From Thiobacillus sp. 65-29 (GTDB lineage: Bacteria > Pseudomonadota > Gammaproteobacteria > Burkholderiales > Thiobacillaceae): 51,629 bases of DNA. Within the stretch, counting starts at the first letter, position 1, and every line of letters starts with the position of its first letter. Below are positions 1 through 51,629 of this stretch, piece after piece. Both the position numbers and the translations under genes were made by a program. Below the pieces are notes generated by a model. The model was not told the DNA's origin. It saw only the letters and a program-made list of their open reading frames with translations, and made no database searches. The DNA is taken from assembly GCA_001899775.1 (NCBI GenBank), contig MKWN01000058.1, forward strand, positions 1 through 51,629. Direction: 5' to 3'.

Positions 1-34
1 AACCTAGTGCGTCTACCAATTCCGCCATCTGGGC
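1..34 (-). tRNA. tRNA-Leu, 5' part only (cut by window edge)
   Basis: The reverse complement reads GCCCAGATGGCGGAATTGG followed by TAGACGCACTAGGTT. This is the acceptor 5' strand, D-arm (GGCGGAATTGGTAGACGC) and start of the anticodon stem of a bacterial tRNA-Leu. The anticodon and the long variable arm lie beyond the left edge, so the isoacceptor cannot be read. It is divergent from rnr; only 36 bp separate its 5' end from the rnr start, so its promoter must lie in or next to the rnr leader. Confidence 0.85.
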
Positions 35-70
35 AATGAAGGCGCGCATTTTAAGAGAGACGAGACCGAA

Positions 71-2332
71 TTGTCAACGAAGACGACTGCAAAAAAATCC
101 GGTGGCCGCGGAAGCAAGCACAGGATTCCCGCGATCCGCCTCGCCGACCCGTTCTATGAACGGGAGGTCGAGCGCTACGAATCGCCGCTGCCCAGCCGCG
201 AATACATCCTGCAACTGCTGACCGAGGCCGGCCACCCGGTCGAGGTGGAGGCGTTCATCGAGCAGTTGCACATCACCGAAGCCGAGCGTGACCTGTTCGA
301 GCGTCGCCTGGGCGCGATGCAGCGCGATGCCCAGCTGGTGATCAACCGCAAGGGTCTGCTGTTGCTGCCCGACAAGCTCGATCTCATCAAGGGACGGGTG
401 GAGGGCCACCCCGACGGCTTCGGCTTCGTCGTGCCCGACGAGGGTGGCGATGACCTCTATCTTTCGGCCAAGGAAATGCATCGCGTGCTGCATGGCGACC
501 GTGTGCTGGTGCGCGTCGCAGGCTTCGACCGGCGCGGTCGGCGCGAGGCCAAGATCGTCAAGGTGCTGGAGCACGTCAACCGCTTCATCGTCGGTCGCTA
601 TTACCGCGAAGGTGGGGTCGGTTTCCTGATCGCGGAAAACCGTCGCATCAACCAGGACATCCTGGTGCCCACCGAACATGCCGGCGCCGCACAGTCCGGT
701 CAGGTGGTGATGGTGGAAATCCTCACCCAGCCTGGCGCGCACAACGAGGCCGTCGGGCGGGTGACCGAGGTGCTGGGCAGCTACACCGATCCCGGCATGG
801 AAATCGAGATCGCATTGCGCAAGCACGACCTGCCCCACGTGTTTCCGCCGGACGTCGAAAATCAGGCGGAAAGGCTTCCGGCCAAGGTGCTGAAAAAGGA
901 TCTGGACGGACGCGAGGATATCCGCCGTCTGCCGCTCGTCACCATCGACGGCGAGACGGCGCGCGATTTCGACGACGCCGTGTACTGCGAACCGGTGGGG
1001 CGTGGCGGGTTCCGTCTGGTAGTGGCGATTGCCGATGTCAGCCATTACGTGCAACCGGGGGACGCGCTCGATCGCGAAGGCTACACGCGCGGCAATTCGG
1101 TGTACTTTCCGCGCCGGGTCATCCCCATGCTGCCCGAGGCGCTTTCAAATGGCCTGTGTTCGCTCAATCCGGAAGTCGACCGCCTCGCCATGGTGTGCGA
1201 CATGCAGATCGGTCCGGGGGGTGCGATCAGGGATTACCGCTTCTATCCGGGGGTGATCCACTCGCACGCGCGCCTCACCTACAATCAGGTGTGGGACTGG
1301 CTTTCGGGCGCAGCGAAACCTGAGAAAAAGCAGGCTGCGCTGATGCCTCACCTGCAGGCGCTCGAGATGCTGTTCCGCACGCTGCTGAAGGCGCGCGCCA
1401 AGCGCGGCGCCATCGACTTCGGCTCGACCGAGACGCAGATCCTGTTCGACGACCAGGGCAAGATCGCGGAAATCGTGCCGGTGATCCGCAACGATGCCCA
1501 CCGCATCATCGAGGAATGCATGCTGGCGGCCAACGTGTGCGCCTCCGATTTTCTCCACACGCACAAGCAGCCGGCGCTGTACCGCGTCCACGAAGGGCCG
1601 ACCGTGGAGAGGCTCACCGCACTGCGTGAGTTCCTCGCCGAATTCGGTCTCGATCTCGGCGGGGGCGACAAGCCGCACGCCAGGGAATATGCGGCGCTGC
1701 TCGACAGGATCAAGGACCGCCCCGACCATGGTCTCTTGCAGACGGTGATGCTGCGCTCGCTCAAGCAGGCGATCTACAGCCCGGACAACAAGGGCCATTT
1801 CGGCCTCGCCTACGAAGCGTATACGCACTTCACTTCGCCGATCCGGCGCTACCCCGACCTTCTGGTGCACCGCGGCATCAAGGCGGTGCTGGATGGCGAA
1901 AAGCTGCCCGCCAAGGGCCTGGCGGACATCGGCCTGCACTGCTCGATGACGGAACGCCGCGCCGACGACGCCACCCGCGACGTCGATGCGTGGCTCAAGA
2001 CCTATTTCATGCGCGACCGCATCGGCGAGGAATACGACGGCACCGTCAGCGCGGTGACGAGCTTCGGCATCTTCGTCGCCCTCGACGACATCTTCATCGA
2101 GGGCCTGGTGCACGTCTCCGAACTTGGCCAGGACTATTTCCACTATGACCAGGCGCGCCACTGGATGCTCGGGGAACGCACCGGCAAGCGGTATCGCCTG
2201 GGCGACCGCGTGCGCATCAAGGTGATCCGTGCCGACATCGAGACCAGCAAGATCGACTTCAGCCTGATCGAACAGGTCGAGGCGCTGGAAGCGTCCGCCA
2301 CGCCGAAGAAGAAGGGCGGCAGGAAGAAATGA
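71..2332 (+). CDS. rnr: Ribonuclease R (3'-5' exoribonuclease)
   Basis: RNase R degrades structured RNA processively from the 3' end in the cytoplasm (mRNA turnover, rRNA quality control, tmRNA maturation). The 753-aa product has the family order: an N-terminal helix-turn-helix-like region, cold-shock OB domains (from about residue 95), the RNB catalytic domain with the acidic motif TARDFDDAVY (about residue 298), and a C-terminal S1 domain (about residues 655-725) ending in a Lys-rich tail (KKKGGRKK). The start is a TTG at 71 behind an AGAGAGACGAG purine stretch; no in-frame ATG precedes the conserved N-terminus. The stop overlaps the rlmB start by 4 bp (ATGA), so the two are cotranslated. 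The rnr-rlmB pair is common in Proteobacteria. Confidence 0.96.
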   Translation: MSTKTTAKKSGGRGSKHRIPAIRLADPFYEREVERYESPLPSREYILQLLTEAGHPVEVEAFIEQLHITEAERDLFERRLGAMQRDAQLVINRKGLLLLPDKLDLIKGRVEGHPDGFGFVVPDEGGDDLYLSAKEMHRVLHGDRVLVRVAGFDRRGRREAKIVKVLEHVNRFIVGRYYREGGVGFLIAENRRINQDILVPTEHAGAAQSGQVVMVEILTQPGAHNEAVGRVTEVLGSYTDPGMEIEIALRKHDLPHVFPPDVENQAERLPAKVLKKDLDGREDIRRLPLVTIDGETARDFDDAVYCEPVGRGGFRLVVAIADVSHYVQPGDALDREGYTRGNSVYFPRRVIPMLPEALSNGLCSLNPEVDRLAMVCDMQIGPGGAIRDYRFYPGVIHSHARLTYNQVWDWLSGAAKPEKKQAALMPHLQALEMLFRTLLKARAKRGAIDFGSTETQILFDDQGKIAEIVPVIRNDAHRIIEECMLAANVCASDFLHTHKQPALYRVHEGPTVERLTALREFLAEFGLDLGGGDKPHAREYAALLDRIKDRPDHGLLQTVMLRSLKQAIYSPDNKGHFGLAYEAYTHFTSPIRRYPDLLVHRGIKAVLDGEKLPAKGLADIGLHCSMTERRADDATRDVDAWLKTYFMRDRIGEEYDGTVSAVTSFGIFVALDDIFIEGLVHVSELGQDYFHYDQARHWMLGERTGKRYRLGDRVRIKVIRADIETSKIDFSLIEQVEALEASATPKKKGGRKK

Positions 2333-3078
2333 GCGAGAAGGCTGCCGAAAAGCTCATTTACGGCTTTCACTCAGTGCTCGCGCGTCTGCGTCACGATCCG
2401 GCGGGGATACTGGAAATCTACCTCGATGTCACCCGCCGCGACGCGCGTGCGCGCGATCTGGTGCATCAGGCGAAGGCCGCCGGCGTCAGGCTGGCACAGG
2501 TCGAGGCCGACCGCCTCGAGCGTCTGGTCGGCAAGGCGGCGCGGCATCAGGGCGTGGTCGCACGGGTACGGCCGGTCGCACTCTCCCATTCCCTGGACGA
2601 TATCCTCGACAACGTCGCGGGCGCACCACTGCTGATCCTTCTCGACGGCGTCACCGACCCGCACAATCTCGGCGCCATCCTGCGCTCGGCCGACGCCTTC
2701 GGCGCGCACGCCGTCGTCGCGCCCAAGGACAACGCCGTCGGCCTCAATGCGACGGTGGAGAAGGTCGCCTGCGGCGCGGCGGAGACCGTGCCCTACCTCA
2801 TGGTCACCAACCTTGCGCGCACCATCGAGGATCTGCAGGAGCGCAACATCTGGGTGATCGCTGCCGACATGGACGGCGACACGCCGCTCTCCGGCATCGA
2901 CTGCAAGTCCGGCATCGCCTGGGTGCTCGGCGCGGAAGGCAGCGGTATCCGCCGTCTGGTCAAGCAGCGCTGCGACCAGGTCGCGCGCATTCCCATCGGT
3001 GGCACCGTGGAAAGCCTCAATGTTTCCGTCTCGGCGGCGCTGTGTCTGTACGAGACTGCACGCCAGCGCGGCGGCTGA
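2329..3078 (+). CDS. rlmB: 23S rRNA (guanosine-2'-O-) methyltransferase RlmB
   Basis: SpoU/TrmH-family (SPOUT) methyltransferase that 2'-O-methylates G2251 of 23S rRNA in the peptidyl-transferase P-loop using SAM. The 249-aa length is typical. Visible features are the N-terminal L30e-like substrate-binding region (YGFHSVLARL), motif I NLGAILRSADAFGAH (about residue 112), motif II WVLGAEGSGIRRL (about 203) and motif III IPIGGTVESLNVSVSAAL (about 223), which form the knotted SAM site. The ATG overlaps the rnr stop. A second, more distant SpoU methyltransferase lies at 5335-6126; this one is identified as RlmB by its rnr partner and its close match to the RlmB motifs. Confidence 0.95.
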   Translation: MSEKAAEKLIYGFHSVLARLRHDPAGILEIYLDVTRRDARARDLVHQAKAAGVRLAQVEADRLERLVGKAARHQGVVARVRPVALSHSLDDILDNVAGAPLLILLDGVTDPHNLGAILRSADAFGAHAVVAPKDNAVGLNATVEKVACGAAETVPYLMVTNLARTIEDLQERNIWVIAADMDGDTPLSGIDCKSGIAWVLGAEGSGIRRLVKQRCDQVARIPIGGTVESLNVSVSAALCLYETARQRGG

Positions 3079-3095
3079 GGGAACGGGGGCGCCGC

Positions 3096-3842
3096 ATGCA
3101 GGCTCGCGGGCTCTTCGCGCGACGGTTCGCGTGCCGCGTGAGTCTGGTCCTTCTGGTTCTCGCCGCCGTGTCCGGTGCCGCGCCGCTGTGGGCTGCGGCG
3201 CAAACCTTTGGCATCGAGGACGGCCGCGCCGCCCACGCGGCCCGCCCGCATGCCGAATGGGTGCGCGAAGCGCAGGCGCTGGAGCGGCGCCGCGACTGGG
3301 CGAGCCTGCTCACCTGGGGGCGGGACTGGGTGGCGGTGCATGCGGGAAATCCGCTCGCCTGGTTCGTGCAGGGGCGCGCACTGGGAGAACTGGGCCGCTT
3401 GCCGGAAGCGATCGCCGCGTATCGCCAGACCCTGAAGATCGATCCCGCTGACGTGTGGGCGCTGAACAACCTCGGCAACGCGCAGCGCGACAGCGGCAAC
3501 GTGCGCGAGGCGATACAGACGTACCAACGCGCCGTGGAAGTCGACCCCGGCTACGTTGCCGCGTGGCACAACCTCGGCCTGACCTTCTATCTCACGCAGG
3601 GCGAAGCCGGGGTCGCGCGGGTACTACGACAGCTTGACGCCGTCGATCCGAAACTGGCCAGCGTATGGCGGACCCTGGCGATCGACTACACCCTGACGCG
3701 CGACGAGCGGGTCGCCCAGGAGGCCGTGCGGGTGCTGCGCAGCCTTGGCGCCGCCGAGCGCGCGCGCCTGTTCCGCATTCTGTTCGACGAAGGCTGGCAA
3801 TCAGGTGGCGGTGTGTTCGAATTCGGCCACCAACTGGCGTAG
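3096..3842 (+). CDS. Secreted/periplasmic tetratricopeptide-repeat protein
   Basis: A 248-aa protein read from the ATG at 3096, preceded by GAGGGAACGGGGG. The frame is open further upstream, but that extension overlaps rlmB and lacks a better ribosome site. Residues 1-35 look like a signal peptide (Arg-rich start, then LVLLVLAAVSGAAPLWAAAQ). The middle has two or three TPR units, with helices around NPLAWFVQGRALGELGRLPE and DVWALNNLGNAQRDSGNVRE and TPR-type Ala/Gly/Pro spacing. TPRs mediate protein-protein contacts; no enzymatic motif is visible, and no specific function can be given. It follows rlmB by 17 bp. Its 3' end overlaps the convergent glycosyltransferase gene by 42 bp. Confidence 0.75.
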   Translation: MQARGLFARRFACRVSLVLLVLAAVSGAAPLWAAAQTFGIEDGRAAHAARPHAEWVREAQALERRRDWASLLTWGRDWVAVHAGNPLAWFVQGRALGELGRLPEAIAAYRQTLKIDPADVWALNNLGNAQRDSGNVREAIQTYQRAVEVDPGYVAAWHNLGLTFYLTQGEAGVARVLRQLDAVDPKLASVWRTLAIDYTLTRDERVAQEAVRVLRSLGAAERARLFRILFDEGWQSGGGVFEFGHQLA

Positions 3843-4760
3843 CCGGCTCGCCTCGTGTTCGGGGCGCAGCAGCGCGCGCCGCACGCGCGCATGGTCGCGC
3901 AGGTCGGCGTAGAAACCCGCATCGGTCTCGGCGCGCAGGAGCCGTTCCGCCAGGCAGCGTTCGTCACCCACCGGAAAATATCCCGGATAGTCGTCGCCGA
4001 GCATGCCGCGATTGCCGGGGATGTCCGACGCCAGTACCGGCACGTCGGCGGCGAGGGCTTCGCAGATCACGTTGGCGCCGCCTTCCATACGCGAAGCCAG
4101 CACCAGCAGGCGCGCGCGTGACAGATGCTTCAGCACCGCGCCGTGCGGCACCTCGCCACCCCAGTGCCAGCGCGGCAGGCTGGCCTGGGCGCGTTCGGCA
4201 GTGGCGGCCATCTCGTCGTCGAGCGCACGCCCGAGATAGATGGCCTGGATGCGCGAAGTGCGCGGCAGTAGCGCGGTGGCGAGCGCGAGACGAAAGGGAT
4301 CCTTTTCTTCGCGCAAATGACCGATTGCCAGCACTTCGAAGCGGTCGTCGTGCACCGGGCCGCGCTCGATGTCGGGTGAAGACTGGTAGATGACGCGTGT
4401 CTTGCCGGCGAGACGCGGGCCAAGCTCCCCGATTCCACGTTCCTGCAGCACGACGAGGCGGTGCGCGAGTTCCAGCGAATCCTGTGCATCGACATCCTGA
4501 CGAATGTCACGATAGAGATCCGTGCCGGTCAGGACGACGATGAGCGGTCGGCTCGGATGGCGTTCGGCAAACGCACGGATCGCGGCATGACTGCGGCGCG
4601 CGTGCAGCGCGATCATCAGATCGGCTTGATGTCCGTCCCACTCGACCTGGGTGCGCACGCCATGGCCCGCTTCGCGCAGGAAGCGTGCCCAGCGCGCGGC
4701 AGTGTGCCAGTTGCCGTTGCGTTGCTGCGGGCCGTAGGGGGTGATGAGGGCGATATGCAT
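3801..4760 (-). CDS. senB: SenB-type selenosugar synthase (TIGR04348 glycosyltransferase family)
   Basis: A 319-aa GT-B glycosyltransferase. The whole-length pattern matches my memory of the TIGR04348 family: ITPYGPQQRNGNWHTAARWA at the N-terminus, ADLMIALHARRSHAAIRAF, LTGTDLYRDI, HLREEKDPFRLALATALLP, LSRARLLVLASRMEGGANVI and ALAADVPVLASDIPGNRGML with DYPGYFPVGD. That family has been assigned to SenB of selenoneine biosynthesis, which joins selenophosphate and a UDP-sugar to make a selenosugar for SenA. The nearest genes here are RNA-processing genes; no senA (EgtB-like) or senC (SelD-like) gene is in the window, so the role is inferred from family only. It is convergent with the TPR gene (42-bp overlap). 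The start ATG at 4760 has no clear Shine-Dalgarno. A different sugar acceptor cannot be excluded. Confidence 0.8.
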   Translation of the reverse strand: MHIALITPYGPQQRNGNWHTAARWARFLREAGHGVRTQVEWDGHQADLMIALHARRSHAAIRAFAERHPSRPLIVVLTGTDLYRDIRQDVDAQDSLELAHRLVVLQERGIGELGPRLAGKTRVIYQSSPDIERGPVHDDRFEVLAIGHLREEKDPFRLALATALLPRTSRIQAIYLGRALDDEMAATAERAQASLPRWHWGGEVPHGAVLKHLSRARLLVLASRMEGGANVICEALAADVPVLASDIPGNRGMLGDDYPGYFPVGDERCLAERLLRAETDAGFYADLRDHARVRRALLRPEHEASRLRQLVAEFEHTAT

Positions 4761-4896
4761 CAGGTTATCGATTTGGCCAGCTGAAGTTTGAAGTGGCAGG
4801 GTAATCCGATTCGATCAGGTGAAGGCGAACGAAGGCGGACTTTTCAGCATTCATGCGGCGTTGATGAGCGTATCAAGCGGTCAACTGCGGTTTTTA
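4761..4896. other. Non-coding stretch upstream of senB
   Basis: No convincing gene is seen here. It must hold the promoter of the leftward glycosyltransferase gene, but I see no strong -35/-10 pair. It leads into the tandem repeat block, and together they make the only gap above 300 bp in the window. Confidence 0.5.
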
Positions 4897-5334
4897 GGAT
4901 AATCCCGAAAAATCCATTGGAACATCCGTACGTGATAAATCAACGGGTTGTAGGTCGGGCTTCAGCCCGACAGTTGGGCTGAAGCCCGACCTACGCCCCA
5001 ATGGACAATCCGGGATAATCCCGAAAAATCCATTGGAACAGCCGTGCGTGACAAATCAACGGGTTGTAGGTCGGGCTTCAGCCCGACAGTTGGGCTGAAG
5101 CCCGACCTACGCCCCAATGGACAATCCGGGATAATCCCGAAAAATCCATTGGAACAGCCGTGCGTGACAAATCAACGGGTTGTAGGTCGGGTTTCAACCC
5201 GACGCAACGGTCGGTTGAGACCCAGTCGGGCTGAAGCCCGATCTACGAGGCCACGCAGACAGCCCGGTCGGGTTTCGACCCGGCATGTCGGGCTAAGCCC
5301 GACGGCCTATTGGACAATCCGGGATAATTATAGA
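4897..5334. repeat. Tandem 116-bp units carrying REP-like nested palindromes
   Basis: Two near-identical 116-bp units (4897-5012 and 5013-5128; 3 differences) begin GGATAATCCCGAAAAATCC and end ACAATCCG. A third copy starts at 5129 with the same 50-odd bases and then diverges and lengthens. A last partial copy of the unit start (GGATAAT) at 5322 runs into the start of the next gene. Units 1 and 2 each hold a perfect 19-bp inverted repeat GTAGGTCGGGCTTCAGCCC / GGGCTGAAGCCCGACCTAC around a 7-nt loop (4950-4994 and 5066-5110). Each arm is itself palindromic (GTCGGGCT-TC-AGCCCGAC), the layout of paired REP elements (BIME). Unit 3 carries diverged versions (GTCGGGTTTCAACCCGAC and others). Confidence 0.9.
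5323..5328 (+). promoter_or_regulatory. Possible -10 element for a leaderless transcript
   Basis: GATAAT ends 6 nt before the A of the ATG at 5335, the spacing expected if transcription starts at the start codon. No good -35 is seen 17 bp upstream, and the hexamer lies in the terminal partial repeat unit, so this is a weak call. Confidence 0.35.
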
Positions 5335-6126
5335 ATGCACCCAACGATCGTGATTTCCCGCGACAACCCGGTTTTCAGGCGCTTGAAGAAACTCGCCGAG
5401 TCGGCGCGTGCCCGGCGCGAGGCCGGCATGACGCTGCTCGACGGCGAGCACCTGCTGGAGGCGTATCGTGACGCGGGCGGTACGCCGCACACGCTGGTGT
5501 GTGCGGCAGCGTGCGCGCCCGATCGTCTGGAGATGCTGGTGGCACGAGGTGGCGGTGCGCGCATGCTGGTTCTCGCCGATGCGTTGTTCGCCGAATTGTC
5601 GCCGGTGACGACACCGACGGGGGTGCTGGCCGAGGTCGCATGGCTGGCGCCTCCGCTGCCGGTGGCGATGCCGCTGGTGATCGTGCTGGAGGACATCCAG
5701 GATCCCGGCAACCTCGGTTCGATGTTGCGCACGGCCGCGGCGGCCGGCGCGACGCTCGCCGTACTGTCGAAAGGCTGCCACGATCCCTGGTCACCCAAGG
5801 CGCTGCGTGGCGGACAGGGCGCACAGTTCGTGCTGCCGCTGCTGCGCGACGCCGACCTGGCTGCCTGGCTCGCTGGCTTCGACGGGCAGAGCGTGGCGCT
5901 GGCGCTCGCCGAGTCTGAGGACTTCTACGCGGTATCCTGCACAGGGCCGACAGCGCTGGTGGTTGGCAACGAAGGCGCCGGCCTGAGCGCGGCGACCGCG
6001 CGCGCGGCGCAGCGGCGTGTTCGGATTCCGATGCCGGGACGGGTGGAGTCGCTGAACGCAGCCGCGGCCCTCGCCGCTGCGCTGTTCGAGGTCGTGCGGC
6101 AGCGTCGCGTGGGTGAAACCGCCTGA
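5335..6126 (+). CDS. SpoU/TrmH-family RNA 2'-O-methyltransferase
   Basis: A 263-aa SPOUT methyltransferase acting on rRNA or tRNA; the target base is not predictable. It has an N-terminal substrate domain (NPVFRRLKKLAESARARREA, then LLDGEHLLEAY) and the three SpoU motifs: EDIQDPGNLGSMLRTAAAAG (about residues 121-140), VVGNEGAGLS (about 209) and IPMPGRVESLNAAAALAAAL (about 229). The frame is open upstream through the repeats, but homology begins at the ATG at 5335. There is no Shine-Dalgarno: the bases before the ATG are GGGATAATTATAGA, so the message may be leaderless (see promoter entry). It is convergent with the GGDEF/EAL gene 16 bp downstream. Confidence 0.88.
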   Translation: MHPTIVISRDNPVFRRLKKLAESARARREAGMTLLDGEHLLEAYRDAGGTPHTLVCAAACAPDRLEMLVARGGGARMLVLADALFAELSPVTTPTGVLAEVAWLAPPLPVAMPLVIVLEDIQDPGNLGSMLRTAAAAGATLAVLSKGCHDPWSPKALRGGQGAQFVLPLLRDADLAAWLAGFDGQSVALALAESEDFYAVSCTGPTALVVGNEGAGLSAATARAAQRRVRIPMPGRVESLNAAAALAAALFEVVRQRRVGETA

Positions 6127-6142
6127 GCGGCGGACCTGGCAT

Positions 6143-8161
6143 TCAGTGCACGATGGTGGGCACGCGCCCGAAAGTCGCGGTCCAGTCCCGCTGAAGCAGC
6201 GCGGACACCTCGGCGGCGGGTACCGGGCGGCTGACGAGATAACCCTGGACGATGCAGCATCCCAGTGCGCGCAGGACGTCGAGCTGGGTGGCGTCCTCCA
6301 CGCCTTCGGCGATGGGAGCGAGACGCAAGCCCTCGCACAGCGCGAGGATCGAGGCGATGAGCGCGCGGTTGACCGGAGCCTGGACGAGGTCGCGGACGAA
6401 CAGGCGATCGATCTTGATGGCGTCGAGCGGAAAACGCTTGAGGTGCGCGAGCGACGAGTAGCCGGTGCCGAAATCGTCGACCGCAATGGTGACACCGAGC
6501 GTCTTCAATTCATGCACGCGCGCGATTGCGGTGTCGATGTCCTCCATGAAGATTCCCTCGGTCAGTTCCAGTTGCAGGAAGGCGGGCGGCAGGCCGGATT
6601 GTGTCAGGGCGTCGCGTACGTTGGCGAACAGGCTCTCGTGCCAGAATTCCTTGCCGGAGACGTTGACCGAAACAGTGAGTTCCGCATGACCGGCTGCATG
6701 CCATCCGGTCGCTTCGTGGCACGCCTCCAGCAACAGTGCGCGCCCGACCTTGAGGATGTCGCCGCCGGCTTCGAGCAGGTCGAGAAACTCGCCGGGGGCG
6801 AGCAGGCCGCGCGTCGGATGGCGCCAGCGCATGAGCGCCTCGAAGGCGACGATGCGCCCACCGGCGACATCGAGCTGCGGCTGATAGTGGAAGGTGAATT
6901 CGTTGCGCGCCAGGGCATAGTGCAGGTCGGTTTCCAGTTGCAGCCGCTCCGCCGCCATGGCATTCATCGCCGGGTCGTAAAGATGGAGGCGGTCGCGGCC
7001 GTGCTGTTTGGCGTGATACATCGCGGTATCGGCATGCTTGAGCAGCGTGGAGGAATCGGTGCCGTCGTTGGGAAACACGCTGATGCCGATGCTGCAACTG
7101 CTGAAAAGCTCGTGTCCGGCGATGTGGAAAGGCTGCCCGATGGCGGCGAGCATCTTTTCCGCGACCTGCAGGATATCGTGGACGCCGGCGGCCTCGCCGA
7201 TCACCACGACGAATTCGTCACCGCCCAGGCGCGCCACGGTGTCTTCGGCACGCGAGGCGGCACGCAGGCGCTGTGCGACCTCACGGATCAACTCATCGCC
7301 GCTGGCGTGTCCGAGCGTATCGTTGACACGCTTGAAGCGGTCGAGATCGATGAAGATCACGCCGACCAGTGCATTGCGGCGCTCGGCGCGGACCAGTGCC
7401 TGCTCCAGACGATCCATGAACAGCATGCGGTTGGGCAGGCCGGTGAGGGTGTCGTGGGTGGCGAGGCGTTCGCGCTCGCGACTGATACGCGCGGTATGGC
7501 GCAGCACCAGCGTTGCCACGATGACGCCAATCAGCAGCGACGCAGCGGACAGCCAGATCATCCAGCGGCGCGCGACGGCCTGTGCGGCACGTGCCGCATG
7601 GCTGGCTTCGACGACACTGCGCTGGGTTTCGGCGTCGAGCTGCGTGACGATCGCCTGAACCGCATTCTGCGCGGGGATGGCATCGCTCAGCACGAGGTCG
7701 ATGATGCCGCGGTCGGTGCCTTCCATAATGAGCTCGACGATATGTTCCTGGATCGGTTGGGCGAGGACGATCAGTTCGCGCTGGCGTTCCGCGAGGACGC
7801 GCTCCCTGTTGCTCAGCGGCATGGCCATGAGCCCCTGCCGTGCCGCGACGAACTCGGATCCCATCTGGCGGAACTGCATCAGAAGGGCGTCGCGCTCGAA
7901 GGGATCGTCGGTTTTCGACATCATGAAGATGAGAATGGTGCGCTGGCGCGCGGTGAGCGCCATCGCCTTGGCGAAATTCTGCTTGCGCATCTGCACGTCG
8001 GCGACGTTTTCCAGGTTGTGCGCGGCGAAATCCAGCTGGCGCAGGCCGATCAGGGTGACGAACAGGACCAGCAGCAACTGCACGGCAAAGCCGGCGAGCA
8101 GGGCGTATTGCCACGCCACGGGCTGGGGGCGCGGTGTGACGGCGGGCGGCGCGGCGGGCAT
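6143..8161 (-). CDS. Membrane-bound GGDEF/EAL protein (c-di-GMP synthesis and/or breakdown)
   Basis: A 672-aa inner-membrane signalling protein. Two transmembrane segments (about residues 17-39 and 201-221) bracket a periplasmic helical sensor region of about 160 residues (four-helix-bundle-like; no family recognised). A GGDEF domain follows with an intact GGDEF signature (313-317) and an RxxD inhibitory I-site (R304-D307). The C-terminal EAL domain (from about residue 405) has EALMRW (442-447) and later family motifs (ELTEGIFMED, DDFGTGYSSLAHLKRFPLD, KIDRLFVRD). Both active sites look complete, so it may be bifunctional. It is read toward the methyltransferase gene and starts 9 bp beyond the stop of ppsR on the same strand, so the two may be cotranscribed. 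Confidence 0.93.
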   Translation of the reverse strand: MPAAPPAVTPRPQPVAWQYALLAGFAVQLLLVLFVTLIGLRQLDFAAHNLENVADVQMRKQNFAKAMALTARQRTILIFMMSKTDDPFERDALLMQFRQMGSEFVAARQGLMAMPLSNRERVLAERQRELIVLAQPIQEHIVELIMEGTDRGIIDLVLSDAIPAQNAVQAIVTQLDAETQRSVVEASHAARAAQAVARRWMIWLSAASLLIGVIVATLVLRHTARISRERERLATHDTLTGLPNRMLFMDRLEQALVRAERRNALVGVIFIDLDRFKRVNDTLGHASGDELIREVAQRLRAASRAEDTVARLGGDEFVVVIGEAAGVHDILQVAEKMLAAIGQPFHIAGHELFSSCSIGISVFPNDGTDSSTLLKHADTAMYHAKQHGRDRLHLYDPAMNAMAAERLQLETDLHYALARNEFTFHYQPQLDVAGGRIVAFEALMRWRHPTRGLLAPGEFLDLLEAGGDILKVGRALLLEACHEATGWHAAGHAELTVSVNVSGKEFWHESLFANVRDALTQSGLPPAFLQLELTEGIFMEDIDTAIARVHELKTLGVTIAVDDFGTGYSSLAHLKRFPLDAIKIDRLFVRDLVQAPVNRALIASILALCEGLRLAPIAEGVEDATQLDVLRALGCCIVQGYLVSRPVPAAEVSALLQRDWTATFGRVPTIVH

Positions 8162-8170
8162 CGCGCGGGC

Positions 8171-8950
8171 TCAGGCGGCGTGGCGCAGGCGCGCCGCGAT
8201 CTCCTCGACCGACATGCGCGTCGTGTCGAGAACGGGGATGGCGTGCCGGCGAAACAGCGCCTCGGCGGCGGCGAGTTCGCTGCGGCATTGGATGAGGCTG
8301 GCGTAGCGGCTGTCGGGATAGCGCACCTGGCGGATGGCCGCGAGACGCTCGGGCAGCAGGGTGAGACCGCGCAGCTTGGGCTGGTGCTCGAGCAGTACCG
8401 CAGGCAGGACGGGCTGCTCCAGATCGTCCGGCGTCAGCGGATAGTTCGCGGCACGCAGGCCATATTGCAGCGCAAGGTAGAGCGCGCTGGGGGTCTTGCC
8501 GACGCGCGAGACACCGACCAGGATGAGGTCGGCGCCGTCGAGCCGCTCCGGGCTCAGGCCGTCATCGAGTTGCAGCGCGAAATTGACCGCATCGATGCGC
8601 GCATCGTAACCCGGCGCCATGCCGTGGGTGTGCCCGCCGCTGGGCGTCGGCGGCTGCTCCAGCGCCGAGCCGACCGCGGGCGCGATGAGATCGAACAGGT
8701 CGAACAGCGTAATGCCGGCACCGTGGAACGGTTCCCGCAAGCGCGGGTCAGTCAGGGAGGAGAACACCAGCGCGGGCGACGCCGCCGCAATGCGCGCGGC
8801 GGTTTCGCGTGCCCGCTCGACGCTGTCGACAAAGGGCAGCGTGGTCGAGCTAAACTCGACACGGGGGAATTGCGCGAGCACGCTGCGCGCGACCGCCTCG
8901 ATGGTCACGCCCGTGTGATCCGACACGCAGAATATCCTGTAATTGATCAT
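8171..8950 (-). CDS. ppsR: Pyruvate,water dikinase regulatory protein (PEP synthase kinase/phosphorylase)
   Basis: Bifunctional DUF299 protein that inactivates PEP synthase by ADP-dependent phosphorylation and reactivates it by Pi-dependent dephosphorylation. Read from the ATG at 8950 it has 259 aa beginning [20 protein letters not shown], the family N-terminus. The P-loop-like motif [15 protein letters not shown] and the segments AANYPL and SRYAS are family hallmarks. An in-frame ATG at 8971 would add 7 residues and overlap ppsA; I prefer 8950. It is divergent from its target gene ppsA, with only 13 bp between the two start codons, so each promoter must lie inside the other coding region or overlap. 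Confidence 0.94.
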
Positions 8951-8963
8951 GGAGCCTGAACGA

Positions 8964-11300
8964 ATGTCCATAGACTATATCGTGCCTCTGGAAGCCCTGT
9001 CGATGGCGGACGTCCCGCGTGTCGGCGGCAAGAACGCATCGCTTGGCGAAATGATTCGCAGCCTCGCCGGTGTTGGTGTGAGCGTACCGGGAGGATTCGC
9101 CACCACGGCGCAGGCGTTCTGGGATTTTCTCGATCACAATGCGCTGCGCACCCGCATCCACGACCGCCTGGCGACGCTGGATGTTGACGATGTCGCGGAG
9201 TTGATGCGCGCCGGAGGGGAAATTCGCGCCTGGGTGGAGGCGGCCAGCCTGCCTGCCGCGCTGGAGTCGGGGCTGCGCGACGCCTACGCGGCGCTGGGTG
9301 CGGATGTCTCGGTGGCGGTGCGCTCGTCGGCCACCGCCGAAGACCTGCCCGATGCCTCGTTCGCCGGTCAGCAGGAGACCTACCTGCACGTGCAGGGCGC
9401 CGATGCGCTCGTCGCGCATGTGAAAAAAGTGTTCGCCTCGCTCTACAACGATCGCGCCATCGCCTACCGCGTGCACCACGGCTTCGATCATGCGCAGGTC
9501 GCGCTGTCCGCCGGCATCCAGCGCATGGTGCGCTCGGATCTCGCCTGTTCCGGGGTGTTGTTCACGCTCGATACCGAATCCGGGTTCCGCGACGTGGTGT
9601 TCATCACCGCCGCCTGGGGACTGGGCGAGACGGTGGTGCAGGGTTCGGTCAACCCCGACGAATTCTACGTGCACAAACCGCGTCTTGCCGATGGTTTTCC
9701 CGCCGTGGTGCGGCGCGAGCTCGGCGGCAAGGCGATCCGCATGGTGTGGCGCGATGGCGCGACGGTGATCGAGGATACGCCCATCGAGCAGCAGCGCCGC
9801 TTCGCACTTGAAGACACCGAAGTGCTGGAACTGGCGCGCCAGGCGGTGCAGATCGAGAAGCACTACGGCCGGCCGATGGACATCGAATGGGCGAAGGATG
9901 GCGTCAGCGGCGAGCTCTTCATCGTGCAGGCGCGCCCGGAAACGGTGAAGGCGCGCGGTGTGGGTGATATCGAACGCTATACCCTCAAGGCGAAGGGCGA
10001 GGTGCGCGCCAGCGGACGCGCCATCGGGCAGAAGATCGGCAGCGGGCCGGTGCGGCTGATCGCCAGTCCCGCCGAAATGGAGCGGGTGCAGCCGGGCGAC
10101 GTGCTCGTCACCGACATGACCGACCCCGACTGGGAGCCGGTGATGAAGCGCGCCGCGGCCATCGTCACCAACCGCGGCGGGCGCACCTGCCATGCCGCCA
10201 TCGTCGCGCGCGAGCTGGGCATTCCCGCGGTGGTCGGCGTCGGCAATGCCACCGAGGCCCTGCGCGATGGAGAGGTCGTCACCGTGTCGTGCGCCGAGGG
10301 CGACACCGGCTTCATCTACGCCGGCCAGCTCGATTTCGAGGTGGAGACGCAGGCCCGGATGCCACTCGCCGAGCCGCCGGCCAAACTGATGATGAACGTC
10401 GGCAATCCGGATCGCGCCTTCGAATTCGCACAATTGCCGAATCACGGCGTCGGGCTCGCGCGTCTGGAATTCATCATCGCGCGCACCATCGGCGTTCACC
10501 CGCTGGCGCTGCTCGAATACGCAAGCCTGCCGCCGGCACTGCGCGACGACATCGCGGCACGCGCCGCGGGTTATGCGGACCCGGTCGCGTTCTACGTCGA
10601 CAAGCTGGCCGAAGGAATCGCCACGCTTGCCGCGGCGTTCTGGCCCAAGCCGGTCATCGTGCGCCTGTCGGATTTCAAGTCGAACGAATACGCCCACCTT
10701 GCGGGCGGCGACCGCTACGAGCCGCAGGAGGAGAACCCCATGCTCGGTCTGCGCGGCGCGGCGCGCTATCTTTCGGCGCAGTTCCGCCCGGCGTTCGAAC
10801 TGGAATGCCGGGCGTTGAAGCAGGTGCGCGAGATACTCGGCTTCACCAACGTCGAGGTGATGATTCCCTTCGTGCGCACCGTCGAGGAATGCGCGGCGGT
10901 CGTCGACTTGCTTGCCGCCAACGGCCTGCGCCGCGGCGAGCAGGGGTTGCGCGTGGTGATGATGTGCGAGATACCCTCCAACGTGCTGCTCGCCGACGAC
11001 TTTCTCGCGTACGTCGACGGCTTTTCCATCGGCAGCAACGATCTCACCCAGCTCACCCTCGGCATCGACCGCGACTCCGGCCTCGTCGCCGGGAGTTTCG
11101 ACGAGCGCAATCCCGCGGTGAAGAAGCTGCTCGCCGATGCGATTTCAGCGTGCCGGCGCCACGGCAAGTACATCGGCATCTGCGGCCAGGGCCCGAGCGA
11201 TCACCCGGATCTCGCCGACTGGCTGGTGGCGCAGGAAATCGGCTCGATTTCGCTCAATCCCGATACGGTGATGGCGACGTGGCAGAGGCTGGCTGGTTGA
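8964..11300 (+). CDS. ppsA: Phosphoenolpyruvate synthase (pyruvate, water dikinase)
   Basis: Converts pyruvate + ATP + H2O to PEP + AMP + Pi, the first step of gluconeogenesis from C3 compounds. The 778-aa length is typical. It has an N-terminal ATP-grasp domain ([10 protein letters not shown] near residue 20; [20 protein letters not shown] about residue 115), a swivelling phosphohistidine domain with [20 protein letters not shown] (catalytic His about residue 412), and a C-terminal PEP/pyruvate TIM barrel ([31 protein letters not shown]). The start is ATG 8964 with GGAG at 8951-8954. Control by PpsR, encoded divergently, is expected. Confidence 0.97.
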
Positions 11301-11353
11301 ACTGTGAGTGGTGAGCGGTTTCACGGTCTCACCGCGTGTGCCCGCTCCCCCGC
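11301..11353. other. Short convergent spacer with inverted repeat
   Basis: The space between the convergent ppsA and crp/fnr-type genes holds GTGAGCGG (11311-11318), which pairs with CCGCTCAC (11350-11357) across a long loop and reaches into the regulator stop codon. It may serve as a weak bidirectional terminator. There is no U tract. Confidence 0.3.
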
Positions 11354-12043
11354 TCACGCCTGAAACGTCTTCAGCCGTTGCGTATCCAGCACGCGGATGG
11401 TGCGCCCGCTCACTTCGATGACGCCGCCTTCCGCAAGATGGTGCAGCGCGCGCGAGAAGGTTTCCGGTGCGAGGTTCAGACGCGAGGCCAGCATCTGCTT
11501 GCTGGTGTCGAGGCGGATTTCGCACGCGGGGCCCTCGCTCTCCGGCACCTGCTGCGAGAGATAGCTCACCACGCGTTGCAGGCTGTTCATCAGCGTACAG
11601 GTCTCCATGTCCGACATCAGTTCGTGCAGGCGCATGGAAATGCTCGCCAGCATCTGGCGCGCGAAGACGGGATTGCGGTCCATCATCGTCAGCAGCACGT
11701 CCTTGGCGACAATGAGGAAAGTGCTGTCCTGGGTCGCCTCCGCCGACACCGGGCAGGGGCGGTCGAGGAAGACGACCGCTTCGCCGAAGGCCTGGCCCGG
11801 CTTCACCATCGTGAGGAGTTTCTCCGTGCCCTGGGCGGTCGTCATGAACAGCTTGGCCTGCCCGCTCACCAGTACATGAATTCCCCGCAGGCTGTCGCCC
11901 TTCTGGAACAGCATCTCGTGGGCGCGTACCTTGAATTCGCGCACTCCGGGCAGGAGGGGTGCGAGTTCGTGAGGAGGGATCCCGGAGAACAGGGGCAGGC
12001 GATGCAGGCTGTCGGTGATCGAAGCGGGTGTGAAGGGCGTCAT
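11354..12043 (-). CDS. Crp/Fnr-family transcription regulator (DNR-like), probable nap regulator
   Basis: A 229-aa protein from ATG 12043: an N-terminal cyclic-nucleotide-binding-like beta-roll (about residues 20-130), a dimer helix (about 135-160) and a C-terminal winged helix. It lacks the N-terminal cysteine cluster that holds the Fe-S centre in FNR, which fits the DNR/NarR branch that responds to NO or other signals. The recognition helix APETFSRALHHL keeps the E-x-x-S-R pattern that reads TTGAT half-sites. A matching site (TTGAT-TTCG-GTCAA) lies in the divergent space before napD. The frame stays open far upstream, over napD and napA, but the homology starts at MTPFTPASITDSLHRLPLFS. The ligand cannot be told from sequence. 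Confidence 0.88.
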   Translation of the reverse strand: MTPFTPASITDSLHRLPLFSGIPPHELAPLLPGVREFKVRAHEMLFQKGDSLRGIHVLVSGQAKLFMTTAQGTEKLLTMVKPGQAFGEAVVFLDRPCPVSAEATQDSTFLIVAKDVLLTMMDRNPVFARQMLASISMRLHELMSDMETCTLMNSLQRVVSYLSQQVPESEGPACEIRLDTSKQMLASRLNLAPETFSRALHHLAEGGVIEVSGRTIRVLDTQRLKTFQA

Positions 12044-12121
12044 GGCTCGGTTGGGGTTTCCTCGAATGGAGCGTGGCGTCGGGCGTATCCGGATGGAGCG
12101 GGCTGGTAAATTCGGACTTTC

Positions 12122-12135
12122 TTGATTTCGGTCAA
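12122..12135. promoter_or_regulatory. FNR/DNR-type binding site between regulator and napD
   Basis: TTGATTTCGGTCAA matches TTGAT-N4-ATCAA at 9 of 10 positions. Its centre (12128.5) is 65 bp upstream of the napD ATG, so an activator at -41.5 would give a start near 12170, with a weak -10 (CAGAAT, 12158-12163). The same site lies about 85 bp upstream of the divergent regulator start and could also serve autoregulation. Confidence 0.75.
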
Positions 12136-12193
12136 GGTTTTCATTATTGCCCCCAACCAGAATCGGGGCAACCGGGAATTTCGGAGATATCGG

Positions 12194-12508
12194 ATGAACA
12201 TATCTGGAATAGCCGTCAGCACGCGGCCGGAATGGGTCGAACTCGTGGTGCAGACACTTTCTGCTATAGAGGGAGTGGAGGTTCATGCAGCCGATGTTGC
12301 GAGGGGCAAACTCGTCGTCACACTGGAAGCGCCGACGGTCGGCGCCGAGGTGGAGGGCTTCAAGCGGATCCGCGCCCTGCCCCACGTCGTTGCCGCTGAC
12401 CTGGTACAGCATTATTTCGAGGATGACGGTGAAATCATCAATGCCCTGCCACCCGGACTCGACGCGCTGGAAGGCGTCAGCGTACCCGAAGAATTGAAAG
12501 ACCACTAA
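12194..12508 (+). CDS. napD: NapD, Tat-signal chaperone for periplasmic nitrate reductase
   Basis: NapD binds the twin-arginine signal of NapA and holds back export until the Mo-bisMGD cofactor is in. The 104-aa product starts [20 protein letters not shown], the typical NapD ferredoxin-like fold start, and continues with [20 protein letters not shown] and [17 protein letters not shown]. The start is ATG 12194 with CGGAG at 12182-12186. The frame opens earlier, at 12122, but that part would lie over the FNR-type site. napA follows 10 bp after the stop with its own AAGGAGA site. Confidence 0.93.
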
Positions 12509-12518
12509 GGAGACCACC

Positions 12519-15260
12519 ATGCAGCTATCCCGTCGCGAATTCATCAAGTCCGGTATCGCCGCCAGCACGGCGGGCGTGGTGGGCTTGCCTGTTTCCGGCC
12601 TTGCCGCGGCCGCGGCGGCGGAACTGGAAAAGGACTGGAAATGGGACAAGGCGGTATGCCGCTTCTGCGGCACCGGTTGCGGCATCCAGATCGCCACGCA
12701 TCAGGGACGCATCGTCGCCACCAAGGGTGATCCCGACGCACCGGTCAACCGTGGCCTGAACTGCATCAAGGGCTATTTCAACGGCAAGATCCTGTATGGC
12801 AAGGACCGCCTGACCCAGCCCCTGATGCGCATGAAGGACGGCAAGTTCGACAAGAAGGGCCAGTTCGTGCCGGTCACCTGGGAGCAGGCGTTCGACGAGA
12901 TGGAGCGCCAGTTCCGCAAGACCTATGCCGAGAAAGGTCCGAACGGCGTGGCCATGTTCGGATCCGGCCAGTGGACGATCCACGAGGGCTACGCCATGAA
13001 CAAGCTGTTCAAGGCGGGCTTCCGCTCCAACAACCTCGACCCCAACGCGCGCAACTGCATGGCGAGCGCCGTGGCGGCGTTCTACAGCGTATTCGGTACC
13101 GACGAGCCAGCGGGTAATTACGACGACATCGAGTACACCGACACCATGGTGCTGTGGGGCGCGAACATGGCGGAGATGCACCCCATCCTGTGGTCGCGCA
13201 TCACCGACCGGCGGCTTGCCCATGCGAACTGCCGTGTGGTCAACCTCACCACCTTCCGCAACATGTCGTCGGATATCGCGGATCTGGAAATCGTGTTCAA
13301 GCCGAATACCGATCTTGCCATCCAGAACTACATCGCGCGCGAGATCATCGCCCGCGACGCGATGAACAAGGCCTTCGTCGAAAAGAACTGCGTGTTCGCC
13401 ACGGGTCCCTACGACATCGGTTACGGCATGCGTGCCACCGACAAGTATGCCTATCCTGCGGAGAAGGATACCCAGGCCAAGGAGCTCAAGGTCAAGCTCG
13501 ACAAGTGGGAGGCCATCGGCCAGCGCAGGAAGGAAGGCGAGGTCGTCGAGCAGAAGAACACCGCCGACCCGGCGAAGCACTGGATGATCAGCTTCGAGGA
13601 TTTCAGGAAGGGCGTCGAGCCCTACACGCTCGATTTCGTCGCCGAACTGGCCAAGGGTGATCCCGACGAATCGCTCGACATCTTCAAAAACAAGCTCAAG
13701 CAACTGGCCGATCTCTACATCGACGCGAACCGCAAGGTGGTGTCGTTCTGGACCATGGGCTTCAACCAGCACCAGCGTGGCACCTGGGTCAACGAACAGT
13801 GCTACATGAACCACCTCCTGCTCGGCAAGCAGTCGATGCCCGGCAATGGCGCGTTCTCGCTCACCGGCCAGCCCTCGGCGTGCGGCACCGCGCGCGAGGT
13901 GGGTACGTTCTCCCACCGCCTGCCGGCCGACCGCCTGATTCCCAACCCGCAGCACCGCGCCGAAACCGAGGGCTACTGGAAGATTCCGGCGAAGACACTC
14001 AACCCGAAGGTCGGCTCGTTCTATGCCAAGATTCTGCGCGATCTCGAGGATGGCTCGGTGAAATGGGCCTGGGTGCAGGTCAACAACCCCTGGCACACCC
14101 ATCCCAACGCCAACCACTGGATTCGCGCGGCGCGCGAGCAGGACAACTTCATCATCGTGTCCGAAGCGTATCCGGGCATTTCCGCCAAGGTCGCCGACCT
14201 CATCCTGCCCAGCGCGATGATCTTCGAGAAATGGGGCGGTTATGGCAATGCCGAACGCCGCACCCAGCAGTGGCGCCAGCAGGTGCCGCCGCCGGGACAG
14301 GCGCGCGGCGACCTGTGGCAGACCCTGGAGTTCGCCAAGCGCTTCAAGCTCAAGGACTTCTGGGGCGAGCAGAAGGTGCCCGGGCTCAAGGCCGAGGGGT
14401 TTGCCGACAACACCCTGCCCGACGTGATGGCGGAGGCGAAAAAGCTCGGCTATTCGCCGGAGGACAGCCTGTACAAAGTGCTGTTCGCCACGCCGGACAA
14501 TCTCAAGGTGAAGTGGCCCGACGCCGTGGCCAAGGGCCACGATAACCATATCGCCACCCTGCTCGGCGACGGCTGGTTTCCGGAGAAGGCGTTCTGGATC
14601 GAATACCAGCAGTTCGGCAAGGGCAAGGGCAAGGACCTCGCCGATTTCGACGTCTATCATGCCGACAAGGTGCGCGGTCTGAAGTGGCCGGTGGTCAACG
14701 GCAAGGAAGTCGCCTGGCGCTTCAACGAGCAATACGACCCCTACGTGACCAAGGGTGCCGGAATCGAGTTCTACGGCAAGCTGTTCAAGGCGATCCCGAG
14801 CGGCAACCTTGACGGCATCACCGACCCTGCGCCGAAGAGCCTCGCCGGCAAGGCAAAGATCTTCTTCCGCCCGTATGCCGCACCTGCCGAGCAGCCGGAC
14901 AAGAACTACGACCTGTGGCTGTGCACCGGTCGGGTGCTCGAACACTGGCACTCCGGCACCATGACGCGCCGCGTGCCTGAACTGCACCGCGCGGTGCCGG
15001 CGGCGGTGATGTGGATCCATCCCGCCGACGCCGAAGCGCGTGGCCTGAAACGTAACGACCTGGTGTGGATCGAGTCGCGTCGCGGCAAGGTCAAGGTGCG
15101 GGTGGAAACCGGCGGTCGCAACAAGATGGTCAAGGGAACCGTGTACGTGCCCTTCTTCGACGAGGGCGTGTTCATCAACCGCGTTACCCTGGACACGACC
15201 TGCCCGATTTCCAAGGAGAGCGACTACAAGAAGTGCGCCGTCAAGGTCTACAAGGCCTGA
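12519..15260 (+). CDS. napA: Periplasmic nitrate reductase catalytic subunit NapA (long, epsilonproteobacterial-type)
   Basis: Reduces nitrate to nitrite at a Mo-bisMGD centre in the periplasm. It has a Tat signal (SRREFIKS, residues 4-11), a [4Fe-4S] site C47-x2-C50-x3-C54-x27-C82, and the Mo-ligand Cys180 in [10 protein letters not shown]. Downstream motifs include [52 protein letters not shown] and [16 protein letters not shown]. At 913 aa it is about 80 residues longer than E. coli NapA. The extra segment (about residues 280-370, with [20 protein letters not shown]) resembles the insertion I recall from Campylobacter/Wolinella NapA. It is preceded by napD and followed by napG. Confidence 0.96.
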
Positions 15261-15288
15261 GTGACGCGCCGGAACGGGTGAGAACGCG

Positions 15289-16071
15289 ATGGATGCCGGG
15301 CGCCGGGAATTCCTGATGCGGACCGCGCAGGGCGCTGCGGTGGCGGCCTGCGGCGGACTGCTGTGGGCGCACCTGCTGCGCCAGGAAGCGGCGGCGTCGG
15401 TGCTGGCGCTGCGTCCGCCCGGCGCGCTGGCCGAAGCGGACTTCGCCGCCGCCTGCATCAAGTGCGGCCAGTGCGTCCACGCCTGTCCCTACGACACGCT
15501 GCGCCTCGCACGCGCCCAGGATGGCGCCCCCATTGGCACTCCGTTCTTCACGCCGCGCAAGGTGCCGTGCTACATGTGCACCGATTTTCCTTGCGTGCCG
15601 GCCTGCCCGACCGGTGCGCTCGACCCGAAATTCGCGAACATCGCCGATGCGCGCATGGGTCTCGCGGTGATCGATGAGGAGTCCTGCCTGTCGTGGCAGG
15701 GCCTGCGCTGCGAGGTGTGCTATCGCGTCTGTCCCGTGAAGGACAGCGCCATCACCATCCAGACTCACCCGCGCCAGTTGAGCAAGCACGCCATGTTCGT
15801 GCCCATCGTGCATTCGCAGGCCTGCACCGGCTGTGGCATGTGTGAGGAAGCCTGTCCCACCGACGAAGCCGCCATCCGCGTGCTGAATCCGAAACTGGTG
15901 CAGGGTCGCATGGGCGAGCACTACCGGCTGGGGTGGAAATCGGAGACGCCATCATCCGCCGCTGTGCCCGCCGAGTCGCCCGCGGCCGCACCGGCACCAT
16001 CCGCCGCCGAACCTGCTGCCCCCGCGAAAGCACCGGGCATGGATGTGCTCAATGAAGAGCTCGAACTGTGA
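15289..16071 (+). CDS. napG: NapG, periplasmic ferredoxin-type quinol-dehydrogenase subunit
   Basis: NapG and NapH together move electrons from quinol to the Nap complex. The 260-aa product has a Tat signal (GRREFLMR) and four [4Fe-4S] cysteine groups, the first at C56-x2-C59-x2-C62-x3-C66, then CYMCTDFPCVPACP, CLSWQGLRCEVCYRVCP and CTGCGMCEEACP. It ends in an Ala/Pro-rich tail of about 40 residues not needed for the fold, which explains the extra length over the roughly 230-aa E. coli protein. The gene starts 28 bp after napA, and its stop overlaps the napH start. Confidence 0.94.
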   Translation: MDAGRREFLMRTAQGAAVAACGGLLWAHLLRQEAAASVLALRPPGALAEADFAAACIKCGQCVHACPYDTLRLARAQDGAPIGTPFFTPRKVPCYMCTDFPCVPACPTGALDPKFANIADARMGLAVIDEESCLSWQGLRCEVCYRVCPVKDSAITIQTHPRQLSKHAMFVPIVHSQACTGCGMCEEACPTDEAAIRVLNPKLVQGRMGEHYRLGWKSETPSSAAVPAESPAAAPAPSAAEPAAPAKAPGMDVLNEELEL

Positions 16072-16928
16072 ACGCCACGGCGAATCCACCGAAGGTCGGC
16101 CTGTGGGGCTGGCGCCATCTGATCCTGCGCCGCGGCGTCCAGTTCGCGGTGCTGCTGATGTTCTTCGGCACCCTGCACTGGGGCTGGGAAGTAGCCGGAG
16201 TCCCGCTGCTGCGCGGCAATCTCTCGGCCGCCGAACTGCTCGGCGTGATCCCCTTTGCCGATCCGTTTGCGGTGCTGTAGCAACTGGTCTCCGGCCACTG
16301 GCTGCACACCACGGTGCTGACCGGCGCAGCGGTGATCCTCGTTTTCTATGCCGTCGTCGGGCGCGTGTTCTGTGCCTGGGTGTGCCCGATGAACCTGGTG
16401 ACGGATTTCGCGGCATGGCTGCGCAATCGCCTGAATCCGAAGAATCTGTTCGTGCTGTCGCGCACCACGCGCTACTGGATTCTCGGCATGGCCCTGCTGT
16501 TGTCGGTACTCACCGGCGTCGCCGCCTTCGAATGGGTGAGCCCGATTTCCATGCTGCACCGCGAACTGATCTACGGGGTGGGCATGGGGCTGACCGCCGT
16601 GCTCGGTATTTTCATCTTCGATCTGCTGATCCTGAAGCATGGCTGGTGCGGTCATCTGTGTCCGCTCGGCGCATTCTACGGCCTGCTCGGCAGCCGTGCG
16701 GCGATTCGCGTGCGCTTCGACGACGCCAGTTGCACCCGCTGCGGCGAATGCGCACGCGTGTGTCCGGAACCGCAGGTGCTCAACCTGAAGCAGGCGGCCG
16801 AGCGCGGCATGGTGGCGTCGGGCGCCTGTACCAACTGCGGCCGCTGCCTGCCGGCCTGCCCCGAAGACAGTCTCGACTTTGCGTGGCGCTGGCAGGCAGT
16901 GCCGCAAGCTACGAGAAGACAACCCTGA
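16068..16928 (+). pseudogene. napH: NapH, membrane quinol-dehydrogenase subunit, interrupted by in-frame amber codon
   Basis: NapH is the inner-membrane partner of NapG, with four transmembrane helices and two cytoplasmic [4Fe-4S] clusters. The frame 16068-16928 encodes a full-length (286-codon) NapH, with CAWVCPMN and CGHLCPLG membrane motifs and CTRCGECARVCPEP and CTNCGRCLPACPED clusters. Codon 71 (16278-16280) is TAG. Aligned from memory with E. coli NapH (DPLMTLQSLASGH against DPFAVL*QLVSGH), the amber replaces a Gln, so one C-to-T change (CAG to TAG) explains it. Everything after it is intact and in frame, so the lesion is either very recent or a sequence error. The truncated 70-aa peptide would hold one helix. 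A GTG at 16314 could restart translation but would lose the first helix. Confidence 0.9.
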
Positions 16929-16944
16929 CCAAGAGGAAACGGAG

Positions 16945-17412
16945 ATGAAAAAGACCATCACGGCAGTTCTGGCGATTGGCCTCGTGAGTGTGGCCTATGG
17001 TGCGCTGCAGGCGGGCGAGGTCGTGGTGCGTGACGACCAGATGGGCCTTGCGCCGGGCAGCGTGTTCGACGATCCCAGTCCGGAAGTCTTCCAGTATCCG
17101 GAGACCGAACCTTCGGCGGCGCGCGGGTTGCAGCGTGCCTACCTCGGCGCGCCCCCGCAGATTCCGCACAGGATCGACAACCTGTTGCCGATCCGTGCGA
17201 AGAAGAACGGCTGCCTGCGCTGCCACGACGCGCCGGACATGATCGGCAAGCCGCGTGCCGCATCAGGTGAGCCGACACCGATGCCGCTGACGCATTACGT
17301 GAAGCTCGACGACGGCAGCCTCAAGCGTGCCGACAACCGCCATGTGTGCGTGCAGTGCCACACGCCGCAGGCCGAGGTGAAGGAGCTGGTGGGTAACACC
17401 TTTGCACCCTGA
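16945..17412 (+). CDS. napB: NapB, diheme cytochrome c subunit of periplasmic nitrate reductase
   Basis: NapB passes electrons to NapA. The 155-aa product has a Sec signal peptide (MKKTITAVLAIGLVSVAYG), the usual NapB segment RAYLGAPPQIPHRIDNLLPI, and two heme c sites at C90-LRC-H94 and C125-VQC-H129. The start is ATG 16945 with AGGAAACGGAG in front; the in-frame sequence from 16879 overlaps napH and is not used. It closes the napDAGHB set, the order called nap-beta in Shewanella. No napC, napE or napF is present here. Confidence 0.93.
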   Translation: MKKTITAVLAIGLVSVAYGALQAGEVVVRDDQMGLAPGSVFDDPSPEVFQYPETEPSAARGLQRAYLGAPPQIPHRIDNLLPIRAKKNGCLRCHDAPDMIGKPRAASGEPTPMPLTHYVKLDDGSLKRADNRHVCVQCHTPQAEVKELVGNTFAP

Positions 17413-17427
17413 TTGCGGTCACCGCAA
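17413..17427. promoter_or_regulatory. 15-bp palindrome after napB (candidate operator)
   Basis: TTGCGGT-C-ACCGCAA is a perfect 7-bp inverted repeat with a single central base, followed by an A-run. The 1-nt centre rules out a terminator hairpin, so an operator for a dimeric protein is more likely. It sits at the start of the 157-bp space between napB and the fcc genes. The protein that might bind is unknown. Confidence 0.35.
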
Positions 17428-17569
17428 AAAAGTTGTGGGCCGTGCCGAATAGGCGAGCAGAAATTTGTGGCTGTCCTATAGTGAACAAAAATGGATTTTC
17501 GGCGTCTACGACGCCCCATTGTTCAGGTTGCGTCCGCCGGGGGGCGGATGAGACATACGGGAGGCGAGC

Positions 17570-18136
17570 ATGGGCATTCGCGCTACGATCGCGGTATTCC
17601 TGGTGGGGCTCGGGACTTCGGCGCATGCCGCCGATTCCGTCGAGGCCCTGGCCAGTACCTGCAACAACTGTCACGGGGTGAACGGCGTTTCGGTGGGGCC
17701 CACCATGCCATCCATCGGTGGCTTGCCCCAGGCCTATCTCACCAACGTCATGCTGGAGTGGAAAAGCGGCACGCGCTTTTCCGCCACCATGGGGCGCCTG
17801 CTCAAGGGTTATAGCGACGTGCAGATCGCCGACCTCGCGGCGTATTTCGCAAAGCAGCCTTGGGTGCCCCAAGCGCAGAAGATCGACGACGCCCGCGTGC
17901 GGCTCGGCGCGCAATCGCTCAAGCGTTGCGAGAAGTGTCACGGCAACGACGGTCTCCCGCGCGATGGCGAAACCCCTCCCGTGAACGGCCAGTGGGCGGA
18001 CTATCTCTACCTTGAGTCGCTCAAGTACCGCGACGACGCGGTGGGGATGTCGAACCGCCAGATGCGTGGCGCCATGAAGCGTTTGAGCGACGAGGAACTG
18101 CGCGCCGTATCGGACTATTACGCCGGTCAAAAATAA
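17570..18136 (+). CDS. fccA: Diheme cytochrome c, FccA-like subunit of flavocytochrome c sulfide dehydrogenase
   Basis: A 188-aa periplasmic protein with a signal peptide (to about residue 20) and two cytochrome-c4-like halves, heme sites C31-NNC-H35 and C120-EKC-H124, each with a later Met ligand candidate. It is followed 13 bp later by a FccB-type flavoprotein, so it most likely accepts electrons from sulfide oxidation and passes them on. An independent c4 role cannot be excluded. The start is ATG 17570 after GGGAGGCGAGC. The 157-bp upstream space suggests it can have its own promoter (TATAGT at 17477-17482 is a possible -10). Confidence 0.85.
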
Positions 18137-18149
18137 TCGGGAGACTGCC

Positions 18150-19451
18150 ATGAGTCGACTCAATCGCCGCGATTTTCTCAAGGCCGCCGCGCTAGGCGTC
18201 CCGGCCCTAGCGCTGCATGCGCCGTGGGCGTTCGCAAACGGCAAACAGCGCGTGGTGGTCGTGGGGGGCGGCTTCGGCGGCGCGGCGGCGGCCAAATACC
18301 TGAAGATGATGGCGCCCGCGCTCGACGTCACCCTCGTCGAGCGCAACAAGGTTTATGTATCCTGTCCCCTGTCCAACGAGGTTATCTCCGGACACGGCGA
18401 GCTCAAGGATCTCGAAGTCGGCTACGGTGGCCTGCAGAAGCGCGGCGTCAACGTGCTCTTCGACGAAGCGACCGCCATCGACGCGGCGAAGCGCACGGTC
18501 AGCCTCAAGGGCGGCACGACACTCGCCTACGACGCGCTGGTGTTGTCGCCGGGCATCGATTTCAACTACGCCGGTGTGGAAGGGTACACGGAGGAACTGG
18601 CGAATACCGATCTGCCGCACGCCTACAAGGCCGGACCGCAAACGCTCGCGCTGAAAAAGCAGCTCGAGGCGATGCCCGACGGCGGCACCTTCATCATCGC
18701 CGTACCGCCCGGCCCCTTCCGCTGCCCCCCAGGCCCTTACGAGCGCGCGTCGCAGGTGGCGGCCTATCTCAAGGGTCACGGCAAGACCAAATCGAAGGTG
18801 CTGATTCTCGACGCCAACGATTCCTTCTCCAAGAAGGGCCTGTTCGAACAGGCCTGGAAGACCCACTACGGCAGCATGATCGAGTGGGTGCCCGGCGCCT
18901 CCGACGGCAAAGTAGTGAAGATCGATCCCAAGACGAAGACCGCCTACACCAACTTCGGCGAGCACAAGGCAGACGTGCTCAACGTCATTCCACCGCATCA
19001 TGCCGGTTCGATCGCGAAGAATGCGGGGCTGACCAACGACAAGGGCTGGTGCACGGTCGACATGTTGACCATGGAATCGACGGTGCAGAAGAATATCTGG
19101 GTAGTGGGGGATTCCTGTGTGCATGGTGACCTCCCGGTCTACCCCATGCCGAAGTCGGCGCATGCGGCCGTCACCCAGGCGAAAGTGGCGGTCGGTGCGA
19201 TCCTCGCGCGGCTGGCCGGACAGCCCGCACCGACGCCGTATTTCGTCAACACCTGTTACAGCATCGCGGCTCCCGACTGGGGTTTTTCCGTGGTGCACGT
19301 GTACCGGGTGGAAGGCGGCAAGCTGATCTACGCACAGGAGGCCGGCGGTATCTCGGTGATCGAGACGCCCGCGATCACCACGCTGCGCAAACTGGAGGCG
19401 GAATACGCCGTCGGCTGGCTGAAGAACATCATGGCGGACTGTTTTGCCTGA
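18150..19451 (+). CDS. fccB: Flavocytochrome c sulfide dehydrogenase, FAD subunit (FccB/SoxF-like)
   Basis: FAD protein that oxidises sulfide (or a persulfide) in the periplasm and hands electrons to the diheme partner. The 433-aa product has a Tat signal ([12 protein letters not shown]), an FAD dinucleotide motif [14 protein letters not shown] (about residues 35-48), and the two redox cysteines expected in FCSD: C192 in [15 protein letters not shown] and C369 in [17 protein letters not shown]. The C-terminal FCSD domain is recognisable. Its position between Nap and the octaheme nitrite reductase is unusual and suggests sulfide-driven nitrite reduction, which is inference. The start has GGGAGACTGCC upstream. 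Confidence 0.92.
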
Positions 19452-19486
19452 GTACACGCATCGCTGAATTTCCAGGGGAGAACGCC

Positions 19487-21202
19487 ATGAGCAGAGGGAA
19501 CCGTTATACGCGCTGGCTGCTGGCGGCCGCCGCCGCATGGCTGGGCTGCGCCGTGCAGGCTGCGGAGCCGCCGAAACCGCCGATCAAGCCGGTCGATACC
19601 GAGAAATGCTTCGCGTGCCACGTCGAGATCGAGGATTTCCATGCCGAGGGGCGCCATGCCACGGTCAACTGCGCGCACTGTCACGAGAATCTCGATGCGC
19701 ACCTGAAGACGGCCAAGCCGAAGAACATGGGGACGCGGCCGGTCACCATCACCGATCATCGCGCGTGTGCGACCTGTCACGCCGACCAGTACAACTCCTT
19801 CGTGCAGACCAACCTGAATTCGCCGGCGCGTCTGGAAAAGGCTACCTTCAAGGGCCGCTCGCCGCTGTTCGACAAGCTGATGGAGGGCTACGGCTTCACC
19901 AAGGAGCATGGCGAACCGCGCTCGCACGCCTTCATGCTGGTCGACCAGTGGGCGGTCGACCGCGCCTTTGGCGGACGCATCCAGTTCAAGGACTGGACCT
20001 ACATCAACAAGGCCGAACTGGCGGCGAACAATGCGTGGAACGTGCTGGTCGATCGCGAGCCGGCGACTTCAGACCAGAAGAAATTCATGCGCCAGACCGT
20101 CACCGCAGTCAACCCGGTGTGCATGAACTGCAAGACGCAGGATCACATCCTCGACTGGAGCTATCGCGGCGACAAGCACCCCGCGGCGAAATGGGACCGC
20201 ACGTCCAAGCCAGTCGAGTTCGCGCGCGCGATGAAGCATCCGCTCAACTGTTTCATGTGCCACGACCCGCATTCGGCTGGCCCGCGCGTGGTGCGTGATG
20301 CGCTGATCGATGCCGTGGTCGATCGCAAGCTTGGCACCTATCCGATGGACCCCGAGAAGAGCCAGAAGACGACCATGACCAAGGTCACGTTCAAGCGAAA
20401 CGGGAGCGACTTCCGCGCCATCGGCGTGCTCAACCGGGTTGATTCCAACCTGATGTGCGCGCAATGTCACGTCGAGTACAACTGCGGACCCGGCTACGAC
20501 TGCACCGACCCGGAGGACCACAAGCCCGTCGGCATGGCGGATGCGCGCACCAACATCTTCCCCTGGACCAACGTGTTCGGCTACAAGAAGGTCATGGTCG
20601 AGGGCTACAAGTTCAAGGACTTCAAGCATGCCGGCACCGGGGCCTACCTGCCCAAGATCCAGCACCCCGAATTCGAGACCTACTGGGGATCGAAGCATGA
20701 ACAGGCAGGGGTCGAGTGCAAGAACTGTCACATGCCGAAGAAGGTGCTGGCCAACGGCAAGACGCTGACCTCGCACCAGCAGATGTCACCGCGCTACCAG
20801 ATCAAGGAAACCTGTCTCACCTGCCACAAGGACTGGAGCGAGAAGGATGCCCTCTATCACATCGATTCGATCCAGAACTACACCCGTGGCAAGCTGGCCA
20901 AGGCCGAATTCTGGATCGCCAGCCTGATCGACTGGATCGGCAAGGCACAGGCCGCCGGCACGGTGCCGAAGGACGTGATGGACAAGGCCTATGATCTTCA
21001 GTACGACGCCACCCTGTACTGGGAGTGGTGGACCGCCGAGAACTCCGACGGTTTCCACAACCCGCAGAACGCGCGTGAGTCGCTCACTCGCTCGATGGAC
21101 GCCGCGCAGGAAGGCATCGCCCTTCTGAAGAAGGCGCTGGGGGCGGACAAGGCGCCGGCTGCCGTCGGCAACAGCAAGACCGCCGCACAGAAGCCGTACT
21201 GA
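19487..21202 (+). CDS. Octaheme nitrite reductase (TvNiR/ONR type), ammonia-forming
   Basis: A 571-aa secreted multiheme enzyme (signal peptide to about residue 26) with eight heme sites: CXXCH at 41, 62 and 94, the lysine-ligated active-site motif C212-MNC-K216, then CXXCH at 255, 324, 411 and 443. Three extra N-terminal hemes before a CXXCK plus a NrfA-like C-terminal half is the arrangement of the Thioalkalivibrio octaheme nitrite reductase. The Y331-N-C333 step just after heme 6 matches the Tyr-x-Cys pair that is cross-linked in that enzyme, and Q392-H393 match its catalytic Gln-His. It is expected to reduce nitrite to ammonium with six electrons, and possibly sulfite. HAO is unlikely (all eight CXXCH), and so is MccA (long-spaced heme motif). 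AGGGGAGAA precedes the start. Confidence 0.9.
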   Translation: MSRGNRYTRWLLAAAAAWLGCAVQAAEPPKPPIKPVDTEKCFACHVEIEDFHAEGRHATVNCAHCHENLDAHLKTAKPKNMGTRPVTITDHRACATCHADQYNSFVQTNLNSPARLEKATFKGRSPLFDKLMEGYGFTKEHGEPRSHAFMLVDQWAVDRAFGGRIQFKDWTYINKAELAANNAWNVLVDREPATSDQKKFMRQTVTAVNPVCMNCKTQDHILDWSYRGDKHPAAKWDRTSKPVEFARAMKHPLNCFMCHDPHSAGPRVVRDALIDAVVDRKLGTYPMDPEKSQKTTMTKVTFKRNGSDFRAIGVLNRVDSNLMCAQCHVEYNCGPGYDCTDPEDHKPVGMADARTNIFPWTNVFGYKKVMVEGYKFKDFKHAGTGAYLPKIQHPEFETYWGSKHEQAGVECKNCHMPKKVLANGKTLTSHQQMSPRYQIKETCLTCHKDWSEKDALYHIDSIQNYTRGKLAKAEFWIASLIDWIGKAQAAGTVPKDVMDKAYDLQYDATLYWEWWTAENSDGFHNPQNARESLTRSMDAAQEGIALLKKALGADKAPAAVGNSKTAAQKPY

Positions 21203-21225
21203 CGCGGTGGGTGCTGGATCATTCC

Positions 21226-21249
21226 GGGGGGCTTGCGCCCCCCTTTTTT
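21226..21249 (+). terminator. Rho-independent terminator after the octaheme nitrite reductase
   Basis: GGGGGG-CTTGCG-CCCCCC followed by six T. It separates the nitrite reductase from the ccm operon, so ccm needs its own promoter in the roughly 80 bp that follow. Confidence 0.9.
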
Positions 21250-21328
21250 CGTCCATTCGCCGGCGTGGCGAGCGGTGCCGGGGGGGTGAATTCTGGTAAG
21301 CTGCGGGGTTGATTCACGCTTGCCTGTC

Positions 21329-21961
21329 ATGAACGCTTTTCCCGTCCTTTCCGCTGAGGGTCTCGCCTGCGAACGCAGCGAACACACGCTGTTCCATGGA
21401 CTCGGCTTCGAGCTGGACGGCGGCGAGGCCCTGCTGGTGCGCGGGGGCAACGGGCGCGGCAAGACCAGCCTGTTGCGCATCCTGTGCGGCCTGTCGCAGC
21501 CGGCGGCCGGTGCCGTGCACTGGCGCGGCGAGCCGCTCGCACGCGTACATGAGCAATACGGGCGCGAGATGGCCTACGTTGGCCACGTCAACGGCATCAA
21601 GGACGACCTCACGCCGCTGGAGAACCTGCGTCTGGCGGCCGACCTCGGCGGGCGGACGCTGGACGAAGATGCCGCGGTCGCGGCACTGGAACAGCTGGGC
21701 CTGGGGCGCTGTCTCGACCTGCCGGCGCGCGTGCTGTCCTTCGGCCAGCGCCGCCGTGTCGCGCTGGCGGGGCTGGTGACGGCCGGCGCGCTGCTGTGGA
21801 TTCTCGACGAGCCCCTGACGGGGCTGGACGTGCACGGCGTCGCGCTGGTCGAAGGGTTGATCCGCGACCATGTCCTTGCCGGCGGCATGGTCATCATGAC
21901 CACTCATCAACCGCTGTCGCTCGACGGCCTCACGCCCAAGTCGGTTTCGGTCGGGGAGTGA
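21329..21961 (+). CDS. ccmA: Heme exporter ATP-binding protein CcmA
   Basis: ATPase of the CcmABCD complex, which releases holo-CcmE during cytochrome c maturation. The 210-aa product has Walker A (GGNGRGKTSLLR, about residues 37-48), a degenerate signature LSFGQRRRVALA, and Walker B LLWILDEPLTGLD. The start is taken as ATG 21329 (MNAFPVLSAEGLACERSEHT); a TTG 9 bp earlier is an alternative. It begins the ccm operon, which is complete (A to I) and ordered as in many Proteobacteria. Confidence 0.95.
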   Translation: MNAFPVLSAEGLACERSEHTLFHGLGFELDGGEALLVRGGNGRGKTSLLRILCGLSQPAAGAVHWRGEPLARVHEQYGREMAYVGHVNGIKDDLTPLENLRLAADLGGRTLDEDAAVAALEQLGLGRCLDLPARVLSFGQRRRVALAGLVTAGALLWILDEPLTGLDVHGVALVEGLIRDHVLAGGMVIMTTHQPLSLDGLTPKSVSVGE

Positions 21962-21983
21962 TGGGCGCCACCCATGAATCCGC

Positions 21984-22652
21984 ATGTTGCGCTTTCTGAT
22001 CGCGGTCATCCGCCGCGACATCCTGCTCGCCGCGCGCCGTCGCGGCGACTGGCTGACCGCGCAATTCTTCTTCGTCATGGTCACGAGCCTGTTTCCGCTT
22101 GGCATCGGCCCGGAACCGGCGATGCTGCGGACCATTGGTCCGGGGGTGGTGTGGGTGGCGGCGCTGCTCGCCTGCCTGCTGTCGCTGGGGCGACTGTATG
22201 CCGACGACCACCGCGACGGCAGCCTGGAGCAGCTCCTGCTCGCGCCGTATTCGAATGCGCTGCTGGCGCTGGGCAAGGCGATCGCCCACTGGATCATCAA
22301 CGGCATTCCGCTGCTGCTGATCGCGCCGGTGCTGGGCATCCAGTTCGGCCTGCCGGCCGACGCGCTGGTGGTACTGGTGCTGTCGCTGGCGATCGGCACG
22401 CCGGTGCTGTCGCTGCTGGGCGGCATCGGCGCGGCGCTGACGCTGGGGCTGCGCGGAGGCGGCGTGCTGATCACCCTGCTGATCCTGCCACTCTATGTGC
22501 CGGTGCTGATTTTCGGCGCGGGAGCGGTCGATGGCACGCTTTCGGGAACTGGTGCCGAGGCGCACCTGTCCCTGTTGGGGGCGGTGCTGGTGATGGCACT
22601 GCTGGTCGCGCCGTGGATCAGCGCACTCGCCCTTCGAGTATCCGTGGAGTGA
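21984..22652 (+). CDS. ccmB: Heme exporter membrane protein CcmB
   Basis: A 222-aa inner-membrane permease partner of CcmA with about six hydrophobic helices. Typical CcmB features are the start LRFLIAVIRRDILLAARRRG and the loop ADDHRDGSLEQLLLAPYSN. It lies 22 bp after ccmA. The start ATG is at 21984. Confidence 0.95.
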   Translation: MLRFLIAVIRRDILLAARRRGDWLTAQFFFVMVTSLFPLGIGPEPAMLRTIGPGVVWVAALLACLLSLGRLYADDHRDGSLEQLLLAPYSNALLALGKAIAHWIINGIPLLLIAPVLGIQFGLPADALVVLVLSLAIGTPVLSLLGGIGAALTLGLRGGGVLITLLILPLYVPVLIFGAGAVDGTLSGTGAEAHLSLLGAVLVMALLVAPWISALALRVSVE

Positions 22653-22656
22653 ACCC

Positions 22657-23391
22657 TTGAGTCTTTATCATTACGCCTCGCCGGCGACCTTCTATCCGCT
22701 CGCCGGCCGGCTCGTGCCCTGGTTCGCCGCGCTCGCTGTCGTGTTCGCCGCGGTGGGGCTTTACCTCAGCTTCTTCGTTGCGCCGACCGACTTCCAGCAG
22801 GGCGAGGGTTACCGCATCATCTTCATCCACGTGCCGGCGGCGTGGATGTCGATGTTCATCTACATCGTCATGGCGTTCTGGTCCGCCATCGGCCTGGCCT
22901 GGAACACGCGCCTGTCCTTCGTCATGGCGCGTGCGCTTGCGCCCACCGGCGCCATGTTCACCTTCCTCGCGCTGTGGACGGGGGCGCTGTGGGGCAAGCC
23001 GATGTGGGGTGCGTGGTGGGTGTGGGATGCGCGTCTCACCTCGGAACTCATCCTGCTGTTCCTGTACGTGGGCTACATGGCGCTGCAGGCGGCCATCGAC
23101 GACCCGCGCCGCGCCGATCGCGCCGGGGCGCTGCTCAATCTGGTCGGTGTCATCAACGTGCCGATCATCTATTTTTCGGTCAAGTGGTGGAACACCCTGC
23201 ACCAGGGCGCGTCGGTGAGTCTTACCCGTGCGCCGTCGATGGCGCAGGTCATGCTGTGGGGCATGCTCGTCATGGCGCTCGCGGCGTGGATGTATACCAT
23301 CGCCGTCGCCCTCGCACGCGCGCGCACCCTCATTCTCGAGCGTGAGCGGCAGACCGAGTGGGCACGCGCCGTTCTCAAGGAGCAGGCATGA
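22657..23391 (+). CDS. ccmC: Heme handling protein CcmC
   Basis: Loads heme onto CcmE at the outer face of the inner membrane. The 244-aa protein has six transmembrane helices, the tryptophan-rich heme-binding motif WGAWWVWDARLTSELIL (about residues 114-130) and flanking His ligand candidates (IHVPAAWMS; NTLHQGASV). The start codon is TTG at 22657, 4 bp after the ccmB stop. Its stop overlaps ccmD (ATGA). Confidence 0.96.
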   Translation: MSLYHYASPATFYPLAGRLVPWFAALAVVFAAVGLYLSFFVAPTDFQQGEGYRIIFIHVPAAWMSMFIYIVMAFWSAIGLAWNTRLSFVMARALAPTGAMFTFLALWTGALWGKPMWGAWWVWDARLTSELILLFLYVGYMALQAAIDDPRRADRAGALLNLVGVINVPIIYFSVKWWNTLHQGASVSLTRAPSMAQVMLWGMLVMALAAWMYTIAVALARARTLILERERQTEWARAVLKEQA

Positions 23392-23561
23392 TCTGGGAAA
23401 GCTGGGACGCCTTCTGGGCCATGGGCGGCTACGCGCTCTATGTGTGGGGTTCGTTCGGTGCGACGCTCGCCTGCATCGTGGGGGAGGTGTGGCGGGTGCG
23501 TCGGCAGCGCCGCCAGGTCATCAGCCGCCTGCGCCGCCTGCAACGATTCGATTCGCAATGA
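23388..23561 (+). CDS. ccmD: Heme exporter protein CcmD
   Basis: A 57-aa single-helix protein that stabilises the CcmABC complex. It has the usual start ([20 protein letters not shown]), one membrane helix, then a basic tail ([18 protein letters not shown]). The ATG at 23388 overlaps the ccmC stop; a longer in-frame start at 23358 is not used. Confidence 0.92.
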
Positions 23562-23571
23562 GCATTCAATC

Positions 23572-24018
23572 ATGAAATCACGCCACAAGAAACTTGCCAT
23601 CATCGTTCTCGTCGTTGCCGGCCTCGGTATCGCCGCCGCCCTCGTGCTCAACGCTTTCCAGAGCAATCTGGTGTTCTTTTTCTCGCCGAGCCAGGTCGCC
23701 AATGGCGAAGCGCCGACCGGGCGCGCATTCCGCATCGGCGGGCTGGTCGAGGCGGGCAGCATCCAGCGCCAGCCCGACGGCCTGTCGGTGCGCTTCGTCG
23801 TCACCGACACCGCGCGCACCATTCCGGTGATCTATACGGGCATCCTTCCCGACCTGTTCAAGGAAGGCAAGGGCGTGGTCGCCGAAGGTCGCCTGGGTGG
23901 CGACGGCGTGTTCACCGCCACCCAGGTGCTCGCCAAGCACGACGAGAACTACATGCCCCCCGAGGCGGCGCACGCCGTCGAACAGGCGCAGAAGGCCCAG
24001 CAAACGGTGGTCGAATGA
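23572..24018 (+). CDS. ccmE: Heme chaperone CcmE
   Basis: Periplasmic membrane-anchored chaperone that carries heme covalently to CcmF/H. The 148-aa protein has an N-terminal anchor (residues 8-29), an OB-fold beta barrel, and the heme-binding motif KHDENYMP with H123 and Y127. Standard H-type CcmE (HxxxY). It begins 10 bp after ccmD. Confidence 0.96.
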
Positions 24019-24058
24019 GCGCGACGGGCGCGGCATCGGCGGTTGACGAGGAGAAAAC

Positions 24059-26035
24059 ATGATTCCCGAGCTTGGACATTTCGCATTGATCCTTGGACTG
24101 CTGCTGGCACTGGCGCAATCGGTGCTGCCGCTGGTCGGGGCGCAGCGCGGCGACCGCACCCTGATGGCGGTGGCGCGGCCTGCCGCGCAGGGGCAGTTCG
24201 TCTTCGTCGCGCTGGCCTTCGGCTGCCTGGCCTGGTCCTTCCTTGCCAACGACTTTTCCGTGATGAACGTGGCGCGCAACTCCTACTCGCGCCTGCCGGA
24301 GGTGTATCGCATCACTGCGACCTGGGGCTCGCACGAGGGCTCGATGCTGCTGTGGGTGCTGATACTTGGTTTCTGGAGCACGGCCGTCGCGGTCTTCTCG
24401 CGCCACTTGCCGGAAGACATGGTGGCGCGTGTGCTCGGCATCATGGGCCTGATCTCGGTGGGCTTCCTCGCCTTCCTGCTCACCACCTCGAATCCCTTCA
24501 CGCGGCTCGTCCCGGCGGCGCCGGATGGCAGCGACCTGAATCCGCTGTTGCAGGACTGGGGCATGATCATGCATCCGCCGATGCTCTACATGGGTTACGT
24601 CGGTTTCGCGGTCGCCTTCGCCTTCGCCATCGCCGCGCTGCTGTCCGGCAAGCTCGATGCCGCCTGGGCGCGCTGGTCGCGGCCGTGGACCACGGTGGCC
24701 TGGGCCTTCCTCACGCTGGGCATCGTGCTCGGCAGCTGGTGGGCCTATCGTGAACTCGGCTGGGGCGGCTGGTGGTTCTGGGATCCGACCGAGAATGCCT
24801 CGTTCATGCCCTGGATCGCCGGCACGGCACTGATCCACTCGCTCGCCGTGACGGAAAAGCGTGGCGCGTTCAAGGCGTGGACCGTGCTGCTGGCACTGGT
24901 GGCGTTCTCGCTGTCGTTGCTCGGCACCTTCCTCGTGCGCTCCGGCGTGCTGTCCTCGGTGCACGCGTTTGCCACCGATCCGGCGCGCGGCGCGTTCATC
25001 CTCGGTTTTCTCGCGGTGGTCATCGGCGGTTCGCTGGTGCTGTACGCATGGCGTGCACCGAAGATGATCACCGGCGGCGGCTTCTCCTGGTTCTCGCGCG
25101 AATCGCTGCTGCTCGCCAACAACGTCATTCTGGTCGCCGCGCTGGGGGCGGTGTTGCTGGGTACGCTGTACCCGCTGTTCATGGACGCCATGGGGCTGGG
25201 CAAGATTTCCGTCGGCCCGCCTTATTTCAATGCCGTGTTCGTGCCGCTGATGGCGCCGGCGCTGTTCCTCATGGGCGTCGGTCCGCTGGTGCGCTGGAAG
25301 GAAGGCAGTCTGCCCGACGCCTGGACGCGCCTGAAATGGGCGCTGGCGGTGGCCGTGGTTGCGGCGCTGCTGCTGCCGTTCACCGTGGACGGCTTCAAGC
25401 CGTGGGCGAGCCTCGGCTTCTTCCTCGCGGTTTGGATCACGCTGGCGGTGGCGGTCGCGTTCCGTGACCGCCTGGGCCACGGAGCGGGCGGCGTCGGCCA
25501 GAGGCTGCGCAGCGTGCCGCGCGGTTTCTGGGGCATGCAGCTCGCGCACTTCGGCGTGGCGGTCGGCATCGCCGGCATCGCCGTGGTCGCCAACTTCGAG
25601 AGCGAGCGCGATGTGCGCATGGATGTCGGCAGCTACGCCGAGCTTGCCGGCTACACCTTCACCTTCCGCGGGGCGACTGAACGCGACGGTCCCAACTACC
25701 GCGCGGCCCGCGGTACCGTGGAAGTGACCCGCAACGGCGCCCCCGTCGCCACGCTGCATCCGGAGAAGCGCCTGTACAACGCCTCCGGCATGGCGATGAC
25801 CGAGGCGGCGCTGCATGCCAACCTGTTCCGCGACCTCTATGTGGCCATGGGCGAACAACTGGACGAACAGGGGGCGTGGAGCATTCGCCTGTTCCACAAG
25901 CCGTTCATTAACTGGCTGTGGCTGGGCGGGGCGTTCATGGTCGTCGGCGGCTTGCTTGCTGCGTCCGACAGGCGCTACCGCATCGCCCTGCGGCGCAGCG
26001 AACTGCCGCGCGGCCTCGCCGCGCAGGGAGCCTGA
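24059..26035 (+). CDS. ccmF: Heme lyase subunit CcmF
   Basis: Core subunit of the cytochrome c heme ligation complex. The 658-aa integral membrane protein has about fifteen helices, the WWD domain WGGWWFWDPTENASFMPWI (about residues 236-254), and the family segments ATWGSHEGSMLLWVL and LFLVRSGVLSSVHAFA-like FLVRSGVLSSVHAFA. The start is ATG 24059 with GAGGAGAAAAC. It is the only CcmF/NrfE-type lyase in the window, which matters because the octaheme reductase has a CXXCK site. Confidence 0.96.
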   Translation: MIPELGHFALILGLLLALAQSVLPLVGAQRGDRTLMAVARPAAQGQFVFVALAFGCLAWSFLANDFSVMNVARNSYSRLPEVYRITATWGSHEGSMLLWVLILGFWSTAVAVFSRHLPEDMVARVLGIMGLISVGFLAFLLTTSNPFTRLVPAAPDGSDLNPLLQDWGMIMHPPMLYMGYVGFAVAFAFAIAALLSGKLDAAWARWSRPWTTVAWAFLTLGIVLGSWWAYRELGWGGWWFWDPTENASFMPWIAGTALIHSLAVTEKRGAFKAWTVLLALVAFSLSLLGTFLVRSGVLSSVHAFATDPARGAFILGFLAVVIGGSLVLYAWRAPKMITGGGFSWFSRESLLLANNVILVAALGAVLLGTLYPLFMDAMGLGKISVGPPYFNAVFVPLMAPALFLMGVGPLVRWKEGSLPDAWTRLKWALAVAVVAALLLPFTVDGFKPWASLGFFLAVWITLAVAVAFRDRLGHGAGGVGQRLRSVPRGFWGMQLAHFGVAVGIAGIAVVANFESERDVRMDVGSYAELAGYTFTFRGATERDGPNYRAARGTVEVTRNGAPVATLHPEKRLYNASGMAMTEAALHANLFRDLYVAMGEQLDEQGAWSIRLFHKPFINWLWLGGAFMVVGGLLAASDRRYRIALRRSELPRGLAAQGA

Positions 26036-26037
26036 GC

Positions 26038-26559
26038 ATGAAGCGCTGGTTGCCGCTGCTGGCCTTTCTCGTCCTGGTGGGCTTCTTCGCCAAGGGGCTG
26101 TTCCTCAATCCGCGCGAGGTGCCGTCGCCCTTGATCGACCGTCCTGCGCCGGCGTTCAAGCTGCCGCTGGTGGGCAACGACGCCGCGTCGTTCAGCCCCG
26201 CCGACATGCGCGGCAAGGTGTGGTTGCTCAACGTGTGGGCGCCCTGGTGCGTGTCGTGCCGTCAGGAGCATCCGGTGTTGATGCAGATCGCACAGGGCGG
26301 GCGCGTGCCCATCGTCGGGCTGAACTGGAAGGACCGTGATCGCGAGGCTGCGATGCTGCTCGCGCGCGCCGGCAGTCCTTACCTTGCCGTGCCCGAGGAT
26401 CTCGACGGCCGCGTCGGCATCGACTACGGCGTCACCGGCACGCCAGAAACCTATGTCATCGATCGCGAGGGTATCGTGCGCATGAAGCATATCGGCCCGA
26501 TCAGCCCGGACGTGTGGAAAGAGAAATTCGAACCGAAATTGAAGGAGCTCGGCGCATGA
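26038..26559 (+). CDS. ccmG: Thiol:disulfide interchange protein CcmG (DsbE)
   Basis: Periplasmic membrane-anchored thioredoxin-fold protein that reduces the CXXC thiols of apocytochromes. The 173-aa product has an N-terminal anchor (to about residue 22), the redox motif WAPWCVSCRQEH, the CcmG-type acidic stretch around GLNWKDRDREA, and the cis-Pro region GVTGTPETYVID. The start is ATG 26038, 2 bp after the ccmF stop. The stop overlaps ccmH. Confidence 0.95.
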   Translation: MKRWLPLLAFLVLVGFFAKGLFLNPREVPSPLIDRPAPAFKLPLVGNDAASFSPADMRGKVWLLNVWAPWCVSCRQEHPVLMQIAQGGRVPIVGLNWKDRDREAAMLLARAGSPYLAVPEDLDGRVGIDYGVTGTPETYVIDREGIVRMKHIGPISPDVWKEKFEPKLKELGA

Positions 26560-27043
26560 GCGATCGCATCCGCAACCTCATGCTGGCGCTCTTGCTGGTG
26601 TGTGCGCCGTCTTTGGCTGTCAGCGCCGCGCCGAACGACGCAGCAGCCAGGGAAGCAGCACCCAACGCCGAAAACCCGGAGATCGAGCAGCGCATGGTGC
26701 GTCTGGCGGAAGACCTCCGCTGCCTGGTCTGCCAGAACGAGTCGCTCGCCGGCTCCAAGGCCGAACTGGCGGAGGATCTGCGGCGCGAGATCCGCGACCA
26801 GATGAAGGCAGGCAAGAGCGACCCCGAGGTGATCGATTACCTGACCGCGCGCTACGGCGATTTCGTGCTGTACCGGCCCCCGTTCAAGCCGGTGACCTGG
26901 CTGCTCTGGCTGGGTCCGGTGCTGTTTCTCGGCGCCGGCGCCGCTGCCTGGTACGTCACGCTGCGCCGCCGTCGTGCCGCAGCGGCCGAACCGCCGGATG
27001 AACAGAAACTTGCCGCGGCCGCCCGGCTGCTGAAAGAAGATCA

Positions 27044-27047
<4 letters not shown>
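26556..27047 (+). CDS. ccmH: Cytochrome c maturation protein CcmH
   Basis: Thiol-redox subunit that delivers the apocytochrome to CcmF. The 163-aa product has a signal peptide, the LRCLVCQ motif (about residues 54-60), a three-helix domain with VIDYLTARYGDFVLYRPPF, and a C-terminal membrane helix. This is the short CcmH; the TPR part is encoded separately by ccmI. The ATG overlaps the ccmG stop and its stop overlaps ccmI (ATGA at both joints). Confidence 0.95.
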
Positions 27048-35774
<8,727 letters not shown>

Positions 35775-35779
35775 TTTGC

Positions 35780-35850
35780 GGTCCGCGAAGGACGTGAAGC
35801 GTCCAGGGTATTCGGGCTCGCTTCGCGTTTCTTTGCGCCTTTCGCGGACC
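35780..35850. repeat. Inverted-repeat element between ligA and galU
   Basis: GGTCCGCGAAGGACGTGAAG (from 35780) and its imperfect mirror ending CGCCTTTCGCGGACC (to 35850). It resembles the element at 30841-30931: both share TCCGCGAAGG and TTTCGCG/TTCGCGGA arm ends. It begins 5 bp after the ligA stop and ends 34 bp before the galU start. Confidence 0.8.
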
Positions 35851-35884
35851 AAATGTTCTTGAATCAGACAATCATGGAAGAGAC

Positions 35885-36754
35885 ATGCAGAAAGTAAGAA
35901 AAGCCGTATTCCCGGTGGCCGGCCTGGGCACCCGTTTCCTGCCGGCCACCAAGGCCAGCCCCAAGGAAATGCTGCCCATCGTCGACAAGCCCCTGATCCA
36001 GTATGCGGTGGAGGAGGCGATCGAGGCGGGCATCACCGACATCATCTTCATCAGCAGCCGCACCAAGCGCACCGTCGAGGACCATTTCGACAAGGCGTAT
36101 GAACTGGAGACCGAACTGGAGACGCGCGGCAAGAAGCGGGTGCTCGAACTGGTGCAGTCGATCCGGCCGAACCACATCAATTTCATTTACATCCGCCAGG
36201 CCGAAGCGCTCGGCCTCGGACATGCCGTACTCTGTGCACAGCCCGTGGTGGGTAACGAGCCCTTCGCCGTCATTCTCGCCGACGATCTCATCGACGGCGA
36301 GCCGGCGGTGATGAAGCAGATGGTCGACCAGTACAACTATTACCAGTGCTCGGTGCTTGGCGTGCAGCAGGTGGCGCGCGAGGACACCGCCTCCTATGGC
36401 ATCGTCGATGCCACGCCGATGGCCGAGCGCGTGTCGCGCGTCAATGCCGTCGTGGAAAAACCCAAGCCGGAGGAAGCACCCTCGACGCTCGGCGTGGTCG
36501 GTCGCTACATCCTCACGCCGCGCATCTTCCACCACATCCAGCATCTCACGCCGGGTGCCGGCGGCGAGCTACAGCTGACCGACGCCATCGCTGGCCTGCT
36601 GAAGGAACAGCAGGTACTCGCCTACGCCTACGACGGCATCCGCTACGACTGCGGCAGCAAGCTTGGCTACCTGCAGGCAACCGTCGAATACGCTCTCAAG
36701 CACAGCGAAGTCAGCGAGGATTTCGCTGCTTACCTGAAGCAGCGCGTTTGTTGA
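35885..36754 (+). CDS. galU: UTP-glucose-1-phosphate uridylyltransferase
   Basis: Makes UDP-glucose from UTP and glucose-1-phosphate for envelope sugars and exopolysaccharide. The 289-aa product has the nucleotidyltransferase signature [24 protein letters not shown] start (residues 8-27), the uridine loop [44 protein letters not shown] and [18 protein letters not shown]. The start is ATG 35885 with GGAAGAG upstream. Confidence 0.97.
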
Positions 36755-36776
36755 GCCGCGCCCCGGATTGCGCGGC
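36755..36776 (+). terminator. GC-rich hairpin after galU (weak terminator candidate)
   Basis: GCCGCGC-CCCGGATT-GCGCGGC directly follows the galU stop. It forms a 7-bp stem but has no U tract, so intrinsic termination is uncertain. Confidence 0.35.
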
Positions 36777-36934
36777 CGGCGGCAGAAAGTGCGCCCCCGG
36801 CACGGTTATCGTGACATTTCCCATGCCCCATCCATAACGCGAAGGAGCGCGCCGGTCTGATGAAGTGACGGATCGGCAAGTTTCGCACCGCACGTGGTGC
36901 TCCAGGCCGCATGCGCGCCAAGAGACAAATGCGG

Positions 36935-37705
36935 TCAACAGCGTGCAGCGCCTTGACGCCGCCGTAGCAGCGTTTGGTAGAGCTTCAGTCGCGCCGGGTC
37001 GACGGTCCCCGCGGCAACGGCTTCGTCGAGCCGGCAGCCGGGTTCGCCGGCGTGGCGGCAGTCACGAAAGCGGCATTGGCCGAGAAACGGACGGAATTCG
37101 ACGAAGGCGCGCGCCAACGCCTCGTCGTCGAGGTGTTGCAGCGCGAATTCCTGCAGGCCGGGAGAGTCGATCAGTGCGGTGTCGGGGTCGAGGCGGTGCA
37201 GGCGCGTGTGGGTGGTGGTATGGCGACCGCTGTCGAGCGCTTCGGAGTATTCGCCGGTCGCGACTGCGGCGTCCGGACATAGCGCATTGACCAGGGTGGA
37301 CTTGCCCATGCCGGACTGCCCGATCAGCAGGGTGGTGTGACCCTGCAGATGAGGCAGTAACGGGGTGGCGTCCGACTCCGCGGACAGCGTCACTACACGG
37401 TAGCCGATGTGTGCCAGAGGTTCGAGGGGCGCACGCGCCGTGGCGGTTTCCGGCAGATCGGCCTTATTGAGGACGATGAGGCTCGCCATGCCCTGGTCCT
37501 CCGCGGCGAGCAGGCAGCGTTGCACCAGTTCCGGCGAGAAGCTGGGCCGCGCCGCCACCACCACGGCAACCTGACTGGCATTGGCGGCGATGGCCTTGCT
37601 GCGGAAAACGTCCGAGCGGTACAGCAGGGTGGTGCGCGGGAGCACCCGCTCGATCACGCCGCCGTCGCCGGCGCGCCGTACTTCGACCTGGTCGCCACAC
37701 ACCAC
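36935..37705 (-). CDS. rsgA: Ribosome small-subunit-dependent GTPase RsgA (start unclear)
   Basis: Circularly permuted GTPase that checks 30S subunit maturation. It has G4 (LNKAD) before G1 (GQSGMGKSTLVNA), G2 (HTTTHTRL), G3 (DSPG), and the zinc-finger end CRFRDCRHAGEPGC. The coordinates use the first canonical start, a GTG at 37705. Coding homology clearly continues upstream in the same frame to about 37828: it reads NPLSGEVIAAFSRRFIVATP and continues AGELACQVRGRRLHVVCGD, the expected N-terminal OB fold. That stretch contains no ATG, GTG or TTG before the in-frame TGA at 37829-37831. A CTG at 37808-37810 or a frameshift may supply the true start. Confidence 0.9.
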   Translation of the reverse strand: MVCGDQVEVRRAGDGGVIERVLPRTTLLYRSDVFRSKAIAANASQVAVVVAARPSFSPELVQRCLLAAEDQGMASLIVLNKADLPETATARAPLEPLAHIGYRVVTLSAESDATPLLPHLQGHTTLLIGQSGMGKSTLVNALCPDAAVATGEYSEALDSGRHTTTHTRLHRLDPDTALIDSPGLQEFALQHLDDEALARAFVEFRPFLGQCRFRDCRHAGEPGCRLDEAVAAGTVDPARLKLYQTLLRRRQGAARC

Positions 37706-37884
37706 ATGCAGGCGCCGGCCGCGTACCTGGCACGCGAGTTCGCCTGCCGGTGTGGCGACGATGAAGCGGCGGCTGAAGGCGGCGATGACCTCGCCCGAAA
37801 GTGGATTCAGGGTAAGGGCACGCCGTTGTCAGTATGCTGCTGTGGCAGGTCGTTGACGCGGTGTTTGCGCCGTCCGGATGGCAC

Positions 37885-38226
37885 TCAGATGTCGAACAGC
37901 GCGTCGACCTTGGCGGCACAGATGAAGTCGTTCTCCGACAGGCCGTTGATCGCGTGGGTCCAGTACTCGACGCGCACGGTGTTGTAGCCGACGACGAGGT
38001 AGGGGTGGTGGTCCTCGCGGTGCGAGACCCACATCACCGCGTTGACGAAGGCCTGAGCCTGATAGTGGTCCTTGAACGCATAGTCCTTGGCGATCTTCAT
38101 GCCGTCGCGCTGCCAGCCGGCAAGGCCCTTGAGGAACGGCGTGATCTGCGCATCGGTGAGCGGCTCGACGCCCCCTTCGCAGGGTGCGCATTTCTTGCGG
38201 ACGAGGGCTTCGACGACGGTGGTCAT
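37885..38226 (-). CDS. phhB: 4a-hydroxytetrahydrobiopterin dehydratase (pterin carbinolamine dehydratase)
   Basis: Dehydrates 4a-hydroxytetrahydrobiopterin in pterin recycling. The 113-aa product has the family core [20 protein letters not shown], the active-site run [20 protein letters not shown] and the end [20 protein letters not shown]. An N-terminal CAPCEGG segment is common in bacterial members. No phenylalanine hydroxylase is in the window, so the partner is unknown. It is read in the same direction as rsgA and the small cytochrome c. Confidence 0.93.
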
Positions 38227-38235
38227 GGCGGACTC

Positions 38236-38544
38236 CTACTTGAACTTGTAATACTGCTGGTTCAGATACGCCGCGACGTGGGCTTCGTCCTCGGGGAACC
38301 AGCCGGCGCCGGTGTTGGCGTTGCAGCCGGCAATGCGCCCCGCGAGCTGCTGTGGGGTGCGCACCTTACGGTCGGCGCGCGTGTAAATGCCGCTGCCGTC
38401 GCCGCCGACCAGGCCGACGTGACAGTTGACACAGGACTTGTCGTGCAGGACCTTGCCGGCCTTGGCGTCGCCCTTGGCGGGTGGAGCCGCGTGGACACCG
38501 GCAGCCATGGCAAAGGCGGAGAGGAACAGGACGAAGGCTTTCAT
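38236..38544 (-). CDS. Small periplasmic monoheme cytochrome c
   Basis: A 102-aa protein with a signal peptide ([19 protein letters not shown]), one heme site SCVNCH (about residues 37-42) and a C-terminal helix [16 protein letters not shown] that fits class I cytochrome c. A Cys in [16 protein letters not shown] might form an extra feature, and no Met ligand is obvious. It may be an electron carrier; the partner is unknown. The start is ATG 38544; GGAG lies 7 nt upstream. It is 9 bp from phhB and divergent from orn. Confidence 0.85.
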
Positions 38545-38660
38545 CGGGGGGCTCCGGTCGATCCAAATATTCGCATTATGGACGCAAGATGCAGCGGCTT
38601 CCACCCCGCCGTACCCGGGGTCTATGCGAAAATGCCGGCATCGCAATCCAGGAAATCCCC

Positions 38661-39209
38661 ATGCCGCAAAACCCCACCCACCTGCTCTGGCTCGACATGG
38701 AAATGACCGGTCTCGCGCCCGATACCGACCGCATCATCGAGCTGGCCATCGTCGTCACTGATGCCGACCTCAACACCGTCGCCGAGGGGCCGGTACTCGT
38801 GGTGCACCAGCCGGACGCGGTGCTGGACGCGATGGACAGCTGGAACAAGGGCACCCATGGCAAGTCCGGCCTGATCGAGCGGGTGAAGGCGTCGCGGCTC
38901 TCCGAGGCCGATGCCGAAGCGCAGATGCTGGCCTTCGTGAAGCAGCACGTGCCGGCGCGCACGTCGCCGATGTGCGGCAACTCAATCTGCCAGGACCGCC
39001 GCTTCCTGGCGCGCTACATGCCGGCGCTGGAAGCCTTTTTCCACTACCGCAACCTCGACGTCAGCACGCTGAAAGAGCTTGCCAAGCGCTGGCACCCCGG
39101 CTTGCCGGAGGCGTTCAAGAAGACCAACAAGCACGAGGCGCTCGCCGACATCTATGAGTCGATCGAGGAGCTCAAGCACTACCGCGAGCACTTCATCCGC
39201 GGGGCCTGA
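38661..39209 (+). CDS. orn: Oligoribonuclease
   Basis: DEDDh exonuclease that degrades 2-5 nt RNA and the c-di-GMP product pGpG. The 182-aa product has Exo[21 protein letters not shown], ExoII region [13 protein letters not shown] and Exo[19 protein letters not shown] and [12 protein letters not shown] (His and Asp ligands). The start ATG at 38661 is preceded by CCAGGAAATCCCC. The link with c-di-GMP turnover is notable because a GGDEF/EAL protein is also in the window. Confidence 0.97.
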
Positions 39210-39220
39210 AGCCCCCGCGG
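39198..39220. terminator. Hairpin between convergent orn and dsrE-like gene
   Basis: CCGCGGGGC-CTGAA-GCCCCCGCGG forms a strong stem with the orn stop in the loop. It has no T-run on either side, so its termination activity is uncertain; its position between convergent genes supports the call. Confidence 0.4.
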
Positions 39221-39224
39221 GGTG

Positions 39225-39701
39225 TCAGGGCTTGAGGTAAACGAAGCCTTCCCTCGCCTGCAAGCGGCCGATTTCGGCGACGCCGGATGGGACCACCTCG
39301 GCATCGATGATCACGGCGTCGTCGCCAAGATTGCGTCCCCTGAGCGTATTGCGACAGACGCGGAACCCGACGCCACGCTCCTTGAGGCCGGCGACCTGTG
39401 CCTCATAAGCCTGACCCTTGTCGTCTTTCGCGCCGTTGAGCAGGAAGTCGATCCCCGCGCCGTGCGTCACCACGACGATCTTCGCATCGGGGTCGGCGGT
39501 GATGTGGTTCTGCACGTTGCGCAGGGCCATGCGCGCACGTGTGGCATCGTTGACGTGATAGACGACTTTTTCCTGTGCTGCGGCGAGGGTGGCGGATCGT
39601 GATGGCGTGGGATCGGCGCTCGCGCCGGTGCTGGCGAGCGGGGTCACGGCGAGCAGCAGTGCGGCGGCAAGGGCGGCAGGGCGGGGCAGGTTGCATTTCA
39701 T
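39225..39701 (-). CDS. Secreted DsrE-like (COG1416-type) protein
   Basis: A 158-aa protein with a signal peptide (to about residue 29), then a DsrE/F-like fold: EKVVYHVNDATRARMALRNV at the start, KIVVVTHGAGIDFLL, LKERGVGFRVCRNTL and GVAEIGRLQAREGFVYLKP at the end. The only cysteine of the mature chain is C116, at the conserved ACxNTL-like position, so sulfur binding is possible. The start is ATG 39701 with GGAGAA 6 nt upstream. The divergent ECF operon encodes the same domain fused to an anti-sigma factor, so the two proteins are probably functionally linked. Its substrate is unknown. Confidence 0.88.
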   Translation of the reverse strand: MKCNLPRPAALAAALLLAVTPLASTGASADPTPSRSATLAAAQEKVVYHVNDATRARMALRNVQNHITADPDAKIVVVTHGAGIDFLLNGAKDDKGQAYEAQVAGLKERGVGFRVCRNTLRGRNLGDDAVIIDAEVVPSGVAEIGRLQAREGFVYLKP

Positions 39702-39727
39702 GGCGTTCTCCGGTTGGCATGGGGCTG

Positions 39728-39746
39728 GTGGTCTGCTTCCGAAATA
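39728..39746 (-). promoter_or_regulatory. Mirrored 19-bp promoter/operator block, dsrE-like side
   Basis: Read leftward: TATTTCGGAAGCAGACCAC, ending 27 bp before the dsrE-like start codon. It is identical to the block at 39870-39888 read rightward. Conservation continues upstream as TGTC(A/G)C and, after a 3-nt shift, CCGTTTCA (39755-39762). This is probably the element recognised by the neighbouring ECF sigma factor. Confidence 0.7.
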
Positions 39747-39869
39747 ACGCGACATGAAACGGCGTCTTTTTCCGCATGGCGGCGTTGCTCGTCGTTGCCA
39801 TAGTCCGGGCTATGTCGCCTCCTCGCGCCTTGCCCTGCAGAAAAAGCCATCCGTTTCATCCTGTCACCC

Positions 39870-39888
39870 TATTTCGGAAGCAGACCAC
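39870..39888 (+). promoter_or_regulatory. Mirrored 19-bp promoter/operator block, ECF sigma side
   Basis: TATTTCGGAAGCAGACCAC, preceded by CCGTTTCATCC-TGTCACCC, upstream of the ECF sigma gene. It is the exact inverted copy of the block in front of the dsrE-like gene. A sigma-70-like TATAGT (39898-39903) follows 17 bp after CGGAAG and could be a basal -10. Confidence 0.7.
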
Positions 39889-39988
39889 TGGATGCCCTAT
39901 AGTGAAAGACGTTCCTGCTGAAACACTTATTCCATGCGCTGGCTTTTTTTTCATGGAATATTCGGACCGTTTCCCGCGTCTTATAGCC

Positions 39989-40543
39989 ATGAGCCTGATC
40001 ACACGCCTCCTGTTCGGTCCGCCTCGTGGCGATATCGAGGCCCTGCGCCCCGCGCTTCATCGCATTGCCTACGCCTGGTGCCACGACGCCGCCCTGGCCG
40101 ACGACCTGACGCAGGAAACGCTCGCGCGGGCACTGGCACGGCGCGGCCAATTGCGCGACGCGCGGGCACTCAAGGCCTGGATGATGAAAATCCTGCACCA
40201 TTGCTGGATGGACCATCTGCGCCGCAGGCGGGAGTTCGACGATTGGGAATCCCTGGAAGACACTCACGAAACCGGGGCCGAGACCCCCGAGGAGTGCTGC
40301 GACCGCACGCGCATCGTCGCGTGCGTGCGCGCAGCCGTGGCGCGACTGCCGATGGCTCAGCGCGAAGTGCTGACGCTGGTGGATCTGGAGGAATTCGGCT
40401 ACGCGGAGGTGGCCGGCATCCTTGGCATTCCAGTCGGCACCGTGATGAGCCGGCTGTCACGCGGGCGAGCCGCACTGAAGTCGCTCCTGCTCGATGGTGC
40501 GCAGCGCACCGCTAAACATCCTGTGCTGAGGCGCGTGAAATGA
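39989..40543 (+). CDS. ECF-type RNA polymerase sigma factor
   Basis: A 184-aa extracytoplasmic-function sigma factor. Region 2 (about residues 16-82) contains RIAYAWCHDAALADDLTQET and LKAWMMKILHHCWMDHLRRR. Region 4 (about 108-160) contains LPMAQREVLTLVDLEEFGYA and EVAGILGIPVGTVMSRLSRG. The ATG at 39989 is preferred because homology begins about there; another ATG at 39953 would add 12 residues, and neither has a good ribosome site. The stop overlaps the anti-sigma gene (ATGA), the usual coupling of sigma and anti-sigma. It likely drives its own operon and the divergent dsrE-like gene. Confidence 0.93.
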   Translation: MSLITRLLFGPPRGDIEALRPALHRIAYAWCHDAALADDLTQETLARALARRGQLRDARALKAWMMKILHHCWMDHLRRRREFDDWESLEDTHETGAETPEECCDRTRIVACVRAAVARLPMAQREVLTLVDLEEFGYAEVAGILGIPVGTVMSRLSRGRAALKSLLLDGAQRTAKHPVLRRVK

Positions 40544-41238
40544 CCGGCGAGATTCCTGACGAGATCCTGCATGCCTTCGTCGATGGAGAACTTGCCGCGG
40601 ACGAAAGCGAACGCCTCATCGCCCGCGTGCGTGACGACGCGTCGCTCGCTGCGCGCGTGTGCGAACTGCGTAACCTGCGGTCGATGGTACGTACGGCCTA
40701 CGCCGAACCGCCGCTACCCGCCAGGCGAGTCGATCGTTCGTCGCGCACGTGGCGGGCGGGTCTTGCGGCCGCAGTCGCCGTGCTTGCGATCGGCGTCGCC
40801 GCGGGCTGGATGCTGCGGGGCCTGGATGGCGCACCGGATGCGCTCCATCTCGCCCGCATCGTCGCGCCGGCCGGGCAGGGCAAGGTGCTGCTGCATCTCG
40901 ACAGTGCGGAACCGGAACGCATGCAGACTGCGCTTGATGCGGCCGAACGGTTGCTCGACGAGGCGGAAAGGCAGGGGCGGGCCACGCAGGTCGAAATCGT
41001 TGCGAACAGCCAGGGAATCGGCTTGCTGCGCGCTGGTGTCAGCCCTCACGTGGCGCGCATCGCGCAACTGCACGCCCGCCATGTCAACCTGCAATTCGTC
41101 GCCTGCGGCCAGACGATCGCCCGTCTCGCCGGCGAGGGGGATCGTGTCGTCCTGCTGCCTGCGGTCCGTACCGCGCCCACGGCAGTCGGCGAGATCGTCG
41201 ACCGCCTGCAGCAGGGCTGGACTTACGTGCGCATCTGA
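40540..41238 (+). CDS. Transmembrane anti-sigma factor fused to a periplasmic DsrE-like domain
   Basis: A 232-aa protein. Residues 1-50 form a cytoplasmic anti-sigma domain (IPDEILHAFVDGELAADESE), without the HxxxCxxC zinc motif. A membrane helix (about residues 72-93, RAGLAAAVAVLAIGVAAGWM) follows. Residues about 114-232 match the neighbouring DsrE-like protein in pattern: GKVLLHLDSAEPERMQTALD, QVEIVANSQGIGLL, LHARHVNLQFVACGQTIARL and AVGEIVDRLQQGWTYVRI, with C189 aligned to its single Cys. The topology puts the DsrE-like domain in the periplasm, as a likely sensor that releases the sigma factor. I know of no described anti-sigma of this architecture, which is a statement of my own memory only. 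Confidence 0.85.
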   Translation: MTGEIPDEILHAFVDGELAADESERLIARVRDDASLAARVCELRNLRSMVRTAYAEPPLPARRVDRSSRTWRAGLAAAVAVLAIGVAAGWMLRGLDGAPDALHLARIVAPAGQGKVLLHLDSAEPERMQTALDAAERLLDEAERQGRATQVEIVANSQGIGLLRAGVSPHVARIAQLHARHVNLQFVACGQTIARLAGEGDRVVLLPAVRTAPTAVGEIVDRLQQGWTYVRI

Positions 41239-41281
41239 CCCGCGACACGGCGTGCGGGTCGTGCGGGCCCGGGAGAGTCTC

Positions 41282-43087
41282 ATGCAAACCGGTTGGTCTG
41301 GATTCACGCGTGTGCTGGCCGGTGTTCTGCTGCTGGCGTGCCTGCTGCCGGCCGCTGCGGTGACGCAGCCCCTGTCGAACCGACTCGCCGGCCATCCCTC
41401 GCCGTATCTCGCCCTGCACGCCGGCGATCCCGTGGTGTGGCAGGAGTGGAACGCCGAAACGGTCGCGCGCGCACGGCGCGAGAACAAGCTGCTGTTCGTC
41501 TCCATCGGCTACTTCGCCTGCCACTGGTGCCACGTCATGCAGCGCGAGAGCTATCGCAACAGTACGATTGCGGCGCGTCTCAACGAAAATTTCATACCCG
41601 TCAAGGTCGACCGGGAGTTGCACGGTGGACTGGATAGCGCGCTGCAGGCGTTTGCCGCGCGCCTCACCGGTGTGTCCGGCTGGCCCCTCAACGCATTCGT
41701 GACGCCCGACGGCTACCCGCTGTCCGTCGTTCTATATGTCCCGCCGCAGGACCTTGCCGCGGTGCTCGACCGCATCGCGGCGCGCTGGGCCGCGGAGCCG
41801 GAGGCCCTTCGCGCGCTGGCGCGTCGCGCCGCCCCGGCGGCAACCGCACCGCCGCGGGCCGCGCCGCTCACCACCGCGCGTGGCGCCGATGCATGGCGGC
41901 AATTTCTCGATGCCGCGTGGCATGAGGCCGATCTCCTGCACGGTGGCTTCGGACAGGTCGCAAAATTTCCCATGGCGCCGCAGCTCGAGGCCCTGCTCGA
42001 ACGCCAGGCGCGGAATCCTGAAGCCAGGCTCGCCGAGTTCCTGCGTCTCACGCTCGAGCAGATGGTCGCGCGCGGTTTGCGTGACCATGTTGGCGGCGGC
42101 TTCTTTCGCTACACGGTCGACCCCGGTTGGGAGACCCCGCATTTCGAAAAGATGCTTGCCGACAACGCGCAATTGGCTGCGCTCTACCTGCGTGCGGCGG
42201 TGGTGCTGCGCGAACCGCGCTATCGCGAGGTGGCGCGCACCACGTTCGACTTCATGCTGCGCGATCTGGCCGATGCGGGGGGCGGCTTCTACGCCAGCAC
42301 ATCCGCAGTCGATGCGCAGGGACGCGAAGGCGTGTTCTACCTGTGGGAGCCCGAGGTGCTGCAACGCCATCTGTCGCCTGCGACCTACGCCGCCGCGTGG
42401 CGTGTATGGCGGCTGGACGCGGCGCGTGCCTTCGATCATGGTTACCTGCCGGCGGAATATCGCGTGCCGACGGAGTTGGAACGGCCGCGCCTCAAGGAAG
42501 CGGCGGCCGTCCTGCTGCCGTTGCGCCAGACCCGCAGCCTGCCGCGCGATACCAAGATGAACGCGGGTCTCAATGGCCTCGCCCTGTCGGCGCTGAGTCG
42601 GGCGGCGGCGCTCGATCCCGCTTACCGGCGCGCCGCCGACCGTCTGCAGCACTTCCTGCTCAAACACCTGGTGCGCAGCGGCAAACTGGTGAAGGCCGTG
42701 GCCGGCGGCAAGAAGGTGGCAGGCGCGGAACTGGAGGATTACGCCTGGACCGTGGCGGGACTGCTTGATTACGCCGACGCTACCGGCGATCGGGCGTCGC
42801 GTGCGGCAGCCCGAAACCTGGCGCACGTCGCCTGGCAGACATTCTGGCGCACGGCGGGCTGGCAGCACGAAGTAGAGCCACTGCTCGCGACCCGTGCGCC
42901 AGCGGCGGGCCTGCCTGACGGCGCGCAGCCCTCGCCGGCCGACGTGCTGATCCGGTCCAGCCTGCGCCTGGGTGACCCGAAATTGCGGGAACGCGCACGC
43001 GAGGCCGCCGCGTGGACGCTGCCGGAGATGGCGCGCGACCCGCTTGCCTGGCCCAGCCGTGTGCGCCTGCTGGATGCGCTCAGTTGA
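41282..43087 (+). CDS. Secreted DUF255 / SPATA20-type thioredoxin-domain protein
   Basis: A 601-aa protein with a signal peptide (to about residue 27), then an N-terminal thioredoxin-like DUF255 domain: RLAGHPSPYLALHAGDPVVW, the redox motif FACHWCHVM (C80, C83) and FIPVKVDRELHGGLD. A long alpha/alpha-barrel region follows (about residues 200-600) with the family segments HGGFGQVAKFPMAPQL, GGFFRYTVDPGWETPHFEKM and DTKMNAGLNGLALSAL. The usual DREERPD after the redox site is changed to DRELHGG. The exact role is unknown; thiol-disulfide chemistry is plausible. It lies 43 bp after the anti-sigma gene and is probably part of that operon. A longer frame open from 40571 runs inside the anti-sigma gene and is discarded. 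Confidence 0.88.
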   Translation: MQTGWSGFTRVLAGVLLLACLLPAAAVTQPLSNRLAGHPSPYLALHAGDPVVWQEWNAETVARARRENKLLFVSIGYFACHWCHVMQRESYRNSTIAARLNENFIPVKVDRELHGGLDSALQAFAARLTGVSGWPLNAFVTPDGYPLSVVLYVPPQDLAAVLDRIAARWAAEPEALRALARRAAPAATAPPRAAPLTTARGADAWRQFLDAAWHEADLLHGGFGQVAKFPMAPQLEALLERQARNPEARLAEFLRLTLEQMVARGLRDHVGGGFFRYTVDPGWETPHFEKMLADNAQLAALYLRAAVVLREPRYREVARTTFDFMLRDLADAGGGFYASTSAVDAQGREGVFYLWEPEVLQRHLSPATYAAAWRVWRLDAARAFDHGYLPAEYRVPTELERPRLKEAAAVLLPLRQTRSLPRDTKMNAGLNGLALSALSRAAALDPAYRRAADRLQHFLLKHLVRSGKLVKAVAGGKKVAGAELEDYAWTVAGLLDYADATGDRASRAAARNLAHVAWQTFWRTAGWQHEVEPLLATRAPAAGLPDGAQPSPADVLIRSSLRLGDPKLRERAREAAAWTLPEMARDPLAWPSRVRLLDALS

Positions 43088-44255
43088 GCTCGGGATCGGC
43101 CTGTGGCAGCGGTGAACGCTGTACCGGGCGGCGCCCCGCCTGCACCGAGACCTCGAGTGATTGTTGCTTGCGCGCCACCGAGAGGCGCGCGGTTTCGCCG
43201 GGTTTGAGTGCGGCGATGAGATTGAGCAGCGACGCCGAGTCGGATACCTGTTTGCCGTTCACCGCGAGCAGGACGTCGCCCGGACGCACGCCGCCGTTGT
43301 CGGCCGGTCCACCCTTCAACACGCCCGCGATCAGCGCGCCGTGGGCGTTCTTCAGGCTGAACGATTCGGCGAGTTCCGGGGTGAGGTCCTGCACCTCGAT
43401 GCCGACCCAGCCGCGTGTCACGCTGCCTTCGCGAATGATCTGCTCCATCACCTGGCGCGCGATGCTCACCGGAATGGCGAAGCCGATGCCTTGCGAGCCA
43501 CCGGTACGCGAATAGATCGCGCTGTTGATGCCCACCAGATTCCCGGCGGCATCGACCAGCGCCCCGCCCGAGTTGCCGGGGTTGATCGCGGCGTCGGTCT
43601 GGATGAAGTTCTCGAAAGTGTTGATGCCGAGCTGGGTGCGCCCGAGGGCACTGACGATACCCGCCGTGACCGTCTGCCCGACGCCGAAGGGGTTGCCCAG
43701 CGCCAGCACCCAGTCGCCCACCCGGAGCGTGTCGGGTTGCGCGAAGGTGATCGCCGGCAGGTCGCCGGCGTCGATTTTCAGCACCGCCAGATCGGTTTCC
43801 GGGTCGGCGCCGACGACGCGCGCGGGCAGGGCGCGGCCGTCGGCCAGTGCCACCTGGATTTCGTCGGCCGCCTCGACCACGTGGTAGTTGGTGAGGACGT
43901 AGCCGTTCGCGCTGACAATGACTCCCGAGCCGAGGTTGGACGCCTGACGCGGGCGGCCATCGAGGCGATCGCCGAAGAAGTAGCGGAAAATCGGATCCTG
44001 CACCGCGGGGGCGCGCATTTTTTGCTGGGTGAACACGTTGACCACGGCGGGGATCACGCGCTGCGCCGCCGGCGCGAACGATTCCATGGGAGGCAGCGGC
44101 GTCGCGGGTGTCGCGGGAGCCTGGCGAATGGTTACACCGGGGCGGGGTTGCGGTGCCTGCCAGCGCAGCAGGTCCGGCTTGAAGAGCGCGATGACGAACA
44201 GCACGCCCAGGGCCACCGTGGTGGTCTGGGCGAAAAGCAGCCAGAGTTTGCGCAT
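43080..44255 (-). CDS. DegS/HtrA-like periplasmic serine protease
   Basis: A 391-aa protein with an N-terminal membrane anchor (about residues 5-25), a trypsin-like domain with triad H125 (YVLTNYHVV), D155 (DLAVLKI) and S229 (NPGNSGGALV), and one PDZ domain (about residues 285-370; VLKGGPADNGGVRPGDVLLA). A single PDZ plus membrane anchor is the DegS layout; DegP has two PDZ domains. DegS-type proteases cut anti-sigma factors in other bacteria, so it could act on the anti-sigma factor encoded next door, which is inference. Its 3' end overlaps the DUF255 gene by 8 bp. A perfect FNR-type box sits 2 bp upstream of its start. Confidence 0.92.
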   Translation of the reverse strand: MRKLWLLFAQTTTVALGVLFVIALFKPDLLRWQAPQPRPGVTIRQAPATPATPLPPMESFAPAAQRVIPAVVNVFTQQKMRAPAVQDPIFRYFFGDRLDGRPRQASNLGSGVIVSANGYVLTNYHVVEAADEIQVALADGRALPARVVGADPETDLAVLKIDAGDLPAITFAQPDTLRVGDWVLALGNPFGVGQTVTAGIVSALGRTQLGINTFENFIQTDAAINPGNSGGALVDAAGNLVGINSAIYSRTGGSQGIGFAIPVSIARQVMEQIIREGSVTRGWVGIEVQDLTPELAESFSLKNAHGALIAGVLKGGPADNGGVRPGDVLLAVNGKQVSDSASLLNLIAALKPGETARLSVARKQQSLEVSVQAGRRPVQRSPLPQADPELN

Positions 44256-44257
44256 AA

Positions 44258-44271
44258 TTGATTTAAATCAA
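44258..44271. promoter_or_regulatory. Perfect FNR-type box in the degS-like / petA divergent space
   Basis: TTGATTTAAATCAA is an exact TTGAT-N4-ATCAA palindrome. It begins 2 bp upstream of the leftward protease start codon and lies about 150 bp upstream of petA. A leftward TATAAT (complement of 44298-44303) would place the box downstream of that transcription start, which suggests repression. Confidence 0.75.
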
Positions 44272-44382
44272 GGCATGGAGAGGGCCGGTAGGCGACAATT
44301 ATAAATTCAAAAACACGCCGTGCCCCTCCCCCCACCCCCGCCGCAAGCCATGTGGGCCTTCCGGTCGTGGGCATCGTTTTGT

Positions 44383-44388
44383 TACAAT
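44383..44388 (+). promoter_or_regulatory. Probable -10 of the petABC promoter
   Basis: TACAAT, with TTCCGG at 44359-44364 as a poor -35 (18-bp spacing). The start would be near 44395, leaving a leader of about 29 nt before petA. The leader contains GGTTGAAAAAC twice, the second copy just before the ATG. Confidence 0.45.
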
Positions 44389-44423
44389 TTCAGTTTGGTT
44401 GAAAAACGGTCAGGTTGAAAAAC

Positions 44424-45029
44424 ATGAGTCAAACAGCCGATGGGCAACAAATAAACCGCAGCAAACGGAAATTCCTGGTCGCCGCGACCAGCGCCCTCGG
44501 TGGCGTGGCGGCGGCCGGTGTCGCCGTGCCGCTGGTGATGAGCATGCTGCCGAGCGCGCGCGCGAAGGCCGCCGGTGCGCCGGTCGAGGTCGACATCAGC
44601 AAGATCGAACCCGGCATGATGCTGACCGTCGAATGGCGCGGCAAACCCGTATGGATCGTCAACCGCACCAAGGAAATGCTCGATCTCATGGTCAAGCACG
44701 ACGACCAGCTCGCCGATCCCAAGAGCGAAATGCCGCAGCAGCCCGAGTACTGCAAGAACGACGGCCGCTCGATCAAGCCCGAGCTGCTGGTCGCCGTCGG
44801 CATCTGCACTCACCTGGGCTGCTCGCCCACCTACCGCAAGGAAATCGGCGCCGCCGATCTCGGTGCCGACTGGCCGGGCGGCTTCTTCTGTCCCTGCCAC
44901 GGTTCGCGCTTCGATATCGCCGGGCGCGTCTACAAGGGTGTCCCCGCACCGACCAACCTGGTGGTGCCGCCCCACCAATATCTCGGCGACGCCCGGCTGT
45001 TGATCGGCGTGGACACGAAAGGAGCCTGA
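44424..45029 (+). CDS. petA: Ubiquinol-cytochrome c reductase, Rieske iron-sulfur subunit
   Basis: [2Fe-2S] subunit of the bc1 complex. The 201-aa product has an N-terminal Tat-type anchor (SKRKFLVAATSALGGVAAAG) and the cluster motifs CTHLGCSP and CPCHGSRFD, which supply two Cys and two His ligands plus the disulfide pair. The ATG at 44424 is used; a TTG 9 bp upstream is a weaker choice. It is first of petABC and is followed 4 bp later by petB. Confidence 0.97.
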   Translation: MSQTADGQQINRSKRKFLVAATSALGGVAAAGVAVPLVMSMLPSARAKAAGAPVEVDISKIEPGMMLTVEWRGKPVWIVNRTKEMLDLMVKHDDQLADPKSEMPQQPEYCKNDGRSIKPELLVAVGICTHLGCSPTYRKEIGAADLGADWPGGFFCPCHGSRFDIAGRVYKGVPAPTNLVVPPHQYLGDARLLIGVDTKGA

Positions 45030-45033
45030 GTAA

Positions 45034-46269
45034 ATGTCTGCCCTGCAAAAAATGATGGGTTGGATCGACGACCGTTTCCCGCTCACCGCGACCTACAAGG
45101 CTCATCTGTCCGAGTACTACGCACCGAAGAACTTCAACTTCTGGTACTTCTTCGGCTCGCTCGCCCTCCTGGTGCTGGTGCTGCAGATCGTCACCGGAAT
45201 TTTCCTCACCATGAACTACAAGCCGGATGCCGCGCTCGCGTTTGCGTCCGTCGAGTACATCATGCGCGACGTCGAATGGGGCTGGCTGATCCGCTACATG
45301 CATTCGACCGGCGCCTCGATGTTCTTCGTGGTGGTCTACCTGCACATGTTCCGCGGCCTCATGTACGGCTCCTACCGCAAGCCGCGCGAACTGATCTGGA
45401 TCTTCGGCGTGCTGATCTACCTCGCGCTGATGGCGGAAGCCTTCCTCGGCTACCTGCTGCCGTGGGGCCAGATGTCGTTCTGGGGTGCGCAGGTGATCGT
45501 CAACCTGTTTGCCGCCGTGCCCTTCATCGGCGAGGATCTGTCGATCTGGATCCGCGGCGACTACGTCATCTCCGACGCCACCCTGAACCGCTTCTTCGCC
45601 TTCCACGTCATCGCGCTGCCACTGGTGCTGATCGCGCTCGTCGCCGTGCATCTGGTCGCGCTACACGAAGTCGGCTCCAACAACCCCGACGGCATCGAGA
45701 TCAAGAAAAAGAAAGATCCCAACACCGGCATCCCGCTCGACGGCATTCCCTTCCATCCCTACTATACGGTGAAGGACATCGTCGGCGTCGTCGTCTTCCT
45801 CATGGTGTTCTCGGCCATCGTGTTCTTCGCGCCGGAAATGGGTGGCTACTTCCTCGAAGCCAACAACTTCATTCCCGCCGATCCCCTGAAGACCCCGCCG
45901 CACATCGCGCCGCTGTGGTACTTCACGCCGTTCTACGCGATCCTGCGTGCGGTGCCGCCGATGTTCGGCTCGCAGTTCCCCGGTGTCGTGGCGATGGGAC
46001 TGTCGATCGTGCTGCTGTTCTTCCTGCCCTGGCTCGACCGCGCCAAGGTGAAGTCGATCCGTTATCGCGGCTCCATCTACAAGATCATGCTGGCGCTGTT
46101 CATCGTGTCCTTCGTGGGGCTTGGCTATCTGGGCCTGTTGCCGGCCACGCCGATCGCGACGCTGTTCGCGCGCATCTTCTCGGTGGTCTACTTCCTGTTT
46201 TTCCTGTTGATGCCCTGGTATACCTCGATTGACAAGACCAAACCGGAACCGGAAAGGGTGACTGGCTAA
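45034..46269 (+). CDS. petB: Cytochrome b subunit of the bc1 complex
   Basis: A 411-aa membrane protein oxidising ubiquinol. It has eight helices, b-heme His pairs in helices B and D (RYMHSTGASMFFVVVYLHMF; FAFHVIALPLVLIALVAVHL), the Qo-site PEWY-like region read here as APLWYFTPFYAILRA, and GYLLPWGQMSFWG. It is longer than mitochondrial cytochrome b because of C-terminal helices. The next gene starts 1 bp after its stop. Confidence 0.97.
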   Translation: MSALQKMMGWIDDRFPLTATYKAHLSEYYAPKNFNFWYFFGSLALLVLVLQIVTGIFLTMNYKPDAALAFASVEYIMRDVEWGWLIRYMHSTGASMFFVVVYLHMFRGLMYGSYRKPRELIWIFGVLIYLALMAEAFLGYLLPWGQMSFWGAQVIVNLFAAVPFIGEDLSIWIRGDYVISDATLNRFFAFHVIALPLVLIALVAVHLVALHEVGSNNPDGIEIKKKKDPNTGIPLDGIPFHPYYTVKDIVGVVVFLMVFSAIVFFAPEMGGYFLEANNFIPADPLKTPPHIAPLWYFTPFYAILRAVPPMFGSQFPGVVAMGLSIVLLFFLPWLDRAKVKSIRYRGSIYKIMLALFIVSFVGLGYLGLLPATPIATLFARIFSVVYFLFFLLMPWYTSIDKTKPEPERVTG

Positions 46270-46270
46270 A

Positions 46271-46996
46271 ATGAAACGCTTGAAGAAATTTCTCCTCCTG
46301 CTGACGGCTGCCCCGGTCGTGGCCTTTGCGGCCGAGGCCGGAATCCATCTGGACACGGCCCCGGTCAATCTCGCCGACCAGGAATCCCTGCAACGCGGTG
46401 CCCGCGTGTTCGTCAACAACTGCCTCAACTGTCATGCGGCCGCCTCCATGCGCTATATCCGCATGCAGGACATCGGCCTCAGCGAAGAGCAGATCAAGGA
46501 CAACCTGCTGTTCGCCGCCGAAAAGCCGGGCGAAACCATGACCGTCGGCATGAAGGCCGCCGACGGCAAGGCCTGGTTCGGTGCTACCCCCCCCGACCTG
46601 TCGGTGATCGCGCGCTCGCGGAGCGCCGACTGGCTGTACACCTATCTGCGCGGCTTCTATCGCGACGACACGCGGCCGTCCGGCTGGAACAACACCGTGT
46701 TCGACAAGGTGGGCATGCCGCACGTCCTGTGGAGCCTGCAGGGCGAGCAGGTGCCGCGCTTCAAGACCGTCGACGGCCATGAAGTCATCGACCGCCTCGA
46801 ACTCGTCAAGCCCGGCACCATGACTCCGGCCGAATACGACGCCATGGTCGGCGACCTCGTCAACTACCTCGTCTGGATGGGCGAACCCGCGCAGCTTACG
46901 CGCAAGCGCACCGGCCTTGCCGTGCTCGCCTTCCTCGCGATCTTCTTCATTCCCGCCTACTATCTGAAGAAGGAATACTGGAAAGACGTCCACTGA
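46271..46996 (+). CDS. petC: Cytochrome c1 subunit of the bc1 complex
   Basis: A 241-aa protein with signal peptide, a single heme site NNCLNCHAA (about residues 55-63), the c1-type segments WFGATPPDLSVIARSR and DWLYTYLRGFYRDDTRPSGW, an axial Met candidate in DKVGMPHVLW, and a C-terminal membrane anchor (LAVLAFLAIFFIPAYYLKKE). It links quinol oxidation to periplasmic c cytochromes and is followed by a strong terminator. Confidence 0.97.
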   Translation: MKRLKKFLLLLTAAPVVAFAAEAGIHLDTAPVNLADQESLQRGARVFVNNCLNCHAAASMRYIRMQDIGLSEEQIKDNLLFAAEKPGETMTVGMKAADGKAWFGATPPDLSVIARSRSADWLYTYLRGFYRDDTRPSGWNNTVFDKVGMPHVLWSLQGEQVPRFKTVDGHEVIDRLELVKPGTMTPAEYDAMVGDLVNYLVWMGEPAQLTRKRTGLAVLAFLAIFFIPAYYLKKEYWKDVH

Positions 46997-47013
46997 AGAC
47001 GTGTCGAGCCCTT

Positions 47014-47050
47014 GCCAACAGCCGGGCCGTGGTCCGGCTGTTGGCGTTTT
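47014..47050 (+). terminator. Rho-independent terminator after petC
   Basis: A perfect 12-bp stem GCCAACAGCCGG / CCGGCTGTTGGC around an 8-nt loop, followed by GTTTT. It closes the petABC operon. Confidence 0.9.
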
Positions 47051-47097
47051 GAATCGCTCCGCCCATCACTCCGCAACGCCACAGGGAGCCCCCCGCC

Positions 47098-47697
47098 ATG
47101 ATGACCCTCTACTCCGGCAGTACCGACCCGTACAGCCACCGCTGCCGAATCGTCCTCTTCGAAAAGGACATGGACTTCGAAGTCATCGACGTCGACATGC
47201 ACAACAAGCCCGAGGAAATCGCCAGCATCAGCCCCACCGGCAAGATGCCCGTGCTGGTCGAACGCGACCTCGTGCTGACCGAGGCGAACATCATCAACGA
47301 ATACATCGACGAGCGTTTTCCGCATCCGCAACTGATGCCGCCCGACCCCGTCATGCGTGCGCGTGCCCGTCTGGTCCTGTTCAACTTCGAACGCGACCTC
47401 TATACCCACGTCGACACGCTCGAGCACAGCCTCAGCAAGGCGTCGGACAAGGCGCGCCAGGAAATCCGCGACAACCTCTCGCAGCTCACGCCCATTCTCA
47501 CCAAGCAGAAATACCTGATGAACGACGAGTTCTCCATGCTCGACGTCGCCATCGCTCCGCTGCTGTGGCGACTCGAGCACTACGGCATCGAACTGCCCAA
47601 GATGGCCGCGCCCGTGCTCAAGTATCGTGAGCGCCTGTTCAGCCGTCCGGCCTTCATCAACGCACTCACGCCCACCGAGAAATCGATGCGCAAGTGA
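47098..47697 (+). CDS. sspA: Stringent starvation protein A (GST-fold RNA polymerase partner)
   Basis: A 199-aa glutathione-S-transferase-fold protein that binds RNA polymerase and affects transcription under stress. The N-terminal thioredoxin-like part has YSGSTDPYSHRCRIVLFEKD and SPTGKMPVLVERDLVLTEAN. The C-terminal helical part has FSMLDVAIAPLLWRLEHYGI. The start is ATG 47098 with AGGGAG upstream. sspB follows at once. Confidence 0.95.
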   Translation: MMTLYSGSTDPYSHRCRIVLFEKDMDFEVIDVDMHNKPEEIASISPTGKMPVLVERDLVLTEANIINEYIDERFPHPQLMPPDPVMRARARLVLFNFERDLYTHVDTLEHSLSKASDKARQEIRDNLSQLTPILTKQKYLMNDEFSMLDVAIAPLLWRLEHYGIELPKMAAPVLKYRERLFSRPAFINALTPTEKSMRK

Positions 47698-47717
47698 GCG
47701 GCGAACGGAGCCGGGGC

Positions 47718-48128
47718 ATGGCCGAGATTTCCACCAAGCCGTACCTCATCCGCGCACTGTACGAGTGGTGCGTGGACTCCGGCTTCACGCCCCAGTTGCT
47801 TGTCGCCGTCGATGCCCAGACCCGCGTGCCCATGGGCTACGTGCGCGACGGCCAGATCCTCCTCAATATCGGTGCGGCCGCGGTGCGCGACCTCACCCTC
47901 GACAACGAGTGGATCCAGTTCTCCGCGCGCTTCGGCGGGGTGTCCCAGGAAATCGCCATTCCGGTCGACCGCGTCGCCGCCATCTTCGCGCGCGAGAACG
48001 GCCAGGGCCTGCACTTCGAGCCGACCGACACCCCCGAGCCGCCGGAACCGACCGATCAGGAACCACCGTCATCCGAGGCGCCCCGCACGCCGCCCAAGGG
48101 CCGTCCCGCGCTCAAAGTCGTGAAGTGA
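47718..48128 (+). CDS. sspB: ClpXP protease specificity-enhancing factor SspB
   Basis: Adaptor that tethers ssrA-tagged proteins to ClpXP. The 136-aa product has the folded domain (KPYLIRALYEWCVDSGFTPQ; YVRDGQILLNIGAAAVRDLT; FGGVSQEIAIPVDRVAAIFA), an acidic Pro/Glu linker, and the C-terminal ClpX-binding tail GRPALKVVK. ATG 47718 with GGAGCCGGGG upstream is preferred; a GTG at 47694 that overlaps the sspA stop is an alternative. Confidence 0.94.
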   Translation: MAEISTKPYLIRALYEWCVDSGFTPQLLVAVDAQTRVPMGYVRDGQILLNIGAAAVRDLTLDNEWIQFSARFGGVSQEIAIPVDRVAAIFARENGQGLHFEPTDTPEPPEPTDQEPPSSEAPRTPPKGRPALKVVK

Positions 48129-48152
48129 TGCGTGGTCGGCGCATGGCGTGGC

Positions 48153-48158
48153 TATAAT
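48153..48158 (+). promoter_or_regulatory. -10 element of the tRNA-Thr promoter
   Basis: TATAAT, an exact consensus -10, 10 bp before the tRNA 5' end. No clear -35 is seen 17 bp upstream. Confidence 0.6.
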
Positions 48159-48168
48159 GTCGCCCTTC

Positions 48169-48244
48169 GCCGCTTTAGCTCAGTTGGTAGAGCAACCGCC
48201 TTGTAAGCGGTAGGTCATCTGTTCGAGTCAGATAAGCGGCACCA
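48169..48244 (+). tRNA. tRNA-Thr (anticodon TGT)
   Basis: 76 nt including an encoded CCA. Acceptor GCCGCTT pairs with AAGCGGC; the D-arm has AGCTCAGTTGGTAGAGC; the anticodon arm is ACCGC-CTTGTAA-GCGGT with anticodon TGT; the T-arm is ATCTG-TTCGAGT-CAGAT. All four stems pair fully. Confidence 0.97.
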
Positions 48245-48307
48245 ATTCCGATGTGCGCGCGTCTGCCGGCGCGTTGCTGATCCACCGATGGCTCACCCTT
48301 GCAACAC

Positions 48308-48331
48308 ACACCGCGCGCGGCTGTGCGGTGT
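48308..48331. terminator. Hairpin between tRNA-Thr and pilR
   Basis: ACACCGC-(10 nt)-GCGGTGT lies between the end of tRNA-Thr and the convergent pilR stop. It has no U tract; a weak terminator candidate. Confidence 0.3.
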
Positions 48332-48376
48332 CACACCGGGGGCAACGTTGCGCGCAGGCACGCCGCGGCTCCGGTG

Positions 48377-49693
48377 CTACTCGATTCCCAGCCGCTCCAG
48401 CCGGTAGCGCAGGCTGCGGAAGGTAACGCCGAGCAGACGCGCGGCGGCGGTCTTGTTGTGGCGGGTTTGTTCCAGCGCGTCGAGAATGGCGGCGCGTTCC
48501 GCCTGATCGAGGTAATCCTGCAAGGGGTAGGTGCTGCCGGGCGTGGCTTGCGCGGCGGGTGCGTTAGGCGCGAGGTTGAGGTCGTCGGGCGTGATGCGCT
48601 GGTCTTCGCACAGCGCCAGCGCGCGTTCCAGGATGTTCTCCAGTTCGCGCACGTTGCCGGGGAAGGCGTAGGCGGAGAGGGCGCGCATCGCTGCGGCGTC
48701 CAGCGTGACGTCGGCGCCGCCGAGGCGGTCGAGCAGCGCTCGCGCCAATTCGGGAATGTCCTCCGGGCGGTCGCGCAGGCTGGGCATGACGAGATCGATG
48801 ACGTTCAGGCGGTAGTAAAGGTCCTGGCGGAAGCGGCCGGCCTCGACGAGTGCCGCCAGGTTCTGGTGGGTCGCGCTGACGATGCGCACGTCGACGGCTT
48901 CTTCGGTGGTGGCGCCAACCTTGCGCACTTTTTTCTCCTGCAGCACGCGCAACAGCTTCACCTGCATGGACAGCGGCAGGTCGGCGACCTCGTCGAGAAA
49001 CAGGGTGCCGCCGTCGGCCGCCTGGAAGAAGCCGCCGCGATCGGCGTCGGCGCCGGTGAACGCGCCCTTGCGGTAGCCGAAGAACTCGCTTTCCATCAGC
49101 GTTTCGGGAATCGCACCGCAGTTGACCGCGACGAAGGACTGGTCGGCGCGGCTGCCGAGGCGGTGGATGAGTCGCGCGGCGAGTTCCTTGCCGCTGCCGG
49201 ATTCACCAGCGATGTAGACGGGTGCCTGGGTGCGCGCCAGCTTGGCGATGCGCGCGCGCACCTCCTGCATGGCGGCGGATTCGCCGATGAGTTCGCGCGG
49301 CGAACTACCGCTGGCAGGCGCTTCCGGCACTTTCAGCGCCGATTTCACCAGCGCGCGCAACTGGTCGAGCGCCACCGGTTTGGCGAGATAGTCGAAGGCG
49401 CCCGCTTTCAGCGCGGCCACCGCATTGCCGGCGTTGCCGTAGGCGGTGATGACCGCGACCGGCACCGGCGTGGGCAGTGCGCTGGCGCTGGCGACCACGG
49501 CGAGGCCCTCGCCGTCGGTCAGGCGCATGTCGGTCAGGCACAGGTCGTAGCGCGCTGTGGAAAGCTTTGCCTGCGCTTCCGCAACGCTCGTGGCACGATC
49601 CGTCTCCAGGCCCATTTTCGTGAGCGTGAGCTCCATCAGGTCGAGCAGGTCGGGCTCGTCGTCGACCAGCAGTACACGCGGACAAACGGCCAT
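48377..49693 (-). CDS. pilR: Sigma-54-dependent response regulator PilR
   Basis: NtrC-family activator, probably of type IV pilin genes. The 438-aa product has a receiver domain (phospho-acceptor D55 in LCLTDMRL; K105), an AAA+ domain with Walker A GESGSGKE (163-170), the sigma-54 contact loop GAFTGA (210-215) and Walker B GGTLFLDEVADLP, and a Fis-type helix-turn-helix (NKTAAARLLGVTFRSLRYRL). The pairing with the 6-helix kinase PilS identifies it; no pilin gene is in the window. Confidence 0.93.
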   Translation of the reverse strand: MAVCPRVLLVDDEPDLLDLMELTLTKMGLETDRATSVAEAQAKLSTARYDLCLTDMRLTDGEGLAVVASASALPTPVPVAVITAYGNAGNAVAALKAGAFDYLAKPVALDQLRALVKSALKVPEAPASGSSPRELIGESAAMQEVRARIAKLARTQAPVYIAGESGSGKELAARLIHRLGSRADQSFVAVNCGAIPETLMESEFFGYRKGAFTGADADRGGFFQAADGGTLFLDEVADLPLSMQVKLLRVLQEKKVRKVGATTEEAVDVRIVSATHQNLAALVEAGRFRQDLYYRLNVIDLVMPSLRDRPEDIPELARALLDRLGGADVTLDAAAMRALSAYAFPGNVRELENILERALALCEDQRITPDDLNLAPNAPAAQATPGSTYPLQDYLDQAERAAILDALEQTRHNKTAAARLLGVTFRSLRYRLERLGIE

Positions 49694-49694
49694 G

Positions 49695-51275
49695 TCAGTC
49701 GCCTCCCGCCACGCTCAGGGCGAAATGGGCGCCGCCCGTACCCGGCACATAGTCGAGCTGTGCGCGATTGGCTTCGGCGAGCTCGCGCGCGAGAAACAGC
49801 CCCAGGCCGGTGCCCTGCGCGTCGGTGGTGAAGAAGGGCTCGAACAGGCGGGGCTGGTGCTCGGGGGAAACGCCCGGGCCGTCGTCGACGAATTCGATCT
49901 GTACCATGCGCCCCGCGGTCTGCACGCGAATCTGCAGGCTCCCCGCCTGCCTGCGACAGAACCGCCAGGCGTTGCGCATGAGATTCCACAGGATCTGGCG
50001 CAGGTGATCGGGGTCGAAACGGAAATCAAGTGTCTGCGGCATGTCCACTATGACGGCCGCGGCGGGGATTTCTTCAGTCTGGCGCAGTTCGCCGATCAGC
50101 GCGACGAGCATTGCGGCATCGAACGAAACGGGTTTCAGGCGGTCGCGGCGGTTGAGCGTCAGGACTTCCTCGACCAGGCGGTCGAGCCGTTCCGCGTTCT
50201 TCTCGACGATGCCGGCGAGTCTCGTCTGGGCATCGTCGGTGGCGTCCTCGCGCAACAATTGCGCGGCATGGCTGATGGCCGACAGGGGGTTGCGGATCTC
50301 GTGTGCGATGTTGGCCGTGAGACGGCCCAGCGCCGCGAGCTTCAGGCGTTGCGCGGTGCGTTCGGCTTCGCGCAGGTCCTCCAGCACCAGCAATTGGCTG
50401 TCGTCCTCCATGGCCAGTGGCATGCGGCGGATTCTCAGGTGAGCGGCCGGGGTGACCAGGGTCGGCGGGCTCGTCGTGCCGCCGTTCAGCACCAGTCGCG
50501 CGAGTTCCGGACAACACGCCTGCAGGCGCGTAACACCCGGGGTCGGCGCAGTCGCCAGGCCGAGCAGCGCCAGCGCGCGCGGCGTCATGTGGTGGATCAC
50601 GCCGTCGCCCCGCACCGCCATGAGCCCGTCCGCCGAGTGTTCGATGGCGACTGCGTTGATGCGGTCGAGCAAGGCGAGCCGCTCCGCCTGCCGCTGCGCC
50701 AGCCGTTCCGAATGCAGCGCGCGCTGCGTCAGCGTGTGCGCCAGCCAGCCCGTGGCGAAGAAACCCGCGCAAAGCAGGCCGACCTGGAAGAAACCATCCA
50801 TGCCCAGGCGGTTGTCCAGCACGCCGAAAGTGTGCTGCAGCAGCACGGCGATCGATGCCATTGCCGCGTACAGCAGTGCCAGCCGTCCGCTGCCCACCAG
50901 ACCGCCGGAGGCGATGGAGATCACCAGCAGCAGGCCCATGCCGCCCGCCAGCCGGTGGCTGGTTGCCATCAACAGCGTCACCACCAGAATGTCGGCCAGG
51001 ATGTGGGCGGTGAGTTGCGTCTGGAAACCCGGCCAGCGCGCACGGATGCCCAGCACGAACAGGGCGGCCAGCACCAGGTAGGCATACGCCACCGAGACGA
51101 AGCGTGCGCCGGCTCCCGGCGGAAACAGTTCCGAATCGGCGAACAGCGTTCCGGCGAACACCAGCGCCAGGGCCAGGGTGAGCCGGTAGAGGTTGAAATA
51201 GTCGAGACTGCGCCAGTGCGACGGAAAATAGTCCGGCGCGCCGCGGTGCCGCGCGGAGGCCATCACGGCGCTCAT
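49695..51275 (-). CDS. pilS: Sensor histidine kinase PilS
   Basis: A 526-aa membrane kinase partner of PilR. The N-terminal half has about six transmembrane helices (residues 30-180), followed by a PAS-like segment (about 205-300), the H-box with H325 (LTANIAHEIRNPLSAISHAA), and ATPase N/G boxes (LRQILWNLMRNAWRFCRR; DDGPGVSPE; GTGLGLFLARELAEAN). The start is ATG 51275, which overlaps the stop of the preceding small gene; a longer in-frame extension lies inside that gene. It is separated from pilR by 1 bp. Confidence 0.93.
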   Translation of the reverse strand: MSAVMASARHRGAPDYFPSHWRSLDYFNLYRLTLALALVFAGTLFADSELFPPGAGARFVSVAYAYLVLAALFVLGIRARWPGFQTQLTAHILADILVVTLLMATSHRLAGGMGLLLVISIASGGLVGSGRLALLYAAMASIAVLLQHTFGVLDNRLGMDGFFQVGLLCAGFFATGWLAHTLTQRALHSERLAQRQAERLALLDRINAVAIEHSADGLMAVRGDGVIHHMTPRALALLGLATAPTPGVTRLQACCPELARLVLNGGTTSPPTLVTPAAHLRIRRMPLAMEDDSQLLVLEDLREAERTAQRLKLAALGRLTANIAHEIRNPLSAISHAAQLLREDATDDAQTRLAGIVEKNAERLDRLVEEVLTLNRRDRLKPVSFDAAMLVALIGELRQTEEIPAAAVIVDMPQTLDFRFDPDHLRQILWNLMRNAWRFCRRQAGSLQIRVQTAGRMVQIEFVDDGPGVSPEHQPRLFEPFFTTDAQGTGLGLFLARELAEANRAQLDYVPGTGGAHFALSVAGGD

Positions 51276-51493
51276 TTTTTGCCGAGGCGCTGGTGCTCCG
51301 GCGTACAGAAAAAGGAGCCGCCGGAATAGATGGCCTCGCTGCGCGGCAGGTTCACCCCGCACTGCGCGCACTTCACCATGTCTTCCGCCTCGCGCTGGCG
51401 CGGGACCGGCGGCCTGCGCAGCGAGCGCTGGTACCCGCGCAGCACGCCCCACACCAGAAACGCAATCGCAAGCAGCAACAGAATCTTGATCAC
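51272..51493 (-). CDS. PP0621-type small membrane protein with zinc-ribbon-like end
   Basis: A 73-aa protein from a GTG at 51493 with GGGAGG 5 nt upstream. It has one N-terminal hydrophobic helix (IKILLLLAIAFLVWGVLRGY), a basic linker, then a Cys pattern MVKCAQCGVNLPRSEA and GSFFCTPEHQRLGKK that could bind zinc. It is a known small conserved family next to pilS-pilR in Betaproteobacteria; its role is unknown. The stop overlaps the pilS start (ATGA). Confidence 0.82.
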   Translation of the reverse strand: MIKILLLLAIAFLVWGVLRGYQRSLRRPPVPRQREAEDMVKCAQCGVNLPRSEAIYSGGSFFCTPEHQRLGKK

Positions 51494-51554
51494 ATGGCCT
51501 CCCGGAACAGGCTGGCAGGATAGCATGCTGATTGTGTGAAGCGGGAAGGGGAAA

Positions 51555-51629
51555 GCGGGGAGCGGGGAGCGGGGAGCGGGGAGCGGGGAGCGGGGAGCGG
51601 GGAGCGGGGAGCGGGGAGCGGGGAGCGGG
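51555..51629. repeat. 7-bp tandem repeat (GCGGGGA)n running off the window
   Basis: About 10.7 perfect copies of GCGGGGA reach the right edge. The G-runs (GGGG every 7 nt with AGC between) fit the intramolecular G-quadruplex pattern. It lies about 60 bp upstream of the PP0621-pilS-pilR start. The true length is unknown. Confidence 0.95.

Follow-up and report, generated by a model that had tools for sequence, protein, structure and literature searches.

Repressors of the SoxR, SqrR and FisR type are soluble DNA-binding proteins of the cytoplasm which control sulfur oxidation genes in response to sulfur. All sulfur sensors known to us are cytoplasmic and, to our knowledge, the extracytoplasmic sensing of reduced sulfur by sulfur oxidisers and the tuning of Sox are largely open questions. 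The locus described here may serve the same purpose, the cysteine-based and sulfur-dependent control of sulfur oxidation genes, but its candidate sensor is a transmembrane anti-sigma factor (ASF) rather than a soluble repressor. We consider it probable, with some reserve, that in Gamma- and Betaproteobacteria which oxidise sulfur it forms an ECF sigma/anti-sigma system responding to sulfur, with a cysteine in the periplasmic DsrE domain of the ASF as the sensor.

Sigma and anti-sigma genes combined in one operon and linked to sulfur metabolism are also found in the ECF26 systems, such as RpoE4/RpoE1 of S. meliloti and SigE/RpoE1 of Starkeya novella. In the excerpted text of PMC6527743 sulfite-responsive ECF26 systems have the promoter consensus GGAAT/CGTC, sulfite is what both of these species respond to, and the known targets are sulfite oxidases. 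Both promoters predicted here match that consensus (-35 GGAAT, -10 CGTC), but the predicted targets are genes for a secreted DsrE protein, a porin-like protein in many species and in places sox.

Characterised members of the DsrE/TusD/YchN superfamily are free sulfur-transfer proteins, and we know of no biochemistry for MTH1491 and ST0148, the closest solved relatives of the domain in question. Judging from excerpts of two studies, known DsrE proteins are choosy about their sulfur donors. DsrE-Cys78 bears a persulfide, and DsrEFH, a hexamer, takes no sulfur from thiosulfate or glutathione persulfide (PMC3397948); DsrE3A accepts thiosulfate from tetrathionate and takes none from sulfide, polysulfide, thiosulfate or sulfite (PMC4175335). 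In contrast to these free proteins, the domain described below is tethered to a membrane ASF and its partner is secreted.

The window (the whole stretch of 51,629 nucleotides from Thiobacillus sp. 65-29 that was analysed) contains the following features.

39225..39701, minus strand: secreted free DsrE-like protein, 158 aa, with an apparent signal peptide (Pfam PF02635, E 3.3e-10)
39728..39890, no strand: MITE-like insertion bounded by terminal inverted repeats, separating the start of the DsrE gene from its promoter
39908..39934, minus strand: TGGAATAA-N15-CGTC, predicted as ECF promoter for the divergent DsrE gene
39954..39980, plus strand: TGGAATAT-N15-CGTC, predicted as ECF promoter for the sigma operon, 8 nt from its end to the sigma ATG
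39989..40543, plus strand: ECF sigma factor of 184 aa with regions 2 and 4 (Pfam Sigma70_r2, r4_2)
40540..41238, plus strand: predicted transmembrane ASF, 232 aa, with a DsrE-fold C-terminal domain
40759..40815, plus strand: predicted ASF membrane helix, residues 74-92 (hydropathy)
40876..41235, plus strand: ASF DsrE-fold domain, residues 113-232, with the C189 codon at 41104-41106
41282..43087, plus strand: secreted DUF255/Thioredox_DsbH protein with a CHWC motif (Pfam PF03190, E 2.8e-47), a genus-level accessory gene

The start of the ASF gene overlaps the sigma stop codon. The Pfam scan of the sigma factor was run from 39776 and the start at 39989 was chosen by conserved spacing; regions 2 and 4 and the ECF-type promoter place the protein among the ECF sigma factors. 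By its promoter and relatives it appears ECF26-like. Plasmid-borne sigma factors are about 40% identical to it, and two of the four inspected adjoin DUF305 and YncE genes, much as the excerpted literature describes for SnRpoE1. The ASFs beside all four resemble the N-terminus of the window ASF but differ from it in their C-terminal half, which the window-type profile does not match. A plasmid search with the ASF gave 17 records, in each of which the match was confined to C-terminal or short N-terminal pieces and coverage stayed below 80%.

The predicted anti-sigma factor and its secreted DsrE partner

The anti-sigma role of 40540..41238 is predicted from the operon overlap and from the weak resemblance of its N-terminus to annotated anti-sigma factors, which scored 25.4-39.5 bits, with E-values given for just six of the sequences. 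Like zf-HC2 zinc-binding anti-sigma factors the protein has a short N-terminal segment and an adjoining ECF gene, but at 12.9 bits it falls far below the zf-HC2 cut-off of 22.2; its N-terminal part lacks the zinc-binding motif and has C41 as sole cysteine. The structure model places a helix at residues 69-93 with low confidence. The protein would bind the sigma factor and cross the membrane once, leaving the DsrE domain in the periplasm.

The C-terminal domain has the DsrE fold, as judged by profile, profile-profile and structure comparison. It matches MTH1491 with a profile E-value of 3.5e-12, which makes it a sequence homologue of the DsrE/DsrF-like superfamily, and the free DsrE with an hhalign E-value of 9.6e-15; fold, conserved cysteine region and sequence match all resemble the MTH1491-like branch. 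The curated model PF02635 gave no DsrE row for the window ASF up to E 1, short of its gathering cut-off. C189 is invariant in all 26 aligned ASF homologues and, by alignment only, corresponds to C116 of the free protein and to a cysteine of MTH1491, so that it appears to occupy the active position of DsrE sulfurtransferases. A single extracytoplasmic cysteine was counted in 36 of 37 ASFs; the lone zero (L037) reflects a wrong helix pick, since its sequence contains the VACGQ cysteine. L065 and L070-L073, for which no start was found, were dropped from the list, and the ASF profile was built without L053, L068, L069 and L044. The first-pass annotation had proposed both the fusion and the C189/C116 pair from the letters alone, and both are upheld, the latter in the hhalign alignment. 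No anti-sigma factor of such design was found described in the literature searched, a scope which leaves out the large ECF reclassification of 2021.

The free protein matches MTH1491 with E 5.3e-30 (profile A3). Its one mature cysteine, C116 (codon 39354-39356), is invariant in 19/19 aligned free proteins and aligns with a cysteine of the DsrE/DsrF-like solved protein 3mc3. All but one of 40 free proteins have a single mature cysteine; the exception is the truncated frame of L055, which was left out of the DsrE profile. The pairing of the two genes, and with it the conserved neighbourhood that had been set as a test of the earlier interpretation, extends to relatives: a free DsrE gene lies within 4 kb of the ASF gene at 31/32 Thiobacillus and 30/42 other loci. 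In many species it is followed by a porin-like gene.

Thiobacillus is represented by 32 loci (L029, L034-L050, L054-L067). The other 42 comprise 20 of 51 order genomes, 20 of at least 65 class genomes, and G049 and G055; except for the latter two, whose loci had already been seen, they were chosen by score and size of contig before the neighbours were known. L052 and L143 represent one genus. The 51 and at least 65 ASF genomes are those with rows spanning nearly the whole profile among the matches listed. The sigma profile excludes sigma rows below 100 bits.

Promoter motif and regulon

The divergent promoters follow one pattern, of which the window's own genome holds no further copies. At the Thiobacillus loci the motif was found on the DsrE side (opposite strand) in 32/32 and on the sigma strand in 31/32 cases, the latter also at 35/42 other loci. 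Across 22 Thiobacillus genomes there were 48 matches against 5 for the control; 19 carry the promoter pair, and the remaining three lack a full ASF gene. A set of 46 loci, counting two genomes twice (L031/L122 and L033/L123), gave 73 matches (6 of them from the two duplicated genomes) against none for the reversed pattern, and 64 of the 73 could be assigned to sigma/ASF or DsrE genes. In 14 genomes from other genera the strict pattern of Thiobacillus performed at chance level except at the G049 module (8 matches against 4 for the control).

Of ten unlinked Thiobacillus matches, the five inspected lie directly 5' of other DsrE genes. These paralogues behind the same motif, together with the free DsrE as the most constant partner behind that motif too, suit a sensor of protein contact, for which the hexameric state of DsrEFH offers a precedent in the excerpts of PMC3397948. 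The ASF domain would then oligomerise with the secreted DsrE without binding sulfur, and the loading or amount of this partner, or another protein such as SoxYZ, would set the brake; the secreted DsrE would act either as a co-activator that bears the ligand or as a co-inhibitor in negative feedback. We regard this as unlikely, though it is the most serious of the alternatives: C189 is no less invariant than C116, and at 12/42 loci outside Thiobacillus a free DsrE gene is missing from the surrounding 4 kb, where a distant copy is possible.

A 38-bp inverted repeat between the DsrE and sigma genes, considered as a shared promoter, was rejected, as it forms the ends of the MITE-like element. Both promoters sit next to this element. 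It is absent from the 125-bp intergenic region of L029, has three more copies in the genome (94-96% identity) and is no part of the sigma/ASF/DsrE system.

Neighbouring genes and sulfur oxidation

At 9/42 non-Thiobacillus loci the genes soxY, soxZ and soxB are found no more than about 7 kb away from the pair, and the tested sox members exceed curated cut-offs. Among the matches listed, soxY or dsrA is present in 63 of 65 ASF genomes and neither in two, as against presence in 137/303 (raw counts, kinship ignored). The threshold used for dsrA was E 1e-20 (the curated DsrA cut-off is reached in 112 of 119 genomes), and genomes with fragments only, such as G688 and G521, were scored as negatives. 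The strict motif stands 5' of soxY in only two of 10 other ASF genomes, with looser ones in G513; in G511 and G552 the motif precedes soxX-soxY-soxZ, unlinked to the ASF gene. A sox promoter in Thiobacillus was rejected, there being no convincing motif within 1.5 kb of soxY in the window's genome and seven other Thiobacillus genomes; the visible regulon in the genus thus consists of the module and DsrE genes. The soxY region of the window's own genome has one loose GGAATC match on the opposite strand.

Redox-sensing anti-sigma factors exist, and the DUF255 gene encodes a thioredoxin-fold protein and comes next at 24/32 Thiobacillus loci. The ASF could thus be a sensor of thiol, redox or metal stress in general: its cysteine would react to oxidants, electrophiles or metals, and its association with sulfur oxidisers would merely reflect their chemistry. 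Such a sensor could work through a disulfide joining two ASF molecules, an internal one being impossible with a single extracytoplasmic cysteine. We nevertheless consider it improbable, as some lineages have sox genes close to the pair or following the motif and the DUF255 gene is found at 0/42 other loci. The latter count also removes DUF255 as the core repair component that the first-pass annotation had made of it; HtrA (1/42) was rejected likewise. The sulfur link in that interpretation held, borne out by the soxY/dsrA co-occurrence and the sox genes just mentioned; its stress reading is weaker than one of sulfur oxidation control, because several lineages have sox genes in the same gene cluster or under the same promoter.

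An ordinary ECF26-type sulfite response, in which sulfite is read otherwise and the DsrE domain is a passive periplasmic replacement, would agree with the identical consensus, the sulfite signal reported in the excerpts of PMC6527743 and the N-terminal similarity to anti-sigma factors with a different C-terminal half, but is very improbable given how strictly the DsrE core and its cysteine are conserved, and is hard to reconcile with a separate DsrE gene that shares the motif and with a second like fusion. None of the six Pfam-scanned window genes from 38236 to 44255 (38661-39209 unscanned) encodes a sulfite oxidase, the usual neighbour of the sigma pair in described ECF26 cases.

Proposed mechanism and a second fusion

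In the sulfur-sensing model that we favour, the N-terminal cytoplasmic segment of the ASF would hold the sigma factor, and the DsrE-fold domain with its one invariant cysteine would face the periplasm beyond a single membrane crossing. Oxidation of thiosulfate or sulfide would yield periplasmic sulfur species (polysulfide/persulfide, tetrathionate or sulfite), to be bound covalently at this cysteine either directly or via the secreted DsrE. The ASF might then release the sigma factor through conformational change or regulated proteolysis, and the free sigma factor would transcribe its own operon and the secreted DsrE gene, often with the porin-like gene, and in several lineages sox. The secreted DsrE could supply sulfur to the sensor or act as a sulfur sink in feedback. 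With the DsrE domain on the predicted outer side of the ASF, the cell may monitor sulfur chemistry beyond its membrane and control sulfur-related genes accordingly. The system offers a concrete receptor candidate with a single cysteine to examine, tractable hosts and a promoter motif that can be read from genomes; it would also give the DsrE fold a part in signalling, and it suggests that ECF26-like systems exchange their sensor domains as modules.

More tentatively, such proteins might form an undescribed class of transmembrane sulfur receptors in sulfur-oxidising Proteobacteria: ASFs which sense persulfide, polythionate or sulfite in the periplasm by means of a tethered domain of sulfurtransferase fold, are charged by a sigma-induced secreted DsrE and activate sulfur-related genes, including sox in several lineages. 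The design might have arisen at least twice, on an ECF26-like and on a zf-HC2 N-terminus. A second family of ASF and DsrE fusions (L053, L193) exceeds the zf-HC2 cut-off, and two members pass the gathering cut-off of PF02635. In the DsrE-domain tree, whose bootstrap had not converged, the first fusion appears as one clade with weak support (69/28), and two cytoplasmic rows have very long branches. The second fusion falls within a well-supported clade with free proteins (99/98), outside which the first is placed, and is apparently independent of it.

Gene organisation and conservation

The first-pass annotation had described an ECF sigma system with a DsrE-like domain on its anti-sigma factor, and this observation was confirmed. 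In the window the module and its surroundings comprise:

39225-39701, minus strand: secreted DsrE-like gene, divergent from the ECF sigma gene
39728-39890, no strand given: MITE-like element of ~165 bp with terminal inverted repeats
39989-40543, plus strand: ECF sigma gene, overlapping the anti-sigma gene
40540-41238, plus strand: anti-sigma gene, starting inside the 3' end of the sigma gene
41282-43087, plus strand: secreted DUF255 gene, next after the anti-sigma gene

Annotation libraries miss the anti-sigma factor's DsrE domain, no Pfam or NCBIfam family scoring above its cut-off. The closest named record is a Thiobacillus MAG whose anti-sigma factor is 84% identical. No system of this kind turned up when openly licensed papers were searched for DsrE together with anti-sigma or ECF; a search on Sox in combination with ECF and anti-sigma brought up one genome paper. 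In PMC3511301 the match came from DsRed, and in PMC10512742 and PMC12563154 the two words stood in unrelated places.

The gene neighbourhood, on whose conservation the earlier reading had been made to depend, is kept in relatives. The anti-sigma gene was present in 31 of 35 relatives of the same genus (in three of the 31 matched as two pieces), and the four without it are assemblies 81-87% complete. In 31/32 Thiobacillus loci a divergent free DsrE gene is found no more than 4 kb away, the sole exception (L057) having a contig end close to the sigma gene. Outside the genus a free DsrE gene occurs at this distance in 30 of the 42 loci, and on the opposite strand in 26. A porin-like gene (Porin_O_P) lies close to the module at 23 of these 42 loci; its product of ~480 aa is often encoded behind the free DsrE gene (e.g. 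L142 9683-11113, L049 6491-8011). An HtrA-type protease gene accompanies the module in 25/32 Thiobacillus loci versus 1/42 outside the genus. In the window (43080-44255) it is convergent to the module and adjoins what look like genes for a Rieske protein and for cytochrome b; its N-terminal hydrophobic stretch and single PDZ match were read as a DegS-like layout.

Association with sulfur oxidation

Of 399 genomes from the order, our own among them, 51 have a full-length anti-sigma homologue covering nearly the whole profile; in the class, among the matches listed, 65 of 368 genomes besides our own have one. In the co-occurrence test, whose genomes were sampled across families, SoxY was found in 57/65 genomes with the anti-sigma gene versus 132/303 without (Fisher 2e-11), DsrA in 51/65 versus 67/303 (1.5e-17), and either of them in 63/65 versus 137/303 (1e-16), all three tests ignoring kinship. 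Several genomes (G511, G562, G635, G540) carry two or three full-length copies, which suggests paralogous sensors that may differ in ligand.

In 9 of the 42 non-Thiobacillus loci soxY, soxZ and soxB lie within about 7 kb of the module:

L052, L143: soxYZ flanking the sigma pair on both sides, same strand
L157: soxYZ ahead of the sigma pair
L146, L156, L159: sox genes after the sigma pair
L140: sox genes 3-6 kb from the sigma pair
L153: divergent run soxY-soxZ-soxA-soxB starting behind the promoter motif
L150: divergent run behind the motif, YeeE-like sulfur transporter, then soxY, soxZ, soxA, soxB

The proteins tested scored over the curated cut-offs: SoxB 878-898 bits (cut-off 550), SoxA 190-247 (110), SoxY 155-171 (125), SoxZ 136-142 (76) and SoxX 98-101 (61). 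Judged by strand and spacing, these runs appear to be operons.

The earlier interpretation as a thiol or sulfur stress system stands in part and can be widened. Rather than mainly a thiol-repair unit, the module appears to be an ECF system of wide distribution, linked to sulfur and equipped with a receptor-like DsrE domain.

Predicted promoters and their putative targets

Thiobacillus intergenic regions contain TGGAATAW-N15-CGTC in two divergent copies, and in the window's genome this strict pattern occurs only at the two module sites. Across 22 Thiobacillus genomes it gave 48 matches versus 5 for the reversed control pattern. The divergent pair was present in 19 of them and missing in three that lack a full anti-sigma gene. 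The 14 genomes from outside the genus in that search gave 8 matches versus 4 for the control. Ten strict matches in Thiobacillus are unlinked to the module, five of them directly upstream of other DsrE genes. Secreted-looking unlinked DsrE paralogues with the same upstream ECF motif were seen at L073 4444-4881 and at G015:C22, G003:C257, G007:C36 and G011:C137. In the window strain the MITE-like element separates the DsrE gene from its predicted promoter; three more copies (94-96% identity) lie elsewhere in the genome, and it is absent from the 125-bp intergenic region of the Thiobacillus locus L029.

At 46 loci outside Thiobacillus GGAATA-N16-CGTC gave 73 matches, including 6 in two genomes present twice, and the reversed pattern none. 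Their assigned targets were sigma/anti-sigma or DsrE (64), porin (2), soxY (2) and nothing labelled (5), one of the last being the L150 transporter-sox run. In 10 genomes, each assembled into one to three contigs, a stricter form gave 18 matches versus 1 for the control. Seven lie away from the module: two, in G511 and G552, are 227-243 nt upstream of soxX-soxY-soxZ, and no sulfur gene was recognised beside the other five. Among 29 soxY matches in 18 genomes no further strict motif preceded soxY, although looser matches did in G513; nothing convincing was found around soxY in 8 Thiobacillus genomes. The published consensus of sulfite-responsive ECF26 promoters is GGAAT at -35 and CGTC at -10 (PMC6527743).

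Between the end of the -10 CGTC and the sigma ATG there are 7-9 nt in 31 of 34 related intergenic regions (two of the 34 non-Thiobacillus), and 8 nt in the window (39977-39991). With this spacing the sigma transcript is predicted to have little or no leader.

Sulfur chemistry and origin of the fusion

By the predicted topology, the anti-sigma domain has only one cysteine outside the cytoplasm, as has the free protein. Neither can therefore form a disulfide within itself, and an adduct would fit. Cys78 of Allochromatium vinosum DsrE bears a persulfide after incubation with sulfide, but neither thiosulfate nor glutathione persulfide serves DsrEFH as a sulfur donor (PMC3397948); Metallosphaera DsrE3A forms Cys-S-thiosulfonate with tetrathionate, whereas sulfide, polysulfide, thiosulfate and sulfite leave it unchanged (PMC4175335); and sulfite is the signal for ECF26 systems, tetrathionate probably for one (PMC6527743). 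We propose as the signal a periplasmic sulfur species covalently loaded onto C189, the invariant cysteine of the anti-sigma domain, with the secreted DsrE protein as sulfur donor or sink. Within this model, the binding of sigma, the membrane topology, the nature of the ligand, the mode of release and the direction in which DsrE acts are inferred.

The N-terminal half of the anti-sigma factor, including the membrane helix, resembles anti-sigma factors with a different C-terminal half. With our profile these relatives, four of them plasmid-borne and two found in the order, reach 25.4-39.5 bits, and every match falls inside positions 4-127. At two of the four plasmid loci (Azospirillum, Bradyrhizobium) DUF305 and YncE genes, YncE being a YVTN propeller, lie next to the sigma gene; the other two loci lack this arrangement. 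The former two match the setting reported for S. novella RpoE1 (PMC6527743). We infer that this fusion arose by domain replacement within ECF26-like systems.

A second type, combining zf-HC2, a hydrophobic stretch and DsrE in one protein, was found in 4/150 genomes of the order:

L053, 4190-4888, minus strand: second-type protein; others at L193, L194 and L195

Both zf-HC2 and DsrE exceed the Pfam cut-offs in the two proteins tested. This type likewise adjoins an ECF sigma gene, a different one, with DsrE genes nearby. Its DsrE domain falls among free DsrE proteins in the tree, in a clade without the first type, so the fusion probably happened twice.
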